In this document: positions 1-64,000 of the stretch, piece after piece | Layout of the letters: the number at the start of each line of letters is the position of its first letter | How positions within the stretch are numbered: the first letter of the stretch is position 1 | Assembly: GCA_028284235.1 (NCBI GenBank) | Contig: JANQSC010000044.1 | Span: 1-64,000, forward strand | DNA: 64,000 nucleotides | DNA from: Opitutaceae bacterium | GTDB taxonomy: Bacteria > Verrucomicrobiota > Verrucomicrobiia > Opitutales > Opitutaceae | Reading direction: 5' to 3' | Notes under the pieces: model-generated | What the model was told of the DNA's origin: nothing | Database searches by the model: none | Seen by the model: the letters and a program-made list of their open reading frames with translations, nothing else | Translations under genes and position numbers: made by a program

Positions 1-2646
1 AGCTACCGCGTCGGTCGCTACGATGAAAGCCGCGGACCCAACGGAATCCTGTTTGGCGTCAGCAATGCCGGTGGATTGACCAACCAGACGTCGATTGCCG
101 CGAATACGCAGCGCGACAGCGGGAAGATCAGCCTCAGCTTCGGATCGAATGATCGAAATCGAGCCACCATCAACCTGAACCGTGTCCTCATCGAGGACAA
201 GCTGGCGATCGCGCTCGCAGGCGTGAATCAGGAGAATGGCGGCTGGCGCACCTACGACTTCAACGACAAAGAGAGAATCTACGGCGCAGTCACCTACAAG
301 GCGAACGATCGTTTGACGCTTCGAGCCAACTACGAGTCGGGCGTCGATACCAGAGCGGTCGTCAAGCCGATCACTTCCAATGACCAAGCCTTGGCTTGGT
401 GGGACAACGGAGCGGCGACGCTTGAGCCGGCGAACCGGAATTCCACCGCGGATGAAAAGGCGGTCGGAATCGCCAATCGATGGGGCAACGACAACGGGAA
501 CAACCGTCGCTTTGTTTATATTGAAGATGATGGCGGAACGTTTTTCGACGGCGTAGGCACCTTCCTCACGCACTCGTACAACAATACGGCTGCGATCGCT
601 CCGGACGGAACACCCGGCGGCGGGGGAACCCACTTGATTAACGACACGAGCTTCATGCCCTACGAAGTGAATGCGGCGGGCAGCGCCTCATGGCGGGAAA
701 CGAAGTTCTACAACTACTCCGTCTTTGCCGACTTTCGCGTCACGGACAACTTCTTTGTCAACGTTTCCCACAACTACCAAGAAGTCGATATTGACATCCC
801 GTACGTTAACGGAGTGAACCCTACTTTGCGTGGCGATCCGAATACGCTGTTGGGGAACGACGATGGCGACGTGGCGAACCCGTATGCGGGAAGCTTGTAT
901 TATGAAGCTCAATACTTGAGGGACTCTCGACTCTCCACTCAGGAAGAAACGCGCTTGTCGCTTTCGTACGATCTCAATTCCGACGGCTGGATGGGCGAGC
1001 ACCGTTTCGGCGCGATGGTCTCGCAAACCGATCTGTTCGACCGACGCGTCAACCGCGAGCTCGTACTGGGAGGCGATCCCTTCGGAACTAATGGCGACTT
1101 CACGCATGGCAACAATGTCGTACGCGTGCGTAAATATGTGGAGGACGTAAACGATCCCTACAGCTTTCGCCTGGGAGACTGGCGCGAGGTTCCCGAAACG
1201 CTCACCGTCGACGGAGTCGAGTATCCCGTGGTATGGGGCAATATGGAGCGTCTGACATCGACGGGCGTCTCCAACGTTCGCCAGAATCTCGCGGCGGACA
1301 CTGTGACCGATACGCGACTCGCGGTGGTCCAAAGCCACTTCCTCAATCGCAAGCTCGTCACCACGATCGGCTATCGCGAGGACGACGCCCGGAACTCGGT
1401 TTACGGTCACTACGTGGATCCGCTCTACGGATTGACGCCAGACTTGTCCCTGCCGGACCAGACCGTGCTGGAGTACAGCGGGTCGACCCGCACTGCGGGA
1501 GTTGTCTACCATGTGTCGGACAATTTCTATCTCGTCGCAAACGAATCCAGCAACATCGGCATCCCGGAGTTCAATCGGAATATGCTCCCCGATGGCGAGC
1601 CGCCCGTGCCCGCGGACGGCGAAGGCGTCGACTACGGAATTGGATTCGATCTCTTCGACCGGAAGGTAACCGGACGGCTGGTCTACTACGAGGCTGCCGA
1701 GTACGGGATTTCCAATGGCGGCAATCACCGAGCCTACAACGATCGCATCGGCGTCGCTGTGGGCGACTACTTGGTGAACGATGCGGCCGCGTTCGCCTCG
1801 CAAGAGGATTGGGAGTCGTTCCTCGCTGGACAAAACTTGAATCCGTTCTGGAACGGCCGCTATCAGGATACCGTCGCTGAAGGATACGAGCTGACGCTGA
1901 CCGCGAATCCCACCCAAAATTGGAGTCTCATCCTCAACGCCTCGGAAACGGATCGCACGACTGCCGGATTCTTCGAAGGGGAAGTCGACTACTTTGGATT
2001 CCTCCGGGGCGACGACGGGCTTCTGGTGCAGGGCGTGAATCTAGTCGATGGAGAGTACGTCGTCGATCCCGACGCGTTTACTTCCGACGGTGCAGTCGCT
2101 CGATGGCTCGACGTCGAGTCGACTTATCTGACGGGCGACGAAAACTTCACCACGATCACGACGACGGCCGATGGCGGTGAACGCAGCGTCGCGCAGGAAG
2201 TGTTCGAGCTAATCGACGTAATCAACGACGCCAAGATCGCGAACGAAAAGCGCTGGGGCCTGAGGCCTTACAAAGTGAAGCTCTGGACCAAGTACGACTT
2301 CAATGAAGGTCCGATGAAAGGCTTTACGGTTGGCGGCGGCTACCGCTGGACAAGCCCCAACGTAATGGACGAGGACGACGAAGGGAACGAGATCGAAGGC
2401 GAAGCGATTATCGCCACCGATTTGATGGCCCGCTACACGCTTGCCAATGGAATTGGCAATCTAGACGGGAAGCTGTCCTTCCAGCTCAACATCTCGAACG
2501 TGTTCGATAAGACCGACATCGTTCCGCAGCGGTACAGCGTGGACGGCGATTATCTCTATCCGGGAGGAGACCGCGGAATCGCGTATCGCCGCTACGATTT
2601 GGTGCCGCCCAGGGAATTCCGTTTCACGACGACCTATTCCTTTTAG
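1..2646 (+). CDS. TonB-dependent receptor, 5' truncated by window edge
   Basis: Outer-membrane, energy-coupled importer, probably for an oligosaccharide. The frame is open from base 1. The first visible residues, ending in RGPNGILFGVSNAGG, are the end of the plug domain as seen in verrucomicrobial TonB receptors, so signal peptide, TonB box and most of the plug lie outside the window. About 880 residues remain, nearly all beta-barrel, with many alternating aromatic/polar strands and a C-terminal phenylalanine (TTTYSF) as expected for BAM-dependent insertion. The first in-window ATG (76) is internal and not the start. A strong terminator follows, so it is transcribed apart from the downstream sulfatase. 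The substrate is inferred only from neighbouring sulfatases and esterases. Confidence 0.93.
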   Translation, partial: SYRVGRYDESRGPNGILFGVSNAGGLTNQTSIAANTQRDSGKISLSFGSNDRNRATINLNRVLIEDKLAIALAGVNQENGGWRTYDFNDKERIYGAVTYKANDRLTLRANYESGVDTRAVVKPITSNDQALAWWDNGAATLEPANRNSTADEKAVGIANRWGNDNGNNRRFVYIEDDGGTFFDGVGTFLTHSYNNTAAIAPDGTPGGGGTHLINDTSFMPYEVNAAGSASWRETKFYNYSVFADFRVTDNFFVNVSHNYQEVDIDIPYVNGVNPTLRGDPNTLLGNDDGDVANPYAGSLYYEAQYLRDSRLSTQEETRLSLSYDLNSDGWMGEHRFGAMVSQTDLFDRRVNRELVLGGDPFGTNGDFTHGNNVVRVRKYVEDVNDPYSFRLGDWREVPETLTVDGVEYPVVWGNMERLTSTGVSNVRQNLAADTVTDTRLAVVQSHFLNRKLVTTIGYREDDARNSVYGHYVDPLYGLTPDLSLPDQTVLEYSGSTRTAGVVYHVSDNFYLVANESSNIGIPEFNRNMLPDGEPPVPADGEGVDYGIGFDLFDRKVTGRLVYYEAAEYGISNGGNHRAYNDRIGVAVGDYLVNDAAAFASQEDWESFLAGQNLNPFWNGRYQDTVAEGYELTLTANPTQNWSLILNASETDRTTAGFFEGEVDYFGFLRGDDGLLVQGVNLVDGEYVVDPDAFTSDGAVARWLDVESTYLTGDENFTTITTTADGGERSVAQEVFELIDVINDAKIANEKRWGLRPYKVKLWTKYDFNEGPMKGFTVGGGYRWTSPNVMDEDDEGNEIEGEAIIATDLMARYTLANGIGNLDGKLSFQLNISNVFDKTDIVPQRYSVDGDYLYPGGDRGIAYRRYDLVPPREFRFTTTYSF

Positions 2647-2673
2647 AATCGAAAAGCATGCGATTCATACGGG

Positions 2674-2708
2674 CGCGGATCCCCTTGGGTTGGGGATCCG
2701 CGTTTTTA
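2674..2708 (+). terminator. Rho-independent terminator of the TonB receptor gene
   Basis: An 11-bp perfect stem, CGCGGATCCCC (2674-2684) with GGGGATCCGCG (2692-2702), has a 7-nt loop and is followed by TTTTT. It starts 28 bases after the stop codon. Confidence 0.9.
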
Positions 2709-2712
2709 ATAA

Positions 2713-2818
2713 ATCCTAATCCTAATCATACTCATAATCCTAATCAAAAACAGAAATGAGGTGGGTGGGTGAATGTGATGAAGATTATGATTAGGATTAA
2801 GATTATGACTTTTTGATT
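2713..2818. repeat. CTAATC-type low-complexity inverted repeat
   Basis: Tandem variants of TCCTAATC and TCATAATC (2713-2750) are mirrored after about 30 bases by GATTAGGATTAAGATTATGA-type units (2781-2818). The two arms are imperfect reverse complements and end in CAAAAA and TTTTTG. It fills the gap between the receptor terminator and the sulfatase. No gene is visible in it. Confidence 0.75.
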
Positions 2819-2880
2819 GGTTTGCGATTGGGGTTGACCCGCGGGTTTGGGCCTTCCTGTGTTTCTAGAGCGAAACCAAG

Positions 2881-4281
2881 ATGGACCGGAAACCCAATAT
2901 ACTCTTCATTCTGCTAGACGATTTCGGCTGGACGGACGCGGAGTGCTACGGAAGCAGCTTTTACGAAACGCCTCGCTTGAATCAGCTGGCTGCCGAGGGC
3001 ATGCGGTTTACCAACGCCTACGCAGCCTGTCCCGTTTGCTCGCCAACACGGGCTAGCATCCTTACCGGAAAGTATCCGGCCCGACTCGGCGCCACGCAAT
3101 GGTTCGGAGGCTTCTCCGAAGGGAAACTTGCTCACGTTCCCTACGTGGACTATCTTTCGACGGAGGAACGATCGTTGGCGAGCGCCTTGAAGGACGCCGG
3201 CTACGCGACCTGGCACGTGGGCAAGTGGCACCTAAGCCAGCATGGGGACGCGCGATTCGAAACGTATCCAGAAAAGCACGGCTTCGACGTAAACCTGGGC
3301 GGGTGCGAATGGGGGCAGCCGATGAACGGCTATTTCGCCCCCTACGGGTGCGAAACCTTGCCGGAGGGTCCCGAAGGCGAGTACTTGACGGATCGACTGA
3401 CTGACGAGGCGATCGGATTGATCGAACAAGCAGATCTGGAAACGCCTTGGTTTATGCACCTGTCCCACTATGCCGTTCATACGCCGATCGAATGCCACGC
3501 GGAGCTCGTCGAGAAGTACCGGTGCAAAAGCGAAGCGCTCGGATTGGCGGACGAAGACCCCTTTGTCGAGGGCGATCCCTTTCCGTGCCTGCACAAGCGG
3601 GAGCGAAGAATAAAGCGCCGTATTGTGCAAAGCGATCCCGTTTACGCCGCCATGGTGGAGAATATGGATACGAATGTGGGTCGCGTTTTGGACGCTCTTG
3701 ACGCGTCCGGGCAGGCGGAAAACACAATCGTGTTTTTCTTCAGCGACAACGGCGGATTGGCGACGGCGGAAGGGTCGCCCACATGCAATGCTCCGCTGAA
3801 CGAGGGCAAAGGATGGATGTACGAAGGCGGAACACGCGAGCCATTGATCGTGCGTTGGCCGGGAAAAGTCGAAGCAGGGGCAGTTTCAGAACAAGTAACG
3901 ACGTCGACGGATTTCTACCCGACGATTCTGGAGTGTGCAGACTTGCCCTTCGACGAGAAGCAGCATTGCGATGGAACGAGCATCTTGCCGGTGTTGCGCG
4001 GCGAGGCGGGCTTCGAGCGTGGACCGGTTTTCTGGCACTATCCGCACTACAGCAATCAAGGAGGCTCGCCGGGCTGCTCGATGCGGGAAGGCGATTGGAA
4101 ACTGATCGAGTTTTTTGAGGATAGTCGCCTTGAGCTCTACAATCTTCGCGACGACATCAGCGAAGAGTTCGAAATGGGTGACGAGTATCCGGAAGTTCGC
4201 GACGCATTGGCGAAAACGTTGGCTGAGTGGAGAGACTCAGTTTCGGCTTCGATTCCTCTTCCGAATCCGGAGTGGGAGTAG
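2881..4281 (+). CDS. Sulfatase (formylglycine-dependent), no signal peptide
   Basis: Type I sulfatase of the alkaline-phosphatase superfamily, hydrolysing sulfate esters of sugars. The N-terminal metal motif is LLDDFGW (D13, D14). The formylglycine site CSPTR starts at Cys53 and is intact. GKWHLS and FFFSDNGG (about residues 119 and 279) are the usual downstream metal/sulfate motifs, and length (466) is normal. The protein starts directly at MDRKPNILFI, and an in-frame TAG at 2866-2868 rules out an upstream signal peptide, unlike the other four sulfatases here. It is preceded by the TonB receptor and a repeat. Its stop codon is the TAG of a family B repeat. Substrate is unknown. Confidence 0.93.
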   Translation: MDRKPNILFILLDDFGWTDAECYGSSFYETPRLNQLAAEGMRFTNAYAACPVCSPTRASILTGKYPARLGATQWFGGFSEGKLAHVPYVDYLSTEERSLASALKDAGYATWHVGKWHLSQHGDARFETYPEKHGFDVNLGGCEWGQPMNGYFAPYGCETLPEGPEGEYLTDRLTDEAIGLIEQADLETPWFMHLSHYAVHTPIECHAELVEKYRCKSEALGLADEDPFVEGDPFPCLHKRERRIKRRIVQSDPVYAAMVENMDTNVGRVLDALDASGQAENTIVFFFSDNGGLATAEGSPTCNAPLNEGKGWMYEGGTREPLIVRWPGKVEAGAVSEQVTTSTDFYPTILECADLPFDEKQHCDGTSILPVLRGEAGFERGPVFWHYPHYSNQGGSPGCSMREGDWKLIEFFEDSRLELYNLRDDISEEFEMGDEYPEVRDALAKTLAEWRDSVSASIPLPNPEWE

Positions 4282-4358
4282 GGGGCTGGCGCTTGCGCCA
4301 CGCCGCGTAGTTGGGAAAATGATCTTCATTTGCGGCGCAGCGCAAGCGTTGGCCCTAC
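4278..4358. repeat. Family B hairpin element, copy 1
   Basis: GTAGGGGGCTGGCGCTTGCG at the left is mirrored by CGCAAGCGTTGGCCCTAC at the right around an about 25-base spacer. The TAG in the first four bases is the stop codon of the sulfatase. Other copies lie near 22.8, 34.3, 37.1, 45.9 and 48.8 kb. Confidence 0.8.
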
Positions 4359-4376
4359 GGGAGCGTTATAGAGTTT

Positions 4377-5081
4377 CTACTTCCCGATCAACCCAATCGC
4401 TTTGTCGGCGAGGCGACGGCCGAATTCCTCGTATCCGTCGACCGAATAGTGGAGATCGTCTTTAATGGTTTTGCCGTTTTTGTTAACGCCATCGTTCAAG
4501 TCGTCGGTATCCACCCATTCCACACGGCTGTTCTCATCTGCGTAGGACACTTGTAGCTCACGCATCCGAGTCCAGTGCGGATAGGTTTCGTTGTTCATGT
4601 CAAAGTCGCTGAGACGCCCGATTACGACATTGATGCGATCGTGTCCGAGGTCGGACTTGAGCTGAGCGACCACGCGATTGAAGCTGTCGACGTACAAGTC
4701 GGCCAATTGCTCGCGGGCGTCTCGTTCGCCTTGCATCCAAACAAAGGTGACGGATTGCATTGGTTGATCTCCAATGGCTTCTCTTGTCTTCGTCATCAGT
4801 TGATCGTAGAGATCTCCAATCTGCTTCGCGTTTTGACCGTCGGTCGCAACCCATTGTTTGTCCCAGCGCCGTATGGGCTGGCCGCCTTGCGCGTGTTTCA
4901 CCACGATCACGTTGTCGGCCCCAAAGGCTTCGGTCACCGCGGGCGTAAACGAACTGTTGGGATCGAGTCCGGCCATATTTGATTGTCCAGAAAGGATAAA
5001 GAGGTGGGGACCGCTTTTTTGGCACCCTGAAAGGAAAAGGACGGCGAAGAGAAAAGGGATTAGGGCGATGGAGGGTTTCAC
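4377..5081 (-). CDS. SGNH/SASA-type carbohydrate acetylesterase lipoprotein
   Basis: Probably removes O-acetyl groups from sugars (sialate O-acetylesterase-like domain). Seen from a GTG start: signal MKPSIALIPFLFAVLFLSGC with a lipobox ending at Cys20, block I GQSNM with nucleophile Ser34, WMQGERD near residue 115, and DDLHYSVDGY with the catalytic His211. The longest open frame starts at ATG 5216 but would overlap the end of the upstream protease gene and put 45 unrelated residues before the signal peptide. GTG 5081 is therefore preferred, although no clear ribosome site precedes it. The product has 234 residues, fitting a compact single-domain esterase anchored to a membrane. Confidence 0.86.
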   Translation of the reverse strand: MKPSIALIPFLFAVLFLSGCQKSGPHLFILSGQSNMAGLDPNSSFTPAVTEAFGADNVIVVKHAQGGQPIRRWDKQWVATDGQNAKQIGDLYDQLMTKTREAIGDQPMQSVTFVWMQGERDAREQLADLYVDSFNRVVAQLKSDLGHDRINVVIGRLSDFDMNNETYPHWTRMRELQVSYADENSRVEWVDTDDLNDGVNKNGKTIKDDLHYSVDGYEEFGRRLADKAIGLIGK

Positions 5082-5157
5082 TTTGGCGGATGGATTTGAG
5101 GAATGTCGAGATGCACTAGAGAGCTTATGTACACGCTCATCAACGTTAAAGAGCGCA

Positions 5158-8100
5158 TCAAGGGATTCGCTCGGTTGTGCTCGCGCTTCTCTCGAAGGGA
5201 AGGGGGTCGCCTCCAATTCTTGTAACTCTCCATCTTATATAGAGAGCGCGATTCGATTCGCTCGATAGCTCGAACGAGGATTCGATGTCGAAATATCTGC
5301 TGGACTCGTCTAATGTTTGCGTCGTCTTTGGGCGAGTTGGGTACCAAGTTTTGAGATCTTGGCTTGTTTCAAAAACGATAGAATACTCGCCGCTGGCAAC
5401 GAGCTGGTAGTTCATGGATCCCGTTACGTTTCCGTTTTCCGTTTTGAACTCTATTTGCGGAAATTCACTTTCGTTCAAGGGGTCAAGATTGAAGAGGTGC
5501 TCGAGGAAATTCGCGATTCCATCACCGTCTGTATCCGCAGTTTCATTGAATAGCGTACCATCGGTGTTAAGCGAGCTGGACACGAATAGATTGTTCGCGA
5601 TCCACTGCTCATAGCTTTGTTGTGAAAGGGCGGAGAATGACAATCTGTCTAGTCTTAGATACTTCGCTCCGCCATCTTCCGTCGCGGCATCTCGAGAAAC
5701 GGTGAATACTTCCGAGTACACGTTTTCGCTCCAAGTATTCGACTGAATCTGCCAGGCTTGGAAAGCATCGCCAAATTCTTCGTAGAGGCGATAGACCGAG
5801 TAGAATCCGGGGTATTCGAACTCAATTCGAAGCGAGCTAAACTGCCCGGGTTCGAGGTCGCCTGAGCGTATTGAATTGGACCCGTCGATCGATACGGCTC
5901 GGTCGATGGTCCAAAGGGCGTCTCCCCAGGTGCTGACCCGGAGTCCTGGCGCTTCAAGAGCGGCCCCCAGGTCTTCGACGATTGCCAGAGTGGCAGGTTC
6001 GCTGGTCGCAGTCGTCCCTCCGGAGTTCAAGACCACGTCGTAAGACCCTAGATCGGCAATTGAGACTGCATCGATATCCAACGTTGGGCTGGTCTTCCCT
6101 GGGATAGGCACGCCTTCTTTGCGCCATTGATACGAAACCGGTTCGCGAGAAAATGCGTCGACGCTAAACTCGGCTTGCCCACCAATGTAGGTGGCGAAAT
6201 TTTTTGGTTGGCCGATGATTCGCAGCGTTTCAATGCTCTCAAATGCGTCGAACCAAAGGGTCAGTTCCGACTCGTTCGATTTGTTTACGGCTATGCCGAA
6301 TACCTCAACACCTTCATCGATGGAGATTGTTTGCCATTCAGTCGTAAGCTCTAGCGATTGTTGGTGGACGTTAACTTCGGTTTGGTTGTCGAATCCGGAA
6401 ATCCGGACCCTCAGTCGCGTTGTAGGATAGTTGTCTTGGTTGTAGTCTGTCCTGCAGATTTTGATACTCCCGGACTCGATGCCTGCAGGAAAGATGGAAT
6501 AGGCGGATGCGTCTCCTTCGAATTTGATTTCCGTATCGTATCGGATTGCGTGATCATTCTCGCAGACTTCATACAAATCGCTTCCGATTATTTGTCCAAA
6601 TGGATAGGTGTCGACGGCGCGTATTACAAAGTCTTTCGAACGGCCGACATTGCCATCCGCGTCTGTAATTACGCAATAGTAGACACCCGCATGCGAGACG
6701 TCCCGTGGAACATTGTCGTCAGGAAAAAACGCTGTGTATCCAAGGGTTTCCGACACGTACTCTCTGACGAGCGCGTCGTCTTTGTACCACTTGATAGTCG
6801 CGGGCATTGCGCAGGCGAATCGCGCCGCTGTAGTCAAGTAGTAGTTCGAAACGCTGGCTCTAAACGGGTTGATCGGAGCTTCCGTCCAGAAATAGGGAGC
6901 CTGCGAAATCTGCAGATTTTCGATGTACCGAAGTTCACTAGCGGTGGAGTCCGGATTTCCTTCGCTCGTCAGCCTGACGAGGTGCTCTCCGGATGGAATA
7001 GTCGAAAAATAACCTCGCGGCGCATTCGGAGTGTTCCATTCGATCGTCGGGACTGATTCTTCGTCGATCGTTGCGCTTAGGTTGCTGTTTCGGTGGTGGA
7101 TGACCGCTGGACCGGTGATTGTTGTCTCGAGCCATGCGGATTGACTGGGCGCGAGGCGCGTTGTCAGAAAATTGCTGGCCGAATCTTCGATTCCTTCCCA
7201 GGGCGCGTCTCCTCCGGTTGTGAACGTGTATCCATCGATATCCATCGCATTCGCGATTGAATCGACGGAAAATGCGCCGGAGTCGGTTTGGCCGTGTTCA
7301 GAGGTTGCGACGATATTGAATACGTCATTCTCCGAGAGGGTATCCAGATCTAGGACAAGAGTTGAATCAGTCGACCCATCGATTGAGGCGCCGTTCCGGT
7401 ACCACTGATACGATATCTCTCCGGGTCCCCAGGCGGGCAATGATATGGTTGGGTTTGCCGCTCCTACGGCGAAGGATTCCGGAATGCGATCTATGAAGGC
7501 CGGCGCATCGCTAACTTCTAGCTTGTCGAGCCATCCCACGGATTCGGGCGTCTCCCCGATAAATCTCCAGTAGACGAAATGCTCGCCTTCGGGTACATGC
7601 ACTACCGCTTTTTTCCATTCGTCTGACGCTTCTTCTTTTCCCCAAGTGGAAACGAGATCGGCCGGTCTCGTTTTGTTGGTGAAGGCGCCCACGTACGCTT
7701 CGAAGTACCCGGTTTCGTCGAGCTTGTTCCAGTAGATGCTCAGATTCGTTGGACCAGTGAAGAACTTTCCTACGTTGTTGGCGAAACCACCATCATCCCA
7801 GTAGGAAGCTTCTCGGAAAGGGTATTGACGGGCGAACTCGAGCGCGTCTTCTCCATCGAAGGTAACTTCTCTTTGGGTTTGGATCCAGCCGTTTCGTTCG
7901 TTGCCGATCCCTCCCCATTCCGGATCGGGAAAGTCAAGCGCCTCGCCGGTGCCGAAATCGATGCTGACTTTGAAAACGCTTGTTCTAAACGAGCCGCGTT
8001 GGTTTTTAATTTCCAGGAAATACTCTCCCTGGTCCTCGTAGGCGGCATTCTCCTTGCTGAATGCTCTCGATTGTTGACCGTCGACGGGAACGCCATTGTG

Positions 8101-11043
8101 ATACCATTGAAATTCGATTGGCTCGAATTGAATGTTCATCCAATAGTCGAATCCAAAGTCTTCGCCTAATTGTACGACGTGCGTGGTTGGATCTCGCTGG
8201 CTTAGTATCGTGTCTGGCGAGAGGTCTTTGTCTATCGCATTGACATAGATGCCATTGCTAAAGTCGCGCTCTCCGTATTGGTTTTGAATCTCCAGGCTAT
8301 AGAGTCCTCGATGCGCTAATCGCATCGGGTCAAATCGCAGAACCGGTCCCGTTTGCCCCGGCAACTCGATACCGTCTTTCATCCATTTGTATTCGATTGT
8401 CGGACTTCCCACGTGTTCAAGGGAAATTTCGAGGGGCTCTCCGACCGTCCCGAGGATATTCTTGCTTCTTTCGATTAAGCGAGCGGGTGTTTGATTTTCG
8501 TCGACGAACAAGTTGCCCGGTCGGCTTGTGTCTGCGCCGAAGCTATTGCTCACTTCCAAGTGGTAGGCGCCTTCATCGCCCTTCGATGCGTTTCTGATCG
8601 AGAGACGTCGTTCGTCGCTCGTCTGTAGCGACGTCCCATCCCGATGCCAATCGAAATTCAGATCATCTCCAAAGACGCCCGTATTGAAACGCGCGGTGTC
8701 GAAGGGCTTAGCCGTAAGGTCTCGCGGATGGGCGTATATAATAGGAGGGATTTGACCGATTGGGAAAACGCTGAGGTAGTCTATTTCTAATTGGATCTCT
8801 TCGTTTGGATCTTCGTTACCGCTATGTAGTGACCAAGTGGCGACGTAGTCTCGATCTTCTTCTAACAGGGTTCGCACGACTCGCCATTCGTTGCGGCCGA
8901 CGAATGAGCTTTCTCTTCTTCCATCGATCGAAAAGACAGGTCGGCTAGGGTAGTTTTCGCCTCCGACGATCCGCCAGAGAAATACGACTTCTCCGGGTCC
9001 TTGAACAATGGTTGTCAGAGTGGTCGAATTGTGGCGAGCCGGGTATTTTCCAGCGATATGGTCACCATCGCGGCTGTCGGGATCGGATTTAAACGTCCAC
9101 TGCGAATCGTCAAGCGTGTATACTATGCTCTCTGGGGGAGAATCGAGCCCTTCAACGAGATCTGGGTTGGAGCTCAGGACGTTGAGGTCGAATTGTACGG
9201 ACGTTTCGCCATCGGAATTTGTCGCGACAAATGTGTATTTCCCTTGGTCTGACTCTGAAAGCGATTCGATGACGAGGGTGGTCTCGGTTTCGCCGGGCAT
9301 TTCAATCCCTTGAAAAAGCCATTTAAATGTAACGGGTGAATCGCTTGCGACCGTTACTTCGATAGAGACACTTTCGCCATGCAATTTGTAGATAGTGGTG
9401 GGTGTTTGCGATTCTATGGTCGGCGGGTAGGGCACGTTTTGCATTTCCAAGCTTCTGAGCAGATTGACCGTGCCGTTTGCTTTCGATATGCCGGATGAGT
9501 GGGCGTTCTCTTTGGATGACCGCGCCAATCGATCTACTTGCGTTTGAAGATCGTCATCGGGTCTTAGGGCGATGTTTAGCGCGAGTATTCCGGATACGAA
9601 TGGCGCTGCCATGGACGTGCCACTCTGGAGCGAATAGGCGCTTCGGTTTTCGTGCCAAGTGGATAGTATGTCGTCCCCGGGAGCGGCGACATCGACATTA
9701 GCGATTCCGTAATTGGAAAATGGTGACTTCTCCCCGTTTTCACTAATGCTCGCTACGGAGATTACATTGGGAAGAGAGCTTGCAGCTGGATAAAACGGAA
9801 TGTCGTCGATATTTATATTCTCGTTGCCCGCGGCTGCGACAATGAACACGCCAGCTACATAGGCGCGTTGCATAGCGGCTTGTAGCGAGGGTGAGAATTC
9901 GGAGGAGCCCCAACTCGCGTTTATTATTTGGGCGCCGTTGGCTATAGAATAGTCAATCGCCCGGATTGCGTCTTCCAAGGTGCCCCTTCCTGAGGCATTC
10001 AAGAATTTCACGGACATCAGGTTCACGTTCCACGCGACGCCTGTGACCCCGAGGCTGTTGTTTCCAACGGCTCCCGCTATCCCTGCGACGTGCGTTCCGT
10101 GACCGTAGTCGTCCGTCGCGGAGTTGCCTGATTCTATAAAATTGACTCCAAATAGGTCGTCTACAAATCCGTTTTGGTCATCGTCTAAGTTGTTTCCAGC
10201 GACTTCATCGGAATTCTCCCATAGGTTGTCGATTAAATCTTCGTGCGTATCCAGGATTCCAGAGTCGGTGATTGCGATCGTGACGTTGGGAGCCTCGCTC
10301 AAAATCTCCCATCCTTCAGGCGCGTCGATGTCGTTGTCCAATTCGTTTTGGAGGCCCCAGAGACGATTGTTCGCGAAATTAGGATCGTCTGGGTTTTTAA
10401 CGGCTGCATAGTAAATCCGGTTTGGCTCCACCGTCAGTCCAATCGATTCGCCAATTGAATCGGAAAGCAGCGACATACCGTTGGCAATGGTGTCGAGGTC
10501 GAAGTTGGCGTTCTCAAGGACAATCAGTAGTTGGTTTCTAGATACGAGTTTCACCTTCCAGGCCGTATTTTCGAGAACTGCTTCAATGCGGGTGGCGTCT
10601 AACTTGGTATTTGATGAAACAACGAGTTGGTTCGCTACGGCTGCCTTCGTAGCCGCGACGAGGACTTCCCCTGTCGCGGGGTCGGTCACGAGTTGCTCTT
10701 CCAACAGAATGGGAGAATCGAAATCGGCCGCGCGGACCACTCGGTTCCGCACCCGATGGAAGGGGTTGTTTTCGATCGGCAAAATCTCGGAGACGAGAGT
10801 GACCGAGTCGCTCCAATCGCGAGGGTTCGCTATCGCGGGCGCGCTTGGAACGTGATTGTCGGCTTTGGCGGGAGAGAAGCTCTCGCTAGTTTGGTTTGGT
10901 TCGTGCTGGACAGGGGGCAGCGAATCGTTCGTCTGAAGTTGCTTCGATTCCGGAGTATGAACAGCATGCCAAATTGCCAGGTAGCCGCAGGCGCATAGGA
11001 CAATGACTGCAAGGCAATAGAACGTTCGGGGTTTCACATACAC
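5158..11043 (-). CDS. Giant secreted subtilisin-like protease with Ig-like repeats
   Basis: A 1961-residue S8 serine protease. A hydrophobic N-terminus (residues 8-27, with LCAC as a possible lipobox) is followed by a propeptide-like region. The S8 domain (about 225-540) has the triad Asp260 (ITDSGI), His315 (GHGTHVAG) and Ser477 (SGTSMAAP), plus the oxyanion Asn407 (AAAGN). Repeated immunoglobulin-like modules follow, recognisable by recurrent phrases such as YKWMKDG, FQWYHNG, YQWYRNG, YQWRKEG and DQGKYT/DLGSYD, alternating with beta-sandwich segments. Near the C-terminus DTDGDGIANFLEHLFNLDP is a calcium-loop/linker typical of secreted verrucomicrobial proteins. Start is GTG 11043 (GTG 11037 possible). 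Base composition looks more AT-rich than its neighbours. It is probably a cell-surface or secreted adhesive protease; its target is unknown. Confidence 0.92.
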   Translation of the reverse strand: MYVKPRTFYCLAVIVLCACGYLAIWHAVHTPESKQLQTNDSLPPVQHEPNQTSESFSPAKADNHVPSAPAIANPRDWSDSVTLVSEILPIENNPFHRVRNRVVRAADFDSPILLEEQLVTDPATGEVLVAATKAAVANQLVVSSNTKLDATRIEAVLENTAWKVKLVSRNQLLIVLENANFDLDTIANGMSLLSDSIGESIGLTVEPNRIYYAAVKNPDDPNFANNRLWGLQNELDNDIDAPEGWEILSEAPNVTIAITDSGILDTHEDLIDNLWENSDEVAGNNLDDDQNGFVDDLFGVNFIESGNSATDDYGHGTHVAGIAGAVGNNSLGVTGVAWNVNLMSVKFLNASGRGTLEDAIRAIDYSIANGAQIINASWGSSEFSPSLQAAMQRAYVAGVFIVAAAGNENINIDDIPFYPAASSLPNVISVASISENGEKSPFSNYGIANVDVAAPGDDILSTWHENRSAYSLQSGTSMAAPFVSGILALNIALRPDDDLQTQVDRLARSSKENAHSSGISKANGTVNLLRSLEMQNVPYPPTIESQTPTTIYKLHGESVSIEVTVASDSPVTFKWLFQGIEMPGETETTLVIESLSESDQGKYTFVATNSDGETSVQFDLNVLSSNPDLVEGLDSPPESIVYTLDDSQWTFKSDPDSRDGDHIAGKYPARHNSTTLTTIVQGPGEVVFLWRIVGGENYPSRPVFSIDGRRESSFVGRNEWRVVRTLLEEDRDYVATWSLHSGNEDPNEEIQLEIDYLSVFPIGQIPPIIYAHPRDLTAKPFDTARFNTGVFGDDLNFDWHRDGTSLQTSDERRLSIRNASKGDEGAYHLEVSNSFGADTSRPGNLFVDENQTPARLIERSKNILGTVGEPLEISLEHVGSPTIEYKWMKDGIELPGQTGPVLRFDPMRLAHRGLYSLEIQNQYGERDFSNGIYVNAIDKDLSPDTILSQRDPTTHVVQLGEDFGFDYWMNIQFEPIEFQWYHNGVPVDGQQSRAFSKENAAYEDQGEYFLEIKNQRGSFRTSVFKVSIDFGTGEALDFPDPEWGGIGNERNGWIQTQREVTFDGEDALEFARQYPFREASYWDDGGFANNVGKFFTGPTNLSIYWNKLDETGYFEAYVGAFTNKTRPADLVSTWGKEEASDEWKKAVVHVPEGEHFVYWRFIGETPESVGWLDKLEVSDAPAFIDRIPESFAVGAANPTISLPAWGPGEISYQWYRNGASIDGSTDSTLVLDLDTLSENDVFNIVATSEHGQTDSGAFSVDSIANAMDIDGYTFTTGGDAPWEGIEDSASNFLTTRLAPSQSAWLETTITGPAVIHHRNSNLSATIDEESVPTIEWNTPNAPRGYFSTIPSGEHLVRLTSEGNPDSTASELRYIENLQISQAPYFWTEAPINPFRASVSNYYLTTAARFACAMPATIKWYKDDALVREYVSETLGYTAFFPDDNVPRDVSHAGVYYCVITDADGNVGRSKDFVIRAVDTYPFGQIIGSDLYEVCENDHAIRYDTEIKFEGDASAYSIFPAGIESGSIKICRTDYNQDNYPTTRLRVRISGFDNQTEVNVHQQSLELTTEWQTISIDEGVEVFGIAVNKSNESELTLWFDAFESIETLRIIGQPKNFATYIGGQAEFSVDAFSREPVSYQWRKEGVPIPGKTSPTLDIDAVSIADLGSYDVVLNSGGTTATSEPATLAIVEDLGAALEAPGLRVSTWGDALWTIDRAVSIDGSNSIRSGDLEPGQFSSLRIEFEYPGFYSVYRLYEEFGDAFQAWQIQSNTWSENVYSEVFTVSRDAATEDGGAKYLRLDRLSFSALSQQSYEQWIANNLFVSSSLNTDGTLFNETADTDGDGIANFLEHLFNLDPLNESEFPQIEFKTENGNVTGSMNYQLVASGEYSIVFETSQDLKTWYPTRPKTTQTLDESSRYFDIESSFELSSESNRALYIRWRVTRIGGDPLPFERSASTTERIP

Positions 11044-11215
11044 ACGTTGGAAGGCAAGTTGATTTGCTTGCGCCTGTCAAGTGGGGTGTCCCGGCTATTG
11101 AGTTTGCCCTGCGTAGACGAACAGACGACTCGTCTGCAAAAAGACCACGCTCGATCGCGGCTATACTGGGAGCGTCAAGTCTGCCAGGGCTCACGTACCA
11201 ACGCCAGGATCAATT

Positions 11216-12304
11216 CTATTCGAGGAAGAGCGATGCATCGAGTCCGGGGATGATCTTCAGGGCATTTTTGTAGTAGAGTTTCTTGAGGATCTCGTCGGGA
11301 AGGTCGAGGCCGTACATTCGCCAGAATGCGTGGTAGCGTTTGTAGTACGGGAAGTACTCGTCGTCCGACTCGAGGACGCGGAAGTAGGTCGGGAATTCTC
11401 CGGGGCGATAGGAGTCTTTGCCAAAGAGTACGCGGTCTTGGTGCTTCTCGAAAAAGCGGTTGGCCATGCGCGGCTGGCGTCCGAGTTCGGCGATAATGGC
11501 CGCAATGCCGACGTACATGTTGGGAATGTCGTCGAGGACTTCTCCGAGTCGCCCGAGATCGTTGGCCATCCAGCCCATGTGGGCCGCGATAAAGTTGGTA
11601 TTCGGGTGTTTGCGGAAGACGTCGTGTTGCTCGGCGATAATCTGTTCCCAGGGGGCGGGATCGTCGTCGTCGCGTTTACGCCGCGGGTGGGTTTTGAGCT
11701 CGAGCCAGCGCTCGTTTTGGTTGTCGTGCGGCTGCCAAAACGGCTTGGGATCGGCGGAGTGGATGATGACAGGGATGCCAAGCTCGCCGCACTTGGCCCA
11801 AACCGGATCGAGGCGCGGGTCGTTGACGGCGACGCGATTTCCGTCGGCGTCCCGATTGGTGAGTCCGAGGCTCTTGTAGACTTTCAGGCCTTTCGCTCCG
11901 TTTTTCACGTCTGTCTCGAGTTGGGCGACCGTTCGCTCGGCCCAGGGGCCGTCGTCGACTCCGTTGAAGTTGAGATTCGTGAAGAGGGCGAAGCGGTTTG
12001 GGTGATTTTTAGCAATGTTGCTAGCCATCGCTTTGAGTTGCGAGCCGCCGCGGCCGCTCAGGTTGACCATGATCCCCATATTCATCGCGTCCATTTCGAC
12101 GACCCGGTCGTCCAGATCGGAAGGGCTCATACGGTACTGGTGACTGTGGACGTCAATAAATGGGAATTTGGCGCGAACGATCGGGTTCTCGGGAACGACG
12201 AGTGTGGACGGCGGATCGTAGTCTTCCCAATCCAGATTCTGGGCGAAAACGCCGGGCGTCGCGGCAACTAGGGTGAGAGCGAACAGGATTGAGTTTCGGT
12301 CCAT
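11216..12304 (-). CDS. Amidohydrolase family 2 metal-dependent hydrolase, secreted
   Basis: TIM-barrel hydrolase of the Amidohydro_2 family. Signal peptide MDRNSILFALTLVAATPGVFA precedes the domain. Metal and catalytic residues visible are His53 and His55 (DVHSH), His182 (IIHSADP), His242 (AAHMGW) and Asp297 (FGKDSY). The frame extends upstream to 12556 but those 84 residues overlap the next gene, so ATG 12304 at the signal peptide is chosen. It starts 20 bases after the sulfatase stop, indicating an operon. Family members include decarboxylases and lactonases, so a role on a sugar-acid or aromatic breakdown product is possible but unproven. Confidence 0.88.
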   Translation of the reverse strand: MDRNSILFALTLVAATPGVFAQNLDWEDYDPPSTLVVPENPIVRAKFPFIDVHSHQYRMSPSDLDDRVVEMDAMNMGIMVNLSGRGGSQLKAMASNIAKNHPNRFALFTNLNFNGVDDGPWAERTVAQLETDVKNGAKGLKVYKSLGLTNRDADGNRVAVNDPRLDPVWAKCGELGIPVIIHSADPKPFWQPHDNQNERWLELKTHPRRKRDDDDPAPWEQIIAEQHDVFRKHPNTNFIAAHMGWMANDLGRLGEVLDDIPNMYVGIAAIIAELGRQPRMANRFFEKHQDRVLFGKDSYRPGEFPTYFRVLESDDEYFPYYKRYHAFWRMYGLDLPDEILKKLYYKNALKIIPGLDASLFLE

Positions 12305-12324
12305 GGAGCAGGGCAAACTGGGCG

Positions 12325-13731
12325 CTAATTCTCGAAATCTGGATTCAGTTCGGTCGGAATGACGGCCCGGGTTTCCTTTTGCCAACGTTTGAGTTCCGCG
12401 AGCAAGCTGTCCACTTTCTCGGGAAACGCGGCGGATAGCTCGTCTATTTCGCCAATGTCGTCGCGGACGTTGTACAGTTCGACCGAATCGCTCTCGAAGT
12501 ACTGGATGAGTTTCCAGTCGCCTTTGCGAATCACGCTGCTCGGGGTGGCCCGCCAATACATTTTTTCAGTGCCGTGAATCGGCACGACCAAATTGTATCC
12601 ATTTCCTTGTAGATAGAGCGGGTAGTGCCAGAAAATGGCGCGGTCTTGCAGCGCGTCTTGACCTTTGAGAAGCGGCAGGAACGAGCGGCCGTCCACGTCC
12701 TGCCAGCGCGGTAATGGAGCGCCGGCTACGTCGGCGAATGTGGGAAGGAAGTCCACGCCGGTGATCGGCGTGTGGCAGACGGTTCCCGATTCGACGACAT
12801 CGGGCCAAACCGCAAAGGTAGGGACGCGGATTCCGCCTTCGTAGAACGCGCCTTTGGCCCCGCGAAGCGGATGGTTAGGAGTCGCGCCGGCGTGACCGCC
12901 GTTGTCGGAGCTGAAGACGAAAAGAGTGTTGTCGGCGATCTCGAGGGATTTCAAGGCGTCGTAGAGTCGTCCGACGTTGTGGTCGACGGCTTCGATCATG
13001 GCGGCGTAGGTGGCGCGCCATTCGCGGTCCCAGTCGCCGTTTTTCAATTTCCGCTCGTATTTGGCCACGCGATCTTCGCGCGCCTTGTAGGGCGTGTGGA
13101 CGTCCCAGTAGGCGAGGTAGAGGAAAAAGGGCTGCTCCGCCGCAGTTTGCTTTTCGATGAAGGCGATCGACGCGTCCGTCAATGTATCGCTGGAATTAGG
13201 GTCGTTGTAGAATTTCGGGCCGAGGCCCGCTCCAAGTCCATTCCCGTCGTTGATGTCGAATCCATGGCTGTGGGGCCCCAGATGCCACTTTCCAAAATGG
13301 GCGGAGGTGTATCCAGAAAGTTGTAGCACTTCGGGGATAGTGACGAAGGCCGGATCGAGAATTTCCTTGGAGGGCATCGTCTCGTCGCCTTTCTTGTCGT
13401 CCCGGCGCGGCACGAGGAACTTCATGTATTTGTTTTCCCCTTTGGCTCTCGAGCCGGGAGTCCACATCTGGGTCCGAGTGATGTAGGTGCCCGTCATGAG
13501 GATGGCTCGCGACGGCATGCAATTGGAGGCGCCCGGGTAGGCGTCGGAGAATCGCATGCCGAGGTCGCTGATGGAGTCGATATTGGGCGTTTCGTAGAAC
13601 TTGGCGCCGTTGTAGCCGACGTCGGCCCAACCGAGGTCGTCAGCGAGGACGAAGACGATATTCGGTCGGTTTGCGTGGATTTGGGGCAAAAGGGCGAATG
13701 CGAGGATGGGTAGAATACGAGAGGGGTTCAT
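12325..13731 (-). CDS. Sulfatase, periplasmic
   Basis: Formylglycine sulfatase of 468 residues. The signal peptide runs MNPSRILPILAFALLPQIHA, then RPNIVFVLADDLGW gives the first metal ligands. The active-site motif CMPSR begins at Cys71. HFGKWHLG, SSDNGGH and the C-terminal RKGDWKLI segment complete the family pattern. The open frame starts at 13833, but the signal peptide fixes ATG 13731. It is first in a probable two-gene unit with the amidohydrolase. The pairing suggests desulfation followed by hydrolysis of a released product, by inference. Confidence 0.93.
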   Translation of the reverse strand: MNPSRILPILAFALLPQIHANRPNIVFVLADDLGWADVGYNGAKFYETPNIDSISDLGMRFSDAYPGASNCMPSRAILMTGTYITRTQMWTPGSRAKGENKYMKFLVPRRDDKKGDETMPSKEILDPAFVTIPEVLQLSGYTSAHFGKWHLGPHSHGFDINDGNGLGAGLGPKFYNDPNSSDTLTDASIAFIEKQTAAEQPFFLYLAYWDVHTPYKAREDRVAKYERKLKNGDWDREWRATYAAMIEAVDHNVGRLYDALKSLEIADNTLFVFSSDNGGHAGATPNHPLRGAKGAFYEGGIRVPTFAVWPDVVESGTVCHTPITGVDFLPTFADVAGAPLPRWQDVDGRSFLPLLKGQDALQDRAIFWHYPLYLQGNGYNLVVPIHGTEKMYWRATPSSVIRKGDWKLIQYFESDSVELYNVRDDIGEIDELSAAFPEKVDSLLAELKRWQKETRAVIPTELNPDFEN

Positions 13732-13795
13732 CGAGGCGATTGTTAGGCGCCCCAACGAGGGAATCGAGTTTAATCGACAAGAGTTGGCGTTCGAG

Positions 13796-14290
13796 TCAAC
13801 CGGGAGTGATTGCCACCACGATTCCATCTTCAACGGTCGCGTTGGCGCGTTCGGCGATGTAGTCGAGGGTGACCGCGTACGACTTCCCGTCGCGCATGAC
13901 CACTCGAAATGGGAGACCGACGCTCTGGGCCCGGGTAGCCGCTTCCTCCTCGGAGTATCCGAGCAACGAAAGATGATTGGTGTCGATTACGCCTTCGACG
14001 ATTCGCTGGGACTGCCCTTCGATCGAGACGGCGATTACGCGGTTGCCTTCGACGTGGGCGTTGATCCGCCCGGGTCGGTAGTCCTTCGTGCGCGGAAGCG
14101 GTTTCCCGTCTTTCTGCACGACGCGGAACGGGGTGGACTGGGTCGCCGCTTTCGCCTTGGCTTTTTCAACCGTCAATCCGAACCACTCGAACGAATGTCT
14201 CTCCGCGGCGCGGCTGATTGGGTCGGTATTGATTACGACAGCGGCGGAGGCTGAAACGGTTGCGAGGGCGAGGAAAAGGGCGAGCTTCAT
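13796..14290 (-). CDS. Tandem I78-like protease inhibitor, secreted
   Basis: A 164-residue protein with signal MKLALFLALATVSASA. Two copies of an about 50-residue module follow, each with a short helix (GLTVEKAKAKA; GYSEEEAATRA) and the pattern PFRVV-x-x-DGK-x-x-x-x-TxDY-x-x-x-R-x-NA-x-VE (about 73-110 and 128-162). This matches the I78 family of small serine-protease inhibitors, which typically have one module. The longer frame to 14386 adds 32 residues before the signal and is rejected. It lies just upstream of the sulfatase-amidohydrolase pair and might be co-transcribed with it (gap 64 bases). It could protect periplasmic enzymes from proteases such as the large subtilisin nearby. Confidence 0.8.
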   Translation of the reverse strand: MKLALFLALATVSASAAVVINTDPISRAAERHSFEWFGLTVEKAKAKAATQSTPFRVVQKDGKPLPRTKDYRPGRINAHVEGNRVIAVSIEGQSQRIVEGVIDTNHLSLLGYSEEEAATRAQSVGLPFRVVMRDGKSYAVTLDYIAERANATVEDGIVVAITPG

Positions 14291-14486
14291 CGTTTTTTGG
14301 ATCGGTTTTGAACGGGAAAGTTCCGCGCCGTGGGACGCTCGTTTGCGATCCTGCCATAAGCGTTTCGGGTTTCGATATTTACGCATTTAGCGATTGATTG
14401 CCGCGCAAATTGGTGACTGGATTGTGACCTTGAACGACGCTTCCGGAGTGTGATTGCTCGAGGCGTCACCCACGAAAATACCCCCT

Positions 14487-16202
14487 ATGAATATTCAAGG
14501 AAAAGGAACGGAGCAGAACACTTACGACGCGATCGTAATCGGTTCTGGAATTAGCGGCGGCTGGGCGGCCAAAGAGCTCAGCGAGAAAGGGCTCAAGACG
14601 CTCGTCCTCGAACGCGGCCGGGATGTGAAGCACGGCGAGTACCCGACGGCCCACATGGAGCCCTGGGAGTTCGAGGGCCGCAACAAGATCACCCAAAAAG
14701 ACCTGTCCCGCCAGTTGAAGCAAAACCGCACGGGTTACACCACCCATCCGGCGTCGCGTCACTGGTTTGTCGACGATGTCGACAACCCGTATTCCGAGGA
14801 CCAGCCCTTCGACTGGATGCGCGGCTATCACGTGGGTGGTCGTTCGCTGCTATGGGGACGGCAGTCGTACCGATTCAGCGATTTGGACTTCGAGGCGAAC
14901 GTCAAAGACGGGATGTCCATCGACTGGCCGATTCGATACAAGGACATCGCCTCTTGGTACGATTACGTGGAGCGTTTCGCTGGAATCAGCGGCGAGAAGG
15001 AAGGGCTTTCGCAATTGCCTGACGGGGAATTCCTCCCGCCGATGGAAATGAACTGCGTCGAGGAGCATGTGCGCAAGCGGATCACCGAGAATTTCTCCGA
15101 CCGCATCATGACTATTGGTCGCGCCGCCAACCTCACCGTTCCGCACAACGGGCGCGGCAATTGCCAGTATCGGAACCGTTGTATCCGTGGTTGCCCCTAC
15201 GGCGCTTACTTCAGTAGCAACGCGTCGACATTGCCGGCTGGATACGCGTCCGGCAATCTGACGCTTCGGCCCTTCTCGATCGTCAATCAGATCATCTACG
15301 ACAACGAGAAAGGCAAAGCGACCGGCGTGCGCATCATCGATGCGGAAACCAACGAAGTGATCGAGTACTACGCGAAAGTGATTTTCAGTTGCGCCTCGGC
15401 AGTCGCCTCGACCTTCATTTTGTTGAACTCGAAGTCCGATCGCTTTCCGAACGGATTTGGAAACGACAGCGGCGAATTGGGCCACAACTTGATGGACCAT
15501 CACTTCAAGGTCGGCGCGTCGGGCCGCGTCGACGGGTACGACGATAAGTACTACAAGGGACGTCGCCCGAACGGCATCTACGTGCCGCGTTTCCGCAATG
15601 TCGACAAAGCGTCCACTCAGAAAGACTACCTACGCGGCTTCGGCTACCAAGGCCGGGCCAGCCGAGAAGACTGGTCGCGCGGCGTGGCCGAGCTCGCTCG
15701 TTTTGGCAGCGGCCTCAAAGCCGACCTGCTCGAGCCGGGGCCTTGGCGATTCGGCATCGGCTCCTGGGGGGAATGCCTGCCGTACCATGAGAACCGAATG
15801 TACCTCAGCGACAAGGTGCGCGACAAGTGGGGCCAGCCCACGGTGACTTTCGACGCGGGCTGGAAGGAGAACGAGTACAACATGCGCAAGGACATGAAAC
15901 AGTCCGCCGTCGATATACTCGAAGCGTCCGGTGCCAAGGACATCCGCCCCTTCGACACGCCGGAAAAAAGCGCTCCCGGAAATTGTATCCACGAAATGGG
16001 AACAGCGCGCATGGGTCGCGATCCCAAAAGCTCAGTGCTTAACAAGTGGAACCAAGTGCACGCGTCGCCAAATGTATTCGTCACCGATGGAGCGTGCATG
16101 ACCTCCGCGGCGTGCGTGAATCCATCCCTCACCTACATGGCCCTCACCGCTCGCGCGGCTAACCATGCGGTGGAAGAGCTTAGAAAGGGCAACCTCTCGT
16201 AG
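14487..16202 (+). CDS. GMC-family flavoprotein dehydrogenase, large subunit
   Basis: FAD-dependent oxidoreductase acting on sugar or alcohol hydroxyls. The Rossmann motif VIGSGISGG (residues 18-25) and LERG near 41 bind FAD. C-terminal HEMGTARMG and CVNPSLTYMALT contain the catalytic His and Asn of the GMC C-terminal domain. A Cys cluster (CQYRNRCIRGC) sits mid-protein, as in membrane-bound gluconate/2-keto dehydrogenase flavin subunits. ATG 14487 is used rather than TTG 14454 because the FAD fold begins about ten residues later. The next gene encodes the small subunit 15 bases downstream, so the protein, which lacks its own signal, is probably exported by Tat hitch-hiking. Confidence 0.92.
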   Translation: MNIQGKGTEQNTYDAIVIGSGISGGWAAKELSEKGLKTLVLERGRDVKHGEYPTAHMEPWEFEGRNKITQKDLSRQLKQNRTGYTTHPASRHWFVDDVDNPYSEDQPFDWMRGYHVGGRSLLWGRQSYRFSDLDFEANVKDGMSIDWPIRYKDIASWYDYVERFAGISGEKEGLSQLPDGEFLPPMEMNCVEEHVRKRITENFSDRIMTIGRAANLTVPHNGRGNCQYRNRCIRGCPYGAYFSSNASTLPAGYASGNLTLRPFSIVNQIIYDNEKGKATGVRIIDAETNEVIEYYAKVIFSCASAVASTFILLNSKSDRFPNGFGNDSGELGHNLMDHHFKVGASGRVDGYDDKYYKGRRPNGIYVPRFRNVDKASTQKDYLRGFGYQGRASREDWSRGVAELARFGSGLKADLLEPGPWRFGIGSWGECLPYHENRMYLSDKVRDKWGQPTVTFDAGWKENEYNMRKDMKQSAVDILEASGAKDIRPFDTPEKSAPGNCIHEMGTARMGRDPKSSVLNKWNQVHASPNVFVTDGACMTSAACVNPSLTYMALTARAANHAVEELRKGNLS

Positions 16203-16217
16203 GAAAGGAGACAAACG

Positions 16218-16805
16218 ATGAGTACGAATGCAGAAGAGAATTTCAATATGAACCGTCGTGACGCAATCAAGCGAGCCGGACTCGTTCTAGGAGCGGCGAT
16301 TTCCGCGTCGACCCTTTCAGGCGTCGCCTACGCCCAGTCGAATCGAACGGGTGTCAGTTGGAAGCCGGTCAATCTGAGCCGGGCCCGAGCTCTCACGGCA
16401 AGCGCGATCGCGGATCGCATTCTACCGAAAACGGATACGCCGGGTGCTTTGGATGTAGGTGTACCTGAATTTATCGATACAATGTATGGCGCGTATATGA
16501 CGAAGGAGGAAAAGGCGAACTTCACCAAAGGTCTGAATGCGATCAATCGCGCCGCTCGCAGAGAGAAGAAGCAAACGTTCGCGAACCTCGAGGGCGACGA
16601 CCAGGACGACTTGATTCGCGATTTGGCGACCAGTTCCGACCCAGAAAGGAAGAGCTTCTATCGAAAAGTCCGCGAGCTTACGATCGTTGGCTATTTCACA
16701 TCGAAAGAGGTGGGGATGAACGTGCTGAAGTACGACCCGATTCCTGGCATGTACAAAGGCTGCATTCCGATTTCGGAAGTAGGCGACACGGCTTGGGCGT
16801 ATTGA
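16218..16805 (+). CDS. Gluconate 2-dehydrogenase subunit 3-like, Tat-exported
   Basis: Small partner of the GMC dehydrogenase. The twin arginines (Arg13, Arg14 in MNRRDAIKRAG) and following hydrophobic stretch ending near AYAQS form a Tat signal. The rest matches the Gluconate_2-dh3 family: TASAIADRILPKTDTPGA near residue 60 and the C-terminal YFTSKEVGMNVLKYDPIPG. A strong ribosome site AAAGGAG (16204-16210) lies 7 bases before ATG 16218, supporting that start over Met11. The usual third, cytochrome c subunit is not adjacent. Confidence 0.9.
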   Translation: MSTNAEENFNMNRRDAIKRAGLVLGAAISASTLSGVAYAQSNRTGVSWKPVNLSRARALTASAIADRILPKTDTPGALDVGVPEFIDTMYGAYMTKEEKANFTKGLNAINRAARREKKQTFANLEGDDQDDLIRDLATSSDPERKSFYRKVRELTIVGYFTSKEVGMNVLKYDPIPGMYKGCIPISEVGDTAWAY

Positions 16806-16836
16806 GTTTTCGATCACGCGCAAGCGCGGATCGAAG

Positions 16837-16869
16837 ATCAGGTAGGGACGGACCGCCGGGCCGTCCGAC
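16837..16869. repeat. Family C palindrome, uninterrupted copy
   Basis: ATCAGGTAGGGACGGACCG is followed at once by CCGGGCCGTCCGAC. GGACGG (16846-16851) pairs with CCGTCC (16861-16866). A second copy at 43793-43863 has the same flanks with 39 bases inserted at the centre. It lies in the convergent gap between two genes and could act as a weak bidirectional hairpin. Confidence 0.65.
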
Positions 16870-16902
16870 TCATCCGTCAACTCTGCGCGTCCTGTGACGC
16901 CC

Positions 16903-18036
16903 TCAAGGCGCCACCGCCCGAATAATCGCCCGATTAACTGATTGCTGGATTTCACTGGAGTCTTTCGGGTCGGCGAGCGTGTAATAGACGATGGCGTAGC
17001 GGCCGGTGTCCATGTGGATGCGAATCGTCGCTCGACTGGACGCGAGAGCCCCGCTGTGGGAAATTTGAACGGGTCGCTTGTTTTCTTGAATCACGCTCCA
17101 ACCGAGACCGTAGCGTTGTCCGTAAAACGGGAGGGAGAGAAACTTCGTGTGCGTATCCAGATTGAGAACCTCTTTTCGCCCGAAGCGTCCTCTCTGCAGG
17201 ATCATGCGGGCGAATCGGGCAGAGTCTCGCGCGGTTGAGTAGAGGCTTCCGCCGACGAGGGGGAGATTGAACGGTCGGGATAGATGCGGCGTCGCTTGGT
17301 TAATCGCGCCATCCACCGATCCCGAGGCGATATTGGGGTCCGCGGGGTCCGGGAAATAGGAAGTACGCCCCAGTCCAAGCGGCTGGGCGATTTCGGATTG
17401 CAGCAACGATTCGAACGACGAGCGCGTCGCGATTTCCGCGACGCGTCCCAGCACGCAGTAGCCCGCCCCACTGTACGCGTATTCGTCGCCTGGATGCGCG
17501 AGTAGTTTCTCCGTGGCGATTCCGGTCACGGAATCCTCCAAGGTCAGTCGAAAGTCGCGTATCCATCTCGCCTGGCGGCGGTTCATGCCCCTCTTTTGAG
17601 AGTAGATGCCGCTTCGGTGCGCGAGCAACTGCAGGAGGTTGGGCGCTTGGGCGGGAGTGTTTGATCCTTCGACGCGCGCGTTTTCGAACTCCGGAATCCA
17701 CGCGCTGATTGGCGACTCTAGCGGAAGTCGCTCTTTCTCGGCGAGCGATAATAGGATGGCGGAAGCGAAGGGTTTCGAGCAGGAGCCGATGCAAAACTGG
17801 GTGGCGGCGTCAATCGGAGTCGGGTCGTCAATCGAACGGATTCCCAGATAGCGTTCAACCAATACCTGATCCGCTTCGCCGACTAGAATTTGAGCGCCGA
17901 CGATTTTTCGCGAGTCTACGAACTCGGATACGGTCTGCTCGAGTCGACTTGAATCGGCGTTCAGACGCAGTTCGGCAGCACCGGTCTGTAAGAGGAGGGC
18001 GACCGCAGAGATTAAAACGAGTCGGTATCGGGGCAT
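16903..18036 (-). CDS. Beta-lactamase-fold serine hydrolase (S12/EstB type)
   Basis: Penicillin-binding-protein-like esterase or peptidase, 377 residues with signal MPRYRLVLISAVALLLQTGA. The nucleophile motif SCSK is at Ser85-Lys88. The YxN position reads YSG (AYSGAGYCVLG, near 190), a common variant in this family, and HSG near the C-terminus is the third motif. Such proteins are usually esterases or D-amino-acid peptidases rather than true beta-lactamases. It stands alone between convergent and divergent neighbours. No resistance role can be read from the sequence. Confidence 0.88.
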   Translation of the reverse strand: MPRYRLVLISAVALLLQTGAAELRLNADSSRLEQTVSEFVDSRKIVGAQILVGEADQVLVERYLGIRSIDDPTPIDAATQFCIGSCSKPFASAILLSLAEKERLPLESPISAWIPEFENARVEGSNTPAQAPNLLQLLAHRSGIYSQKRGMNRRQARWIRDFRLTLEDSVTGIATEKLLAHPGDEYAYSGAGYCVLGRVAEIATRSSFESLLQSEIAQPLGLGRTSYFPDPADPNIASGSVDGAINQATPHLSRPFNLPLVGGSLYSTARDSARFARMILQRGRFGRKEVLNLDTHTKFLSLPFYGQRYGLGWSVIQENKRPVQISHSGALASSRATIRIHMDTGRYAIVYYTLADPKDSSEIQQSVNRAIIRAVAP

Positions 18037-18125
18037 TGAAGAAACGTTGACTCTAGCCTGTTGGAGTTGCGAGACAAGGGAATTGGCGCTCGCCTTCGCC
18101 CCGCGAGTGGCCTATCAGTTTCGCT

Positions 18126-19025
18126 ATGGAATCAATAAAGGCGCTAGCGTTCACCGTGATTTGCGGTTGTGTTTTCGTGGAAGCGGAGGAACCGCTCTTC
18201 GCGTTCGGGGCGATTGCGGATTGCCAGTATTGCGACGAGGAAGGCGGACGCCGCCAGTACCGCTTGTCGCCTGAAAAGCTGCGGGCCTGCGTTGCCGATT
18301 TCAATACGCAGGACTTGGCCCATGTAGTCCATCTGGGCGACTTTATCGACAAGGACTGGGAGAGCTTCGACGTGGTCGTTCCGATAATGGACCAGTTAAA
18401 GGCGCCGGTTCGGCATGTCCTCGGAAATCACGATTTTTCTGTCGCGGACAAATACAAGGATCGTGTTCCCGAGCGACTCGGCTTAGAGCGGCGTTACTAC
18501 GACTTTGCAGTCGGCAAGTGGCGTTTCCTGATTTTGGATACGAACGACGTGAGCTTGTATGCCTATCCTGCTGGTTCTAAGCGGGATCTCGAGTCGCGCG
18601 AGATTTACGAATCCCTGGGAGGCAAGTTACCCAAGTACAATGGCGCTGTTGGCGACGCCCAGATGGCTTGGATCGAGCAATCGCTGGCCAGGGCGGAATC
18701 CCGAGGGGAGACTGTGATTCTGCACAGTCATCATCCGGTCTACCCCTTTGAGAATCACATCGCTTGGAACGCGAGGGAAATTATCGAGCTCATCGAACGG
18801 TACTCCTGTGTCGCCGCGTATATCAATGGGCACAATCATGCGGGCGCCTATGGACTCAAGAAAGGGGTTCACTATCTCACTTTGAAGGGAATGGTGGATA
18901 CGAAGGAGACCGCTTATTCCGTGGTGACGGTGTATCCGGACTTGATCCAGGTGAACGGAGTGGGTCGCCAAGACGACTATACGCTTGAGATCCCGCGGAT
19001 CCGGGGAGTAGATTTAGATCGATGA
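18126..19025 (+). CDS. Exported metallophosphoesterase resembling ADPRM
   Basis: Calcineurin-like phosphoesterase of 299 residues with an N-terminal signal (cleavage near EAEEP). Motifs: IADCQY (Asp32, Gln34), GDFID (71-75), GNHD (100-103), HSHHP and GHNH. The Gln in the first motif and the following DEEGGRRQYR are characteristic of Mn-dependent ADP-ribose/CDP-alcohol diphosphatases rather than the usual DxH enzymes. Its stop overlaps the next start (ATGA at 19022), indicating translational coupling with an alpha/beta hydrolase. It may cleave nucleotide diphosphate compounds outside the cytoplasm. Confidence 0.85.
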   Translation: MESIKALAFTVICGCVFVEAEEPLFAFGAIADCQYCDEEGGRRQYRLSPEKLRACVADFNTQDLAHVVHLGDFIDKDWESFDVVVPIMDQLKAPVRHVLGNHDFSVADKYKDRVPERLGLERRYYDFAVGKWRFLILDTNDVSLYAYPAGSKRDLESREIYESLGGKLPKYNGAVGDAQMAWIEQSLARAESRGETVILHSHHPVYPFENHIAWNAREIIELIERYSCVAAYINGHNHAGAYGLKKGVHYLTLKGMVDTKETAYSVVTVYPDLIQVNGVGRQDDYTLEIPRIRGVDLDR

Positions 19026-19681
19026 AGCGTCTATTGATGTTAGGAGTTGTTTTGGCGAGCGGCCTTGCGGCGTCCGCCGAGTTTTCCGAAGTTTCCTTCG
19101 ACTCGGAGGACGGGGGCCGCGTGTTCGCCAACTTATACGGAAAAGTATACGGCAAGGGCGAGCACGCGGTCGTTCTGGCTCACGGTGGCGTTTTCAATAA
19201 GGAAAGCTGGCACGCGCAAGCGGTAGCCCTGGAGGCGCGGGGGGTTCAGGCGCTCGCCATCGATTTCCGCGGATACGGAAAAAGTGGCGGAGGGAAACGT
19301 TCGAAGGACTTGTACCTCGATGTGTTGGCGGCCGTTGACTATTTGAAGGCCAAAGGGGCGAGCCGGATTTCGATTTTAGGGGGAAGCATGGGAGGCGGCG
19401 CGGTCGCCCAGGCGGCGACTGCGGTGGACGAAGACGATGTCCACAAGGTGGTTCTGCTGGCGCATGTCCCGATTTCCGCCCCGAAAAAGATGAAAGGGGA
19501 CAAGCTTTTCATTGTCACCGAAGGGGATCGATTCGCGGAATCCACGCGAAGCCAGTTCAAGAAGGCGGCGGAACCGAAGCGGCTCGAGGTTTTGCCTGGA
19601 AACGCCCATGCCCAGCATATCTTCAAAACGCCGCAAGCGGGTCCGTTGACGGACCTGATTTTGGATTTTCTCGAAGACTGA
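19022..19681 (+). CDS. Alpha/beta hydrolase, secreted
   Basis: A 219-residue hydrolase with signal MKRLLMLGVVLASGLAASA. LAHGG (oxyanion loop), nucleophile elbow GGSMGGG near residue 120 and the C-terminal GNAHAQH histidine form a plausible triad. It resembles dienelactone-hydrolase or small esterase families. The start codon overlaps the upstream phosphoesterase stop by four bases. The substrate is unknown. Confidence 0.87.
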   Translation: MKRLLMLGVVLASGLAASAEFSEVSFDSEDGGRVFANLYGKVYGKGEHAVVLAHGGVFNKESWHAQAVALEARGVQALAIDFRGYGKSGGGKRSKDLYLDVLAAVDYLKAKGASRISILGGSMGGGAVAQAATAVDEDDVHKVVLLAHVPISAPKKMKGDKLFIVTEGDRFAESTRSQFKKAAEPKRLEVLPGNAHAQHIFKTPQAGPLTDLILDFLED

Positions 19682-19737
19682 CCGATTGTTCGCTTTGCGA
19701 GGTTGCAAAAGCTGTTTCGATTGCAAAGGCTCGCGGG

Positions 19738-21333
19738 ATGAAACCTCTGTTTTCGATTATCTCTCTTGGAATCGCTCTGTCGACGGCGGCGTTTTCCGCG
19801 GATGAACGCCCGAATATCGTCTTCATTTTCACGGACGACCACGCCCCCCACGCAATCGGGGCCTACGACGGCTGGTTGAAGTCGGTCAACCCGACTCCCA
19901 ACATCGACAAGCTGGCGAGCGAAGGGATGCTCTTCGTGAATAGCTTCTGCACGAATTCGATCTGCGGCCCGAGTCGCGCCGTGATTCAGACCGGCAAGCA
20001 CAGCCACAAAAACGGGTTCATGAACAACGGGAACACGTTCGACTGGAATCAGCAGACCTTTCCCAAATTGCTCCAAAAGGCGGGCTACCAGACCGCCATT
20101 TACGGAAAGTCGCATCTGAAGGGCAAACCCCAAGGCTACGACAGCTGGGCAGTACTGCCCGGTCAAGGGCTGTACTACAATCCGGACATGATTACGGAAG
20201 ACGGCCAGATCACGATCGAAGGCTATTGCACCGATATCGTTACCGACATGGCGGTCGAATTTCTCAAAGAAAAGCGCGACGCGAACAAGCCCTTCATGCT
20301 CATGGTGCAGCACAAGGCGCCGCACCGCAACTGGATGCCGGCGCTGCGTCACCTGAATCTCTACGACGACATCGAGATTCCGGAGCCGGCGACTCTGTTC
20401 GACGAGTACTTGGACAACGCCCCTCCCGCCCGTCACCAGGAGCTGGAGATCGACCGGCACATGCACATCAACTACGACCTCTTTCTCGACCTCACACCCG
20501 ATTTTGCGGATCTGCCGATTCGGACGGACAAGTCGGCCTGGCGAAATCTGCAGCGCATGACCCCCGAGCAAGTCAAAGCCTGGCGGGCGGCCTATGCCCC
20601 GAAGGACAAAGCCTTCCACGAAGCCAAGCTCACCGGCAAGGACCTCGTTCGCTGGAAGTACCAGCGCTACGCGAAAAACTACCTCCGCAGCGTGAAGGGA
20701 GTCGACGAAAGCGTTGAGACTCTCGTCAACACGCTCGAAGAGCTCGATCTCGACGATAACACCATTGTCATTTACTCCTCGGACCAAGGCTTCTACATCG
20801 GCGACCACGGCTGGTACGACAAGCGCTGGATGTACGAGGAATCATTGAAGATGCCCTTCATCGTCAAGTGGCCGGGCGTGACGAATCCGGGTTCGAGAAC
20901 CACCAAGATGGTTCAGAACTTGGACTACGCGTCGACCTTCCTCGACATCGCGGGCGCTGCAATCCCGAGCGATCTGCAAGGCGTCTCGCTGGTGCCGCTG
21001 CTCAAGGGCGAGAACCCCGACGACTGGCGCAAGTCGATCTACTACCACTACTACGAGTACCCGAGCGTGCACATGGTTCCCCGCCACAACGGAATCCGGA
21101 CGACACGCTATAAGCTCATGCATTTCTACGAGTTCGACGAATGGGAGTTTTACGATCTGAAGTCCGACCCCGACGAATACATCAATCTGTACGGAAATCC
21201 TGAATACCAAGGCTTGATCAAGCGTATGAAAAAGCAATTGGACGATCTGGAGGCGAAGTACGAAGACGACAGCGACATGTCGGAAAAACCGCAGTCGTGG
21301 CAAGACGAAGTCCGCCCCATGGCGGCGAAATGA
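19738..21333 (+). CDS. Sulfatase, GlcNAc-6-sulfatase/heparan-type
   Basis: Periplasmic formylglycine sulfatase, 531 residues. Signal MKPLFSIISLGIALSTAAFS, first metal motif FTDDH, and active site CGPSR starting at Cys76. GKSHLKG replaces the common GKWH, and YSSDQGFYIGDHGWYDKRWM is the second metal motif. The CGPSR site with this motif is typical of N-acetylglucosamine-6-sulfatase/N-sulfoglucosamine groups. A hairpin terminator follows. It could act on sulfated aminosugars or related algal polysaccharides. The subfamily assignment is from memory of motifs. Confidence 0.92.
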   Translation: MKPLFSIISLGIALSTAAFSADERPNIVFIFTDDHAPHAIGAYDGWLKSVNPTPNIDKLASEGMLFVNSFCTNSICGPSRAVIQTGKHSHKNGFMNNGNTFDWNQQTFPKLLQKAGYQTAIYGKSHLKGKPQGYDSWAVLPGQGLYYNPDMITEDGQITIEGYCTDIVTDMAVEFLKEKRDANKPFMLMVQHKAPHRNWMPALRHLNLYDDIEIPEPATLFDEYLDNAPPARHQELEIDRHMHINYDLFLDLTPDFADLPIRTDKSAWRNLQRMTPEQVKAWRAAYAPKDKAFHEAKLTGKDLVRWKYQRYAKNYLRSVKGVDESVETLVNTLEELDLDDNTIVIYSSDQGFYIGDHGWYDKRWMYEESLKMPFIVKWPGVTNPGSRTTKMVQNLDYASTFLDIAGAAIPSDLQGVSLVPLLKGENPDDWRKSIYYHYYEYPSVHMVPRHNGIRTTRYKLMHFYEFDEWEFYDLKSDPDEYINLYGNPEYQGLIKRMKKQLDDLEAKYEDDSDMSEKPQSWQDEVRPMAAK

Positions 21334-21348
21334 TCGGGTCGGCGACAC

Positions 21349-21372
21349 AACCCGCCGAGACGGCGGGTTTCA
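21349..21372 (+). terminator. Hairpin terminator after sulfatase gene
   Basis: AACCCGCCG pairs with CGGCGGGTT around a 3-base loop, then one more T. The T tract is short. The hairpin may also serve the convergent CE15 gene, or be part of a repeat. Confidence 0.6.
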
Positions 21373-21391
21373 CCATTTTCTAGAAGCTCAA

Positions 21392-21413
21392 GGTGGAACG
21401 GGCCGTCCCGGCG
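21392..21413. repeat. Family D single-arm fragment
   Basis: GGTGGAACGGGCCGTCCCGG resembles the right arm of the inverted repeat at 38284-38332 (GGTGGAACCCGACGTCCCGG). Only one arm is present here. Confidence 0.4.
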
Positions 21414-21461
21414 CGTTCTTTATCCGTCTCGCATCGCCTTGAAAGCGTGGATTCAGGACAC

Positions 21462-22754
21462 CTACTTCATATGCCGGTCGGCGAAATCCAAATACTGTTT
21501 CCAGTCGTAGTCGGTGACGTCGTGGGCTCCCGTGCGAATGTGGTAGCCGACGGAGCCGCCGATAGGCGAGTTGACCGGTGGCTGGGTTTCCGCTCCCACT
21601 CCGTCGAGACCGAATAATTCGAATACTGGACTCGCGGCCTTCGCGGCTAAGAACTCTCCATTGGGATCGGCCCAAAGATCTTCTTCAGCGCTGGCGATGT
21701 AGACTGGACGCGGCGCCATGAGAGCGATCAACTGGTGCTGGTCGACGGGTAGGGCGTTTTCGTTTCCGTTGTACCGCTTGAACGACGCGTTGAACCAGTG
21801 AGGAAAGCTGGTGTTGATACGGGCGACGGTTTCACCGAAGGCGCGTCGGCTGAGAGCGGCTCCGCCGCAACCGGAATTGTTCGAGATAGTGATGGCGAAA
21901 CGCTCGTCCGTGGCCCCAGCCCAAAGGGCGGTTTTGCCGAGTCGCGAGTGCCCAATTAGGGCGACACGCTGGGCGTCAATTTCGTCGGTGGTTTCAAAGT
22001 AGTCGACGATTCGGCTCAGACCCCACGCCCATGCGGTGATGGCGCTCCAGTCTTCGAGCGGGAGCGGTTTTCCGGCTGCGTCTTCGGTGTAGTGGGCGCG
22101 AATGCCGTTTTTCCAGCCTTCGGCATGGTCGGACTCGATATCGCCGTAGTACGCGGTGACCAGTCCGTAGCCGCGATCGACGATCATTTCGAGGGGCCAG
22201 CGTTTGGCGCTGGTTCCGCGGGCGACTTCTGTCGCTTCGTGATTGATGTGGCCTTCGCTTCGATTACGCACCCAACGCGTGGTCAGGTGAATTCCGGGAT
22301 CGTCGTGGATGGTGTGGTTTCCGTTAAAATTGTATCCAAGAAATACGGGCGCGTTCGTATCACTGGATTTTGGCAGGTAGATTAGAACGTGTAGCGCGAG
22401 GTTGAAGGCCTCCTGTTCAAATCGGAGAGTCACTTGTTTGCGAATCGCCTTTCCGCCGAGCGCGTTTTCGTCGCTCGCGGTGACGGTGTACACGGGTTGT
22501 GTGGGAGGGGCGGGTCGACGACCATAAACGGAGTTTTCAAAATGGGCGAGGATCTCGGCTCGTCGCGCGTTTTGCCATTGTTCGGCGCTGGTCACGGCGG
22601 AACCGTCATCGGCGACGAGCGGATCGGGGAGCGAGTATTCGGGTACCCCGGCTTCGTCGTAGAGAAATCCTTTGGGTTGGGCGACTAGATCGGTCATGAC
22701 GAGAGCAAGCGGGGTTGTAGCGGCGACGAACTGAAAAATTCGGAAAGGGGGCAT
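21462..22754 (-). CDS. CE15 glucuronoyl methylesterase
   Basis: Cleaves ester bonds between glucuronic acid of polysaccharides and alcohols. From ATG 22754 there is a signal peptide (residues 1-25), then the CE15 core. The nucleophile motif is GHSRLGKTALWAGA with Ser270 and Arg271. SNNSGCGGAALSRR follows, Glu358/Asp359 (SAEEDLW) and His411 (TGAHDVTDYDW) are plausible triad and uronate residues, and length (430) is standard for bacterial CE15. The frame is open to 22859, but those 35 extra residues run through a repeat and precede the signal peptide. It supports a uronate-containing sulfated polysaccharide as substrate of this region. Confidence 0.92.
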   Translation of the reverse strand: MPPFRIFQFVAATTPLALVMTDLVAQPKGFLYDEAGVPEYSLPDPLVADDGSAVTSAEQWQNARRAEILAHFENSVYGRRPAPPTQPVYTVTASDENALGGKAIRKQVTLRFEQEAFNLALHVLIYLPKSSDTNAPVFLGYNFNGNHTIHDDPGIHLTTRWVRNRSEGHINHEATEVARGTSAKRWPLEMIVDRGYGLVTAYYGDIESDHAEGWKNGIRAHYTEDAAGKPLPLEDWSAITAWAWGLSRIVDYFETTDEIDAQRVALIGHSRLGKTALWAGATDERFAITISNNSGCGGAALSRRAFGETVARINTSFPHWFNASFKRYNGNENALPVDQHQLIALMAPRPVYIASAEEDLWADPNGEFLAAKAASPVFELFGLDGVGAETQPPVNSPIGGSVGYHIRTGAHDVTDYDWKQYLDFADRHMK

Positions 22755-22818
22755 GGACCGGACTATAGCCCGAATTTTCCCGGCGACAAGCGTTGAGAGT
22801 CGAGCGAGGTTGATGTAG

Positions 22819-22898
22819 GTAGGGCCTTCGCTCGCGAAGCGCCGCGTGTGAAGATCCATTGAGCCAACTACGCGGCGCTTCGCAAGCGAAGGCCCTAC
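22819..22898. repeat. Family B hairpin element, copy 2
   Basis: GTAGGGCCTTCGCTCGCGAA at the left is mirrored by TTCGCAAGCGAAGGCCCTAC at the right, with GCGCCGCGT and ACGCGGCGC extending the stem. It lies in the gap between the ankyrin and CE15 genes. Confidence 0.85.
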
Positions 22899-22919
22899 GT
22901 GACGATCCGAGTGTTGTCG

Positions 22920-23549
22920 CTACTTCGCCTTCGCTTCGATCAGCGCGGCGACTTCAGGAAACCCTCTCTGACGCGCGAAAAAAGCTGCGGTTTCGCCGTC
23001 GACGTCGGCCGCGTTCGGGTCAGCATTGTTGTCGAGGAGAAACTGGACGACATGTTGATGGCCTTCGGAGGCGGCGAACATGAGGGGCGTCCAGCTCTCG
23101 TGCGAATCGATGTCGTTGATTTGGGCGCCGCGCCGCAGGAGCAAGGAAATGAGCGGGAGGTTGGGTCCGGTGCAGGCGAACATGAAGGCGGTTCGATTGG
23201 TATTGTCGCGCATGTCGATTCGGGCGCCGGCTTCGAGCAAGCGTTCGACGATTTCGGTGTGTCCGTTGAAAGAGGCGAGCATGAGGGGGGTGCGGCCGTT
23301 TTCGTCCACGATATTCGGGTTGATTCCGGCTTCGATAGCGAGGCTGATCGCTTCGACGTTCCCATTCAAGGCGGAGTCCATGATGAACTCGATAGGGATC
23401 GGGGGGAGCGATTCGCTGGAGCCGGAGCTCGAGCGGGTTTGGGCGCCGGTTGCAGGCGAATTGGACGAAGGGGATTCGGATTCCGTATCGCTACACGCGG
23501 ATAGGAAAAGGGACGCGACGAACGCTGTGAGCAGGAGAAGGCGTTTCAT
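22920..23549 (-). CDS. Ankyrin-repeat lipoprotein
   Basis: A 209-residue protein with lipoprotein signal MKRLLLLTAFVASLFLSAC (lipidated Cys19), a Ser/Pro-rich linker (20-50) and about four to five ankyrin repeats (GRTPLMLASFNGHTEIVERL; WTPLMFAASEGHQHVVQFLL). Ankyrin repeats bind other proteins. The longer frame to 23897 is rejected because it reaches into the neighbouring coding region and places 116 residues before the signal. It probably sits on the periplasmic face of a membrane. Its partner is unknown. Confidence 0.88.
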   Translation of the reverse strand: MKRLLLLTAFVASLFLSACSDTESESPSSNSPATGAQTRSSSGSSESLPPIPIEFIMDSALNGNVEAISLAIEAGINPNIVDENGRTPLMLASFNGHTEIVERLLEAGARIDMRDNTNRTAFMFACTGPNLPLISLLLRRGAQINDIDSHESWTPLMFAASEGHQHVVQFLLDNNADPNAADVDGETAAFFARQRGFPEVAALIEAKAK

Positions 23550-23620
23550 TGGGGGGCACTGACTCTCATTTGAGCGGAAAAGGCAATGGGCAAATCGCTG
23601 CTCGAACGGAGGTGTGAGGA

Positions 23621-25108
23621 TCAGGACGATCTCGACCGAAGTGTTTTGTCGAAGAACTCGGTCAGAATTTCCAGGGCGGGATTGAAAAATGGGTGGGAGG
23701 TCCAAAAGGGGTGTGGTCCATTTTCGATTACGTGGGATTCGTGATGTATGCCAAATGTATCCAATTTCTTGATCATGTCTGGGTAGCGTTCGCCCGGTCG
23801 GTCGAACTCGCCATCCATGAAGAGCATCGGGGGCATCCGTTTCGAGACGTGAGTGATCGGCGAGGCGTCGACGTAGTTCTGTTTTGCCTGTTCCCAACGG
23901 CCATCCATAAAAGTGGCCATGCGCCTGCGGGGATCGTTTGCGGCGGATGTTCGCGCGAATTCGGAGGTCAGGTCCATACTCCCCGCCATTACGACACAGG
24001 CTTGAATTGCGCTGGAGTAGTCGAGGTAGCTACCGCCTTGATTGAGTTTTTTGGAGTGGCCGCTTGTCCCGAGAAGACCGGAAAGGTGTCCGCCCGCAGA
24101 ACCGCCGACCGAACCGATTCGGTCGGGGTCGATGTTGAAGGTTTCAGCGTGAACGCGGGCCCAGCGTACTGCCGACTTGCAATCATGGATGGCCGCCGGA
24201 AAGGGCGCTTCGCCCGAAAGCCGATAGAAAATATTCAAAGTCACGTACCCGCGGGCGGCGAGTTGCTGAGCCATGGCGGTGTAGCTGCTTGGGTCGCCCT
24301 TGTACCAACCGCCACCGTGGATGAATACAATTGCGGGGAAGGGGCCATTGCCGACGCTCGGCTTGTAGAGATCGAGTGTAAGGGAGTGTTCTCCGATTTT
24401 TGAATACACGAGATCGGTGTAGGCAGCGACATTTGAGGGGAGAATCGCCGGTGCGCGAGTCGCTTTCACCGCGGGCGGCGGGTTCTTGGGCGCGGGGACG
24501 GATTTGCCATAGACTTCGATCCAATCCAATCGCGAGCTGTGGGGGCTTCCATTGCCCGCCACTTGGTCGGTGAATCCGATTTGCTCGACGCGATCCAGCG
24601 GGGGCGCGTCCACCGATTCCTCGGCAACGGCTTTGATGACGCTGAAATGTCGCCAGGTCAGATCGCGTAGTTTAAATTCGTGGACATGCCAATCGTCGCC
24701 TCCATCGCTTTGTTCGCTGATGTACCAGCGTTCACCGGGAAGCTTAATCAGAACATGCAGCGCGTGACCGCCGCTTTGGCGGGAGCGCCAGCGGACTTTC
24801 GCGTCGCTGGCGGAGAGATCGGCGAGGGATCCGTTCTTGCGCAGGGAGAGGGCCCAGCTCATCGCGCATTTTCCAGACCAGACGTAGAAGGGGTCATTCT
24901 CTTTGTTGGCGTGGTGGGACTTTTTGATTCCCAGCTTGCCGGGTCCGTGTGTCTCCATGCGGAGTTGGGGATTGTTCACGTGGGCCGCTGTGATGGGGAG
25001 GGCGAAGGGAATCTCCTTCCAGTCTTCGCGAAAGTAAAGCGGCGCGGCGGCACTCTCAACGATCGCGAACAAAGCCAGCGCGAGGAGGCAGTAGCGGGGG
25101 AATTTCAT
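23621..25108 (-). CDS. Secreted carboxylesterase with N-terminal beta-sandwich domain
   Basis: A 495-residue two-domain protein. A signal peptide (1-22) is followed by an about 190-residue beta-rich, Trp-rich domain (23-210) resembling carbohydrate-binding or laminin-G-like sandwiches, then a Pro-rich linker and an alpha/beta hydrolase. The hydrolase has HGGGW (oxyanion), GGSAGGH (nucleophile Ser), an FDRPGERY acid region and GPHPFW (His), as in BD-FAE/hormone-sensitive-lipase-like esterases. It begins 19 bases after the PQQ-like gene, so the two are co-transcribed. It probably de-esterifies polysaccharide side groups such as acetyl or feruloyl, by inference. Confidence 0.88.
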   Translation of the reverse strand: MKFPRYCLLALALFAIVESAAAPLYFREDWKEIPFALPITAAHVNNPQLRMETHGPGKLGIKKSHHANKENDPFYVWSGKCAMSWALSLRKNGSLADLSASDAKVRWRSRQSGGHALHVLIKLPGERWYISEQSDGGDDWHVHEFKLRDLTWRHFSVIKAVAEESVDAPPLDRVEQIGFTDQVAGNGSPHSSRLDWIEVYGKSVPAPKNPPPAVKATRAPAILPSNVAAYTDLVYSKIGEHSLTLDLYKPSVGNGPFPAIVFIHGGGWYKGDPSSYTAMAQQLAARGYVTLNIFYRLSGEAPFPAAIHDCKSAVRWARVHAETFNIDPDRIGSVGGSAGGHLSGLLGTSGHSKKLNQGGSYLDYSSAIQACVVMAGSMDLTSEFARTSAANDPRRRMATFMDGRWEQAKQNYVDASPITHVSKRMPPMLFMDGEFDRPGERYPDMIKKLDTFGIHHESHVIENGPHPFWTSHPFFNPALEILTEFFDKTLRSRSS

Positions 25109-25127
25109 GACTGATTCTCGATCCGCG

Positions 25128-26543
25128 TCAATTGGGCGCTTTAAACGCCACGAGACGTTCCATTGTCCGCAAATAGGCGATATCGCCGCTGAACACGGGA
25201 GTGCTGCGGCATTCGCCTACATTCAGCCTGGCGATTTCCTCATACGTTTTGCCGGTCTTGAGGAAGAAGGCGGTTCCGTTCTCTTCGCCCGCGTAGATCA
25301 TGCCGTTGACCAGGAGCAGGCCGGGGAAGGTGCGCTCCATTCGGCCGGGTATCTTGTGGCTGTAGACGAGCTCGCCGTTTTCCGCGTCGAGGACTTGGAA
25401 GACCTGCCCCATAGAGAAGATGTAGACGAGCCCTTCGTGCTCCAAGGGAGAGGCGTAGTAGCGTTCTTTGGATACATCGGCTTTCCAGACTTGGCGCAGA
25501 CCATTGGTCTCGAGCTCCTCGACCGTGTCCGGGATTTCCATACAATAGAGGTCGCCCTGTACCCCGGCGGCTCCGTGGGCGGCGTAGACGCGATTGCCGG
25601 ATACGAAGTTGGTATTGAAAAAGGCGAACTTCTTTTGCTCGATCACCCAATCTTGGGAAGGCAGTTTTTTGCCGTCGGCGACGCGAATCAATTCGCCTCG
25701 TGTGGAATAAAGAAAATGCTGGCCTTCGAGCGCGAAGGTGGCGGGGGCTCCGAAGCAAATGGGGTTGTCGACGCGCCAGAGTTCCTCGCCCGTTGCGGGG
25801 TCGAGAGCGGTGTAGTCGGAAAGGCGGATGATGAGTTTGCCGCCAACCAACTGCGGGGAAGCGGAGCCGCCCCAATTGTGGTCGGGTCGCTCCATAACCT
25901 TGGCCCAGACGCGATTGCCGTCCAAATCGTGCTTGGTAACGATTCCGAGGCCGTTTACGGAATAGATGTATTCACCATCCGAGCACGGTGTGAAGGAGGC
26001 ATATCCGTTCGTGTCGTGGGCCCGCGGTTTCTCGAAACGTTTGAGGATCGGGTCGGCTTTAGCCTCGATGTCGGCGATTTTCTTGCGAAGGGCGCGGAGC
26101 TGATTGCGGAGGGTCGTGTTCTCCTTGTCGCGCTGGAAACGTCGATTGAGTTTGTACTCGTCCGCTTTGAGCGGGGCGATTTCGCGATCGAGTTTTTCTT
26201 TGTCGGCTTTCGCTTTCGCCAGGCGGGCTTTGGTTTCAGGCCCGAGGTTGGCGACGTCTTCGTAGGCGTTGGTGACTTCCCAAAGCGGCGCCCCGGTGCG
26301 GGCGTCGACGCAGATTAGGGACGTGGGCTCCGCGGTGTAGACGAGTCGATCGCCGATAATCACCGGGCAGGCGTTGCCCCAGACGGGTGTTTCGACTTCC
26401 CAGAGAACGGAATCGGGATTGTTCCAGTCGAGCGTCGGCTGGGTGTCGGGGTAGATTCCGTTGCCGCCGTTGCGCCAGGAGGTGACGTTGTTGGCGAGGG
26501 TGGTGGCTGTAAATATTAGGGCAAGTAGAACGGCGGGTTTCAT
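25128..26543 (-). CDS. PQQ-like beta-propeller protein with inserted coiled coil
   Basis: Secreted (signal MKPAVLLALIFTATTLA) beta-propeller of 471 residues. Repeats such as LICVDARTGAPLWEV, ALDPATGEELWRVDN and VLDAENGELVYSHK are typical PQQ_2 blades. Between blades, about residues 102-170, lies a charged helical segment (KARLAKAKADKEKLDREIAP onward) predicted to form a coiled-coil hairpin. No heme motif is seen, and the quinone-binding residues of true PQQ dehydrogenases are not evident, so a scaffold or sensor role is as likely as catalysis. It is first in the operon with the esterase. Confidence 0.85.
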   Translation of the reverse strand: MKPAVLLALIFTATTLANNVTSWRNGGNGIYPDTQPTLDWNNPDSVLWEVETPVWGNACPVIIGDRLVYTAEPTSLICVDARTGAPLWEVTNAYEDVANLGPETKARLAKAKADKEKLDREIAPLKADEYKLNRRFQRDKENTTLRNQLRALRKKIADIEAKADPILKRFEKPRAHDTNGYASFTPCSDGEYIYSVNGLGIVTKHDLDGNRVWAKVMERPDHNWGGSASPQLVGGKLIIRLSDYTALDPATGEELWRVDNPICFGAPATFALEGQHFLYSTRGELIRVADGKKLPSQDWVIEQKKFAFFNTNFVSGNRVYAAHGAAGVQGDLYCMEIPDTVEELETNGLRQVWKADVSKERYYASPLEHEGLVYIFSMGQVFQVLDAENGELVYSHKIPGRMERTFPGLLLVNGMIYAGEENGTAFFLKTGKTYEEIARLNVGECRSTPVFSGDIAYLRTMERLVAFKAPN

Positions 26544-26628
26544 TGGGGCGTTGTGTCGGTTAATGTTCTTTCTGTCCGTTGGCCGAAAATGGACATTTGG
26601 CGGCGCTCTTGCGTGGGGGGCTGGTTTT

Positions 26629-26668
26629 TATAGGACCTATAGGACTTATATGACCTATAGGTCGTATT
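26629..26668. repeat. TAGGACCTATAGG-family repeat, copy 1
   Basis: Overlapping palindromic units (TATAGGACCTATAGGACTTA, then TATGACCTATAGGTCGTATT). It lies 3' of the minus-strand sulfatase and upstream of the PQQ-like gene. Related tracts are at 51989-52027 and 53770-53809. Confidence 0.8.
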
Positions 26669-26698
26669 GAGGACCGTGCGAGTAAGTTGGGGACGCCT

Positions 26699-28183
26699 TT
26701 ACTCCGGAATCGGATCGTCGGGGCCGATATCTTCACCTTCCCAGTTGGCGACGCCGTTTTTGTAGATGAGGATGCGGTTGGCGCTTCCGGCGACGGGGGC
26801 TTGGTTGCGCCTAGGCAGATAGGTGCGAAGGGCGGCCTTTGCTGCGGCGTAGTCGGGGTGGTCGGCGAGGTTGTCGAACTCGTTGGGGTCGGCGACCATG
26901 TCGTAGAATTCTTCGGAACCGTCGGCGTATTGGATATATCGGTACTCTTCGGTCCGGATGCCGTGATTGTCGTGGTTGTGGGTCGTGATCGCTGGACGAT
27001 CGCGTGGGGCGTCGGCTTGATTCAGTTGAGGGACGAGGCTGACGCCCTCGAGGTGATCGGGCGTGTCCAAGTCGCAGAGGGCGCTGAGCGTGGGGTAGAT
27101 GTCGAGGAGTTCGACGGTTCGATCGCTTGCCGCTCCTGGCGCGATTCCGGGTCCAGCGAAAATCAACGGGACACGAGCGGAGCGATCCCAGAGGGTGTTT
27201 TTGCCGGTGATTTCTTTTTCGCCGAGGTGGTAGCCATGGTCTGACCAGAGGACGACGATGGTGTCGTCGGCGAGCCCGCTGGATTCCAGCGCGTCGAGAA
27301 CGCGTCCCACTTGGCTATCCATAAAACTGATACTGGCGAGGTAGGATTGCACGATTTTCAGCTGTTCGCCGGATTGAAAAAGAAATCTCTGGCGCGGCTC
27401 GGGCAGTTTCCAATGAAGGTACCAGCTGAAGCGTGGCGTGTCTTGGCGGTCGTCCAGGAGCATGCGAGGAAGAAGAACTTCACTTTCTGGATACAGGTCG
27501 AAAAACGCTTGAGGCGCGTGCAGGGGCACGTGTGGCAGGGAGAATCCGACCGCTAGGAGGAAGGGGTCTTGCGGTTTGGCCTCCAGTTGTTCGACGGCCC
27601 AACTGGCGGTCTTCCAGTCTTTGTGGTCGGTTGCGTCGTGAGCGTACGGAGCCCAGTCCATGCCGGCGCCGCCGCGAGGCGTTGGGACCCGTTTCTGGGG
27701 GTTGCGGAGTCCGGGCTCGGTTTTGCCGACGACGTCGAACTCGGCGATATCGGTTTTGTCCCAGTCGCGTCCATGGTAGATTTTACCGACAGTGTAGGTC
27801 GTGTAACCGTTTTGGGAGAAGTGCTGGGGAAGCGTTACGAGGTCCTTGAGTGCGTCGACCTTGCGAAACCACGGAGCTAGGCTGTAGATGCCGGTGGTCG
27901 ACGGGCGAAGGCCGGTCATGACGCTGGCGCGGGACGGGTTGCAAATGGGCGATTGCGTGTAGGCGTTGCGAAACAGGGTTCCGCGAGCTGCGAGTTGATC
28001 GATGTTGGGAGTCTGGACTTGCGGGTGTCCGCCGAGGCAGCCGATCCAGTCGTTGAGGTCGTCGATGGCGATGAAGAGGACGTTTTTCTTTTTCTCGGCG
28101 GCTGTCGTGTCGACAAGTGCGCAAGCGGCGATCAAGAGCGACAGGGCGATTCGTTTGGCGGGTTGCAGTGTGGGGTAGCGCAT
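26699..28183 (-). CDS. Sulfatase, iduronate-2-sulfatase-like
   Basis: Periplasmic formylglycine sulfatase, 494 residues from ATG 28183, with signal MRYPTLQPAKRIALSLLIAA. Motifs: AIDDLNDW, active site CNPSR from Cys81, GKIYHG (near 126), SLPHVPLHAP, and LWSDHGYHLGEK. The DDLNDW, GKIYHG and HGYHLGEK combination is that of iduronate-2-sulfatases. The open frame to 28411 includes the end of the upstream epimerase gene and is rejected. It starts 17 bases after the epimerase stop, so the two form an operon. This supports a sulfated uronate polymer substrate. Confidence 0.93.
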   Translation of the reverse strand: MRYPTLQPAKRIALSLLIAACALVDTTAAEKKKNVLFIAIDDLNDWIGCLGGHPQVQTPNIDQLAARGTLFRNAYTQSPICNPSRASVMTGLRPSTTGIYSLAPWFRKVDALKDLVTLPQHFSQNGYTTYTVGKIYHGRDWDKTDIAEFDVVGKTEPGLRNPQKRVPTPRGGAGMDWAPYAHDATDHKDWKTASWAVEQLEAKPQDPFLLAVGFSLPHVPLHAPQAFFDLYPESEVLLPRMLLDDRQDTPRFSWYLHWKLPEPRQRFLFQSGEQLKIVQSYLASISFMDSQVGRVLDALESSGLADDTIVVLWSDHGYHLGEKEITGKNTLWDRSARVPLIFAGPGIAPGAASDRTVELLDIYPTLSALCDLDTPDHLEGVSLVPQLNQADAPRDRPAITTHNHDNHGIRTEEYRYIQYADGSEEFYDMVADPNEFDNLADHPDYAAAKAALRTYLPRRNQAPVAGSANRILIYKNGVANWEGEDIGPDDPIPE

Positions 28184-28200
28184 GGGGTGATCGAGTGAAG

Positions 28201-29142
28201 TTAACCTTCGATCAAATCGAAAATCGCCCGGGAGCATTGGTCGAGATCGGAGATTGGGTTCCAGCTCCAATCGCGCCGGGCAGACTCGTCCACGTAGACT
28301 TTGGGCGCGGTGACGAGCAAGGCTTCCACTGTGGGGTTGGGTTCGAAGGTGTATTGAAACTCTGGTTTTATTTTCTGGATCGAATCGGCGATCTCCTGCG
28401 CGCTCGGACAAAATGCGTGCAGGTTGTAGGCGTGCTGGGTGAGCGATTCGGGCGATGCGTAGGCGAGCTGGACGAAGCCTTCGACGAGGTCTTCGATATA
28501 GATGGTGGACATGCCGATCGCTGCGCCGACCGGGAACGCGAACGACTCGCCACGGGCGGCGGCGACGTAGGCGTGGGAGGCGTAGGCAGTGAGGGCCGCC
28601 TGCGGAGCGTAGGGTGAAAGGACCAGAGGCGGGCGGAGGCAGCGAAAATCAAGTCCGTGGGTGAGCTTGTAGTAGACGCCGAGGCGCTCGTTGGCGACTT
28701 TGGTGGCTCCGTAGATATTCTCGGGCCATTGGGGTTCCGATTCCGGGAGCGTAGACGGAACGTCGGAGCCGTAGGAAGCGCCGGTGCCGGGAAACACGAT
28801 TTGGGGCGACCCGTGACGGAGGGCGAGTTCGTAGAGGTTGAATGTGGCTTGCAGGTTGACGGAGAAGGCGCGCTGGCGATCACGTTCCGAACTGCCGGAA
28901 AGTAGTGAGGCGAGATGGAAAATCCTCTGCGGGGAGTGTTTTTGCAAGGCGGCTTCGATCGCGCTTTCGTCGCAGATATCGGCGGTGATGTAGGTCACGC
29001 CTGGAACGGTCGAATCTGGATTCGGATCCATGATGTCGATACAAGTCACTTGGTGACCGTCCTTGAGGAGACGTTTGGCCAGCAGTCGGGCGATGTTTCC
29101 GTTTCCGCCGGTGATGAGAATCGATTGAGATGGGGGTGTCAT
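28201..29142 (-). CDS. NAD-dependent epimerase/dehydratase (extended SDR)
   Basis: Cytosolic Rossmann enzyme, 313 residues from ATG 29142. Nucleotide motif TGGNGNIA near the N-terminus, Asp (CIDIMD) for NAD, and catalytic YGATK. The segment FHLASLLSGSSE and the active-site region resemble D-erythronate dehydrogenase and L-threonine dehydrogenase-like SDRs more than UDP-sugar epimerases. The upstream in-frame extension to 29199 (19 residues) has no support. It is first in an operon with the sulfatase, consistent with processing a sugar-acid released from the polymer. The exact substrate is unproven. Confidence 0.87.
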   Translation of the reverse strand: MTPPSQSILITGGNGNIARLLAKRLLKDGHQVTCIDIMDPNPDSTVPGVTYITADICDESAIEAALQKHSPQRIFHLASLLSGSSERDRQRAFSVNLQATFNLYELALRHGSPQIVFPGTGASYGSDVPSTLPESEPQWPENIYGATKVANERLGVYYKLTHGLDFRCLRPPLVLSPYAPQAALTAYASHAYVAAARGESFAFPVGAAIGMSTIYIEDLVEGFVQLAYASPESLTQHAYNLHAFCPSAQEIADSIQKIKPEFQYTFEPNPTVEALLVTAPKVYVDESARRDWSWNPISDLDQCSRAIFDLIEG

Positions 29143-29264
29143 GGGGGCGCTAGGAAATGCGAGTTGGGTCGAGATTGAATGGCGAACGAGATTCGGCAAT
29201 AGATTTATACGTATGGACCGTTTTAGCGCTTGTGACGCGGAGGGCGATAGCTAGGTTTGGCGCG

Positions 29265-29804
29265 ATGAAGGTGAAGACGCTGGAGGAGGCTTTGGAGTTC
29301 GTTCAGTCGGTGGGGGTGTGCACGATATTCCACAGCGAAAAATCCGGTATTCCGGCGCTCTGGGATGCGGTGGACTTGCCCGAGACGGGAGGGCGTACGA
29401 AGTGGGGCCAGAAAGTCGAAGCGGTTTGGGCTTGGAAGAACGAATTGCCGGAAGTGTATCCAGACGATGTGTACTATGGAAAGATCGAGGGCGGGTTCGC
29501 CGCCTTGATGACGCTCGACTATCTGAAAGAGGTTCAGTATCCGAAGGCGCATCGGCCAGTCGAGGAGTGCTCGGATTTGGCCCAGCAGGTTTACGAGATT
29601 GTCCGGATCAATCCGAATACGACGGGCGAACTCCGCAAGGAGGCGATGGCGCTGCACGGGTGCACGAAGAGCCGATTCGATACGGCCCTCAAACAGCTGC
29701 AGGTCACTCTGAACATCGCGCGAAGCAACGACCCGGGATTGAAAAACGACACCTGGGTGCCGTTCAACGAGCTTTTTCTGGATTGGGTGGAAGGAGGCGA
29801 TTGA
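29265..29804 (+). CDS. AlkZ-related winged-helix-like protein
   Basis: A 179-residue cytosolic protein. The central stretch VWAWKNELPE and YYGKIEGGF, followed by a helical segment with TGELRKEAMALHGCTKSRFD and LKQLQVTLNI, resembles short AlkZ-related/winged-helix proteins, some of which bind DNA. No catalytic motif is evident. The frame could extend to 29157, but Met at 29265 fits the conserved start better. The next gene begins 3 bases after the stop, so it is co-transcribed with the glycosidase. Its function is unknown; the family call is tentative. Confidence 0.65.
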   Translation: MKVKTLEEALEFVQSVGVCTIFHSEKSGIPALWDAVDLPETGGRTKWGQKVEAVWAWKNELPEVYPDDVYYGKIEGGFAALMTLDYLKEVQYPKAHRPVEECSDLAQQVYEIVRINPNTTGELRKEAMALHGCTKSRFDTALKQLQVTLNIARSNDPGLKNDTWVPFNELFLDWVEGGD

Positions 29805-29807
29805 GCG

Positions 29808-32483
29808 ATGGCGGAGGCGAACAAACGAGCGTCGAAACGAGATCCCGAGAGGACGCGACTGGCGGAGTCTGCCGCTCGCGAAGCGAATTGGAAGCGCTGG
29901 GGCCCTTACTTGTCCGAGCGGCATTGGGGTACCGTGCGCGAGGACTACTCGAAGGATGGGGAGGCCTGGGACTACTTGCCGTTCGAGCACGCGAATCTAC
30001 GGGCGTATCGATGGGGCGAAGACGGCTTGCTTGGGTTTTGTGATCGCGAAGGGCGGCTGAGTATTTCGTTCGCATTCTGGAATGAGCGGGATGAACGCTT
30101 GAAAGAGCGGCTTTTCGGGCTGAACGGGAACCAGGGCAACCATGGGGAGGATTGCAAGGAGCTGTACTACTATTTGGACTCGACGCCGTCGCACAGCTAC
30201 GCCCGTGCATTGTACAAGTACCCGCAAGCCGCATTCCCGTACGCTGAGTTAATCAAGAAGAACGGGCTGCTCGGGAAGCAGGATCCGGAGTACGAGATTC
30301 TCGATACGGGTGTATTCGACGAGTCGCGCTATTTCGATGCGCAGGTGGAGTATGCGAAGGACGGCCCGAACGACCTGTTGATTCGATTGACCGTGAGCAA
30401 TCGTGGCCCGAAAGCCGCTCGGTTGCACGTTCTCCCGAAACTGGTTTTTCGCAATACCTGGATCTGGGGCTGCGAGCACGAGGGGTGCACCTTGAAACCG
30501 TCGATACGACAATCCGGAGACGATTCGCTGACTCTTGAGCACGAGAGCCTGGGGGCGTTTCAATTGAGAGTGAATGAGGCGTCGGATGGCTCAGTCCCGG
30601 AGTTTCTGTTTACGGAGAACGAGACGAATACGCAGGCTCTGTACGGAACGGACAACTACACGCCCTATGTGAAGGATGGGATCGGGCGTTGGCTGGTGAA
30701 CGGGGAAAAGGACGCGGTTAACCCTGAAAAACGAGGCACAATTGCCGCGGCGCACTTTGTTTTGGAAATCCCGGCAGAGGAAAGTGTGACCACGGATCTG
30801 CGTTTGTTCGCGGAAGATGAAGCGCCAAAACGCGTGTTTGGAAGGGCGTTTGACCGCGTATTCGAAGAGCGACTATCGGAGGCGGACGCATTCTACGGTT
30901 CGATCTCGCCCGACGGCCTTTCCGAAGAGGAGCGACTCGTGGAACGGCAAGCCTATGCGGGACTGCTTTGGAGCAAGCAGTTCTACCATTATTCGGTTCA
31001 CGACTGGTTGCGAGGGGACCGGGATATAGCAATTCCTCCGGCGGAGCGCAAGAAGGGTCGCAACGCCAACTGGCGGCACTTGTTCAATCGCGATGTCATC
31101 TCGATGCCCGACAAATGGGAGTATCCCTGGTACGCGGCTTGGGACTTGGCGTTTCACATGATACCCTTCGCTCGCATCGACCCGGACTTCGCCAAGAAGC
31201 AGCTGACTCTGTTTCTGCGGGAATGGTACATGCATCCGAATGGACAGATTCCTGCGTACGAATGGGCCCTGGGCGACGTGAATCCGCCGGTGCACGCGTG
31301 GGCTTGTTTACAAGTGTATCGAATTTGCGCGGACAACGGAAAAGGGGATTTACCGTTCCTGAAAAAGGCGTTTCACAAGTTGATGCTCAATTTCACCTGG
31401 TGGGTGAATCGGAAGGATCCGGACGGGAACAACCTGTTTGCCGGCGGTTTTCTAGGGCTGGACAACATTGGGCTGTTCGATCGTTCCAAACCGATGCCGA
31501 AGGGGCACTCGCTGCAACAGGCGGACGGGACGGCTTGGATGGCGTTCTATTGTTCGTCCATGCTGGCGATCGCCTTGGAAATCGCTCGTCACGATTCCGA
31601 CTACGAGGATGTCGCTTCAAAATTTTTCGAGCATTTCATGAGTATTGCCGACGCTATGAATACGCTCGGCGAATCCGGTCTTTGGGACGACGAGGAAGGA
31701 TTTTACTACGATCAGATTCGCTATCCGAATGGGAACAGCCAACACATCCAGGTTCGCAGCCTGGTCGGTCTGATGCCTTTGATCGCCGCGGAGATGTTGG
31801 ATGCCGACCTGCTTGAAGCGATGCCGGGATTCAAAAAGCGAATGACCTGGTACTTGGATCACCGTAAAGATCTGGCCCCTCAAATCACCCGCGAATCCTG
31901 CCCGGACGGGAAGGATCGTATTCTTCTGGCTATTCCGACGCGCGAACGACTGGAGCGACTGCTCGAGTATTTGTTTTCCGAGGACGAATTTCTGTCGCCG
32001 TTTGGCATCCGGTCGTTGTCGAAGCACTACGAGAGTAATCCGTACTCTTTGCACCTGGATGGGGAAACGTTCGACGTGAAATACACGCCGGGCGATTCGG
32101 ATTCCTGGCTATTCGGAGGCAACTCCAATTGGCGGGGTCCGGTCTGGTTTCCGATTGCCCACTTAATTATAGAAGCGCTGCAGGGCTATCATCGGTTTTA
32201 CGGGGACTCGCTCACGGCGGAGTTTCCGACTGGTTCGGGCAACTGGTTGACGATGGACGCCTGCGCCGCTGAGCTGCGTCGGCGAATGGGGCGACTGTTT
32301 CTTCCCGACGAGCACGGGCGGCGTCCGTGTCACGGCGACGAAAAACGTTATGCGGAGGACCCGCATTTTCAGAATCTGCCCTTGTTCTACGAGTTCTTCC
32401 ACGGGGACAATGGAAAAGGGCTCGGGGCTAGCCACCAAACCGGCTGGACGGCGCTTGTCGCGGAGATGATGCGGGATCGCTGA
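29808..32483 (+). CDS. GH63/MGH1-like glycosidase, cytosolic
   Basis: An 891-residue enzyme with no signal peptide. The C-terminal half is an (alpha/alpha)6 barrel, with NWRHLFNRDVISMPDKWEYP, AWDLAFHMIPFA, GQIPAYEWALGDVNPPVHAW and GNSNWRGPVWFPIAHLI. These match the GH63/mannosylglycerate-hydrolase-like (MGH1) group. The N-terminal half is a beta-sandwich domain. Related enzymes hydrolyse glucosylglycerate or glucose-terminated oligosaccharides. It may therefore degrade a compatible solute; the neighbouring MscS channel would fit osmotic physiology but is on the other strand. Acid/base residues were not assigned. Confidence 0.88.
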   Translation: MAEANKRASKRDPERTRLAESAAREANWKRWGPYLSERHWGTVREDYSKDGEAWDYLPFEHANLRAYRWGEDGLLGFCDREGRLSISFAFWNERDERLKERLFGLNGNQGNHGEDCKELYYYLDSTPSHSYARALYKYPQAAFPYAELIKKNGLLGKQDPEYEILDTGVFDESRYFDAQVEYAKDGPNDLLIRLTVSNRGPKAARLHVLPKLVFRNTWIWGCEHEGCTLKPSIRQSGDDSLTLEHESLGAFQLRVNEASDGSVPEFLFTENETNTQALYGTDNYTPYVKDGIGRWLVNGEKDAVNPEKRGTIAAAHFVLEIPAEESVTTDLRLFAEDEAPKRVFGRAFDRVFEERLSEADAFYGSISPDGLSEEERLVERQAYAGLLWSKQFYHYSVHDWLRGDRDIAIPPAERKKGRNANWRHLFNRDVISMPDKWEYPWYAAWDLAFHMIPFARIDPDFAKKQLTLFLREWYMHPNGQIPAYEWALGDVNPPVHAWACLQVYRICADNGKGDLPFLKKAFHKLMLNFTWWVNRKDPDGNNLFAGGFLGLDNIGLFDRSKPMPKGHSLQQADGTAWMAFYCSSMLAIALEIARHDSDYEDVASKFFEHFMSIADAMNTLGESGLWDDEEGFYYDQIRYPNGNSQHIQVRSLVGLMPLIAAEMLDADLLEAMPGFKKRMTWYLDHRKDLAPQITRESCPDGKDRILLAIPTRERLERLLEYLFSEDEFLSPFGIRSLSKHYESNPYSLHLDGETFDVKYTPGDSDSWLFGGNSNWRGPVWFPIAHLIIEALQGYHRFYGDSLTAEFPTGSGNWLTMDACAAELRRRMGRLFLPDEHGRRPCHGDEKRYAEDPHFQNLPLFYEFFHGDNGKGLGASHQTGWTALVAEMMRDR

Positions 32484-32516
32484 GTAGTTGACGGAGGAAT
32501 ACGTCGACCGAAGGTC

Positions 32517-33497
32517 CTATTGCGTTTCTAGCGGCGATTCGTCTAAATCGCTTTGGTGAATGTGCACGTCGCGCTGCGGGAACGGAATCTGGATACCGTT
32601 GGCTTTGAATTGGCGCCAGATTTCGAACATGACGTCGCTTTGCGGCTCCCATCGCCCTTGCGTCACGTCGGCCACCCAGAAGTGAAGGACGAAATCGACC
32701 GAGCTGTCGCCGAAACGACGGAGGAAGCAACGCGGCGGCGGATCGTCGAGCGAACGCTCGTGGTTGCTGGCGGCTTCGAGCATGATCTCCTTCGCCTTCT
32801 CGAGGTCCGATCCGTATGAAACGCCAACGGAGACTTCGACCCGGGCCTTGGTATCGCTGTAGGTCCAATTGGTGACTCGGTGCGTGATGAAGTCCTCGTT
32901 GGGGATCATCATTTCCTTGCCGTCGAAAGTTTCGAACAAGGTGAAGCGCGCTCGGGCTCGACGGACGAATCCGCCGGTTCCGTCGCTCATTTCCAGCATG
33001 TCGCCTTCCTCTACGGATTTTTCGAGGAGGAGGATGATGCCGCTGATGAAATTGGAGGCGATTTTCTGCAGACCGAAGCCCAAGCCGATTCCCAAGGCGC
33101 CGCCGAACACTGTCAAGGCGGTTAGGTCGATGTCCATGACGTCGAGGAGCAGCAGGAACGCGAGGAGGTAAATAGCGATTTGCACCCCTTTCGTGATCAA
33201 GTTGCGACTCGATGCGCGGACATTGGAGAGGGCGGTGATTCGTTTTTCAGCGATGTCGGAGATTCCTGCCGCGACCCAGAATATGAGGATGAATAGGACG
33301 ACGACTTTAAGTCCGGTGTAGAGGCTGACGCGGTAGGAGCCGAGAACGAAGGCGAACTCGTCCGAGTCGAGGGTGTTTTTGATGACGTCCAGTTGGCCCG
33401 TTGCGGCTAAGGTGACCAGCGCGACGATCGACGCTAGAAGGAGCCAGCGGGCGATCGAGCGCCCCGGTTTGATGATGCTAATCCAAAATCCTCTCAT
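32517..33497 (-). CDS. MscS-family mechanosensitive channel
   Basis: Small-conductance channel of 326 residues releasing solutes on osmotic downshift. Transmembrane segments lie near 17-33, 58-78 and 107-125. The pore helix carries the Gly/Ala-rich GGALGIGLGFGLQKIASNFI (131-150), diagnostic of MscS TM3. A beta domain follows (MIPNEDFITHRVTNWTYSD) and a C-terminal alpha/beta cap. It is convergent with the glycosidase gene. An inverted-repeat element lies just upstream. Confidence 0.93.
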   Translation of the reverse strand: MRGFWISIIKPGRSIARWLLLASIVALVTLAATGQLDVIKNTLDSDEFAFVLGSYRVSLYTGLKVVVLFILIFWVAAGISDIAEKRITALSNVRASSRNLITKGVQIAIYLLAFLLLLDVMDIDLTALTVFGGALGIGLGFGLQKIASNFISGIILLLEKSVEEGDMLEMSDGTGGFVRRARARFTLFETFDGKEMMIPNEDFITHRVTNWTYSDTKARVEVSVGVSYGSDLEKAKEIMLEAASNHERSLDDPPPRCFLRRFGDSSVDFVLHFWVADVTQGRWEPQSDVMFEIWRQFKANGIQIPFPQRDVHIHQSDLDESPLETQ

Positions 33498-33551
33498 GCT
33501 GGCCGGAGAATAGGTGGACGAATGGCGACGCGTCGATTCTCGAATTAGAGG

Positions 33552-33598
33552 GAACAGGATTCCTGCTTCGCTCTACGAGCTTCGCAGGACTCCGGCGG
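33552..33598. repeat. Half element related to family A
   Basis: AACAGGATTCCTGCTTCGCT followed by CTACGAGCTTCGCAGGACTC is the reverse complement of the arm at about 45940-45982 (GAAGTCCTGCGAAGCTCGTA, then GAGCGAAGAAGGAATCCTGT). It abuts a complete family A copy. Confidence 0.65.
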
Positions 33599-33609
33599 TA
33601 CATTGGGTG

Positions 33610-33765
33610 TTTAACAGGATGCGGTCACTCGCTGCGCGAGTTCCCTTGCTTGATCCCGCAAAGCGGGAACTTGATGATTGGGAGAAAACTGGCATAGTTT
33701 ATCTATCAAGTTCCCGTCCCGCTAATCGGGACGGGATCAAGTGAGCGAAGTGCATCCTGTTAAAA
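33610..33765. repeat. Family A cruciform element, copy 1
   Basis: Outer arms TTTAACAGGATGC and GCATCCTGTTAAA. Inside are two hairpins, CCCGC-AAA-GCGGG (33655-33667) and CCCGTCCCG/CGGGACGGG (33713-33735). Between them AACTTGAT (33668-33675) pairs with ATCAAGTT (33705-33712). It ends 8 bases before the GNAT start codon. Other complete copies are at 39534 and 42882. Confidence 0.85.
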
Positions 33766-33773
33766 TTAACTCT

Positions 33774-34277
33774 ATGACTGTTCGAATTGCGACTGAGGAG
33801 GATTGGTCTCGGATTGTTGACATCTACAATCAGGCGATCGAATTGCGTACGTCTACGGCGGATACGGTTGCGGTCTCCTTGGAATCGAAACGCACTTGGT
33901 TGAGCGATCGGGATGTGTCCAAGCATCCGATACTCGTTTGTGTCGAAGCGGGAAGCGTTGTTGGCTGGTGCAGTCTCAGTCCTTATCGTTTTGGTCGACC
34001 CGCCTTTGAACGGACTGCGGAGATTAGCTACTATGTGGATTGCGCCCATCGGAGAAAGGGGGTGGCGTCGCGCCTTGTGAATCACGCGATCGAACAGTGC
34101 CCGCAACTGGGGATCGATGTTCTGGTGGCCATACTCCTCGCTTCCAACGACGCGAGCCTCGCGCTGCTGGAGCGTTTCGGATTCGCCGAATGGGGCCGTC
34201 TTCCCGAGATCGCCGCGATTGACGGGAAACGCTACGACCACGTTTATTGGGGGAAGCGAGTTTCGGGCGGGTCGTAG
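33774..34277 (+). CDS. GNAT N-acetyltransferase (PAT-like)
   Basis: A 167-residue acetyl-CoA-dependent acetyltransferase resembling phosphinothricin/methionine-sulfoximine acetyltransferases. IYNQAIELRTSTADT near the N-terminus, and the acetyl-CoA loop HRRKGVASRLV followed by LLASNDASLALLERFGF. ATG 33774 is the start; the open frame back to GTG 33741 reads through repeat sequence. Its stop codon is the TAG of a family B repeat, and a family A repeat ends 8 bases upstream, so the gene is bracketed by repeats. The amino substrate is unknown. Confidence 0.9.
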   Translation: MTVRIATEEDWSRIVDIYNQAIELRTSTADTVAVSLESKRTWLSDRDVSKHPILVCVEAGSVVGWCSLSPYRFGRPAFERTAEISYYVDCAHRRKGVASRLVNHAIEQCPQLGIDVLVAILLASNDASLALLERFGFAEWGRLPEIAAIDGKRYDHVYWGKRVSGGS

Positions 34278-34394
34278 GGCTGGCGCTTGTGCTGCGAGTT
34301 TGAAGTCTGTCCGTCTGTAGGGGCGTCGCTCGCGCCGCCCGCGTTAGAAAAGTTAGAGATCAAACTACGCGGGCGTCGCAAGCGACGCCCCTAC
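34274..34394. repeat. Family B repeats: half copy plus full hairpin (copy 3)
   Basis: A left-arm fragment GTAGGGCTGGCGCTTGTGCT (34274-34300) supplies the GNAT stop TAG. A full hairpin follows: GTAGGGGCGTCGCTCGCG (34317 on) with CGCAAGCGACGCCCCTAC ending at 34394. Its arms carry GGGGCGTCGC instead of GGGCTGGCGC, with matching changes on both sides. Confidence 0.85.
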
Positions 34395-34417
34395 AGCCCG
34401 AATCGGCGGACTGTCTT

Positions 34418-35341
34418 TCAGTCCACAGTTTGGGCCGCCTTTGCTTCCAGACTTTCCGCGACTAAGTCGTCGTCGGAATCGCGCCAGCGCCGATGGTACC
34501 AGAAATAGTGTTCGGGACCTTCGAGGATGGCGTTGCCGAGGGCGGCGCTGTAGGCGTCGGTAACGGATTGCTTGATGATTTCTTTGTCCGCGTCGAGATC
34601 GACGGGGATTTCTTCGATTTCGACGAGATGCGTTCCGTCCTCGCCTCGGTGTCCGACCATATTGAAGCAGGGTATCCGGTTTCTCGCGACGAATGCTCCG
34701 GGCAGAGCCAGCATGGGGGTCGCTTTGCCGAGAAATTCCGAGAGCGTGCCGCCGGAGCCGGCGTGCTGGTCCGCGACCATGATGACGCATCGGCCTTCGT
34801 CGAGCGAGGTTATGATTTTCTTGACGGCGGAACGGCCTTTGGGAATGAGCGTGGTGCGCGACCGGGATGTTCGGTGGACGAAGGCGTCGATACGTTTGTT
34901 GCGCTGCCGACCCACGAGCAGGGAGACAGGAAGCCCTTCCGCGGCTAAGGCGGCAAAATAAATTCCCCAGGTGCCGAAGTGGCCGGTAGTGAGAATGCAT
35001 CCGCGTCCCGATTTCAGCGCCGCTACAATTTTATCATTTCCTTTCAAGCGGACCAATTCATCGAGTCGGTCGCCGTCTTTTCCGTTGTAGCGAATCATCT
35101 CGGTGGAGGACCGTCCGAAATTGCGAGCCGCCTTGGCTCCGAGGCGGACAATTTCCTTTTCGGTTTTTTGGGGAAACACTCGCCGCAGATTGGACAGGAT
35201 GACGTCTCTTCGTATGCCGGTGAGCCAGGCGAATTGACCGATGCAAGCTCCGATAAAAAGGGCGAGTTTCCGGGGCATCCAGATCACTGGCTTGGCAAAG
35301 CAGATGAACAGATAGTACTGGAGCGCGTGCGAGGAGAGCAT
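34418..35341 (-). CDS. LpxL/HtrB-like lysophospholipid acyltransferase
   Basis: Inner-membrane acyltransferase family acting on lipid A or related acyl acceptors, 307 residues. A hydrophobic N-terminus (10-40), TTGHFGTWGI (118-127), VADQHAG (about 194), and GPEHYFWYHRRWR near the C-terminus match the LpxL/HtrB family. The catalytic HX4D/E box reads His121-FGTW-Gly126: the usual acidic residue is Gly, confirmed from the bases (CAC TTC GGC ACC TGG GGA on the coding strand). It may be inactive, use another residue, or have another substrate. Confidence 0.85.
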   Translation of the reverse strand: MLSSHALQYYLFICFAKPVIWMPRKLALFIGACIGQFAWLTGIRRDVILSNLRRVFPQKTEKEIVRLGAKAARNFGRSSTEMIRYNGKDGDRLDELVRLKGNDKIVAALKSGRGCILTTGHFGTWGIYFAALAAEGLPVSLLVGRQRNKRIDAFVHRTSRSRTTLIPKGRSAVKKIITSLDEGRCVIMVADQHAGSGGTLSEFLGKATPMLALPGAFVARNRIPCFNMVGHRGEDGTHLVEIEEIPVDLDADKEIIKQSVTDAYSAALGNAILEGPEHYFWYHRRWRDSDDDLVAESLEAKAAQTVD

Positions 35342-35512
35342 TCGGTGTCGGGTTGCATCCCCGGGCGATCAGTCGCCGCCTCCAGAGATGCAGGGAGGGT
35401 GTTGAAGGGACTGGAATAAATCGAGTCCTAATTGCGGCGCTCGACGGGAGCTTTCCGACGAGGGAAAACTCGATCTTCGGCGGTATCCGCGGGGGCGACG
35501 CCTGAATCGACG

Positions 35513-36442
35513 CTAGTTGAGGGCGTGGAGGGACTCGCCGTTTTCCGCTTCGGACTCGGAGTTGGAGGTGAGCGAGAGAATGCGTTGAGTCGTGAGAATG
35601 TAGTCCTCGGCGACTTTCATGGACGCTTCGCGTTTGCTCATGAGAACCATGGGAAGACCCTGCAGGACCGCGCGGCCGACGGTGACGGAATGGCGGATCT
35701 GTTCGGGGAAAACGCAGGCGGTTTCCGGCACTTTGTTCTGGCTCGCGAAGCGTTCGATCTGGGCGTTGAATCGCTCGAGCGGAACGTCGATGTTGGCGCC
35801 AGGCTTGACGGCGTTGAGCGAGACTCCGAGCACTTGGGCTTCGGGGGCGGACAGCATGTCGCGCCATTTGCGGCTTTGGCGTCGGAAGCTCTCGAGTTTG
35901 TCGATGAGCAGGTGAAATCCGATAATGCTCAAGGCGTCGGGATTGGCGGGAACGATGATGTGGTCGCTGCAAAAGACGGCGCACTGGGGCGCGTGGAAGA
36001 AGCTCGGCGGGCAGTCGAAGAAGATGTAGTCGTAGTTGCTTTCGACTTCCTGCAGCTCCTCGTAGAAATGGGCGTAGAAGGGTTTTTCCCAGGGATTGGG
36101 CACCTCGTGCTCGAGATCCATCAAGTTGAAGCTGGCGGGAACGAGGTCGAGACCTTTGAGGGCGAGTTCGCCTTCGGTGTCGCGCACTACGTCTTTTTGG
36201 ATACAGGCTCGGAGGGAGGATCCGTTCTCCTTGAACACGTTCAAAATGAAGTTTTCGGGATTGCGATTCAACGCGTTCCAACGGTCAAGTCGCATGAGCC
36301 AAATGCTCGAGTTGCTTTGGGCGTCGAAATCGACCACAAGGACGCGCTTGCCCATGTAGGCGAGGCACGACGCCACGTTAACGAGAAGAGAGGTTTTCCC
36401 GACACCCCCTTTAAGATTCAAAAAGCTGATTTTCGTCGCCAT
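35513..36442 (-). CDS. ParA-family ATPase (orphan)
   Basis: ParA/MinD-type ATPase for positioning DNA or protein cargo, 309 residues. Deviant Walker A KGGVGKTS (11-18, with signature Lys11), VDFDAQS (38-44) and Walker B IFFDCPPS near 140. No ParB gene, parS site or plasmid replication gene is seen. A disordered 157-residue protein is encoded divergently from a shared promoter region. Orphan ParAs often position other cargo (for example McdA with a small McdB partner), so a cargo-positioning role is possible. It may alternatively be a chromosome-segregation homologue separated from parB. Confidence 0.9.
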   Translation of the reverse strand: MATKISFLNLKGGVGKTSLLVNVASCLAYMGKRVLVVDFDAQSNSSIWLMRLDRWNALNRNPENFILNVFKENGSSLRACIQKDVVRDTEGELALKGLDLVPASFNLMDLEHEVPNPWEKPFYAHFYEELQEVESNYDYIFFDCPPSFFHAPQCAVFCSDHIIVPANPDALSIIGFHLLIDKLESFRRQSRKWRDMLSAPEAQVLGVSLNAVKPGANIDVPLERFNAQIERFASQNKVPETACVFPEQIRHSVTVGRAVLQGLPMVLMSKREASMKVAEDYILTTQRILSLTSNSESEAENGESLHALN

Positions 36443-36610
36443 GATTTAACCTCGCGAGGTTCCTCTTTCAGTACTCGGCATCCTGAGGGCTTCCCTGCAG
36501 TTTCCGTCGGAGAAAGACCGAGTATTTGCTAGATTAACATTTCTTTAAAATCGGGGTTGTGGACCGTTATTTACAATTCAGCTTCGGTAGCTAGAGTTAC
36601 GGTTTTGGAA

Positions 36611-37084
36611 ATGCCTGAAGACGCGAAGGATAGCAGTATTTTCGACGCCGTCGCCCGCCGTCGCGAGCGGAGCTCGGAATTGTCGCGCCGGGCGTCGGAA
36701 CAAGGGGTGGGGAAGCGCGGCCCGAAGCCCGGAGAATTGGGCGAATCCGAGGACGAAAACCTGATGGACTTGGCCAGTGAAGCGGCGGCGCCGACAAGCG
36801 AATCCGCCGGAGACGCGGCGAATATCGACGACGAAGTTATCGCCAATTTGGGTACGGGGAAAAACGACTATGGCGTGTTGGACGAATTGATGCCCCAGAT
36901 CGACTTCGACGCGATTCCATTGACCCAGCCAAAGCGGGTTATGGCCAAGGGACGCGCTGATTCCGGAAACGATACCGACGTTCTGCCGGACGACGACGGC
37001 CGCCCGAATCCGCCGCCGTCGCGTGCCCCGAAGCGAAAGAAGAAACCGGCGTCGCTGCTGGACTCGTACTTCAAGGGGCTATAG
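36611..37084 (+). CDS. Hypothetical low-complexity charged protein divergent from ParA
   Basis: A 157-residue protein I do not recognise. The N-terminus (MPEDAKDSSIFDAVARRRER) is a charged helix, followed by a basic stretch ending KRGPKPGELGE. The middle is acidic and Ala/Ser-rich. The C-terminus is basic and Pro-rich (PPPSRAPKRKKKPASLLDSY), ending FKGL. It looks largely disordered. ATG 36611 is used; earlier starts (TTG 36557 or 36602) add little. It shares a divergent promoter region with the ParA gene and could be its adaptor or DNA-bound partner. This is inference from position and composition only. Confidence 0.62.
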   Translation: MPEDAKDSSIFDAVARRRERSSELSRRASEQGVGKRGPKPGELGESEDENLMDLASEAAAPTSESAGDAANIDDEVIANLGTGKNDYGVLDELMPQIDFDAIPLTQPKRVMAKGRADSGNDTDVLPDDDGRPNPPPSRAPKRKKKPASLLDSYFKGL

Positions 37085-37092
37085 AAAATCCT

Positions 37093-37171
37093 GTAGGGCT
37101 GGCGCTTGCGCCACGCCGCGAATGTGAGGTGAAACGCAAACTACGCGGCGCTTCGCAAGCGAAGGCCCTAC
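37093..37171. repeat. Family B hairpin element, copy 4
   Basis: Left arm GTAGGGCTGGCGCTTGCGCC, right arm GGCGCTTCGCAAGCGAAGGC ending in CCTAC at 37171. The two arms are imperfectly complementary in the middle, as if from different subtypes. Confidence 0.8.
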
Positions 37172-37216
37172 ACAAGGGGCTGTAGACAAAACAAGATTCA
37201 TCTCGTTCAATCCCAT

Positions 37217-37335
37217 TGTTCGCTTGGCGAACACCCATTGGCTCCGCAACGCGGAGACACTAGGTCGGAACGACCGATGTTTAACAACGCTTCGCTCGTT
37301 GCCACTTCGTGGCAAATAGGCGCTCTTGCAGAGCG
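37217..37335. repeat. Array of six short hairpins
   Basis: Consecutive small stem-loops, mostly with 3-base loops: TGTTCGC/GCGAACA (37217-37233), CTCCGC/GCGGAG (37242-37256), GGTCG/CGACC (37263-37275), CAACG/CGTTG (37285-37301), GCCAC/GTGGC (37301-37313) and CGCTCT/AGAGCG (37321-37335). It includes TTTAACAACGC, similar to family A ends. It lies just 3' of the CvfB gene. Confidence 0.65.
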
Positions 37336-37341
37336 ATAGGT

Positions 37342-38187
37342 TTATCGTTCGTTTTCGACCACGGCCGTGCCGTTGTTTTCGAATCGGACGCGGCGTTGCT
37401 TGTAGAGCGAGCCGAGGGCTTGTTTGAAGGCCTTTTTGCTCACGCCGAATCGCGAGCGGATTTGCTCGGGAGGCGTTTTGTCGTCGAAAGGGATGAAGCC
37501 GCCTGATTCGACGAGGGCGTCGAAAATCTCTTCCGCGAGCGGAAGAACGCGACGGTAGCCGGCGGGGTCGCGGCGCAGATCGACTTTACCGTCGGGACGG
37601 ACTTGCTTGATGAATCCTTGCAGGCGTTGTCCGTATTCAAGCGGTTCCGACAATTCGCTTTTGTAGAGGAGGCCGGTGTGGGCGTTTTCGATGATGGCTC
37701 GATAACCCAACGGGGTCTCTTCGACTACGAGCAAATCGACCGCTTCGCCAGATCGGTAGTCGGGCCGAGCGATATCGACGTGGCGATTCAGGCGGGCGCT
37801 GGCGACGATGCGGTCGCTTCTGGGATCGAGCATGACATAGACCACAACCGAGCGTCCCGGCCGCAGCAGGCGTTTTTGCTCGCGGAATGGAAGCAGGAGG
37901 TCCTTCTCGAGACCCCAATCGAGAAAGACGCCGAGTCGTTCGTGAGTCTCGACTACTTTCAGACAGGCGAACTGACCGACCGTGGCGATCGGTTTGCGCG
38001 TGGTGGCGATGAGACGGTCTTCGGAATCGCGGTAGACGAATACGTCGAGCACTTCTCCGACGGTCGCCCAGTCGGGAGTCACGGCTTTGGGCAGGAGGAT
38101 TTCGCCCAAATTTTCTCCGTCCAAGTAGCTCCCCTGGGAGGACTCTTTGATTACGGTGAGCCGATTCTGTTTGCCGATTTCCGCCAT
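37342..38187 (-). CDS. cvfB: CvfB-family S1 RNA-binding protein
   Basis: A 281-residue RNA-binding protein with S1-like OB folds and a C-terminal winged helix. MAEIGKQNRLTVIKESSQGS and the DGENLGEILLPK segment are the typical CvfB start. LGVFLDWGLEKDLLLPF is the S1 core, and RFGVSKKAFKQALGSLYKQR the winged helix. In Staphylococcus aureus CvfB affects virulence gene expression; elsewhere its role is general RNA control. ATG 38187 is chosen over the longer frame (38304), which reads into a repeat. Downstream lies a hairpin array. Confidence 0.93.
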   Translation of the reverse strand: MAEIGKQNRLTVIKESSQGSYLDGENLGEILLPKAVTPDWATVGEVLDVFVYRDSEDRLIATTRKPIATVGQFACLKVVETHERLGVFLDWGLEKDLLLPFREQKRLLRPGRSVVVYVMLDPRSDRIVASARLNRHVDIARPDYRSGEAVDLLVVEETPLGYRAIIENAHTGLLYKSELSEPLEYGQRLQGFIKQVRPDGKVDLRRDPAGYRRVLPLAEEIFDALVESGGFIPFDDKTPPEQIRSRFGVSKKAFKQALGSLYKQRRVRFENNGTAVVENER

Positions 38188-38283
38188 GAAGTACCGCACC
38201 GTAGCGGAGAATCGAAGGAAGGGGAGCTTTATTTGAAGAGTGAATTGTGAAGTGTGAAGAGTGAAGGCTTGGATAAACGCGTC

Positions 38284-38332
38284 GGGACGCCGCGTTCCAC
38301 CCATAGTGAAAATAGGTGGAACCCGACGTCCC
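38284..38332. repeat. Family D inverted repeat
   Basis: GGGACGCCGCGTTCCACC (38284-38301) pairs with GGTGGAACCCGACGTCCC (38315-38332), 18 positions with two mismatches and a 13-base loop. A single-arm relative lies at 21392. Confidence 0.75.
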
Positions 38333-38431
38333 GGCGGGTTTTGTTGATTTGGTTCAGGATGGAGCGATGGAGGGAGAGGGAGAATGAGAGATTGCTCAGC
38401 CTGGGAGGAGCCTCATTCTAGGCGGGTGACA

Positions 38432-39517
38432 ATGACTGTTTTGCTTCTGTTTATTGGGTTGTTGGCGGGATTGGCGTTGCTGCGTTTGGTTTTGTTTCGC
38501 GGGCCGTTTGCGTCGCCGCAGGAGCCGCCGCGGGGGATTCTCGATATGCATTGCCATACGGCGGGAATCGGCGAGGGAGACAGCGGGGCGTGGATATCGG
38601 ACGAGCTCCGACGGAGTTGGAAGTTTCCGCTCTATTTGAAGATTTTCGGAACGAGCGAGGCGAAATTGAAGGAGCGCGGGGATGAGTCGCTGCTGGAGAC
38701 GATCTCTCGTTCGATCACGGAATCTGAGTTTGTCGGCGGGGCGGTGATCTTGGCGATGGATGCTCCCTACAATCGGGATGGCACTCTGAATCGAGCGGCG
38801 GGGGAGGTGTGCGTTCCCAATCGGTTTGTCGGCGAGTCCGTCGCGGCGTATTCGAATCTCTATTTCGGAGCGAGCGTGCATCCGGATCGTGGGGACGCTC
38901 TGGAAGAGCTGGAATGGTCGAAGGCGAATGGCGCGGTACTGGTAAAATGGCTACCGAATATCCAGGATATCGATCCCGCGGACGAGCGATACGATGCCTA
39001 CTACGATCGATTGGCGGCGTTGGACTTGCCATTGCTGACCCATGTGGGCGACGAGGATTCCTTCTCGAAATCCAACGACGCGCTGGCGGACCCGAAGCGT
39101 TTGCGGCGCCCCTTGGAGCGAGGAGTGCGGGTGATCGCCGCCCACGTGGCGAGTTCGGGCGAGTCGGAAGGACAAGAAAACGTGGAGCGACTGTTGGAAA
39201 TGATGCCGGAGTTTCCTAATCTCTTCGCGGACTTGTCTACACTCACTCAATACAATCGCAAACGGTACTTGCGGACGGTGTTAACCGACCCGCGATTGGA
39301 AGGACGCTTGATGTACGGCACGGACTATCCGCTAACCAACACGCCCATGGTGACGCCGCTTCAGTATTCGTTGAACTTGAGATTGGGCGATATGTGGTCG
39401 CTGTGGAGAGAAAAGAACTCGTGGGATCGGGATGTCCGTTTGAAGGCCGCCCTCGGCGTGAAACAGGATGTGTTTACGTTGAGTCGAGATTTTTTGAAGA
39501 TCGGGGAACAGGGATAG
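38432..39517 (+). CDS. Membrane-anchored amidohydrolase (TIM-barrel, metal dependent)
   Basis: A 361-residue hydrolase with one N-terminal transmembrane helix (about 2-22), then ILDMHCHTAG (His40, His42), LTHVGDED, VIAAHVASSGES and YGTDYPLTN, the metal/catalytic pattern of Amidohydro_2-like enzymes. ATG 38432 is chosen; the extra 16 residues from 38384 are polar and unconserved. It is anchored and probably faces the periplasm. It stands alone, with a family A repeat directly downstream. Its substrate is unknown. Confidence 0.85.
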   Translation: MTVLLLFIGLLAGLALLRLVLFRGPFASPQEPPRGILDMHCHTAGIGEGDSGAWISDELRRSWKFPLYLKIFGTSEAKLKERGDESLLETISRSITESEFVGGAVILAMDAPYNRDGTLNRAAGEVCVPNRFVGESVAAYSNLYFGASVHPDRGDALEELEWSKANGAVLVKWLPNIQDIDPADERYDAYYDRLAALDLPLLTHVGDEDSFSKSNDALADPKRLRRPLERGVRVIAAHVASSGESEGQENVERLLEMMPEFPNLFADLSTLTQYNRKRYLRTVLTDPRLEGRLMYGTDYPLTNTPMVTPLQYSLNLRLGDMWSLWREKNSWDRDVRLKAALGVKQDVFTLSRDFLKIGEQG

Positions 39518-39533
39518 ACTGGGAACTGGAGTT

Positions 39534-39707
39534 TTTTAACAGGATGCGGTCACTTCGCTCCCTCGTTTGATCCTGTCCCGGTTCGGGACAGGAACTTGAT
39601 TGATCGAAAAATGAAATAGTTTCACCGATTGAAAAATCATCAAGTTCCCGTCTCCGACGGGATCAAGTGAGGGAACCCGCTCAGCGGGTGACCGCATCCT
39701 GTTAAAA
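39534..39707. repeat. Family A cruciform element, copy 2
   Basis: Perfect 20-bp outer arms TTTTAACAGGATGCGGTCAC (39534-39553) and GTGACCGCATCCTGTTAAAA (39688-39707). Inner hairpins are CCTGTCCCG/CGGGACAGG (39572-39592) and CCCGTC/GACGGG (39647-39661), with AACTTGAT (39593) pairing to ATCAAGTT (39639). It fills most of the 302-base gap between two genes; the rest (39708-39819) holds only the importer promoter region. Confidence 0.9.
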
Positions 39708-39819
39708 CAACTTCGACCTAAGTTCCTGTTCCCGGAACGCTTTCCGGTTCCGCCTTGTCCGAAACATTCGCCCTCGACGTTATTACGTTAACCCCCTATC
39801 AGAAAGAAAATCGATTTTC

Positions 39820-41127
39820 ATGACTGCTCGAAACTACCTTAATTCGATGAAACGCATTGCTTCAGTTCTGTTCGCGTTCGCGCCGTTCGCGACTGCCCAC
39901 TTGTTCGCCGAACCAGTCACCATTTGGATCAGCTCCCAGCAGGACAAGATCTACTACGACAACATGGTTCGTCTCTACCAGCAAGAGGTGGACGCCGATT
40001 TCGAGGCGGATGTACAAGCCTTTGGTTTTCGCGAGATGCCGGACAAGCTGGCCATCGCCTTCAAAACTCAGACCAACACGCCCGACATCGTCCAGCTCGA
40101 CGAAGTGTTTTTCGGTATGTACCTCAGTGGCGAGTCCCCGTTCGTCGACCTGACCGACCGCGTCAAAGCAGCCGGCCTCGACCAATCGCTCATGCCGCAG
40201 CGCTTGGAGCTCTTCACCCAAAACGGTCGCGTGCTCGGGCTGCCGCAGTCTTTGAGCGCCGTTGTGCTGTACTACCGTCGCGACTTGTTCGAGCAGTACC
40301 GACTCTCTCCGAGCGAATTCAAGACCTGGGACGACCTGATGGAGATCGGGGAAGAGCTGGCGGCCCAAAACCAGCCGTTTCTTGCCATGGACCCGACTTA
40401 CTTCGGGATTCTCTTGAGACAGCGGGGCGGGCGCCTGTTCTCGGAAACCGGCGAAGTGCTGCCCGATTTCGAACTCGCGGTCGACACGCTCGAATTCATG
40501 GGCGAACTTGCCCAAAAACGCGTCGGACTCATGCCGGATCGCGCCTCGATTTTCGATCCTGTTTTCTTCGGAGGCGATGTCGCCAACAACGAGATCGTAG
40601 CCATCATGGGCGCGGATTGGTACGGGCTCGACATGATCCAGCAATTCTCGTCCGAACTCGAAGGCGAGTGGGGGATCATGCCGCTGCCAGTTTGGACCGA
40701 CGATGAGGGCAATCCCAATTCGGCCCGCACGTCCACTTTCGCAGGCCAGGGACTCGTAATCTACAAGGGCAGCGAGGTCATCGACGAATCTTGGGAATTC
40801 ATGAAATTCGTCATGACCAACAAGGAGGCCAACGCCCAGCGTTTCCTCCAGGGCAACAGCTTTCCCGCTTACAAGCCAGCCTTCGAAGATATTCGACTGC
40901 TCCAGCCGAGTCCGTTTTTTGGATACGACGCGATGGGGCAGATTCTCGTCGACTTAGCGCCCGAAGTGCCGCGTGTCGCGATGGATCCCCGACGCCCCAT
41001 GGCGGTATTCATGATTCGCGAAGGTCTCCTCAGCAGCGTTCTCTACGGCGAAGGGGATGCTCGATCCGCCCTGGAACGTTTCAAGGCCCAAATCGAAGGC
41101 GGTGGAGGGCCTCCTCCGGAGAATTGA
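39820..41127 (+). CDS. ABC sugar importer, substrate-binding protein
   Basis: Family 1 extracellular solute-binding protein, 435 residues, with signal ending near AHLFA (residues about 10-30; Met10 at 39847 is an alternative start). VTIWISSQQDKIYYDNMVRLYQ, TPDIVQLDE and LPQSLSAVVLYYRRDLFEQY are typical of maltose/oligosaccharide binders. It is first in a three-gene operon with two permeases. The Gly/Pro-rich tail (GGGGPPPEN) is unusual but short. The ligand is probably an oligosaccharide, by family. Confidence 0.93.
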   Translation: MTARNYLNSMKRIASVLFAFAPFATAHLFAEPVTIWISSQQDKIYYDNMVRLYQQEVDADFEADVQAFGFREMPDKLAIAFKTQTNTPDIVQLDEVFFGMYLSGESPFVDLTDRVKAAGLDQSLMPQRLELFTQNGRVLGLPQSLSAVVLYYRRDLFEQYRLSPSEFKTWDDLMEIGEELAAQNQPFLAMDPTYFGILLRQRGGRLFSETGEVLPDFELAVDTLEFMGELAQKRVGLMPDRASIFDPVFFGGDVANNEIVAIMGADWYGLDMIQQFSSELEGEWGIMPLPVWTDDEGNPNSARTSTFAGQGLVIYKGSEVIDESWEFMKFVMTNKEANAQRFLQGNSFPAYKPAFEDIRLLQPSPFFGYDAMGQILVDLAPEVPRVAMDPRRPMAVFMIREGLLSSVLYGEGDARSALERFKAQIEGGGGPPPEN

Positions 41128-41139
41128 TCCGCCGGGCCT

Positions 41140-42048
41140 ATGGAGTCGACGCCTTCCGCATCGAATCCCTCGTGGAACTGGGGGGCGATTGGACTCGCCG
41201 CCCCGTTTTTCTTGTTTTTGCTCGTTTTCTGGGCGACTCCGCTCGGCAACGGGTTTGCTCAAAGTCTTGAGTCCGACACGCTTTTTGGCGACTCCGACTT
41301 CGTCGGTTTCACGCACTACGCGGCGCTGGCCGAAGACAGTCGTTATTGGAAGGCGGTTTTCAATACGTCTATATTCACCTTGGCCACGGTGAGCGTGTCG
41401 CTCGGCTTGGCGGTGTTGCTGGCTCACGGGATTCGCTTGTGTTTCAAACGTCTCCAAGGACCCATTACATTCGCCCTCATGATTCCGGGCCTGTGTCCCC
41501 CGACGGTTCTGGCGCTCTTGTTCCTCCTCGTGTTTCATGGAAAAGAAGGGCTTTTGAATCAATGGGTCATCCACCCGCTCGGGTTTGAAACGGTCAATTG
41601 GCTTTCCGACCCGGATTTCATCCTCTCGGCAATTGTCATTCAAGCGGTCTGGCGATGGACGGGATTCATGACCTTTTTCATCCTCTGCGCGTTGAACACG
41701 CGTCCGGCCGACGTTCTGGAAGCGGCGGAGCTGGACGGGGCGAGCGCGTGGCAGAGATTCTGGAAGATCAGCCTGCCGCTCGTCACTCCTACGCTTCTGT
41801 TTTGCGCGATCTACTTGATCGTCGATTGTTTCGCTCAATTCGCCGGCTCCTACGTCCTTTTCGGCGGATCGGGCGGCTCTAACGACGCCGGACTGCTCCT
41901 GGTGACCTACGCCTACCAGAAAGCGTTTGTCGGGGGAGGATTCGGCAGCGGGGCGGCGGTGAGCCTTTCCATCGTTCCCTGGCTGGCAGGGATGCTCGTC
42001 CTCGTCGCAATTGCTCCTAGTATTTTAAGGAAAGGTCGATGGACGTGA
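41140..42048 (+). CDS. ABC sugar importer permease (MalF/UgpA type)
   Basis: Inner-membrane permease of 302 residues with about six transmembrane helices, the first at residues 17-35. The cytoplasmic EAA loop reads EAAELDGASAWQRFWKISLP, contacting the ATPase. It begins 12 bases after the binding-protein stop and overlaps the next permease by 10 bases. Confidence 0.93.
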   Translation: MESTPSASNPSWNWGAIGLAAPFFLFLLVFWATPLGNGFAQSLESDTLFGDSDFVGFTHYAALAEDSRYWKAVFNTSIFTLATVSVSLGLAVLLAHGIRLCFKRLQGPITFALMIPGLCPPTVLALLFLLVFHGKEGLLNQWVIHPLGFETVNWLSDPDFILSAIVIQAVWRWTGFMTFFILCALNTRPADVLEAAELDGASAWQRFWKISLPLVTPTLLFCAIYLIVDCFAQFAGSYVLFGGSGGSNDAGLLLVTYAYQKAFVGGGFGSGAAVSLSIVPWLAGMLVLVAIAPSILRKGRWT

Positions 42049-42869
42049 ATCGCTCCGGTATTATTCAGCTCGTCGCAAGCGTGGCGATGCTCCTCGCGGC
42101 CTGCGTGTTCCTGTATCCACTCGTTTGGATGGCCCTCGGGAGCGTGAAGTCGAATAGTGAACTTTTCGATACGCGGACGTTTTGGCCGGAAACGTGGTCG
42201 CTGGAGTACTATCGAATACTCTTTTCCAGCGAATATTTCAGTTTTGATCGCAGCCTGCTCAATTCGATCTTGACCGCCCTCGCCCAGGGGATCGGGGCGA
42301 CGCTTTTGTCGGCTATGGCTGGATACGTCTTGGGAATCTATCGGTTCAAGGGGAGGGCGTGGTTACTCGGATTGGGCGTGCTGGTCGTGCTAGTGCCGGC
42401 CCAAATGGTGGCCTTGCCCTTGTTTATTTGGGTGAACACGCTCGGACTTTTCGACAATCCTGCCGGTGTGATTCTGCCCGGGCTGGTGAGCGGACTCGGA
42501 TTGTTGTTTTTCACGCGTGTTTTTCGACTCGTGCCGAAGGAGCTGATCGATCTGGCTCGGATCGAGGGCGCATCCGAGTTTCGGATTTTTCTGTCCGTTC
42601 TGCCACTGGTGAAACCCTTCTTGATCGCTTTTGGATTCGCCCATTTCGTCCTCGCCTGGCACGCGCACGTAATTCCCATGCTGATACTGCACAGCGATGG
42701 TGTGCGTACACTCCCGATCAGTCTGGCGGCGCTGTACGGGAGCAGTTTGAACGCCCCGCAAGCCGTTCTTATGGCAGGATCGTTTCTCGGGATGATCCCG
42801 CTCGTGGCGGTGTTCGCCTTCGCCTATCCCAAACTGAAATCAGCGTTGCAGGATTTCGTGGCGAACTGA
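42039..42869 (+). CDS. ABC sugar importer permease (MalG/UgpE type)
   Basis: Second permease, 276 residues, about six helices. The EAA-type loop reads ARIEGASEFRIFLSVLPLVK. Overlap with the upstream gene (42039-42048) indicates translational coupling. No ATP-binding gene follows; a family A repeat starts 13 bases after the stop. The importer therefore probably borrows a shared ATPase of the MsiK/MalK kind encoded elsewhere. Confidence 0.93.
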   Translation: MDVNRSGIIQLVASVAMLLAACVFLYPLVWMALGSVKSNSELFDTRTFWPETWSLEYYRILFSSEYFSFDRSLLNSILTALAQGIGATLLSAMAGYVLGIYRFKGRAWLLGLGVLVVLVPAQMVALPLFIWVNTLGLFDNPAGVILPGLVSGLGLLFFTRVFRLVPKELIDLARIEGASEFRIFLSVLPLVKPFLIAFGFAHFVLAWHAHVIPMLILHSDGVRTLPISLAALYGSSLNAPQAVLMAGSFLGMIPLVAVFAFAYPKLKSALQDFVAN

Positions 42870-42881
42870 GGTGGAGTTTTT

Positions 42882-43051
42882 TTTAACAGGATGCGCTCTC
42901 TACGTTCGCTCGCTTGATCCCGTCGAAGACGGGAACTTGATGATTTAGTTTTATCGAGAAGACGAAGGAGATTATCTGCGAAAATCAAGTTCCCGCGCAG
43001 CGGGATCAAACGAGCGAACCCGCTGGGCGGGAGAGCGCATCCTGTTAAAAA
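42882..43051. repeat. Family A cruciform element, copy 3
   Basis: Perfect 20-bp outer arms TTTTAACAGGATGCGCTCTC (42882-42901) and GAGAGCGCATCCTGTTAAAA (43032-43051). Inner hairpins are CCCGTC-GAA-GACGGG (42920-42934) and CCCGC-GCA-GCGGG (42993-43005). The inner third of each outer arm differs from copy 2 (GCGCTCTC versus GCGGTCAC) yet stays complementary. It lies in the convergent gap between permease and cytochrome genes, where it could act as a terminator. Confidence 0.9.
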
Positions 43052-43056
43052 AGAAA

Positions 43057-43731
43057 TTAGCGGTCTGCATCCTGTTCCCGTTTGTCCTGGAATCCTTGCA
43101 TATACGCGACGAGGTCTTTTAGTCCCTCAGCGTCGATGTGCGCCAGCGCATACGCCATTTGAATACCTTCAAAGTCGTCGCTGTGATAGCCGCGTTTGCC
43201 CGATGCGAACTTGCGGAGCTGGTCGAGCAAGTACCAATCCTCCTGTAAGTTCAAGGGAGGCGACTTCAAGGTCTCATTGCCTTCGCCCCGCGCCCCGTGA
43301 CACGGGATGCAGCTCGTGTACAAGATCTCGCCGCGAACCGCGTCGCCACGAACGACGGGGTCGTAGGGCTGAACCGGACGCTCGGCGATGTAGCGGGCCA
43401 GGAGTTCGATCTCCGCGTCGGTCTCGAACTTGTCCCGAGCGGCGCCCATCAACTGCTCGGACTTGTTGAGCGCGTTCTGGCCGCGCACGCCCGATCGAAA
43501 CTTCTGCAGTTGGAGCCTCGTATACCAGACGGGTAAACCGTCAATAATGGGTCCCCGCTGCATTTCCTGCGTGCTGTGGCAGATTAAGCACGACTCGAAC
43601 AAAACCTCCGCCTCCGCCCGCTGCTCGGGCGACAAAGCGCGATCGGAAGAGCAGCCAACCAATGCAGCCAAGAGGAGATAGGCCGCGCGCCGAGCGACTC
43701 TCGAGATCCATCTTGCTTTGCGAACCGACAT
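43057..43731 (-). CDS. Diheme cytochrome c lipoprotein (c4-like)
   Basis: A 224-residue electron-transfer protein. The lipoprotein signal ends LLLAALVGC (Cys27). Two heme sites are CLICH (Cys48-His52) and CIPCH (Cys141-His145), in two similar domains as in cytochrome c4. ATG 43731 is used instead of GTG 43746 because the signal follows at once. It is anchored in the periplasm and may receive electrons from dehydrogenases such as the GMC enzyme at 14.5 kb, but no linkage is visible. Confidence 0.9.
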   Translation of the reverse strand: MSVRKARWISRVARRAAYLLLAALVGCSSDRALSPEQRAEAEVLFESCLICHSTQEMQRGPIIDGLPVWYTRLQLQKFRSGVRGQNALNKSEQLMGAARDKFETDAEIELLARYIAERPVQPYDPVVRGDAVRGEILYTSCIPCHGARGEGNETLKSPPLNLQEDWYLLDQLRKFASGKRGYHSDDFEGIQMAYALAHIDAEGLKDLVAYMQGFQDKREQDADR

Positions 43732-43792
43732 CACGAAAAGAAACACACGTTCTGTGGGAGCAACCGGAGCATTCCAAACAAAAATCTCCCGA

Positions 43793-43863
43793 ATCAGGTA
43801 GGGACGGACCGTGGTTCGACAGAGCTCACCATCCTGAGTAGGTCGAAGGACCGGGCCGTCCGA
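43793..43863. repeat. Family C palindrome interrupted by a second palindrome
   Basis: ATCAGGTAGGGACGGACCG and CCGGGCCGTCCGA match the copy at 16837, but between them lies a 39-base insert (43812-43850) beginning TGGTTCGACAGAGCTCACC and ending GTAGGTCGAAGGA. The insert is itself an inverted repeat (TTCGAC/GTCGAA) of the widespread CTTCGAC...GTGAG...GTCGAA type. Confidence 0.75.
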
Positions 43864-43888
43864 ACAAACGAATCAATATTCGTCATCG

Positions 43889-43966
43889 CCCCGACAAGGT
43901 CGGGGCTAGGAGTCCCCGTCGGTGACGGGGCCAATAGGATCCCCGACGAGTCGGGGAAATAAGGTT
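43889..43966. repeat. Family E repeat, copy 1
   Basis: CCCCGAC-AAG-GTCGGGG, then GCTAGGAGTCCCCGTCGGTG, ACGGGGCCAATAGGATCCCC, and GAGTCGGGGAAATAAGGTT. Consecutive short hairpins made of CCCCG/CGGGG. A second copy is at 45764. Confidence 0.75.
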
Positions 43967-44001
43967 ATTGATACGGTGTAGTATCGTTTTCCGTCACAAC
44001 G

Positions 44002-44066
44002 AATCATCATGTTCCCGTCAGCGACGGGATCAAGCGAGCGAACGAAGAGAGCGCATCCTGTTAAAA
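44002..44066. repeat. Family A right-half remnant
   Basis: AATCATCATGTTCCCGTCAG, CCCGTC-AGC-GACGGG, and GAGAGCGCATCCTGTTAAAA. The left half is absent. Confidence 0.75.
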
Positions 44067-44478
44067 TCACCAACTCGAGCGAAGAAGGAATCCTGTTCCC
44101 GGCGCAGACGGGATCCTGCTCTCAGCCCGTCAAAGACCCCGATACAGCCGGCGGCTGAGATTTGAGTCCGAAGGAATCACTGTTTAAAAACCATATAATC
44201 GAGTCCAGTTCTCGCGTGTTAATCCTGTATTCAAAATACAAGACAATTTTTCTGTAAAATCGGCATTCTGCTCTTGATGCGTTAGAGTTTGCGACTAGTG
44301 TTTCCCATCGAAGAAACCGAGGTTTCTTTAATGGAATCCACAAAACGACTCACTGCTACCGCCGGGCCTGTATCCAGGCGCTCTCGTGCCTGCACGCACA
44401 TTCGATTGGGCTAATGCCTGACCTGTTTTATGTATATTGGCACTCGTGTCAGCTGTAGTTGTCGCGTGGAACACGCTA
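44067..44478. other. Intergenic region, no gene seen; AT-rich 5' region of the barrel gene
   Basis: The first 100 bases are more repeat debris (GAAGAAGGAATCCTGTTCCC; CTCAGCC/GGCTGAG around GTCAAAGACC). From about 44165 composition turns AT-rich. A hairpin AAGAAACC/GGTTTCTT lies at 44311-44328. The short frames here show no coding character, so I call none. TATATT near 44432 could be a -10 box of the barrel gene, weakly. Confidence 0.5.
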
Positions 44479-45075
44479 ATGAAAACTGAACGACTACAAA
44501 TGACTACTAAACGAATCCAAACCGCACTTATATTATTTCTAGCCCTTAGCCTTTCGAGCGCCGCTTGTTTTGCTGACGGGCTCCTGGGCGAACGCTATGT
44601 TTCCGTTGGCGTTTCAACCGACTTCGATTTCGAAGACTTTACGTTTTCAACTGCCTACAATATGAATGTAGCGGAAAGGGTTGACCTCGGTTTGGCTGTG
44701 GGTCAGTCGGATGATTCCGACTTTAGAGCGGCGTTATTGGATTTGGTGTACTTCAATTCGTTTGTCGAAGGAAGCAAACAGTCCTGGTATGTAGGAATTG
44801 AAGGAGGGTATGCGGAATACGACTTCGGTTTTTTCGACATCACCGATTTCGTTTATGGCGCCACAGTAGGAATCGAGTATCGAGCGACGGAGATTCTTAA
44901 TGTCAACTACGGAGTGTCTTACTTAGATACAGACGACGGGGGTTCGATCGGGTATGTCGGGTCTGTAGAATTGAACCGATGGTTCACGAAGTCGTTCAAT
45001 CTCGGCGCCGGCTTCAGCTTCAATTTTGATACCGATAGCGAGAGTATCGGTCTGACGGGTCGATTTCGGTTTTAG
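44479..45075 (+). CDS. Small outer-membrane beta-barrel protein
   Basis: About 198 residues from ATG 44479, with signal RIQTALILFLALSLSSAACFA (Met at 44500 is an alternative start). The mature part is a run of short amphipathic strands ending in GLTGRFRF with terminal Phe, and YVSVGVSTDFDF, YVGIEGGYAEYDF and NVNYGVSYLDTD resemble OmpA/porin-like 8-strand barrels. Ligand and function are unknown. The codon mix is AT-richer than in neighbouring genes. It is flanked by repeats on the left and by a TA pair on the right. Confidence 0.75.
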   Translation: MKTERLQMTTKRIQTALILFLALSLSSAACFADGLLGERYVSVGVSTDFDFEDFTFSTAYNMNVAERVDLGLAVGQSDDSDFRAALLDLVYFNSFVEGSKQSWYVGIEGGYAEYDFGFFDITDFVYGATVGIEYRATEILNVNYGVSYLDTDDGGSIGYVGSVELNRWFTKSFNLGAGFSFNFDTDSESIGLTGRFRF

Positions 45076-45102
45076 ACAATTGGCATTCGATGGTTAACTC
45101 AA

Positions 45103-45131
45103 ACTCGACCCGTCGCCTCGGCGGGTCGAGT
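45103..45131. terminator. Hairpin after the beta-barrel gene
   Basis: ACTCGACCCG pairs with CGGGTCGAGT around a 9-base loop. It is followed by AAACC rather than T's, so intrinsic termination on the plus strand is uncertain. Confidence 0.5.
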
Positions 45132-45167
45132 AAACCTAAATCGAAAGCTTGAAGAAGCGATTTCCTT

Positions 45168-45392
45168 ATGCAGATTGAATCCAGCATGAACGCCGCCGAG
45201 ATAATTCAGAAGATCGAAGCCATGCCGGATGATGAAAAGGGAAAAGTCATCGAGTTCATTCGGCAATTGGCTCAAGAGAAGTACAACGAGGAACAAATCC
45301 AAATTGCTTCTCAACGACTTGATGACTTCGAAAACGGTGTTCAAGAGGCGATTCCACATGAAGATGCCATGCGACGTTTACGCGGTGATTGA
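45168..45392 (+). CDS. Type II antitoxin (ParD/addiction-module type)
   Basis: A 74-residue acidic helical protein. AAEIIQKIEAMPDDEKGKVI is typical of small addiction-module antitoxins, and the C-terminal half (ENGVQEAIPHEDAMRRLRGD) is the likely toxin-binding tail. Its stop overlaps the toxin start (TTGA at 45389), as in TA operons. A GAAGAAG sequence about 10 bases upstream may be the ribosome site. It would neutralise the next gene's product and autoregulate. Confidence 0.8.
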   Translation: MQIESSMNAAEIIQKIEAMPDDEKGKVIEFIRQLAQEKYNEEQIQIASQRLDDFENGVQEAIPHEDAMRRLRGD

Positions 45393-45676
45393 AGCCGGTT
45401 CTTCATCTTAGCCAGGCACTGGCTGACGAACAAAGAGAAGTCGCATTTTGGAATTCGCAAAGTCCCGACCTCGGAGCGATTTTTCTTGCCGAGCTGTCCA
45501 ATGCGATCGACGCAATCGCGAACGCCCCTAATGGGTATGCTCGGGTGAAAAAGGGCGTCCAGCTCCGGCGATTTGTTGAGAAGCGTTTTAGTACTGCGAT
45601 ACTCTACCGGTATTATGAACGCGAGGACTTAGTGTTGATTGTCCGTGTCTACAACTGTCGCATGAACCCGAAGTGA
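45389..45676 (+). CDS. ParE/RelE-superfamily toxin
   Basis: A 95-residue toxin with start TTG 45389 overlapping the antitoxin stop. FWNSQSPDLGAIFLAELSNA, a segment near VKKGVQLRRFVEKRFSTAIL and LYRYYEREDLVLIVRVYNCR show the RelE/ParE fold pattern (helical hairpin, then strands ending in I-RVY). ParE members poison gyrase and RelE members cleave mRNA; the sequence does not decide which. The pair sits in the repeat-rich, compositionally distinct stretch and was probably acquired. Confidence 0.85.
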   Translation: MKPVLHLSQALADEQREVAFWNSQSPDLGAIFLAELSNAIDAIANAPNGYARVKKGVQLRRFVEKRFSTAILYRYYEREDLVLIVRVYNCRMNPK

Positions 45677-45763
45677 TTTTTGAAATAGGCGTTTCCTAGT
45701 TTGCGGCGGAACGTCGAACATCGGGTTGTCTTTTTATCATCGCTCTCCCGTCGAGACGGGTTC

Positions 45764-45856
45764 GCTAGGAGTCCCCGTCGGTGACGGGGCCAATAGGATC
45801 CCCGATGAACCACCGACTCTGTCGGGGTCCCTAGCTGGATCGGGGAAATAAGGTTC
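45764..45856. repeat. Family E repeat, copy 2 (interrupted)
   Basis: GCTAGGAGTCCCCGTCGGTG and ACGGGGCCAATAGGATCCCC match copy 1. Then an extra segment (about TGAACCACCGACTCTGTCGG) sits before the shared end CGGGGAAATAAGGTT. Confidence 0.7.
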
Positions 45857-45866
45857 TTGAACCATG

Positions 45867-45898
45867 ACTACGCGGCGCGGCGCGAGCGCCGGCCCTAC
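45867..45898. repeat. Family B right-arm fragment
   Basis: ACTACGCGGCGCGGCGCGAG then CGCCGGCCCTAC; only one arm is present, directly between family E and family A remnants. Confidence 0.7.
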
Positions 45899-45901
45899 GA
45901 G

Positions 45902-46052
45902 AATCATCAAGTTCCCGCCCCGCGGGATCAAGTGAGGTCCGCCGAAGTCCTGCGAAGCTCGTAGAGCGAAGAAGGAATCCTGTTAAAAATGAAAATCCTG
46001 TTGGCGAAGCCATCCTGTAGCCCCGACAAGTCGGGGCGTATCCTGTTAAAAA
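45902..46052. repeat. Family A remnants in tandem
   Basis: A right-half copy (AATCATCAAGTTCCCG to AATCCTGTTAAAA, 45902-45988), then two shorter pieces: AATCCTGTTGGCGAAGC and CATCCTGTAG, followed by CCCCGACAAGTCGGGG and TATCCTGTTAAAAA. With the two features to its left, it fills most of the 443-base gap before the helicase. No gene is seen. Confidence 0.7.
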
Positions 46053-46119
46053 CCATCTCTGTTGAATCAGGAATTGAGGATTGCCCATTCTCGTGTGAAG
46101 CGGATGCTCGGCGGTCTTT

Positions 46120-48669
46120 ATGGACTTTCCGCTACAGCCTCGGTTTGGCGAACGGGATTCGGATGCGCTGCTCGAGTGCTTCCTGACTTATTTGTCGGAC
46201 AAAAGCATCGACCCGTATCCAGCCCAGGAGAAGGCAATCCTCGAGGTCTTCAGCGGCAAGAATGTCATTCTCAATACGCCGACCGGATCTGGGAAATCGC
46301 TCGTCGCGGCGGCCATGCATTTCTACTCGGCATCGATGGGGCGCCGATCGGTTTACACTTGTCCCATCAAGGCCTTGGTGAACGAGAAATTCCTCGCTCT
46401 CTGCAAGGACTTTGGTCCGGAAAACGTCGGCATGATGACCGGCGACGCGAGCGTGAACCAAGGCGCTCCCATCCTCTGCTGTACGGCCGAGATCTTGGCG
46501 AACATCGCCCTGCGCGATGGCGACCAGGCCCGCGTGAACGATGTCATCATGGACGAGTTCCATTACTACTCGGACCACGAACGCGGGGTGGCCTGGCAGG
46601 CGCCCTTGCTGACGCTGCCGCATTGTCGCTTCATGCTCATCTCGGCGACTCTGGGGGACGTGCAGTTTTTTCGTCGCGATTTGGAGCGCTTGACCGGCGC
46701 AGGCTGTGCCATTGTATCCAGCGTGGAACGACCGGTACCCTTGGAGTTTCAGTATTTGGAAGTGCCGTTGATCGAGGCCTTGGAAAAACTAAAAGAGCAG
46801 GATCGGCGTCCGGTGTACATCGTTCACTTCACACAAAAGTCCGCCGCGGACACGGCTCAAAATTTGATGAGCGTCAACCCGTGTACGAAAGAAGAGAAGC
46901 GTGACTTGAGCGAAGCCCTGCAAGGCGTGGCCTTCACCAGTCCGTTTGGCAAAGAGATTCGCAAATATCTAGCCAACGGGATCGGGCTGCATCACGCGGG
47001 TTTGCTGCCGAAGTACCGGGTGTTGGTCGAGAGTTTCGCTCAAAAAGGGCTCCTGAAATTCATTTGCGGAACGGATACGCTCGGGGTGGGGGTGAACGTG
47101 CCGATTCGTACGGTTTTGTTTACGCAACTCTGCAAGTACGGCGGACAAAAGACGTCGATTTTGAGCGCCCGCGATTTCCATCAAATCAGCGGTCGGGCGG
47201 GCCGCAAAGGGTTCGATGATCGCGGTTACGTGGTGGCCCTGGCGCCGGAGCACGTCATCGAAAACAAGCGCTTGGAAGCGCGAGCGGCCGCGGACCCGAA
47301 AAAACGCAAGAAACTCGTGAAGCGGAAGCCGCCGGAGCGCGGATTCGTCCACTGGGACGAACAGACCTTCGAACGCTTGCAAGCGGCTCCACCAGAGCCC
47401 TTGGAATCTCGATTCAAGGTCTCTCACGGGATGCTGCTCAATGTGCTCAGTCGGTCGGGGGACGGGTGCCGGGACATGCGTACGCTCATTTCGGATTGCC
47501 ACAATACGGAAGCGTCGAAAAAGAGTCTCCGCAAAAAGGCTTTCCAATTGTTTCGGGCCCTGGTCGAGCGGAACATCATCGCGATCGACCCGGAGCTCGG
47601 AGCGACGCAGAAACTAGGGGTCAATGTCGAGTTGCAGGAGGACTTCTCGCTCAACCAAACCCTGTCGCTCTACTGCATCGACGCCTTGGGGATGTTGAAT
47701 ACGGAAGAGGACGCGTATCCGCTCAAACTGCTCAGTCTCGTGGAGTCCATCTTGGAGAATCCAGACGTGATTCTGCGTCGCCAGTTGGACGTCTTGAAGT
47801 CCGAGAAAATGGCCGAGATGAAAGCGTCGGGAATCGAATACGACGAGCGTATCGAAAAACTGGACGCGATGGAGTATCCGAAGCCGGAAAGCGAGTTCAT
47901 CTACGAGACCTTCAACGCCTTCGCTCGCCAGCATCCATGGGTGGGAAGCGAAAATATCAAACCGAAATCCATTGCTCGGGAAATGTACGAGCGGTATTCA
48001 AGTTTCAGTGACTACGTAAAGCTCTATGGGTTGGCTCGCTCGGAAGGCTTGCTGCTGCGTCACTTGACCAATGTGTACCGCATCCTGGAAAACACGGTGC
48101 CCACTGCGTTTAAAACGGAAGCGGTGAACGAGATATCCGTCTACTTGGAGCATCTTCTGAAAAACGTAGACTCGAGCTTGCTCGACGAATGGGAGCATAT
48201 GCGGAACCCGGACTACGTCGCGGAGGAGGGAGACGAGTTACCAGAACGAGTAGAGCCCGCAGATATCACAAGAGACAAGGCGGCGTTTACACGTTTAGTC
48301 CGCAATGAAGTGTTCGGCTTCGTCCGTCTTCTGGCAAACAAGCAGTACGCGGAGATTGCGGAGCGATTCGACTTGGAAGCGGTATTGGCGGAGCACGAAG
48401 GCGATACGAAGTGGAAGGACATTGCGTTGGAGCAACTTATGGCTCCGTACTACGAGGAGCGTAGTTGGATACGACTGGATCCGGAAGCGCGTTCGACAGA
48501 GCATACGCATGTTACGCGATCGGAGGAGAGAGCGACCTGGCGGGTGGAACAAACTTTGGTCGATTCAGAGGAATTGAACGACTGGCTCGTGACGTTTACC
48601 GTGAATCTGGTGGAATCGCGGAAACAGGATCGAGTGGTGATGGCATTGGAGCGAATAGGACGGCTGTGA
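46120..48669 (+). CDS. Ski2-like DEAD/DEAH-box helicase with DUF3516-type C-terminus
   Basis: ATP-dependent RNA/DNA helicase, 849 residues. Motif I TPTGSGKS (53-60), motif II DEFH (145-148), motif III SAT (175-177), [10 protein letters not shown] (291-300), and motif [17 protein letters not shown] (355-369). The last pattern and HHAG are typical of Ski2/Mtr4-like helicases. The C-terminal 450 residues match the DUF3516-type extension of bacterial members. It probably remodels RNA. Repeats flank it on both sides. The substrate is not determined. Confidence 0.92.
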
Positions 48670-48683
48670 TATGGGAGTTGTTG

Positions 48684-48909
48684 TTTAAACAGGATGCGCC
48701 CCGACTGGTCGGGGCTCGTTTGATCACGCTTCGCGTGAACTTGATGTTTTTGTAGGGCTGGCGCTTGCGCCATGCCGCGTCTCAAAATGACGCTCCTGCA
48801 ACTTCGAACCACGCGGCGCGGCGCAAGCGCCGGCCCTACACAGTCGGGTCTTTGACGGGGCGTCGAAGTCCTGCGTAGCTCGGAGAGCGAAGAAGGAATC
48901 CTGTTAAAA
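48684..48909. repeat. Family A element carrying a nested family B hairpin
   Basis: Left half: TTTAAACAGGATGCGCC, CCCCGACTGGTCGGGG, CACGCTTCGCGTG, GAACTTGATG. Right half: GGGTCTTTGACGGGGCGTCG, GAAGTCCTGCGTAGCTCGGA, GAGCGAAGAAGGAATCCTGT then TAAAA. A complete family B hairpin (48752-48839) sits where the central loop would be. No gene is visible in the 308-base gap it fills. Confidence 0.75.
48752..48839. repeat. Family B hairpin element, copy 6 (nested)
   Basis: GTAGGGCTGGCGCTTGCGCC at the left and GGCGCAAGCGCCGGCCCTAC at the right, with CATGCCGCGT and ACGCGGC continuing the stem. Confidence 0.85.
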
Positions 48910-48977
48910 AACATTCCTGTTATCCATCCTGTTTTTGAGCTTGTTGGCGGCGGTACGCGGTTTTAGCGTCGCGGTGA

Positions 48978-49664
48978 ATGGAAGAGTCGAGTAACGGGGC
49001 GGCGATTGAGGAAGCGTTGAGCAAAATTGGGGATCGGTATCCAAGTTTCGCCTATCCGTGGGTGGGTCTCGAGTCGTTCATGGATGCCTCGGGTATGTCC
49101 CTTCTGCCTTTGATCGGTTACGGCAGTTTGATCAACGCCGCCTCCGCGGGTCGAACAATCAATGTCGGTTCCGATTCGGATCGAACGGCGGTCATCGCCT
49201 ATGGCGCCGTCCGCGTATTCAATTACCGAATGCCGAGCGATATGCTGGCCGAACGTTATGGAACACCGGAGACTTCCCGCTTCGTGGCGGCGCTCAACTG
49301 CGAGATCAGTGGACGAGCAAGCGACACCTTCAACGGCATCCTTACCCAAGTAAAACGCGACCGCCTCGACCCGCTACGCGATCGGGAAAAAGGCTACGCG
49401 CTCAAACCAGTCGTCTATCGCCCTTGGGACCAGCCGGAGGCTTCGCTAGAAGTCGCGTACATCTTCGAGTTGCTCTCGAGCCCCGATGGAAGGCTGAATC
49501 CATACGACGAGTCCATCTTCCCGCACGTTGCCTACACGCAATTATGTCAGGAGGGGGCGGAGGCGATTTCGCCGGAATTTCTGAGCTACTTCAACGCGAC
49601 CAGTTTCCTCGCGGACAAAGAGACCGCATTGGCCAATTACACCTTCCCGGCTGATACAATTTAG
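48978..49664 (+). CDS. Gamma-glutamylcyclotransferase-like protein
   Basis: A 228-residue cytosolic protein. The GGCT substrate loop reads LIGYGSLINAAS near residue 46. The product-binding core FNGILTQVKRDRLDPLRDRE (about 118-137), with a Glu in DREKGY, fits the GGCT catalytic acid position. GGCT-fold enzymes cleave gamma-glutamyl amino acids or related amides. The stop is directly followed by the start of the next gene with no gap, so the two are strictly co-transcribed. The actual substrate is unknown. Confidence 0.78.
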   Translation: MEESSNGAAIEEALSKIGDRYPSFAYPWVGLESFMDASGMSLLPLIGYGSLINAASAGRTINVGSDSDRTAVIAYGAVRVFNYRMPSDMLAERYGTPETSRFVAALNCEISGRASDTFNGILTQVKRDRLDPLRDREKGYALKPVVYRPWDQPEASLEVAYIFELLSSPDGRLNPYDESIFPHVAYTQLCQEGAEAISPEFLSYFNATSFLADKETALANYTFPADTI

Positions 49665-51974
49665 ATGAAAGCGTTTTTCGTATTCCTAGCGAAGATCGGG
49701 ATCATCCTCTATCTCGCCAGCCAAGCCTTTGTGGACTACGACTTGATCGTACTGATCGGGAAGTGGCTCACCGGGCAAACGCTCGCGGTGCCATACGGTC
49801 TCAACGCGAGCAATACGATCGCGTTCGTACTCGCGGCCGTGTTCATCGCCCGGAAAGAGTGGGGAAGATCCAAGCAGATCAGTTATTTGTATTCACCGGA
49901 AAGCGTCGCCAAGATGGCGAAGGAGAAGGACGCAGTCTCGGCCACGGATTTCGGATCCTTGCTGGAATCGCGCTTGCACGCCATCGTCGGACAGTCCTTC
50001 CCGCCCATGATCCCGCTTCAGTTCTCAGACGTGCTGACAACGAAAGGGTTCGAACTTCACGAGGAAGACGACGCTGACGGCGTGCTCCAGTACGTAGAGG
50101 AATTGAGTCCTTTGGAAGTGGCGACCAATGCGGTGCTCGGCTGGCTTCGGCAGGAAGCCCAGTTTCGCCGCTTCCGGCTCGAACTCCATAGTCACCAAGC
50201 ATACGAAGCGGTCGCTATCAACTCCGGAAATCCGGATACAAACGCCTACCTCTGCTGGGAACCGAAATCGGAGACGGAGCCGGACGCCGTGCACGAGCGA
50301 CTGGCCCGGGAAGCGGCCCTGCGCATGTTCTTCGAGTCGGAGAGCCAGATCTGTCGCAACTTTGAAGCGTTTAAGCGGTTCTACCAATTCGTCGAGAACC
50401 TTCCCGAACTGTACCGAAAATATGGATATTCCGAGTTCGATGCGGTGCAGACTCAACTCATTAAGGAAATCGACGGCATCCTGGAGGCCGATCCTCGGTT
50501 TCTGACCATGCAGGTGCTGAAGGGGATTGTCTGCTTCCACAATGTCAGCAAGTCCCTCGCGGCCTTCAACCAGGCGGAGGGTATTTTTCTCGAAGCGATC
50601 GAGGACGCGAAACGATACAATCGCAATCGAAGACGGTCGCTCCGTCGCGCTTTCCTGCCTGAGTTCCTCCGGGGCTCGAAGAAAGAAACGACCTCGGAAG
50701 ACGAACCGGAGATCGCCTTGCGAACCATGCTCTACGTACAGGGGCTTTCGGAGGTGTTTCTCGGGCGCATCTTCGCTCAGAATGCCCACCGGTTCGGCTC
50801 CTTCGACGCCGACCCGAAACGCTTTCTCGCTCTACGCAAGAAATCCCTGCGTCGACTGAATCGTGGTATCCGTTATTTGAGCGCGTCGAGTAGTCGTTTT
50901 CCGCGGCTCGCCAAGTGGCTCCATCTCGGCTACGTCCGCGTTCCCATGGCCTATCAGGTGAAGGGTCTGTTGAACCACTGCCACGACTATTTCGATCGGG
51001 ACGAAGTTGACTTTCGGCGCCGCCGGAAGGGCAAAGGCGTTTCCGACGCGGAGCGTGATTTGAACAAAGCGGTCGCCGTTTACTCAAAGGGCATCCACTT
51101 GTGCGGGACGCGCAAGATCGGCGGCACCGCCGTCTACACCTTGCACACTTGCACGCGGATCTCGAACAACTGCGGCTACGCGCTCCTCTACGAATCGGCC
51201 ATTCGGGGCAAGCGCCGCGGACTGACACTGCGATCGCTGCCGGAATTCGAACGGGCGGAGTTCCGACTCTGCTATTCGGGATTCGAGACGCGGACATTTT
51301 TCGGCTATCCGTTGGCGAATCTCGGATTGCTCTACGCGCTCGAAGGCGACTGGGAACGCTCCTGGAAAGCGGGCGTCGCCGCCCTGGACAACGCTCTCTA
51401 CAACGCCTCCCGCCAAGACGCGCGAGAGCCGCGAGAATCATTGGAAGCGTGGGCGTACACGCCCGACAAGGTCGGTCACTATCGAGCGATCCTCGATCGC
51501 GCGGCGCGAGCGTCCGGATTGCAGCGCCCGACCTTGGAGGAGCCCTACGCGGAGTCCTGGAAGTACGTGGAAGGCATCTCCGAGCTCTCCTACGGTTTTC
51601 TCTTCCGAAGTCTAGTCGAAGCGGAGACGCATGCGGGAAACGAGTACCGAGCCATTGGTTTGCGAATACACCGGCGAGCCCTCGATCGCTTCCTCGACGA
51701 AGAATGCGGAGCGGGAGCGGAATTGAGAGAATCCATCCAGCGGCGTATCCGCAACATTATGACGAATCTCATTCGGGCGTTCTGGCATTTCGACGACCGA
51801 GCCAACGCGGTGGACGGCGCCCTTCTGGAGGAAATCTACGAAACGCTGCACACGGAAAGCGGGCTGATTTGCGAAAGCTGGGAGGAATCGAACTTGGAAG
51901 GCGAGGCTTGGGAAGCCGCCCTAAGAGGATCGGTCGATGACTGGATGTCGAGCCTGAAACGAGCCTTGGGGTAA
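49665..51974 (+). CDS. Unknown 769-residue membrane-anchored protein
   Basis: I do not recognise this protein. Two hydrophobic helices (about residues 4-26 and 43-63) anchor it; the rest is an about 700-residue soluble, helix-rich domain. Patches such as RKKSLRRLNRGIRYLSASSS, ANLGLLYALEGDWERSWKAG and MTNLIRAFWHFDDRANAVDG suggest alpha-solenoid/TPR-like packing rather than an enzyme. No enzymatic motif is seen. It abuts the GGCT-like gene with zero spacing and is followed by a sulfatase after a repeat. A structure prediction is the best next evidence. Confidence 0.72.
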   Translation: MKAFFVFLAKIGIILYLASQAFVDYDLIVLIGKWLTGQTLAVPYGLNASNTIAFVLAAVFIARKEWGRSKQISYLYSPESVAKMAKEKDAVSATDFGSLLESRLHAIVGQSFPPMIPLQFSDVLTTKGFELHEEDDADGVLQYVEELSPLEVATNAVLGWLRQEAQFRRFRLELHSHQAYEAVAINSGNPDTNAYLCWEPKSETEPDAVHERLAREAALRMFFESESQICRNFEAFKRFYQFVENLPELYRKYGYSEFDAVQTQLIKEIDGILEADPRFLTMQVLKGIVCFHNVSKSLAAFNQAEGIFLEAIEDAKRYNRNRRRSLRRAFLPEFLRGSKKETTSEDEPEIALRTMLYVQGLSEVFLGRIFAQNAHRFGSFDADPKRFLALRKKSLRRLNRGIRYLSASSSRFPRLAKWLHLGYVRVPMAYQVKGLLNHCHDYFDRDEVDFRRRRKGKGVSDAERDLNKAVAVYSKGIHLCGTRKIGGTAVYTLHTCTRISNNCGYALLYESAIRGKRRGLTLRSLPEFERAEFRLCYSGFETRTFFGYPLANLGLLYALEGDWERSWKAGVAALDNALYNASRQDAREPRESLEAWAYTPDKVGHYRAILDRAARASGLQRPTLEEPYAESWKYVEGISELSYGFLFRSLVEAETHAGNEYRAIGLRIHRRALDRFLDEECGAGAELRESIQRRIRNIMTNLIRAFWHFDDRANAVDGALLEEIYETLHTESGLICESWEESNLEGEAWEAALRGSVDDWMSSLKRALG

Positions 51975-51988
51975 GCTCAAGCGGCATT

Positions 51989-52027
51989 GATAGGACCTAT
52001 GCGTCCTATAGGACTTATAGGTCTTAT
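51989..52027. repeat. TAGGACCTATAGG-family repeat, copy 2
   Basis: GATAGGACCTATGCGTCCTA then TAGGACTTATAGGTCTTAT. It lies between the unknown protein and the sulfatase gene, 48 bases before the sulfatase start. Confidence 0.8.
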
Positions 52028-52075
52028 CCCAACTCCAAGGTTGCGTTCACCAGGGTTGCGTGGATACTCACTCGC

Positions 52076-53752
52076 ATGCGTTTTCTCTGGCTGACTTTGT
52101 GGGCGTGGATCTGTGTCGCGACGGCGACCGCTCGCCCGAATGTAATCTTGATTCTGACGGACGATCAGGGCTACGGCGACTTGGGAGTCCACGGTAACGA
52201 GCACATCGACACACCGAATCTCGACGCCTTCGCCCACGAGTCGCTCGGGATGGACCGATTTTACGTCAATCCGCTTTGCTCGCCGACGCGAGCCAGTCTC
52301 ATGACGGGACGCTATCATCTGCGTACTGGAATTTTGCATACATCGCGCGGGGCGGCGAAGATGTTTGGGGACGAAATTACGATCGCCGAACTCTTCCGCG
52401 ATGCCGGCTATCGAACGGGCATCTTCGGCAAATGGCATTTGGGCGACAACTATCCGATGCGGCCTCAGGATCAGGGCTTCGAAGACACCTTGATCCACAA
52501 GTCGGGCGGGATCGGACAAACACCCGATACCGATGGCGATTATTTTCGTCCGGTTCTCTGGAAAAACGGCGAACGCGTCGTCCAGGATGGCTATTGTACG
52601 GACCTCTTTTTTCAGGGCGCTCTGGAATTCGCCCAGCGCGAGTCGGACCAGCCGTTCTTCATGTACATCCCTTTGAATGTGCCGCATGGGCCTTTGGACG
52701 TGGCGGAACGATACGCGGCCCCGTTTCGAGACAAAGGCGTCAACGAGTCCACGGCCAAGATCTATGGCATGCTGAAGAATCTGGACGAGAATTTTGGAGA
52801 GCTCACCGCCGCGCTTGAGCGGCGCGGGCTGGCGAAAGACACGATTGTGATTTTCATGAGCGACAATGGCCCGACACGGGGACGCTACAACGCGAATCTG
52901 CGCGGGAACAAAGCGAATGTATACGAAGGAGGGATACGCGTGCCGTTTTACGTCCGTTGGCCGGGACGTCTGGAAGCGGGACGGCGAATCGGTCGCATGG
53001 CGGCGCACATCGATGTAGTGCCGACCCTGTTGGAATTCGCCGGGATCGATCCGCCATCGGATCGAATGATCGACGGAGTGAGCTTGGCGAAGTTCTGGAC
53101 GGGGGAGATGCCGGAGGAACGCTGGCCGCGCAGCGTTTACTTCACCCAGCACATCAAGTCGATTGTCCAGGCGCCTTACCAGAACGCGACTGTCATTGAA
53201 GAGCGCTACAAGCTCATTAGTTATCCGAAGACCGCCAACGACAGTCATTTTACCGCGGATACGAATGCGATTCCCTGGGAACTGTACGATTTGGAAGCGG
53301 ATCCGGGAGAGACCACAAATGTTGCGGAATCGAACCCAGAAGTGGTGGCGCGGTTGAAAGCGGCATACGACCAATGGTTCGCGGAGATGCGGAGCGAACG
53401 CAACTTCGAGCCAGGCGTCATCCACGTCGGCACGGACGCGGAAAACCCGACTTTGCTTTGCCGCTATCAAGACGGCCACCGCGCTTTTGGTACAGATCCA
53501 GATCCGATCGGCTGGCCGATCCGAATTGCGGAGGAGGGAGCGTTCTCGTTCTTCAAGACGGACCGCGCTGATTTCGGACCGACGCTCGTGGTGAAATGGC
53601 AGGGAAAAGAACACCGCCAACGACTGCCCTCGAGCCAAGGCGCCGCGACTTTCGAGCTAGAAGCCGGCGAGGGTATGCTGGACGTTTGGACCGAGGACTT
53701 GTCGGGCAAGGTTCTCTCGCGGGCTTTCGACGTGAGAGCGCGGCGATTGTAG
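52076..53752 (+). CDS. Sulfatase (arylsulfatase-like) with C-terminal extension
   Basis: Periplasmic formylglycine sulfatase, 558 residues. Signal MRFLWLTLWAWICVATATA, first metal motif LTDDQGYGD, active site CSPTR starting at Cys68, GKWHLGD, and MSDNGPTRGRY. After about residue 445 an about 110-residue beta-rich domain follows (GVIHVGTDAENPTLLCRYQD; VVKWQGKEHRQRLPS), found in some verrucomicrobial and planctomycete arylsulfatases. It may bind substrate. The gene lies between two TAGGACC repeats (51989 and 53770) and upstream of a bidirectional terminator. Confidence 0.92.
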   Translation: MRFLWLTLWAWICVATATARPNVILILTDDQGYGDLGVHGNEHIDTPNLDAFAHESLGMDRFYVNPLCSPTRASLMTGRYHLRTGILHTSRGAAKMFGDEITIAELFRDAGYRTGIFGKWHLGDNYPMRPQDQGFEDTLIHKSGGIGQTPDTDGDYFRPVLWKNGERVVQDGYCTDLFFQGALEFAQRESDQPFFMYIPLNVPHGPLDVAERYAAPFRDKGVNESTAKIYGMLKNLDENFGELTAALERRGLAKDTIVIFMSDNGPTRGRYNANLRGNKANVYEGGIRVPFYVRWPGRLEAGRRIGRMAAHIDVVPTLLEFAGIDPPSDRMIDGVSLAKFWTGEMPEERWPRSVYFTQHIKSIVQAPYQNATVIEERYKLISYPKTANDSHFTADTNAIPWELYDLEADPGETTNVAESNPEVVARLKAAYDQWFAEMRSERNFEPGVIHVGTDAENPTLLCRYQDGHRAFGTDPDPIGWPIRIAEEGAFSFFKTDRADFGPTLVVKWQGKEHRQRLPSSQGAATFELEAGEGMLDVWTEDLSGKVLSRAFDVRARRL

Positions 53753-53769
53753 CGAAGCGGCTAGAAGAT

Positions 53770-53809
53770 GATAGGACCTATACGTCCTATAGGTCTTATA
53801 AGTCCTATT
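53770..53809. repeat. TAGGACCTATAGG-family repeat, copy 3
   Basis: GATAGGACCTATACGTCCTA then TAGGTCTTATAAGTCCTAT, starting 17 bases after the sulfatase stop. Confidence 0.8.
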
Positions 53810-53831
53810 TTCTGCAGACCGAGATCACAAA

Positions 53832-53859
53832 AAAGGCGCCGTCTTGAAACGGCGCCTTT
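53832..53859. terminator. Bidirectional terminator between sulfatase and MFS genes
   Basis: AAAGGCGCCGT pairs with ACGGCGCCTTT around a 6-base loop, flanked by A's on the left and ending in TTT on the right. It serves the convergent sulfatase (+) and MFS (-) genes. Confidence 0.85.
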
Positions 53860-53881
53860 GAAATAGGAGGGCTCTGCTGTA

Positions 53882-55471
53882 TCAAGTCTCGTCAATAGAG
53901 ACTCTCTTGTAACCACCTATCCCTTTAAAGTAGATGAGCAGAATGATGTAGATTACAGCCATCGTTGCGGGAATAAGGGCATCCGCGCGGAGCGTCTTAC
54001 GATCTCCAACAATACTCGCTTTGTGCACTTTTTCCTCAGCGGCAGTGAGCGTTTCCCCCGCGCCGATCTTCCCTTGGATCGCTCCGAGTTTCGCTCCGTC
54101 GATACCATTCACCTTCTTTAAGAATAGGAACTTACTCTCGGTGTCCGCCTTGTACTCCTGATACACGGCGGCGTCTTGAGATTCCAATTCAGCCGCGGCA
54201 AATCGGTCTTTTCCGTAGCCAAGTCCCGGACCTCCCAATACGCCTGCAGCCATCATGCCAATGCCGCCCATTATACTCATGGCAACGGCTCCCGATGAAG
54301 GGAATCGGTCGCCGACGACCGCGAGCATTGTCGGCCAGAAGAATGTTTTTCCAACGGCGTAGATACCGTACGCAACCATGGCTCCTAAGAATGTGGTAAT
54401 TCCTGCCGCCATATTCAGGCCAACGAAAGCGAGGACCGAGCATACAAGTAGTAGCCCTATGGGTGAGAGCTTTAATCGTGTTTCGATGAACTCCGCGCAG
54501 AATCGGAGTACGAACATGATCGCAGACGCCCAAACGAAGAGGATATTGCCTTGTTGGGGGGTGAGAATATTGCCTGTGATGTTTTGAACCCAAGAATCTG
54601 TTCCCAGTTCAACAGAACCAACGAGGGCGTGAGCGACGAACAAGACCCAAATTAGCCAATGTCCGAGTGAGCCCTTCGTGATCACGCCGACCGTCGCCCA
54701 GAGGCCACCGGCAACGATGATCGATACCCAGAAAAATCCAGTTCCGATGAAGAACTCGGATCCGGTCAGAAGGTTGAGCATGGCGCCCAACGGGCCTTTG
54801 ATAAAAAGGAGAATCAGCACGCAGGCTACAAGCCCTCCGCCAAGTCCGATGTCTTTGAACATTTCGCCGAGGCTCAGGCCTTTCTCGGATGCTTCCGACT
54901 TTGGCATTTTTTGACGGAAGAACATCAATCCGTAGATAATCGTTGGAACGAGGAACAGGCCGAGCTGGATTTTCCAGTCGACGCCTCCCATGGTCCAGCC
55001 AATGACTCCGCCGAGAACGAGCCCCGCAGGCCAGCTGGCGTGAAGGATGTTGAGGTAGTGCGTGCGATTTTCGGGGTAAAGTGTGGCGATGAGCGGATTT
55101 GATACTGCTTCGAGCGTTCCGTTTGCGACCGCGAAGAGGAAAGTACCCCAGTAGAGGTATTGAAAGGTCGCTTCCACCGGTTGACCTACGGTCGCTCCAA
55201 ACGTGATAAACGCGGAGATCACATGGAATGCGAACGCCGCCAGCACAAGTTTGCCGTAGCCGATTTTATCGACGACAATACCGCCGATGAAGATGCCAAA
55301 GCAAAAGCCCTGAAGACCTCCGCTAGTAATGTCGCCGAGTTGGGCGGCAGTGAAGCCGAAATCCGCGCCCCAGTTCGCCAAAATGCCGCCGCGAACGCCA
55401 AAGCCAATTCCGGCTGCCAAAATGGCCATAAAGCCGGCCCATAGTAGTCTAGATCGATTTATTTCGCTCAT
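53882..55471 (-). CDS. MFS sugar transporter with long cytoplasmic loop
   Basis: Major facilitator transporter, 529 residues with about 12 or more helices, starting near [20 protein letters not shown]. Residues about 430-495 ([20 protein letters not shown], then [20 protein letters not shown]) form a hydrophilic insert before the last helix, which makes the protein longer than usual. The substrate is probably a sugar, by context. A palindromic site AAACGGT...ACCGTTT lies about 110 bases upstream of the start. Confidence 0.88.
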
Positions 55472-55579
55472 ATAAGGAATAGAAACCTCTTATTAGTGTT
55501 AATCTATGTCTCTCTGCATAGTCGTGACCGGGGACGCTAGAGGGCGAACTGGATCGTGACGGGGAGGGTGAAAGCAGAA

Positions 55580-55601
55580 AAACGGTGAATCGTTACCGTT
55601 T
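55580..55601. promoter_or_regulatory. Candidate operator upstream of MFS gene
   Basis: AAACGGT (55580-55586) and ACCGTTT (55595-55601) form a 7-bp inverted repeat with an 8-base spacer, about 110 bases upstream of the transporter start and 150 bases from the facing dehydrogenase stop. The spacing suits a dimeric regulator of LacI or GntR type, by inference. No promoter could be assigned with confidence. Confidence 0.4.
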
Positions 55602-55747
55602 GGAAGGAATCATGCGCACAGTTTATGTCCAGCTTTTATGCGCGCTTATTTTACAATAAACTGGTGGCTTCCCGAGGGGCGAATGGGCCTATCTGCCAGA
55701 TTAATCGCGTAATCTCACGGAGCGGATTGCGCCGCCCGTGGGAGGCC

Positions 55748-57424
55748 TTAGCGTTTCCGGGCGATGTCGGCGGCGGTCAGCGTGGACTTTGAACCGCCGA
55801 ACTGGGCCTTGGCGTAGTTGATAACGGAGGCGATTTCCTCGTCTGAGAGAAAGGCGAAACTGGCCATAAGGTTGGGGAATTTCTTGTTTTCGACCCAGGC
55901 GCTGCCTTCTAGGAGTAGGCGGACGACGTGGGCGTCGTCGCTGCCGTCGAGTCGCTGAGAGCCGATGAGTGAAGGCTGCATATTGGGCACGCCGCTACCG
56001 TCGATCTGGTGGCAGGCGAGGCAATACTGATTGTAGAGAGCCTGGCCCTTGGGGTCGACGGGGAGGGAAGTCGAGGAAGCGGGCGCGAGCTGGGCGGCGA
56101 TCGCTTCGGTGGACGCGGCGTCGGAGGGTTCCCAGACGGTGCCCGTGCCGCCAGTGTACATGATTTTCCAAATACGCCCGACTTTGTCCTCGGAAACGTA
56201 GAGCGAACCGTCGGGCCCGACGGTTAGTCCGGTCGGACGGTATTTGGCGGCGTTGGGCGTATGGAGCACGTCGACCCCTTTGAATCCGTCGGCGAAGATT
56301 TCGTAGCCGCCGGCAGGCTTGATTCCGTCGAAGGGCACGAAGGCGATGTTGTATCCCTGTTGAGGAAGCGGAGCGCGGTTCCAGGAGCCGTGGAAGGAGA
56401 CGAAGGCGCCGCCTCGGTATTTCTCGGGGAATTGCGTGGCGTTGTAGAACTGGAGTCCGACGGGCGCCCAGTGTCCTGGAAAATTGAGTACGGGGTCGTC
56501 GTAGAGGCCCGGCTCGGGGCGCTTCTTTTTGTCGCCTCCGTATTCAGGACTGATAATACGCGTTTCTTGCAGGTGGTCGTAGTAGGTGTAGGGCCAGCCG
56601 AAATCGGAGCCTTGGCGGATGTGATGGAATTCCTCGGACGGCAGTTCCGCGCTTTCGTTCTCGTCGTAGAGCTCCGGCCAGTTTTGCAGGAGATTGTCCC
56701 GGCCGTTCTGCACGCCGTAGAGCTCGCCTTTGACGGGATCCCATTGAAAAGCGACGTTGTTGCGAATTCCGGTGGCGAAGTGGAAGCCGTCTTCGAGCTG
56801 GGTTTGGCCGAGCTCCTCCGCGTCGAACATCCAAACGCCCGCGTAGCGCTCGAGTTCGTCGCAGGGCATTTTTCCAGGGGAATGGAGCGTGCGGTCGACT
56901 TCCTGGCAGGTGTTTCCGGGCGAGCCGGCGGAGACGTAGAGGTTGCCGGAATCGTCGAACGTGATATTCTTGCTGCGGTGGTTTCTCGGTGTTGGGAATC
57001 CGGATACAACTGTTTCGTAGGGGGCGGAGGGCAGGAGCTCGCGGTCGTCGAGCGGGAAGCGAACGATTTGAGTCGTCGAGCCGACGTAGAGGTAGCCCTT
57101 GTAGATTTCCAGCGACTTGCATTGGCTGTCGAGCTCCCCGAAGTACTTTACGATGTCCATGACGCCGTCGCCGTTGGTGTCGCGCATGGCTACCACGTAG
57201 CCGAGGTCGATCGGGTCCATGAGAGCGGCGAAGATGTCGCCGTTTTCGCGGACCGCAATGCGCCGGGCCCGTCCGATGTTGTCGGCGACGACGAGCGCTT
57301 GAAACCCTTCCGGCAGGTCGAGTCCGCCATTGTTGGGCGAAACCAGAAATTGGGAGAATAGCGGAGCGCTCGCGAGGGAGCAGAGCGCGGCGAAGACGGC
57401 GATCGGTCGTGCGTTTAGGGGCAT
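55748..57424 (-). CDS. PQQ-type sugar dehydrogenase fused to cytochrome c
   Basis: Secreted oxidoreductase, 558 residues from ATG 57424 with signal MPLNARPIAVFAALCSLASA. Residues about 30-430 form a six-bladed propeller resembling soluble aldose-sugar/L-sorbosone dehydrogenases (RNHRSKNITFDDSGNLYVS; FHFATGIRNNVAFQWDP; GSDFGWPYTYYD). The C-terminal about 100 residues carry one CLACH heme site and FAFLSDEEIASVINYAKAQF, a cytochrome c domain. Electrons would pass from the cofactor to the heme. The frame upstream of 57424 (43 more residues) precedes the signal and is rejected. The cofactor is inferred from family. Confidence 0.9.
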   Translation of the reverse strand: MPLNARPIAVFAALCSLASAPLFSQFLVSPNNGGLDLPEGFQALVVADNIGRARRIAVRENGDIFAALMDPIDLGYVVAMRDTNGDGVMDIVKYFGELDSQCKSLEIYKGYLYVGSTTQIVRFPLDDRELLPSAPYETVVSGFPTPRNHRSKNITFDDSGNLYVSAGSPGNTCQEVDRTLHSPGKMPCDELERYAGVWMFDAEELGQTQLEDGFHFATGIRNNVAFQWDPVKGELYGVQNGRDNLLQNWPELYDENESAELPSEEFHHIRQGSDFGWPYTYYDHLQETRIISPEYGGDKKKRPEPGLYDDPVLNFPGHWAPVGLQFYNATQFPEKYRGGAFVSFHGSWNRAPLPQQGYNIAFVPFDGIKPAGGYEIFADGFKGVDVLHTPNAAKYRPTGLTVGPDGSLYVSEDKVGRIWKIMYTGGTGTVWEPSDAASTEAIAAQLAPASSTSLPVDPKGQALYNQYCLACHQIDGSGVPNMQPSLIGSQRLDGSDDAHVVRLLLEGSAWVENKKFPNLMASFAFLSDEEIASVINYAKAQFGGSKSTLTAADIARKR

Positions 57425-57512
57425 GGATGAAAATTGGACGCTCAGTGTGGGGGATTCAACGGAAATTAATTGGCGGATTGTAATTGGACGCTGGGAATGA
57501 AAGGCTCGAACC

Positions 57513-58658
57513 ATGACTACCCCTGGTTGCTCAAAAGCGTTGGCCCTTGGCATTGCGGGATTGTTCGCGATTCCGATTCCCTGTTGGCTTGCCGCGGAGA
57601 CCGTAGGATTTGCGAATCCGCACGCGGGAAGACAATTCGAGGTTTTTCAATTTCCCCGAGACGCCATGCCGCGAATCGACGGGGCGACCGAAGACTGGGA
57701 CCAGGTTCCCGATCGATATCGCTACGGAACGGAGCTGCTCAATGATACGGAAGACGGGCATGGGACGCGTATCGACCGCTCCGATATCGATGTGACGGTG
57801 ACCGTGGGCTGGGTGAAGGGGATGAACCGGATTTACCTGCTCTATGAGGCGTATGACGATTTTTGGGACTTCGAGCGATTCAATCCGAATGGGTACATGA
57901 ACGACATATTCGAGATCGTCGTCGATGGAGACCGTTCCGGCGGACCGTTTATTTTCAATCCGCTGCTGCTGTCAGAGGAGAACCGTGATCGAAGCAGTCC
58001 CGAGTTCTTGGAAAACCACTTCTCGTTTAGCGGCGTTCACGCCCAGAACTACCACTTCTATACGCCTTTGGTTAACAATGCCTGGGTGTTGATTTGGGGA
58101 TCGCAACCGTGGATTGGCGAATTCCCGTATTCGAACTACGCATACTCGGGCGATGTCATCCATGGGGAAAACGGCAAACTCGTCCTCGAATGCTGGATAA
58201 CGCCGTACGACTACGCCCCATACGGAAGGCCAGAAGACGCAGTGGAGTCGGTATTAACGGAAGGTGGGGAGATTGGTTTGTCCTGGTCGATTCTGGACTT
58301 CGACGGTGGAAAGCGCGACGGGCATTACAATCTCGCTCATGACGTCCGGATGGTGAAGGACGCGGACTATTTGCTCCCGTTTCGATTGATGCCAATCGAG
58401 CCGGAGTTGCAGCCGAAGATCCGAGCGGAGTGGAGTTTCCAGGTTGTGGACGAGGACGCGGGAATTGTCGCTTTTCGAGACGAGTCGATTGGTACCGTCG
58501 ATTCGTGGCATTGGGATTTTGGCGATGGACTTACTTCGACTGAACGGAATCCGGTCGTCGCTTTGAGCAAAGGAGTTCGCAAAGTGATCACGCTCGAAGT
58601 TTTCGGATCCAATGGCAGTTCCAAGCGAACGCGTTACTGGGACGTCATGGTGAAGTAG
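57513..58658 (+). CDS. Secreted CBM9-like/PKD-domain protein
   Basis: A 381-residue exported protein (signal 1-28). The N-terminal about 250 residues resemble a DOMON/CBM9-type carbohydrate-binding sandwich (PRIDGATEDWDQVPDRYRYG, then VDGDRSGGPFIF). The C-terminus is a PKD domain (VDSWHWDFGDGLTSTERNPV). No catalytic motif is seen. It probably binds sugar or surface polymers and may act with the dehydrogenase encoded divergently upstream. It ends 7 bases before the stop of the Nramp-like gene on the other strand. Confidence 0.82.
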   Translation: MTTPGCSKALALGIAGLFAIPIPCWLAAETVGFANPHAGRQFEVFQFPRDAMPRIDGATEDWDQVPDRYRYGTELLNDTEDGHGTRIDRSDIDVTVTVGWVKGMNRIYLLYEAYDDFWDFERFNPNGYMNDIFEIVVDGDRSGGPFIFNPLLLSEENRDRSSPEFLENHFSFSGVHAQNYHFYTPLVNNAWVLIWGSQPWIGEFPYSNYAYSGDVIHGENGKLVLECWITPYDYAPYGRPEDAVESVLTEGGEIGLSWSILDFDGGKRDGHYNLAHDVRMVKDADYLLPFRLMPIEPELQPKIRAEWSFQVVDEDAGIVAFRDESIGTVDSWHWDFGDGLTSTERNPVVALSKGVRKVITLEVFGSNGSSKRTRYWDVMVK

Positions 58659-58665
58659 CTGTCGC

Positions 58666-60141
58666 CTAAAAAAGTGGGGCTAGTTTTGAATACGCCAGCC
58701 AGAGCCCGACGACGAGTAGACCGAGTGCGGAAATCCACAGAAACAGATCCCAAAGTCGTGAGGGTTTGAGCGCGGGGATGGCGTGCTTGTAGCGGAAGTA
58801 GACCGCAGCGAACGCGACCATGGGGAGTAGAAAGGCCTGCATGGTTCCCGCGAGCAAAACGAGCTGCTTGGGTTTGGGGATGAACACGAAAACGATGAAA
58901 CTGAGAATCGGGAACGCGATGCAGAAGGCCTTGAGCCACTTGCGGTTTCCATCGGGATTGGACTTGCGCCAGCCAAACACAATAAGCGCGTCGGACATCA
59001 CTCGTGCTTTACTCGCGTTGGTGACCAGAAAAGTCGAATACAGCACGACGACGGCGGCGACGAGGAACAGGACCACTGCGGTTTCGTTGAAGACGGGCTC
59101 GTACATGGAAGCGAGGGTCCGGATCATGTCCATTCCCTGCGGATGCAAATCGGCTCGATGGAGGATGCTTGCTCCCAGGAGGTAGAAGGCGACCGTGGAG
59201 ATTGTGTAGACCACCATGGAAAGGTAGGCGTCCCAACGCAGGACTCGAAGCCAGCCCTTGGCCCGGTCGTTCCATTCCGGCGTGTCCTCGCGCGGTCCGA
59301 TGTAGGACGCGTATCCTTTTTCCAAGCACCAGTAGGGATAGAAAATGAGCTCGCCTGCCGCGACTCCGATAAGACCGAACGTGGCTAGGGCGGTAACGAC
59401 TGGGTCGAATCCCTCGCGCGGTGGCGGCAGCTTGAATTGGAGTCCCTGCCACAACTCCGAGGCGGAAAAGGCCCAAGCGGGATTGGACTGGAGTAAAAAG
59501 AGGTTGATCACCGTCACTACGGTGAATCCCGCCACGAGAAACGAAACGAGCTTCTCGATGAGCCCGTACCTGCCCAGGTAGAGAAACACAGATGTAATCA
59601 CCGTGATCAGAAGCGCCCACACGTACGGATCGATCCCCGAACTGGGGAGCGCTGCATTCTCGACCGCAGCGTTTTCGAGGGTCGCGCTGCTGGTTGCATC
59701 CACTTCTTGGAGACGGGCTTGTATTTGAGCGTCCGCTGCTTCGTTGAACGCCGCCCCTTCCTCGGTAATGGGCGCGGCGATGGAAAGCGCTTGTCCGACG
59801 CCCCCGACGATTCCCCCCATCTGGGCGGTGCTCGTGGCGAACATGGCGAGCCAGAACCAGAGGATCCAGTGAATCCCCTTCGGCTTCCAGCCCGGCAGAG
59901 TGGAGATGCCGCTGAGCGTCGTTTTCCCGGTCAGGATCACGTAGCGACCCAGCTCCACTTGTACGAACACCTTGATGATGCAGCCGAAAATGATCAGCCA
60001 CATGAGCCAGATGCCTGCTTCGGCTCCAGTAGCGGTGGTGGCGATGAGTTCGCCGGAGCCAACGACCGCGCCGGCTACAATCAATCCGGGTCCGAGTTCT
60101 TTGGCGATTCCTTTGGCGGTGGTAGGAGCGGGTCTGGGCAT
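58666..60141 (-). CDS. Nramp-superfamily transporter lacking DPGN and MPH motifs
   Basis: Integral membrane transporter, 491 residues with about 11 helices. The overall pattern is Nramp-like, with GPGLIVAGAVVGSGEL at the first helix (18-32) and GLIGVAAGELIFYPYW near residues 257-272. Canonical Mn/Fe Nramp proteins have DPGN and MPH here. This protein has GSGE (28-31) and AAGE (261-264), replacing both metal-binding motifs with acidic ones. An acidic soluble loop (about 124-169) is inserted. Start is ATG 60141; the longer frame (60204) adds a polar tail. Metal transport is therefore uncertain; a different cation or a Mg-type relative is possible. Confidence 0.82.
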   Translation of the reverse strand: MPRPAPTTAKGIAKELGPGLIVAGAVVGSGELIATTATGAEAGIWLMWLIIFGCIIKVFVQVELGRYVILTGKTTLSGISTLPGWKPKGIHWILWFWLAMFATSTAQMGGIVGGVGQALSIAAPITEEGAAFNEAADAQIQARLQEVDATSSATLENAAVENAALPSSGIDPYVWALLITVITSVFLYLGRYGLIEKLVSFLVAGFTVVTVINLFLLQSNPAWAFSASELWQGLQFKLPPPREGFDPVVTALATFGLIGVAAGELIFYPYWCLEKGYASYIGPREDTPEWNDRAKGWLRVLRWDAYLSMVVYTISTVAFYLLGASILHRADLHPQGMDMIRTLASMYEPVFNETAVVLFLVAAVVVLYSTFLVTNASKARVMSDALIVFGWRKSNPDGNRKWLKAFCIAFPILSFIVFVFIPKPKQLVLLAGTMQAFLLPMVAFAAVYFRYKHAIPALKPSRLWDLFLWISALGLLVVGLWLAYSKLAPLF

Positions 60142-60323
60142 GGAGGAGAGGCGCGGGGATTGAAACGGGGGGGAAGACGAATAAGGAACTCGCATTGCCG
60201 CCACGCTGGCAAGCGGGAAAGCCCATCCTCTTCGTTGAGGTCAGTACTCGTTTGATCCGAGTCGTCCTGGCCGTCCGCCCGATTCGTATACAAGGCTCAA
60301 GACTGTTTCCGCGAGAGCGAGGC

Positions 60324-60359
60324 GCACATTTAGACATAGACGTTTTTGTCTAAATGTGC
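60324..60359. promoter_or_regulatory. Perfect 13-bp inverted repeat between divergent genes
   Basis: GCACATTTAGACA (60324-60336) and TGTCTAAATGTGC (60347-60359), 10-base spacer, followed by A8. The A tract follows on the plus strand and T's precede on the minus strand, so it is not a terminator for either gene. It lies about 85 bases before the sigma-factor start and 183 bases before the Nramp-like start, and could be a metal-regulator operator. The rest of the 302-base gap shows nothing. Confidence 0.55.
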
Positions 60360-60443
60360 AAAAAAAGAGGCGCTGAATGGTGATGTGGCCTGAAAATGCA
60401 GTTTTTTTAGGAAACGTGTTAACCTTTTGCGGTTTTCGGGGAT

Positions 60444-61013
60444 ATGCGTATGAATTTACCTATCTTACCGCGCCCCATGGACCCCGAGAAGCAAGACGCC
60501 GCCATTGTCTCCCTGCTGACCCAGCATCAGCCAGCGCTGCACCTCTATGTCTCGTCACTGATGCCGGGCGACTCGGGAGCCGACGACGTCGCCCAGGAGG
60601 CGAACGCGACGATTTGGGAAAAACGCCACGATTTCGAGGTGGGCACGAATTTCAAGGCGTGGGCGTTCAGTATCGCCCGCATCCAAGTACGGAAGTATCG
60701 CTACAAACAGGCCAAAGACGCTCGTTTCGTGTTTTGCGAGGAATTGGAAGACACGATTGCGGAGGAGCTAGGTGAGAATCTCGACGACGTCTCGGAGCAT
60801 CAAGCGGCCCTCCAGAAGTGCCTGCAACTACTCAAGCCGGCGGATCGAGAGCTCATCTACCACCGCTATTTCAAGAAAACGCCGCTCAAGGAGTACGGTG
60901 AACAGGTCGGTCGCAGCATTGGTGGCTTGAAAGTGACGCTTCACCGCATTCGCAATCGGCTGCAGGCGTGTATTGAGTCTCGGCTGGCTTTGGGAGAGGA
61001 GGCGTCGCTATGA
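60444..61013 (+). CDS. ECF sigma factor (Rhodopirellula/Verrucomicrobium type)
   Basis: A 189-residue extracytoplasmic-function sigma factor. Region 2 (DDVAQEANATIWEKRHDFEV, then AWAFSIARIQVRKYRYKQAK) binds -10 DNA and core. Region 4 (LLKPADRELIYHRYFKKTPL, then GLKVTLHRIRNRLQACIE) binds -35 DNA. It matches the family found mostly in planctomycetes and verrucomicrobia, next to FecR-LamG and PSCyt genes. Met at 60477 is an alternative start. Its stop overlaps the next gene by four bases. Confidence 0.92.
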   Translation: MRMNLPILPRPMDPEKQDAAIVSLLTQHQPALHLYVSSLMPGDSGADDVAQEANATIWEKRHDFEVGTNFKAWAFSIARIQVRKYRYKQAKDARFVFCEELEDTIAEELGENLDDVSEHQAALQKCLQLLKPADRELIYHRYFKKTPLKEYGEQVGRSIGGLKVTLHRIRNRLQACIESRLALGEEASL

Positions 61014-62590
61014 ACGCTCAGAAACGCAACCAGCTCATCGACGAGCTAATTGACGGGACGATTTCCGAATCGGATTTCCTAATTTTGGAAGCCGAGTTGC
61101 GGGTGGATCCGGAAGCGCGGGCGGTTTACTATGCGCGTCAGAAGTTGACGGCGGCCCTCAACATCGAGGCGGAGTCGCTTTCTACGGAGATGGAACGCGA
61201 ACGCAAAACGGTTTCGATGTTTTGGAGGTCGCAGGCTCGCTGGGTGGGCAGCGTCGCCGCGGTAGCGGCGCTCGCGGTCGTCGGTTTTCTGGGTTGGAAA
61301 GTGGGCAAAGTGGACTCTCCGGCGGAGGCGCTGGCGGAGCCGATCGCGTCCGGATACGCGGTCTTGTCGGAACAGTCCGACGTTTCATGGGAGGGCGGTA
61401 CGCAATTGGATCGAGGCGATTTGCTGCCTCAAGGAATGTTGCGGATGGAGTCGGGCATCGCCCAGTTCGAGCTTTTCAGCGGCGTCACGGTTATCATGGA
61501 AGGAGCGTCCGAGTTCGAGATTCACTCCCCCATGGAGATGACGGTATTGAGCGGTCGGATACGCGCGCTCGTGCCGGCGGCGGCCACTGGTTTCCGCGTG
61601 TCCACGGCGTCTGGGGACGTGGTCGATCTCGGAACGGAGTTCGCGTTGGACGTTACCTCCGAAGGCGCCGACATGCACGTAATCGAGGGGGAAATCGAAT
61701 GGCATCCGGAGTCGAAAGACAAGCGCCTGTTGACTGACGGGGAATCGCTACGATGGTCGGTGACTGGCGAGTTTTCAGAAAGCGGCTTCGAGGCGGGGGC
61801 GATTCCGGTGATCGACGATTTCGAACGCCAGTTCGCGAATCAGCGACTCAAGCGCAAGCAGGCCTGGCAGTTGTCGAGCGAGCGACTGGGCTCGGACCCA
61901 CGCGTGATCGCCTATTATTCGATGAACGCGGAAGCGGGTTGGAGCCGCCAAGTACGCGACTCGTCGGGGTCGGGACTGCACGGAACAATGGTCAGCGCCC
62001 GTCGCGTCGCGGATCGTTGGGACGAGTCGGGAAAAGCGGTTAGTTTCAGTCCGACGGGCAGTCGCGTGCGCGTGGCTATTCCCGGCGAACATAATTCCGT
62101 CACATTTTATTGTTGGGCCCGTATCGACAGTTTGGATCGCTGGTACAATTCGCTCTTCCTCACGGACGGTCACGAGCTCAACGAACCACACTGGCAGATC
62201 ATGGATGACGGGCGCCTGTTTTTTTCGGTGAAACGGCAGGAGGAGACGCGCACGCGCGACGACAAACACATCGCTTTCTCCCCTCCGTTTTGGGAGCCGT
62301 CTATGAGCGGGAAGTGGTTTCAAATCGCCACGGTATACAATGTCGACGATCGCACCACGACGCACTACGTCAATGGGGAAGCCATCAGCCAGGACCGCAT
62401 TCCGGACGACCTGTTTGTGGATACGGTTCGCATCGGAGCGGCGTCGATTGGCAACTGGAATGAGCCGACCCGTGGAGACCCTTATTTCGCCCTTCGGAAT
62501 TTGAACGGGGCGATCGACGAATTCGCAATTTTTAATGAAGCCTTGTCCGCGGATGAAATCGCGGACTTGTACGAACAAGGAAGACCGTAA
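61010..62590 (+). CDS. FecR-type anti-sigma protein with LamG domain
   Basis: Membrane protein of 526 residues. The cytoplasmic N-terminus (LIDELIDGTISESDFLILEA) is the zinc-free anti-sigma-like helix bundle, followed by one transmembrane helix (about 76-95). The FecR domain is periplasmic (VDLGTEFALDVTSEGADMHV). A C-terminal LamG/concanavalin-like domain (about 298-520, FYCWARIDSLDRWYNS; LNGAIDEFAIFNEALSADEI) probably senses carbohydrate. Start codon overlaps the sigma stop (ATGA). It would hold or release the sigma factor in response to a surface ligand. Confidence 0.9.
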   Translation: MNAQKRNQLIDELIDGTISESDFLILEAELRVDPEARAVYYARQKLTAALNIEAESLSTEMERERKTVSMFWRSQARWVGSVAAVAALAVVGFLGWKVGKVDSPAEALAEPIASGYAVLSEQSDVSWEGGTQLDRGDLLPQGMLRMESGIAQFELFSGVTVIMEGASEFEIHSPMEMTVLSGRIRALVPAAATGFRVSTASGDVVDLGTEFALDVTSEGADMHVIEGEIEWHPESKDKRLLTDGESLRWSVTGEFSESGFEAGAIPVIDDFERQFANQRLKRKQAWQLSSERLGSDPRVIAYYSMNAEAGWSRQVRDSSGSGLHGTMVSARRVADRWDESGKAVSFSPTGSRVRVAIPGEHNSVTFYCWARIDSLDRWYNSLFLTDGHELNEPHWQIMDDGRLFFSVKRQEETRTRDDKHIAFSPPFWEPSMSGKWFQIATVYNVDDRTTTHYVNGEAISQDRIPDDLFVDTVRIGAASIGNWNEPTRGDPYFALRNLNGAIDEFAIFNEALSADEIADLYEQGRP

Positions 62591-62596
62591 GTTTTT

Positions 62597-64000
62597 ATGT
62601 ATTCAGTTTTAAAAGACTTGAGATCATCTCTGAAATTGGGAGCGGCTGTCGCAAGCGCGGCGCTCCTGCCTGCGATGCAAGCGGACGAAAGCCAGGAGGC
62701 GATGGAGCGTTTGTTCACTCTTAAAGTAAAGCCAATGCTCTCGGAGAAGTGTTTTGGCTGCCACGGCGAGCCGGGGAAGGAAGTGAAGGGCGAGTTGAAA
62801 CTCACCACGCTCGAAGACTTTTTGAAGGGGGGCGAGTTCTTCGACGACGTGCTCATTCCGGGCGACGCGGAATTCAGTTTCGTCATGGAGGCGGTCCGTT
62901 GGGAGGACCCGGATTTCGAGATGCCGCCCAAGGAAAACGACCGTCTTTCCGAGGAGCAAATCGCGGATCTCGAGACGTGGATCAACGCGGGCGCCCCTTG
63001 GCCGAGCAATGAGAGGCAAGACGAAATTCGTCTTGCGGAGCGATCCGTGAGGGAGAACGAAGAAGGCATACTCATCGACCACTCGGGTGGCCTCGCCGAC
63101 GAGTGGACTTATCGTCGCTATCGTCCGGAAGACATGTGGGCCTTTATGCCCGTCGAAAAACCCGAGGTTCCGCAAGCGGGCGAGTCTTCCAATCCGATCG
63201 ACACATTCATTGCGCGTAAACTGGATGCGGCCGGGTTTAAGCCGGCGCCGCAGGCGGACTTGGAGACGCTGATTCGCCGCGCGACCTTTGACGTGACGGG
63301 CTTGCCGCCGACGCCCGAACAGGTGGAAGCGTTTATAGAAGCGTCGAGCCGCGATCCGGAACAGGCTTGGTCGGACTTGGTCGATCGGCTGCTCGCTAGC
63401 GAGCGCTACGGAGAGCGTTGGGGGCAGCATTGGCTCGATGTGGCCCGCTACGCGGATACCGGGGGGATGTCGAACGACTACGAGCGGTCGAACGCGTGGC
63501 GTTATCGCGACTACGTGATTCGCTCCTTCAACGAGGACAAGCCCTACGACGAGTTTATCGTGGAGCAAGTCGCTGGCGATGAGTTGGCCGCGAATTCTGT
63601 TAGAGAACGACTGGGAGGCGACGCGGAAGCGATTAGCAAGGTTCACAGCTCGGGCGACTACAACGAACAGGAAATCGAGTGGATGGTCGCGTCCGGTTTT
63701 CTGCGCATGGGCCCTTGGGACTCCGCCATGGTGGAAAAGTTGGAAGCGCGGCAGATCTACGTCGACGACGTTATCAACTCGGTGGGGCAAACCTTTTTGT
63801 CCACGACCATGCGCTGTTTCAAATGTCACGACCACAAGTTCGATCCGCTGCCGACGAAGGATTACTACCGGCTCTACGCCGCGTTCGCGGAAACCCAATT
63901 GGCGGAGCGCCCAGCGGCCTTCCATCCCGACGAAAACTTGAGCGGTCTCGAAAAGGGCAAAGCGATGGTGGAAAAACTCCATAGCTTCGCGGAAAGCAAG
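62597..64000 (+). CDS. PSCyt1/PSCyt2 (DUF1549) cytochrome c-type protein, 3' truncated
   Basis: The frame is open to the last base (468 codons visible). A short N-terminal hydrophobic stretch (about 11-28) precedes PSCyt1, with heme motif CFGCH (Cys52-His56). PSCyt2/DUF1549 follows from NPIDTFIARKLDAAGFKPAP through WGQHWLDVARYADTGG and a second CxxCH site (CFKCH). Family members are large and usually sit with a DUF1501 gene and sulfatases in planctomycetes and verrucomicrobia. It starts 6 bases after the LamG gene and is the third gene of the sigma operon. The C-terminal DUF1553 part is outside the window. Confidence 0.9.
   Translation, partial: MYSVLKDLRSSLKLGAAVASAALLPAMQADESQEAMERLFTLKVKPMLSEKCFGCHGEPGKEVKGELKLTTLEDFLKGGEFFDDVLIPGDAEFSFVMEAVRWEDPDFEMPPKENDRLSEEQIADLETWINAGAPWPSNERQDEIRLAERSVRENEEGILIDHSGGLADEWTYRRYRPEDMWAFMPVEKPEVPQAGESSNPIDTFIARKLDAAGFKPAPQADLETLIRRATFDVTGLPPTPEQVEAFIEASSRDPEQAWSDLVDRLLASERYGERWGQHWLDVARYADTGGMSNDYERSNAWRYRDYVIRSFNEDKPYDEFIVEQVAGDELAANSVRERLGGDAEAISKVHSSGDYNEQEIEWMVASGFLRMGPWDSAMVEKLEARQIYVDDVINSVGQTFLSTTMRCFKCHDHKFDPLPTKDYYRLYAAFAETQLAERPAAFHPDENLSGLEKGKAMVEKLHSFAESK

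Follow-up and report, generated by a model that had tools for sequence, protein, structure and literature searches.

Family A, a set of short inverted repeats, lies between genes of a 64,000-nt stretch of Opitutaceae DNA (the window; positions 1 to 64,000 of contig JANQSC010000044.1, assembly GCA_028284235.1), and its arms differ from copy to copy while remaining able to pair. What kind of element keeps such a fold, and how did its copies come to be where they are? Three copies, unstranded as wholes, consist of two inverted half-units each: copy 1 at 33609..33765 (half-units 33609-33675 on the plus and 33705-33765 on the minus strand), between divergent genes with ends or starts at 33497 and 33774; copy 2 at 39534..39707 (39534-39600, plus; 39639-39707, minus), flanked by genes at 38432-39517 and 39820-41127; and copy 3 at 42879..43052 (42881-42941, plus; 42984-43050, minus), between genes that converge on it, with their ends at 42869 and 43057. 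The outer arms of copy 2 (39534-39553 and 39688-39707) are complementary at 20 of 20 positions and those of copy 3 (42879-42900 and 43031-43052) at 22 of 22, which adds two bases to the length given in a preliminary description of this DNA. That description had correctly noticed that the inner eight arm bases are copy-specific (GCGGTCAC versus GCGCTCTC, two of eight positions changed) and that the inner hairpins of copies 2 and 3 differ and remain paired, exactly as it quoted them. It ascribed the same behavior to copy 1, whose hairpins do pair (CCCGCAAAGCGGG; CCCGTCCCGATTAGCGGGACGGG) but whose outer arms match over 13 bases only. Its remark that no open reading frame lies inside agrees with a simple gene finder (minimum 40 aa), which puts no gene within copies 1 to 3, but a doubtful 49-aa gene is called over a lone half at 44006 and frames of a mechanical ORF list overlap copy 1.

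Further half-units occur downstream: a lone one at 44006..44066 (minus strand) and one with an unusual first hairpin at 45906..45988 (minus), each with a family B multi-hairpin module inward of the half; one of another type (AACAGGATACG-hairpin-CTACAGGAT-hairpin-AACAGGAT) at 45995..46051 (minus), a weak match with E 0.00035; and one at 48684..48745 (plus), whose right-hand partner (to 48909) is degenerate. Inside the copy that begins at 48684 sits a GTAGGG-type inverted REP pair (48751..48840, unstranded), of the same REP type as the one adjoining the RAYT gene at locus L031. At up to two mismatches, the window has 12 sites of TTTTAACAGGATGC versus 0.29 expected, and 0 of 100 shuffles gave as many.

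More than the long outer arms by themselves, the unit is a half of about 60 nt with local hairpins, on the plan AACAGGAT-hairpin-CNNGAT-hairpin-ACNNGAT. Halves form 32 inverted pairs, with spacers of 11 to 542 nt between the partners, and 38 stand alone. Words and hairpin places are constant while whole stems are replaced, their lengths varying too. Partner halves do not mirror each other: of the 32 pairs, 22 could be parsed, and in none of these do the second hairpins have the same sequence (the counts exclude the other 10, and one parsed row, L163 4868, was split at the wrong word). The words adjoining hairpin 2 are CNNGAT and ACNNGAT; a GTAG-like tetranucleotide tag is absent, the one exception being some G008 copies, which have GTAG on the opposite strand (GGGCTAC). 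The Opitutaceae genome studied contains 62 distinct second hairpins. Exact exchange of hairpin cassettes from a common pool was considered and is unsupported, since in 284 kb these 62 were met 54 times within family A and 5 times outside it, versus 1 for the reversed control.

Paired changes across copies had been read as a sign that pairing is kept, and covariation is indeed present in a wider alignment, more weakly in the two measures least misled by relatedness. Among 49 half-units, cells with two-sided changes numbered 70 versus 21.4 after shuffling, and the score was 0.563 versus 0.189 (0 of 500 shuffles as high in either case). The two measures resistant to relatedness gave 6 pairs with a two-sided change versus 5.0 (reached by 70 of 500 shuffles) and 16 further pair types versus 13.7 (61 of 500). 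For 102 model-fitted half-units, two-sided cells numbered 189 versus 65.5 (0 of 500), and the two weaker measures were reached by 9 and 21 of 500 shuffles. In an alignment-free test, 4.47 of 5 pairs formed within a copy versus 2.92 between copies.

Whether the kept fold is RNA or a DNA cruciform, as the preliminary description put it, is a different matter, and neither form is singled out. Copies 3 and 2 fold stably as single-stranded DNA (z -11.45 and -10.30), and the RNA fold is stable too (z -11.59). A structured RNA, be it a cis-acting mRNA element or a small RNA with its fold under host selection, would account for this stability and for the covariation. However, G·U mismatches in the stems (9) do not exceed A·C mismatches (12) and show no strand bias, thus giving no sign of RNA, and at Rfam gathering scores the window yielded 0 matches.

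Family A is a dispersed, intergenic repeat of a single bacterial genus. Half-unit midpoints fall outside predicted genes (at least 60 aa) in 99 of 102 cases, though 84% of the sequence is coding. At least 108 model matches were obtained in this Opitutaceae genome and at least 49 in one congener; most copies belong to G000 and G008, and among the matches listed, 3 of 10 relatives have none and G010 has two. In G008, near-identical halves (at least 93%) occur in different flanks and end at AACAGGATGC and CATGATGAGAA. Many copies lie close to stop codons, and 24 of 69 gaps with family A are convergent versus 36 of 151 among gaps longer than 150 bp, as a structured RNA might lead one to expect; against it, half-units occupy all four orientations of flanking genes, the divergent one included. 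The copies between convergent genes might also suggest intrinsic terminators, possibly bidirectional, and a simple scan did return two single family A hairpins with weak T tails. In copies 2 and 3, however, a T run precedes and an A run follows the whole stem on either strand, which is the wrong polarity, and copy 1 lies between divergent genes, so that we regard a terminator function as very improbable.

Two explanations for the clustering of copies were rejected: sulfatase-rich regions (motif count in 1 of 122 genes of the G008 clusters versus 7 of 352 in an even sample) and proximity to the replication terminus (skew turns at about 1.3-2.0 Mb and about 3.6 Mb; clusters at 2.83-2.91 and 3.14-3.18 Mb, at neither). 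Reading took in six of 13 stretches, those from Opitutaceae/Opitutales; matches in G039 and G041, where the half-unit plan is not continued, were set aside as chance.

At the gene junction of copy 2, none of the four relatives keeping both genes has a family A word, and at the copy 3 junction 9 of 10 relatives have none; G008 has a half-unit in the slot of copy 3, differently arranged. Conversely, two G008 junctions, flanked on either side by orthologous genes (62-80% protein identity), carry half-units where G000 has none. Presence at conserved junctions is limited to particular species, and an element that is mostly missing or differently built at conserved junctions argues for an inserted dispersed repeat and not for a conserved cis-acting RNA. 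The flanks of copies 2 and 3 have diverged too far in the relatives for an exact empty site with its target sequence to be read. One copy is common to two relatives, with 78.6% identity versus 82.7% and 84.0% in its flanks; among its 8 stem pairs, inspected by eye, one has a compensated change, one has become a wobble and two have lost their pairing. Being less identical than its flanks and having two pairs broken, this shared copy does not show that the host makes use of the fold at a fixed site. Together with the junctions lacking family A, it leaves a host-selected structured RNA quite unlikely.

The same broken pairs, the lack of strand bias among mismatches, and the diversity of second hairpins with few exact repeats elsewhere would fit a purely mechanical origin, in which template switching perfects quasi-palindromes and the fold is read by neither selection nor an enzyme. 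We consider this unlikely: entire stems, even of other lengths, are swapped without loss of the words or of the hairpin places, and dispersal would need a separate cause. That family A is an inserted, mobile-type repeat is, in our judgment, very probable. Inverted ends of a constant 14 bp, present at many sites, recall a DDE-transposon MITE whose terminal inverted repeats would be TTTTAACAGGATGC. Flanking direct repeats of the 32 pairs, such as a target site duplication would leave, show no excess at 2 or 3 bases and a small one at 4 to 6 (4 versus 2.2, sd 1.3, at 4 bases or more; 2 versus 0.5, sd 0.66, at 5 or more), with which a duplication would be compatible. Lone halves and free internal stems, both found in family A, are unusual for MITEs, and such an origin seems rather unlikely. 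The ends TTTTAAC...GTTAAAA resemble attC core boxes; yet among 11 genomes one (G007) has an integron integrase scoring over the curated cut-off, G000 and G008 have none, and lone halves exist, so that integron attC-like recombination sites are scarcely credible.

Taken as a whole, the account we favor as probable places family A among mobile repeats of the REP/BIME kind, dispersed, non-coding and non-autonomous. Its unit is the half of about 60 nt, with two local hairpins between short fixed words; many copies are two inverted halves, and lone halves would be remnants, or else mosaics that include other modules. The sequence of a stem is free but its pairing is not, because it would be as a folded single strand that the element is copied and inserted. 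Recognition marks would likely be the fixed words, perhaps with an unpaired TC/TC step of the first hairpin. We infer an enzymatic insertion that uses folded single-stranded DNA as substrate and an HUH (Y1-type) transposase as enzyme; the HUH single-strand mechanism, considered separately, is an even call.

Family A works like REPs, REPINs and BIMEs and lacks two REPIN marks, the GTAG tag and a RAYT gene flanked by the repeat. ISDra2, of the IS200/IS605 family, has the target TTGAT. IS200/IS605 ends such as those of ISDra2 share with family A hairpins preceded by short words, and TTGAT is among the family A fixed words; they differ in that no TnpA gene was found inside or beside a family A copy. 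The assertion that no named family has this plan was too strong for the general plan, given that PMC3116915 describes REPINs as inverted REP doublets that form hairpins with common compensatory changes; intergenic doublets and singlets, variable spacers and clusters are likewise shared. Family A has the REPIN traits of an inverted doublet with variable spacer and hairpin and of many-copy extragenic dispersal, but differs in its two hairpins per half, its free stems and its fixed words in place of a conserved REP sequence. Dispersed palindromes are also shared with the GTAG/CGTC-tagged palindromes and terminal inverted repeat families of PMC3733652, which reports the verrucomicrobium Opitutus terrae to be rich in GTAG repeats and some terminal inverted repeat families to be self-complementary; family A fixes neither tag, and no tyrosine transposase gene bordered by it was found. 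A search of the open-licence literature found no description of family A sequences, which is no proof of absence.

REP/RAYT systems are active company in the same genus, and the Y1 loci were screened for a cognate enzyme. At 30 such loci in 11 genomes, flanks of about 1.5 kb, or shorter ones at contig ends, contain neither AACAGGATGC nor TTAACAGGAT; the Opitutaceae genome itself has three Y1 proteins (loci L031, L032 and L033), and the comparison of Y1 proteins took in 23 of the 30. Nor does Y1 presence follow that of family A: G005 has Y1 genes and no listed match, and G010 has its two matches and no Y1 gene. An autonomous copy, with a gene between inverted halves, was not seen by eye among the listed model-match positions. 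Which enzyme, then, moves a REP-like element with no RAYT at its borders among those found? REPs and REPINs are recognized by a nearly fixed sequence, whereas family A has fixed words and free but paired stems, and its many copies per genome are in effect a mutagenesis experiment done by nature on a folded substrate, one that would reveal what the mobilizer must see.

Family A also has the BIME-like trait of combining repeat modules into mosaics. As in BIMEs, a half-unit can be joined either to an inverted partner or to a different module, here family B; unlike BIMEs, the family A and B modules are multi-hairpin chains on fixed linkers, without E. coli-type REP sequence. Tentatively, and with a rather low probability, the two families could represent an undescribed class of mobile repeats in which a non-RAYT enzyme would recognize linkers and hairpin positions instead of hairpin sequence, with the linker word (CTTGAT/CATGAT/CAGGAT) as a guide that can change but would have to match between halves. 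Family B words number 27 in 464 kb; they lie inward of 8 of the 38 lone halves, outward of 2 and beside 0 of the 32 pairs.

The family A copies of the window lie where the preliminary description placed them, and those at 39534..39707 (copy 2) and 42879..43052 (copy 3) have perfect outer arms of 20 and 22 bp, respectively; the copy at 33609..33765 (copy 1), said there to do the same, has a perfect arm of 13 bp only. Single-stranded DNA folding of copies 2 and 3 was far more stable than that of shuffled sequence (z -10.30 and -11.45), and RNA folding of copy 3 gave a z of -11.59 in the same comparison.

The half-unit of this dispersed repeat reads, inward from either end, TTTTAACAGGAT, hairpin 1, CNNGAT, hairpin 2 and ACNNGAT, NN being TT, AT or AG in most; ten matches to a later half-unit model occur in the window. 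A1, an alignment of 49 half-units, shows no variation in AACAGGAT, GAT or the final C-TGAT, a result partly built in by a membership pattern requiring such words, and variants within those same words are present among the model matches, in rows left unparsed in the pair analysis. The first segment is of two kinds, GATGCGXTC...TCX'CT and GATACG-hairpin-CTA; among 111 half-units examined, X and X' are paired in 60 of the 64 fitting the pattern (42 C-G, 11 T-A, 7 G-C). Some copies of the genus mate G008 show likeness outward beyond AACAGG, reaching a further TTTTAACAGGAT.

The paired changes noted between copies held in the wider alignment, and the stem covariation of family A is real. Two-sided changes in A1 numbered 70 cells versus 21.4 in shuffled alignments and the covariation score was 0.563 versus 0.189, neither value being reached in 500 shuffles; the score fell to 0.05-0.10 when the partner was shifted by 1-3 columns. 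The two measures least fooled by relatedness were weaker, namely pairs with a two-sided change (6 versus 5.0, reached by 70 of 500 shuffles) and further pair types (16 versus 13.7, reached by 61 of 500). For 102 half-units fitted to the model, a procedure that biases the set towards the structure, the corresponding values were 189 versus 65.5 and 0.608 versus 0.157 (0/500 shuffles for both), with the two weaker measures reached by 9 and 21 of 500. Independently of any alignment, pairing between the five bases that open and the five that close the interval between the two words came to 4.47 of 5 positions inside one copy, compared with 2.92 across different copies (n = 108), or 4.33 versus 2.73 in the 70 copies lacking CCCG stems. 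The fold had been proposed to be kept either as RNA or as a cruciform; pairing is indeed kept, but RNA is not favoured. An RNA of the same strand should give more G.U than A.C among imperfect stem cells, and the counts, which are small, were 9 G.U and 12 A.C, beside 490 Watson-Crick and 36 other cells.

Halves and pairs were compared in 464 kb picked as repeat-rich (the window, eleven further stretches of its genome, G000, and nine of G008). Of 102 half-units, 64 formed 32 inverted pairs no more than 600 bases apart and 38 were single. Within the 22 parsed pairs, both halves carried the same six bases after GAT in 13 (4.8 expected; 0/2000 shuffles), the same X in 16 (10.4 expected, P 0.003) and the same NN of the third word in 18 (12.8 expected, P 0.003); the second hairpin was identical in none, its first four bases agreeing in 6 (3.7 expected, P 0.10). 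Arms and words thus match within one element and hairpins do not. Both halves were of the X type in 11 of the 32 pairs, and since X is shared in 10 of these 11 and local pairing holds in both halves of every one, local and long-range pairing are poorly separable. Words of family B, a second multi-hairpin repeat, lie inward of 8 and outward of 2 of the 38 lone halves and beside none of the 32 pairs, so family A halves combine as modules. Family B itself (window 43880-43975, 45765-45850 and 37205-37345; also loci L021 and L160) reads AACCTTATT-hairpin-TCCTATTGG-hairpin-ACTCCTAG-hairpin-CGATGAC, its linkers fixed and the intervening hairpins variable, and occurs at times as inverted pairs and at others attached to lone family A halves.

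The window belongs to contig C11 of the 6.13-Mb, 81-contig G000 assembly. An 18-base pattern scan of named genomes returned 13 stretches, of which the six from three Opitutaceae/Opitutales assemblies (OX638348.1, JAPKDW, JAJFLS) were read. With 150 candidates scored per genome, which makes the larger counts lower bounds, the model matched at least 108 times in G000, at least 49 in G008, and 17, 11, 6, 5, 3 and 2 times in G007, G004, G001, G002, G003 and G010; no match was found among the candidates of G005, G006 and G009. A strict pattern had matches in 3 of 378 relatives, each belonging to the genus of G000. Among 100 genomes of the family searched at E 1e-6 with stricter filters (53 candidates each), matches were confined to G000 and G022, of another genus, whose three half-units share one 14.7-kb contig (L201, contig C56) and may reflect transfer or a misbinned contig; one lies 24 bp after a sulfatase gene. 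In G008, matches were clustered, with 27 in 160 kb picked as rich versus 3 in 400 kb evenly spaced.

Gene order flanking copies 2 and 3 is kept across the genus (DNA identity about 65-78%), and comparison of these junctions suggests that family A copies were inserted rather than conserved in place. Neither AACAGGAT nor ATCCTGTT occurs at the copy 2 junction in the 4/4 relatives having both genes, nor at that of copy 3 in 9 of 10 relatives; only about 34 bp separate the aligned ends of the latter in G003, G010 and G006, several further relatives hold other palindromic repeats there, and in G008 the slot is occupied by a half-unit that differs in its hairpins and its arrangement. Half-units are present in G008 and none in G000 at two places in the window's 53.9-58.7-kb region where orthologous genes (62-80% protein identity) flank the junction on either side. 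A fixed copy seems to decay, because the one common to G003 and G010 is less identical (78.6%) than its flanks (82.7% and 84.0%) and, of its 8 stem pairs judged by eye, two are broken, one change being compensated and one a wobble. Two tandem copies in locus L163 (8472-8915) are separated by a stretch duplicated from the start of the downstream gene.

Family A is a known kind of thing. As described in PMC3116915, REPINs are extragenic inverted REP doublets in which compensatory changes are frequent and of which singlets are remnants; family A works like them. GTAG and CGTC tags, and TIR families beside tyrosine transposases, are reported in PMC3733652, which also finds Opitutus terrae rich in GTAG repeats; according to PMC8266576, the E. 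coli enzyme requires GTAG and a conserved bulge. We did not file family A as a REPIN because it lacks both a fixed GTAG and a RAYT of its own; absence of the enzyme is a known situation, since E. coli genomes with REPINs and no RAYT are reported in PMC8049555. In its build, words are fixed, stems are free in sequence but stay paired, each half has two hairpins, and family B takes part in a mosaic; this is a variant of that kind, of which no published description was found in the open-licence literature searched.

RAYT genes of the genus are bordered by their own REPs, for example GTAGGGCCGGCGC around L031 and GGTGGAACGCGAC around L032; AACAGGATGC and TTAACAGGAT are absent from the flanks of all Y1 loci examined (0/30). 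Nor do Y1 genes track family A: G005 has Y1 and no match, G010 two matches and no Y1. An HUH enzyme may still be the mobiliser because RAYTs do not have to carry the repeat themselves, though the customary evidence for such an enzyme is lacking. Several REP/RAYT systems coexist in this one genus, the RAYT genes at L031, L032, L092, L094, L098, L105, L106 and L111 having bordering REP pairs of differing types (GTAGGGCC, GGTGGAAC, GTAGCTCA, TGTAGGAG). GTAGGG-type inverted REP pairs lie at window 48751-48840, 37093-37172 and 34314-34396; the first two share their type with the REPs bordering the L031 RAYT, and the first is within a family A copy.

The window contains 21 AACAGGAT words versus 1.36 expected. 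Seven extra ones stand 15-80 bp outside family A copies (33553, 39462, 43069, 44090, 45995, 48623 and 48926), two of them inside 3' ends of genes. Between repeat copies, at 45168-45676, are two adjacent small genes (74 and 95 aa), which we take to resemble a toxin-antitoxin pair.
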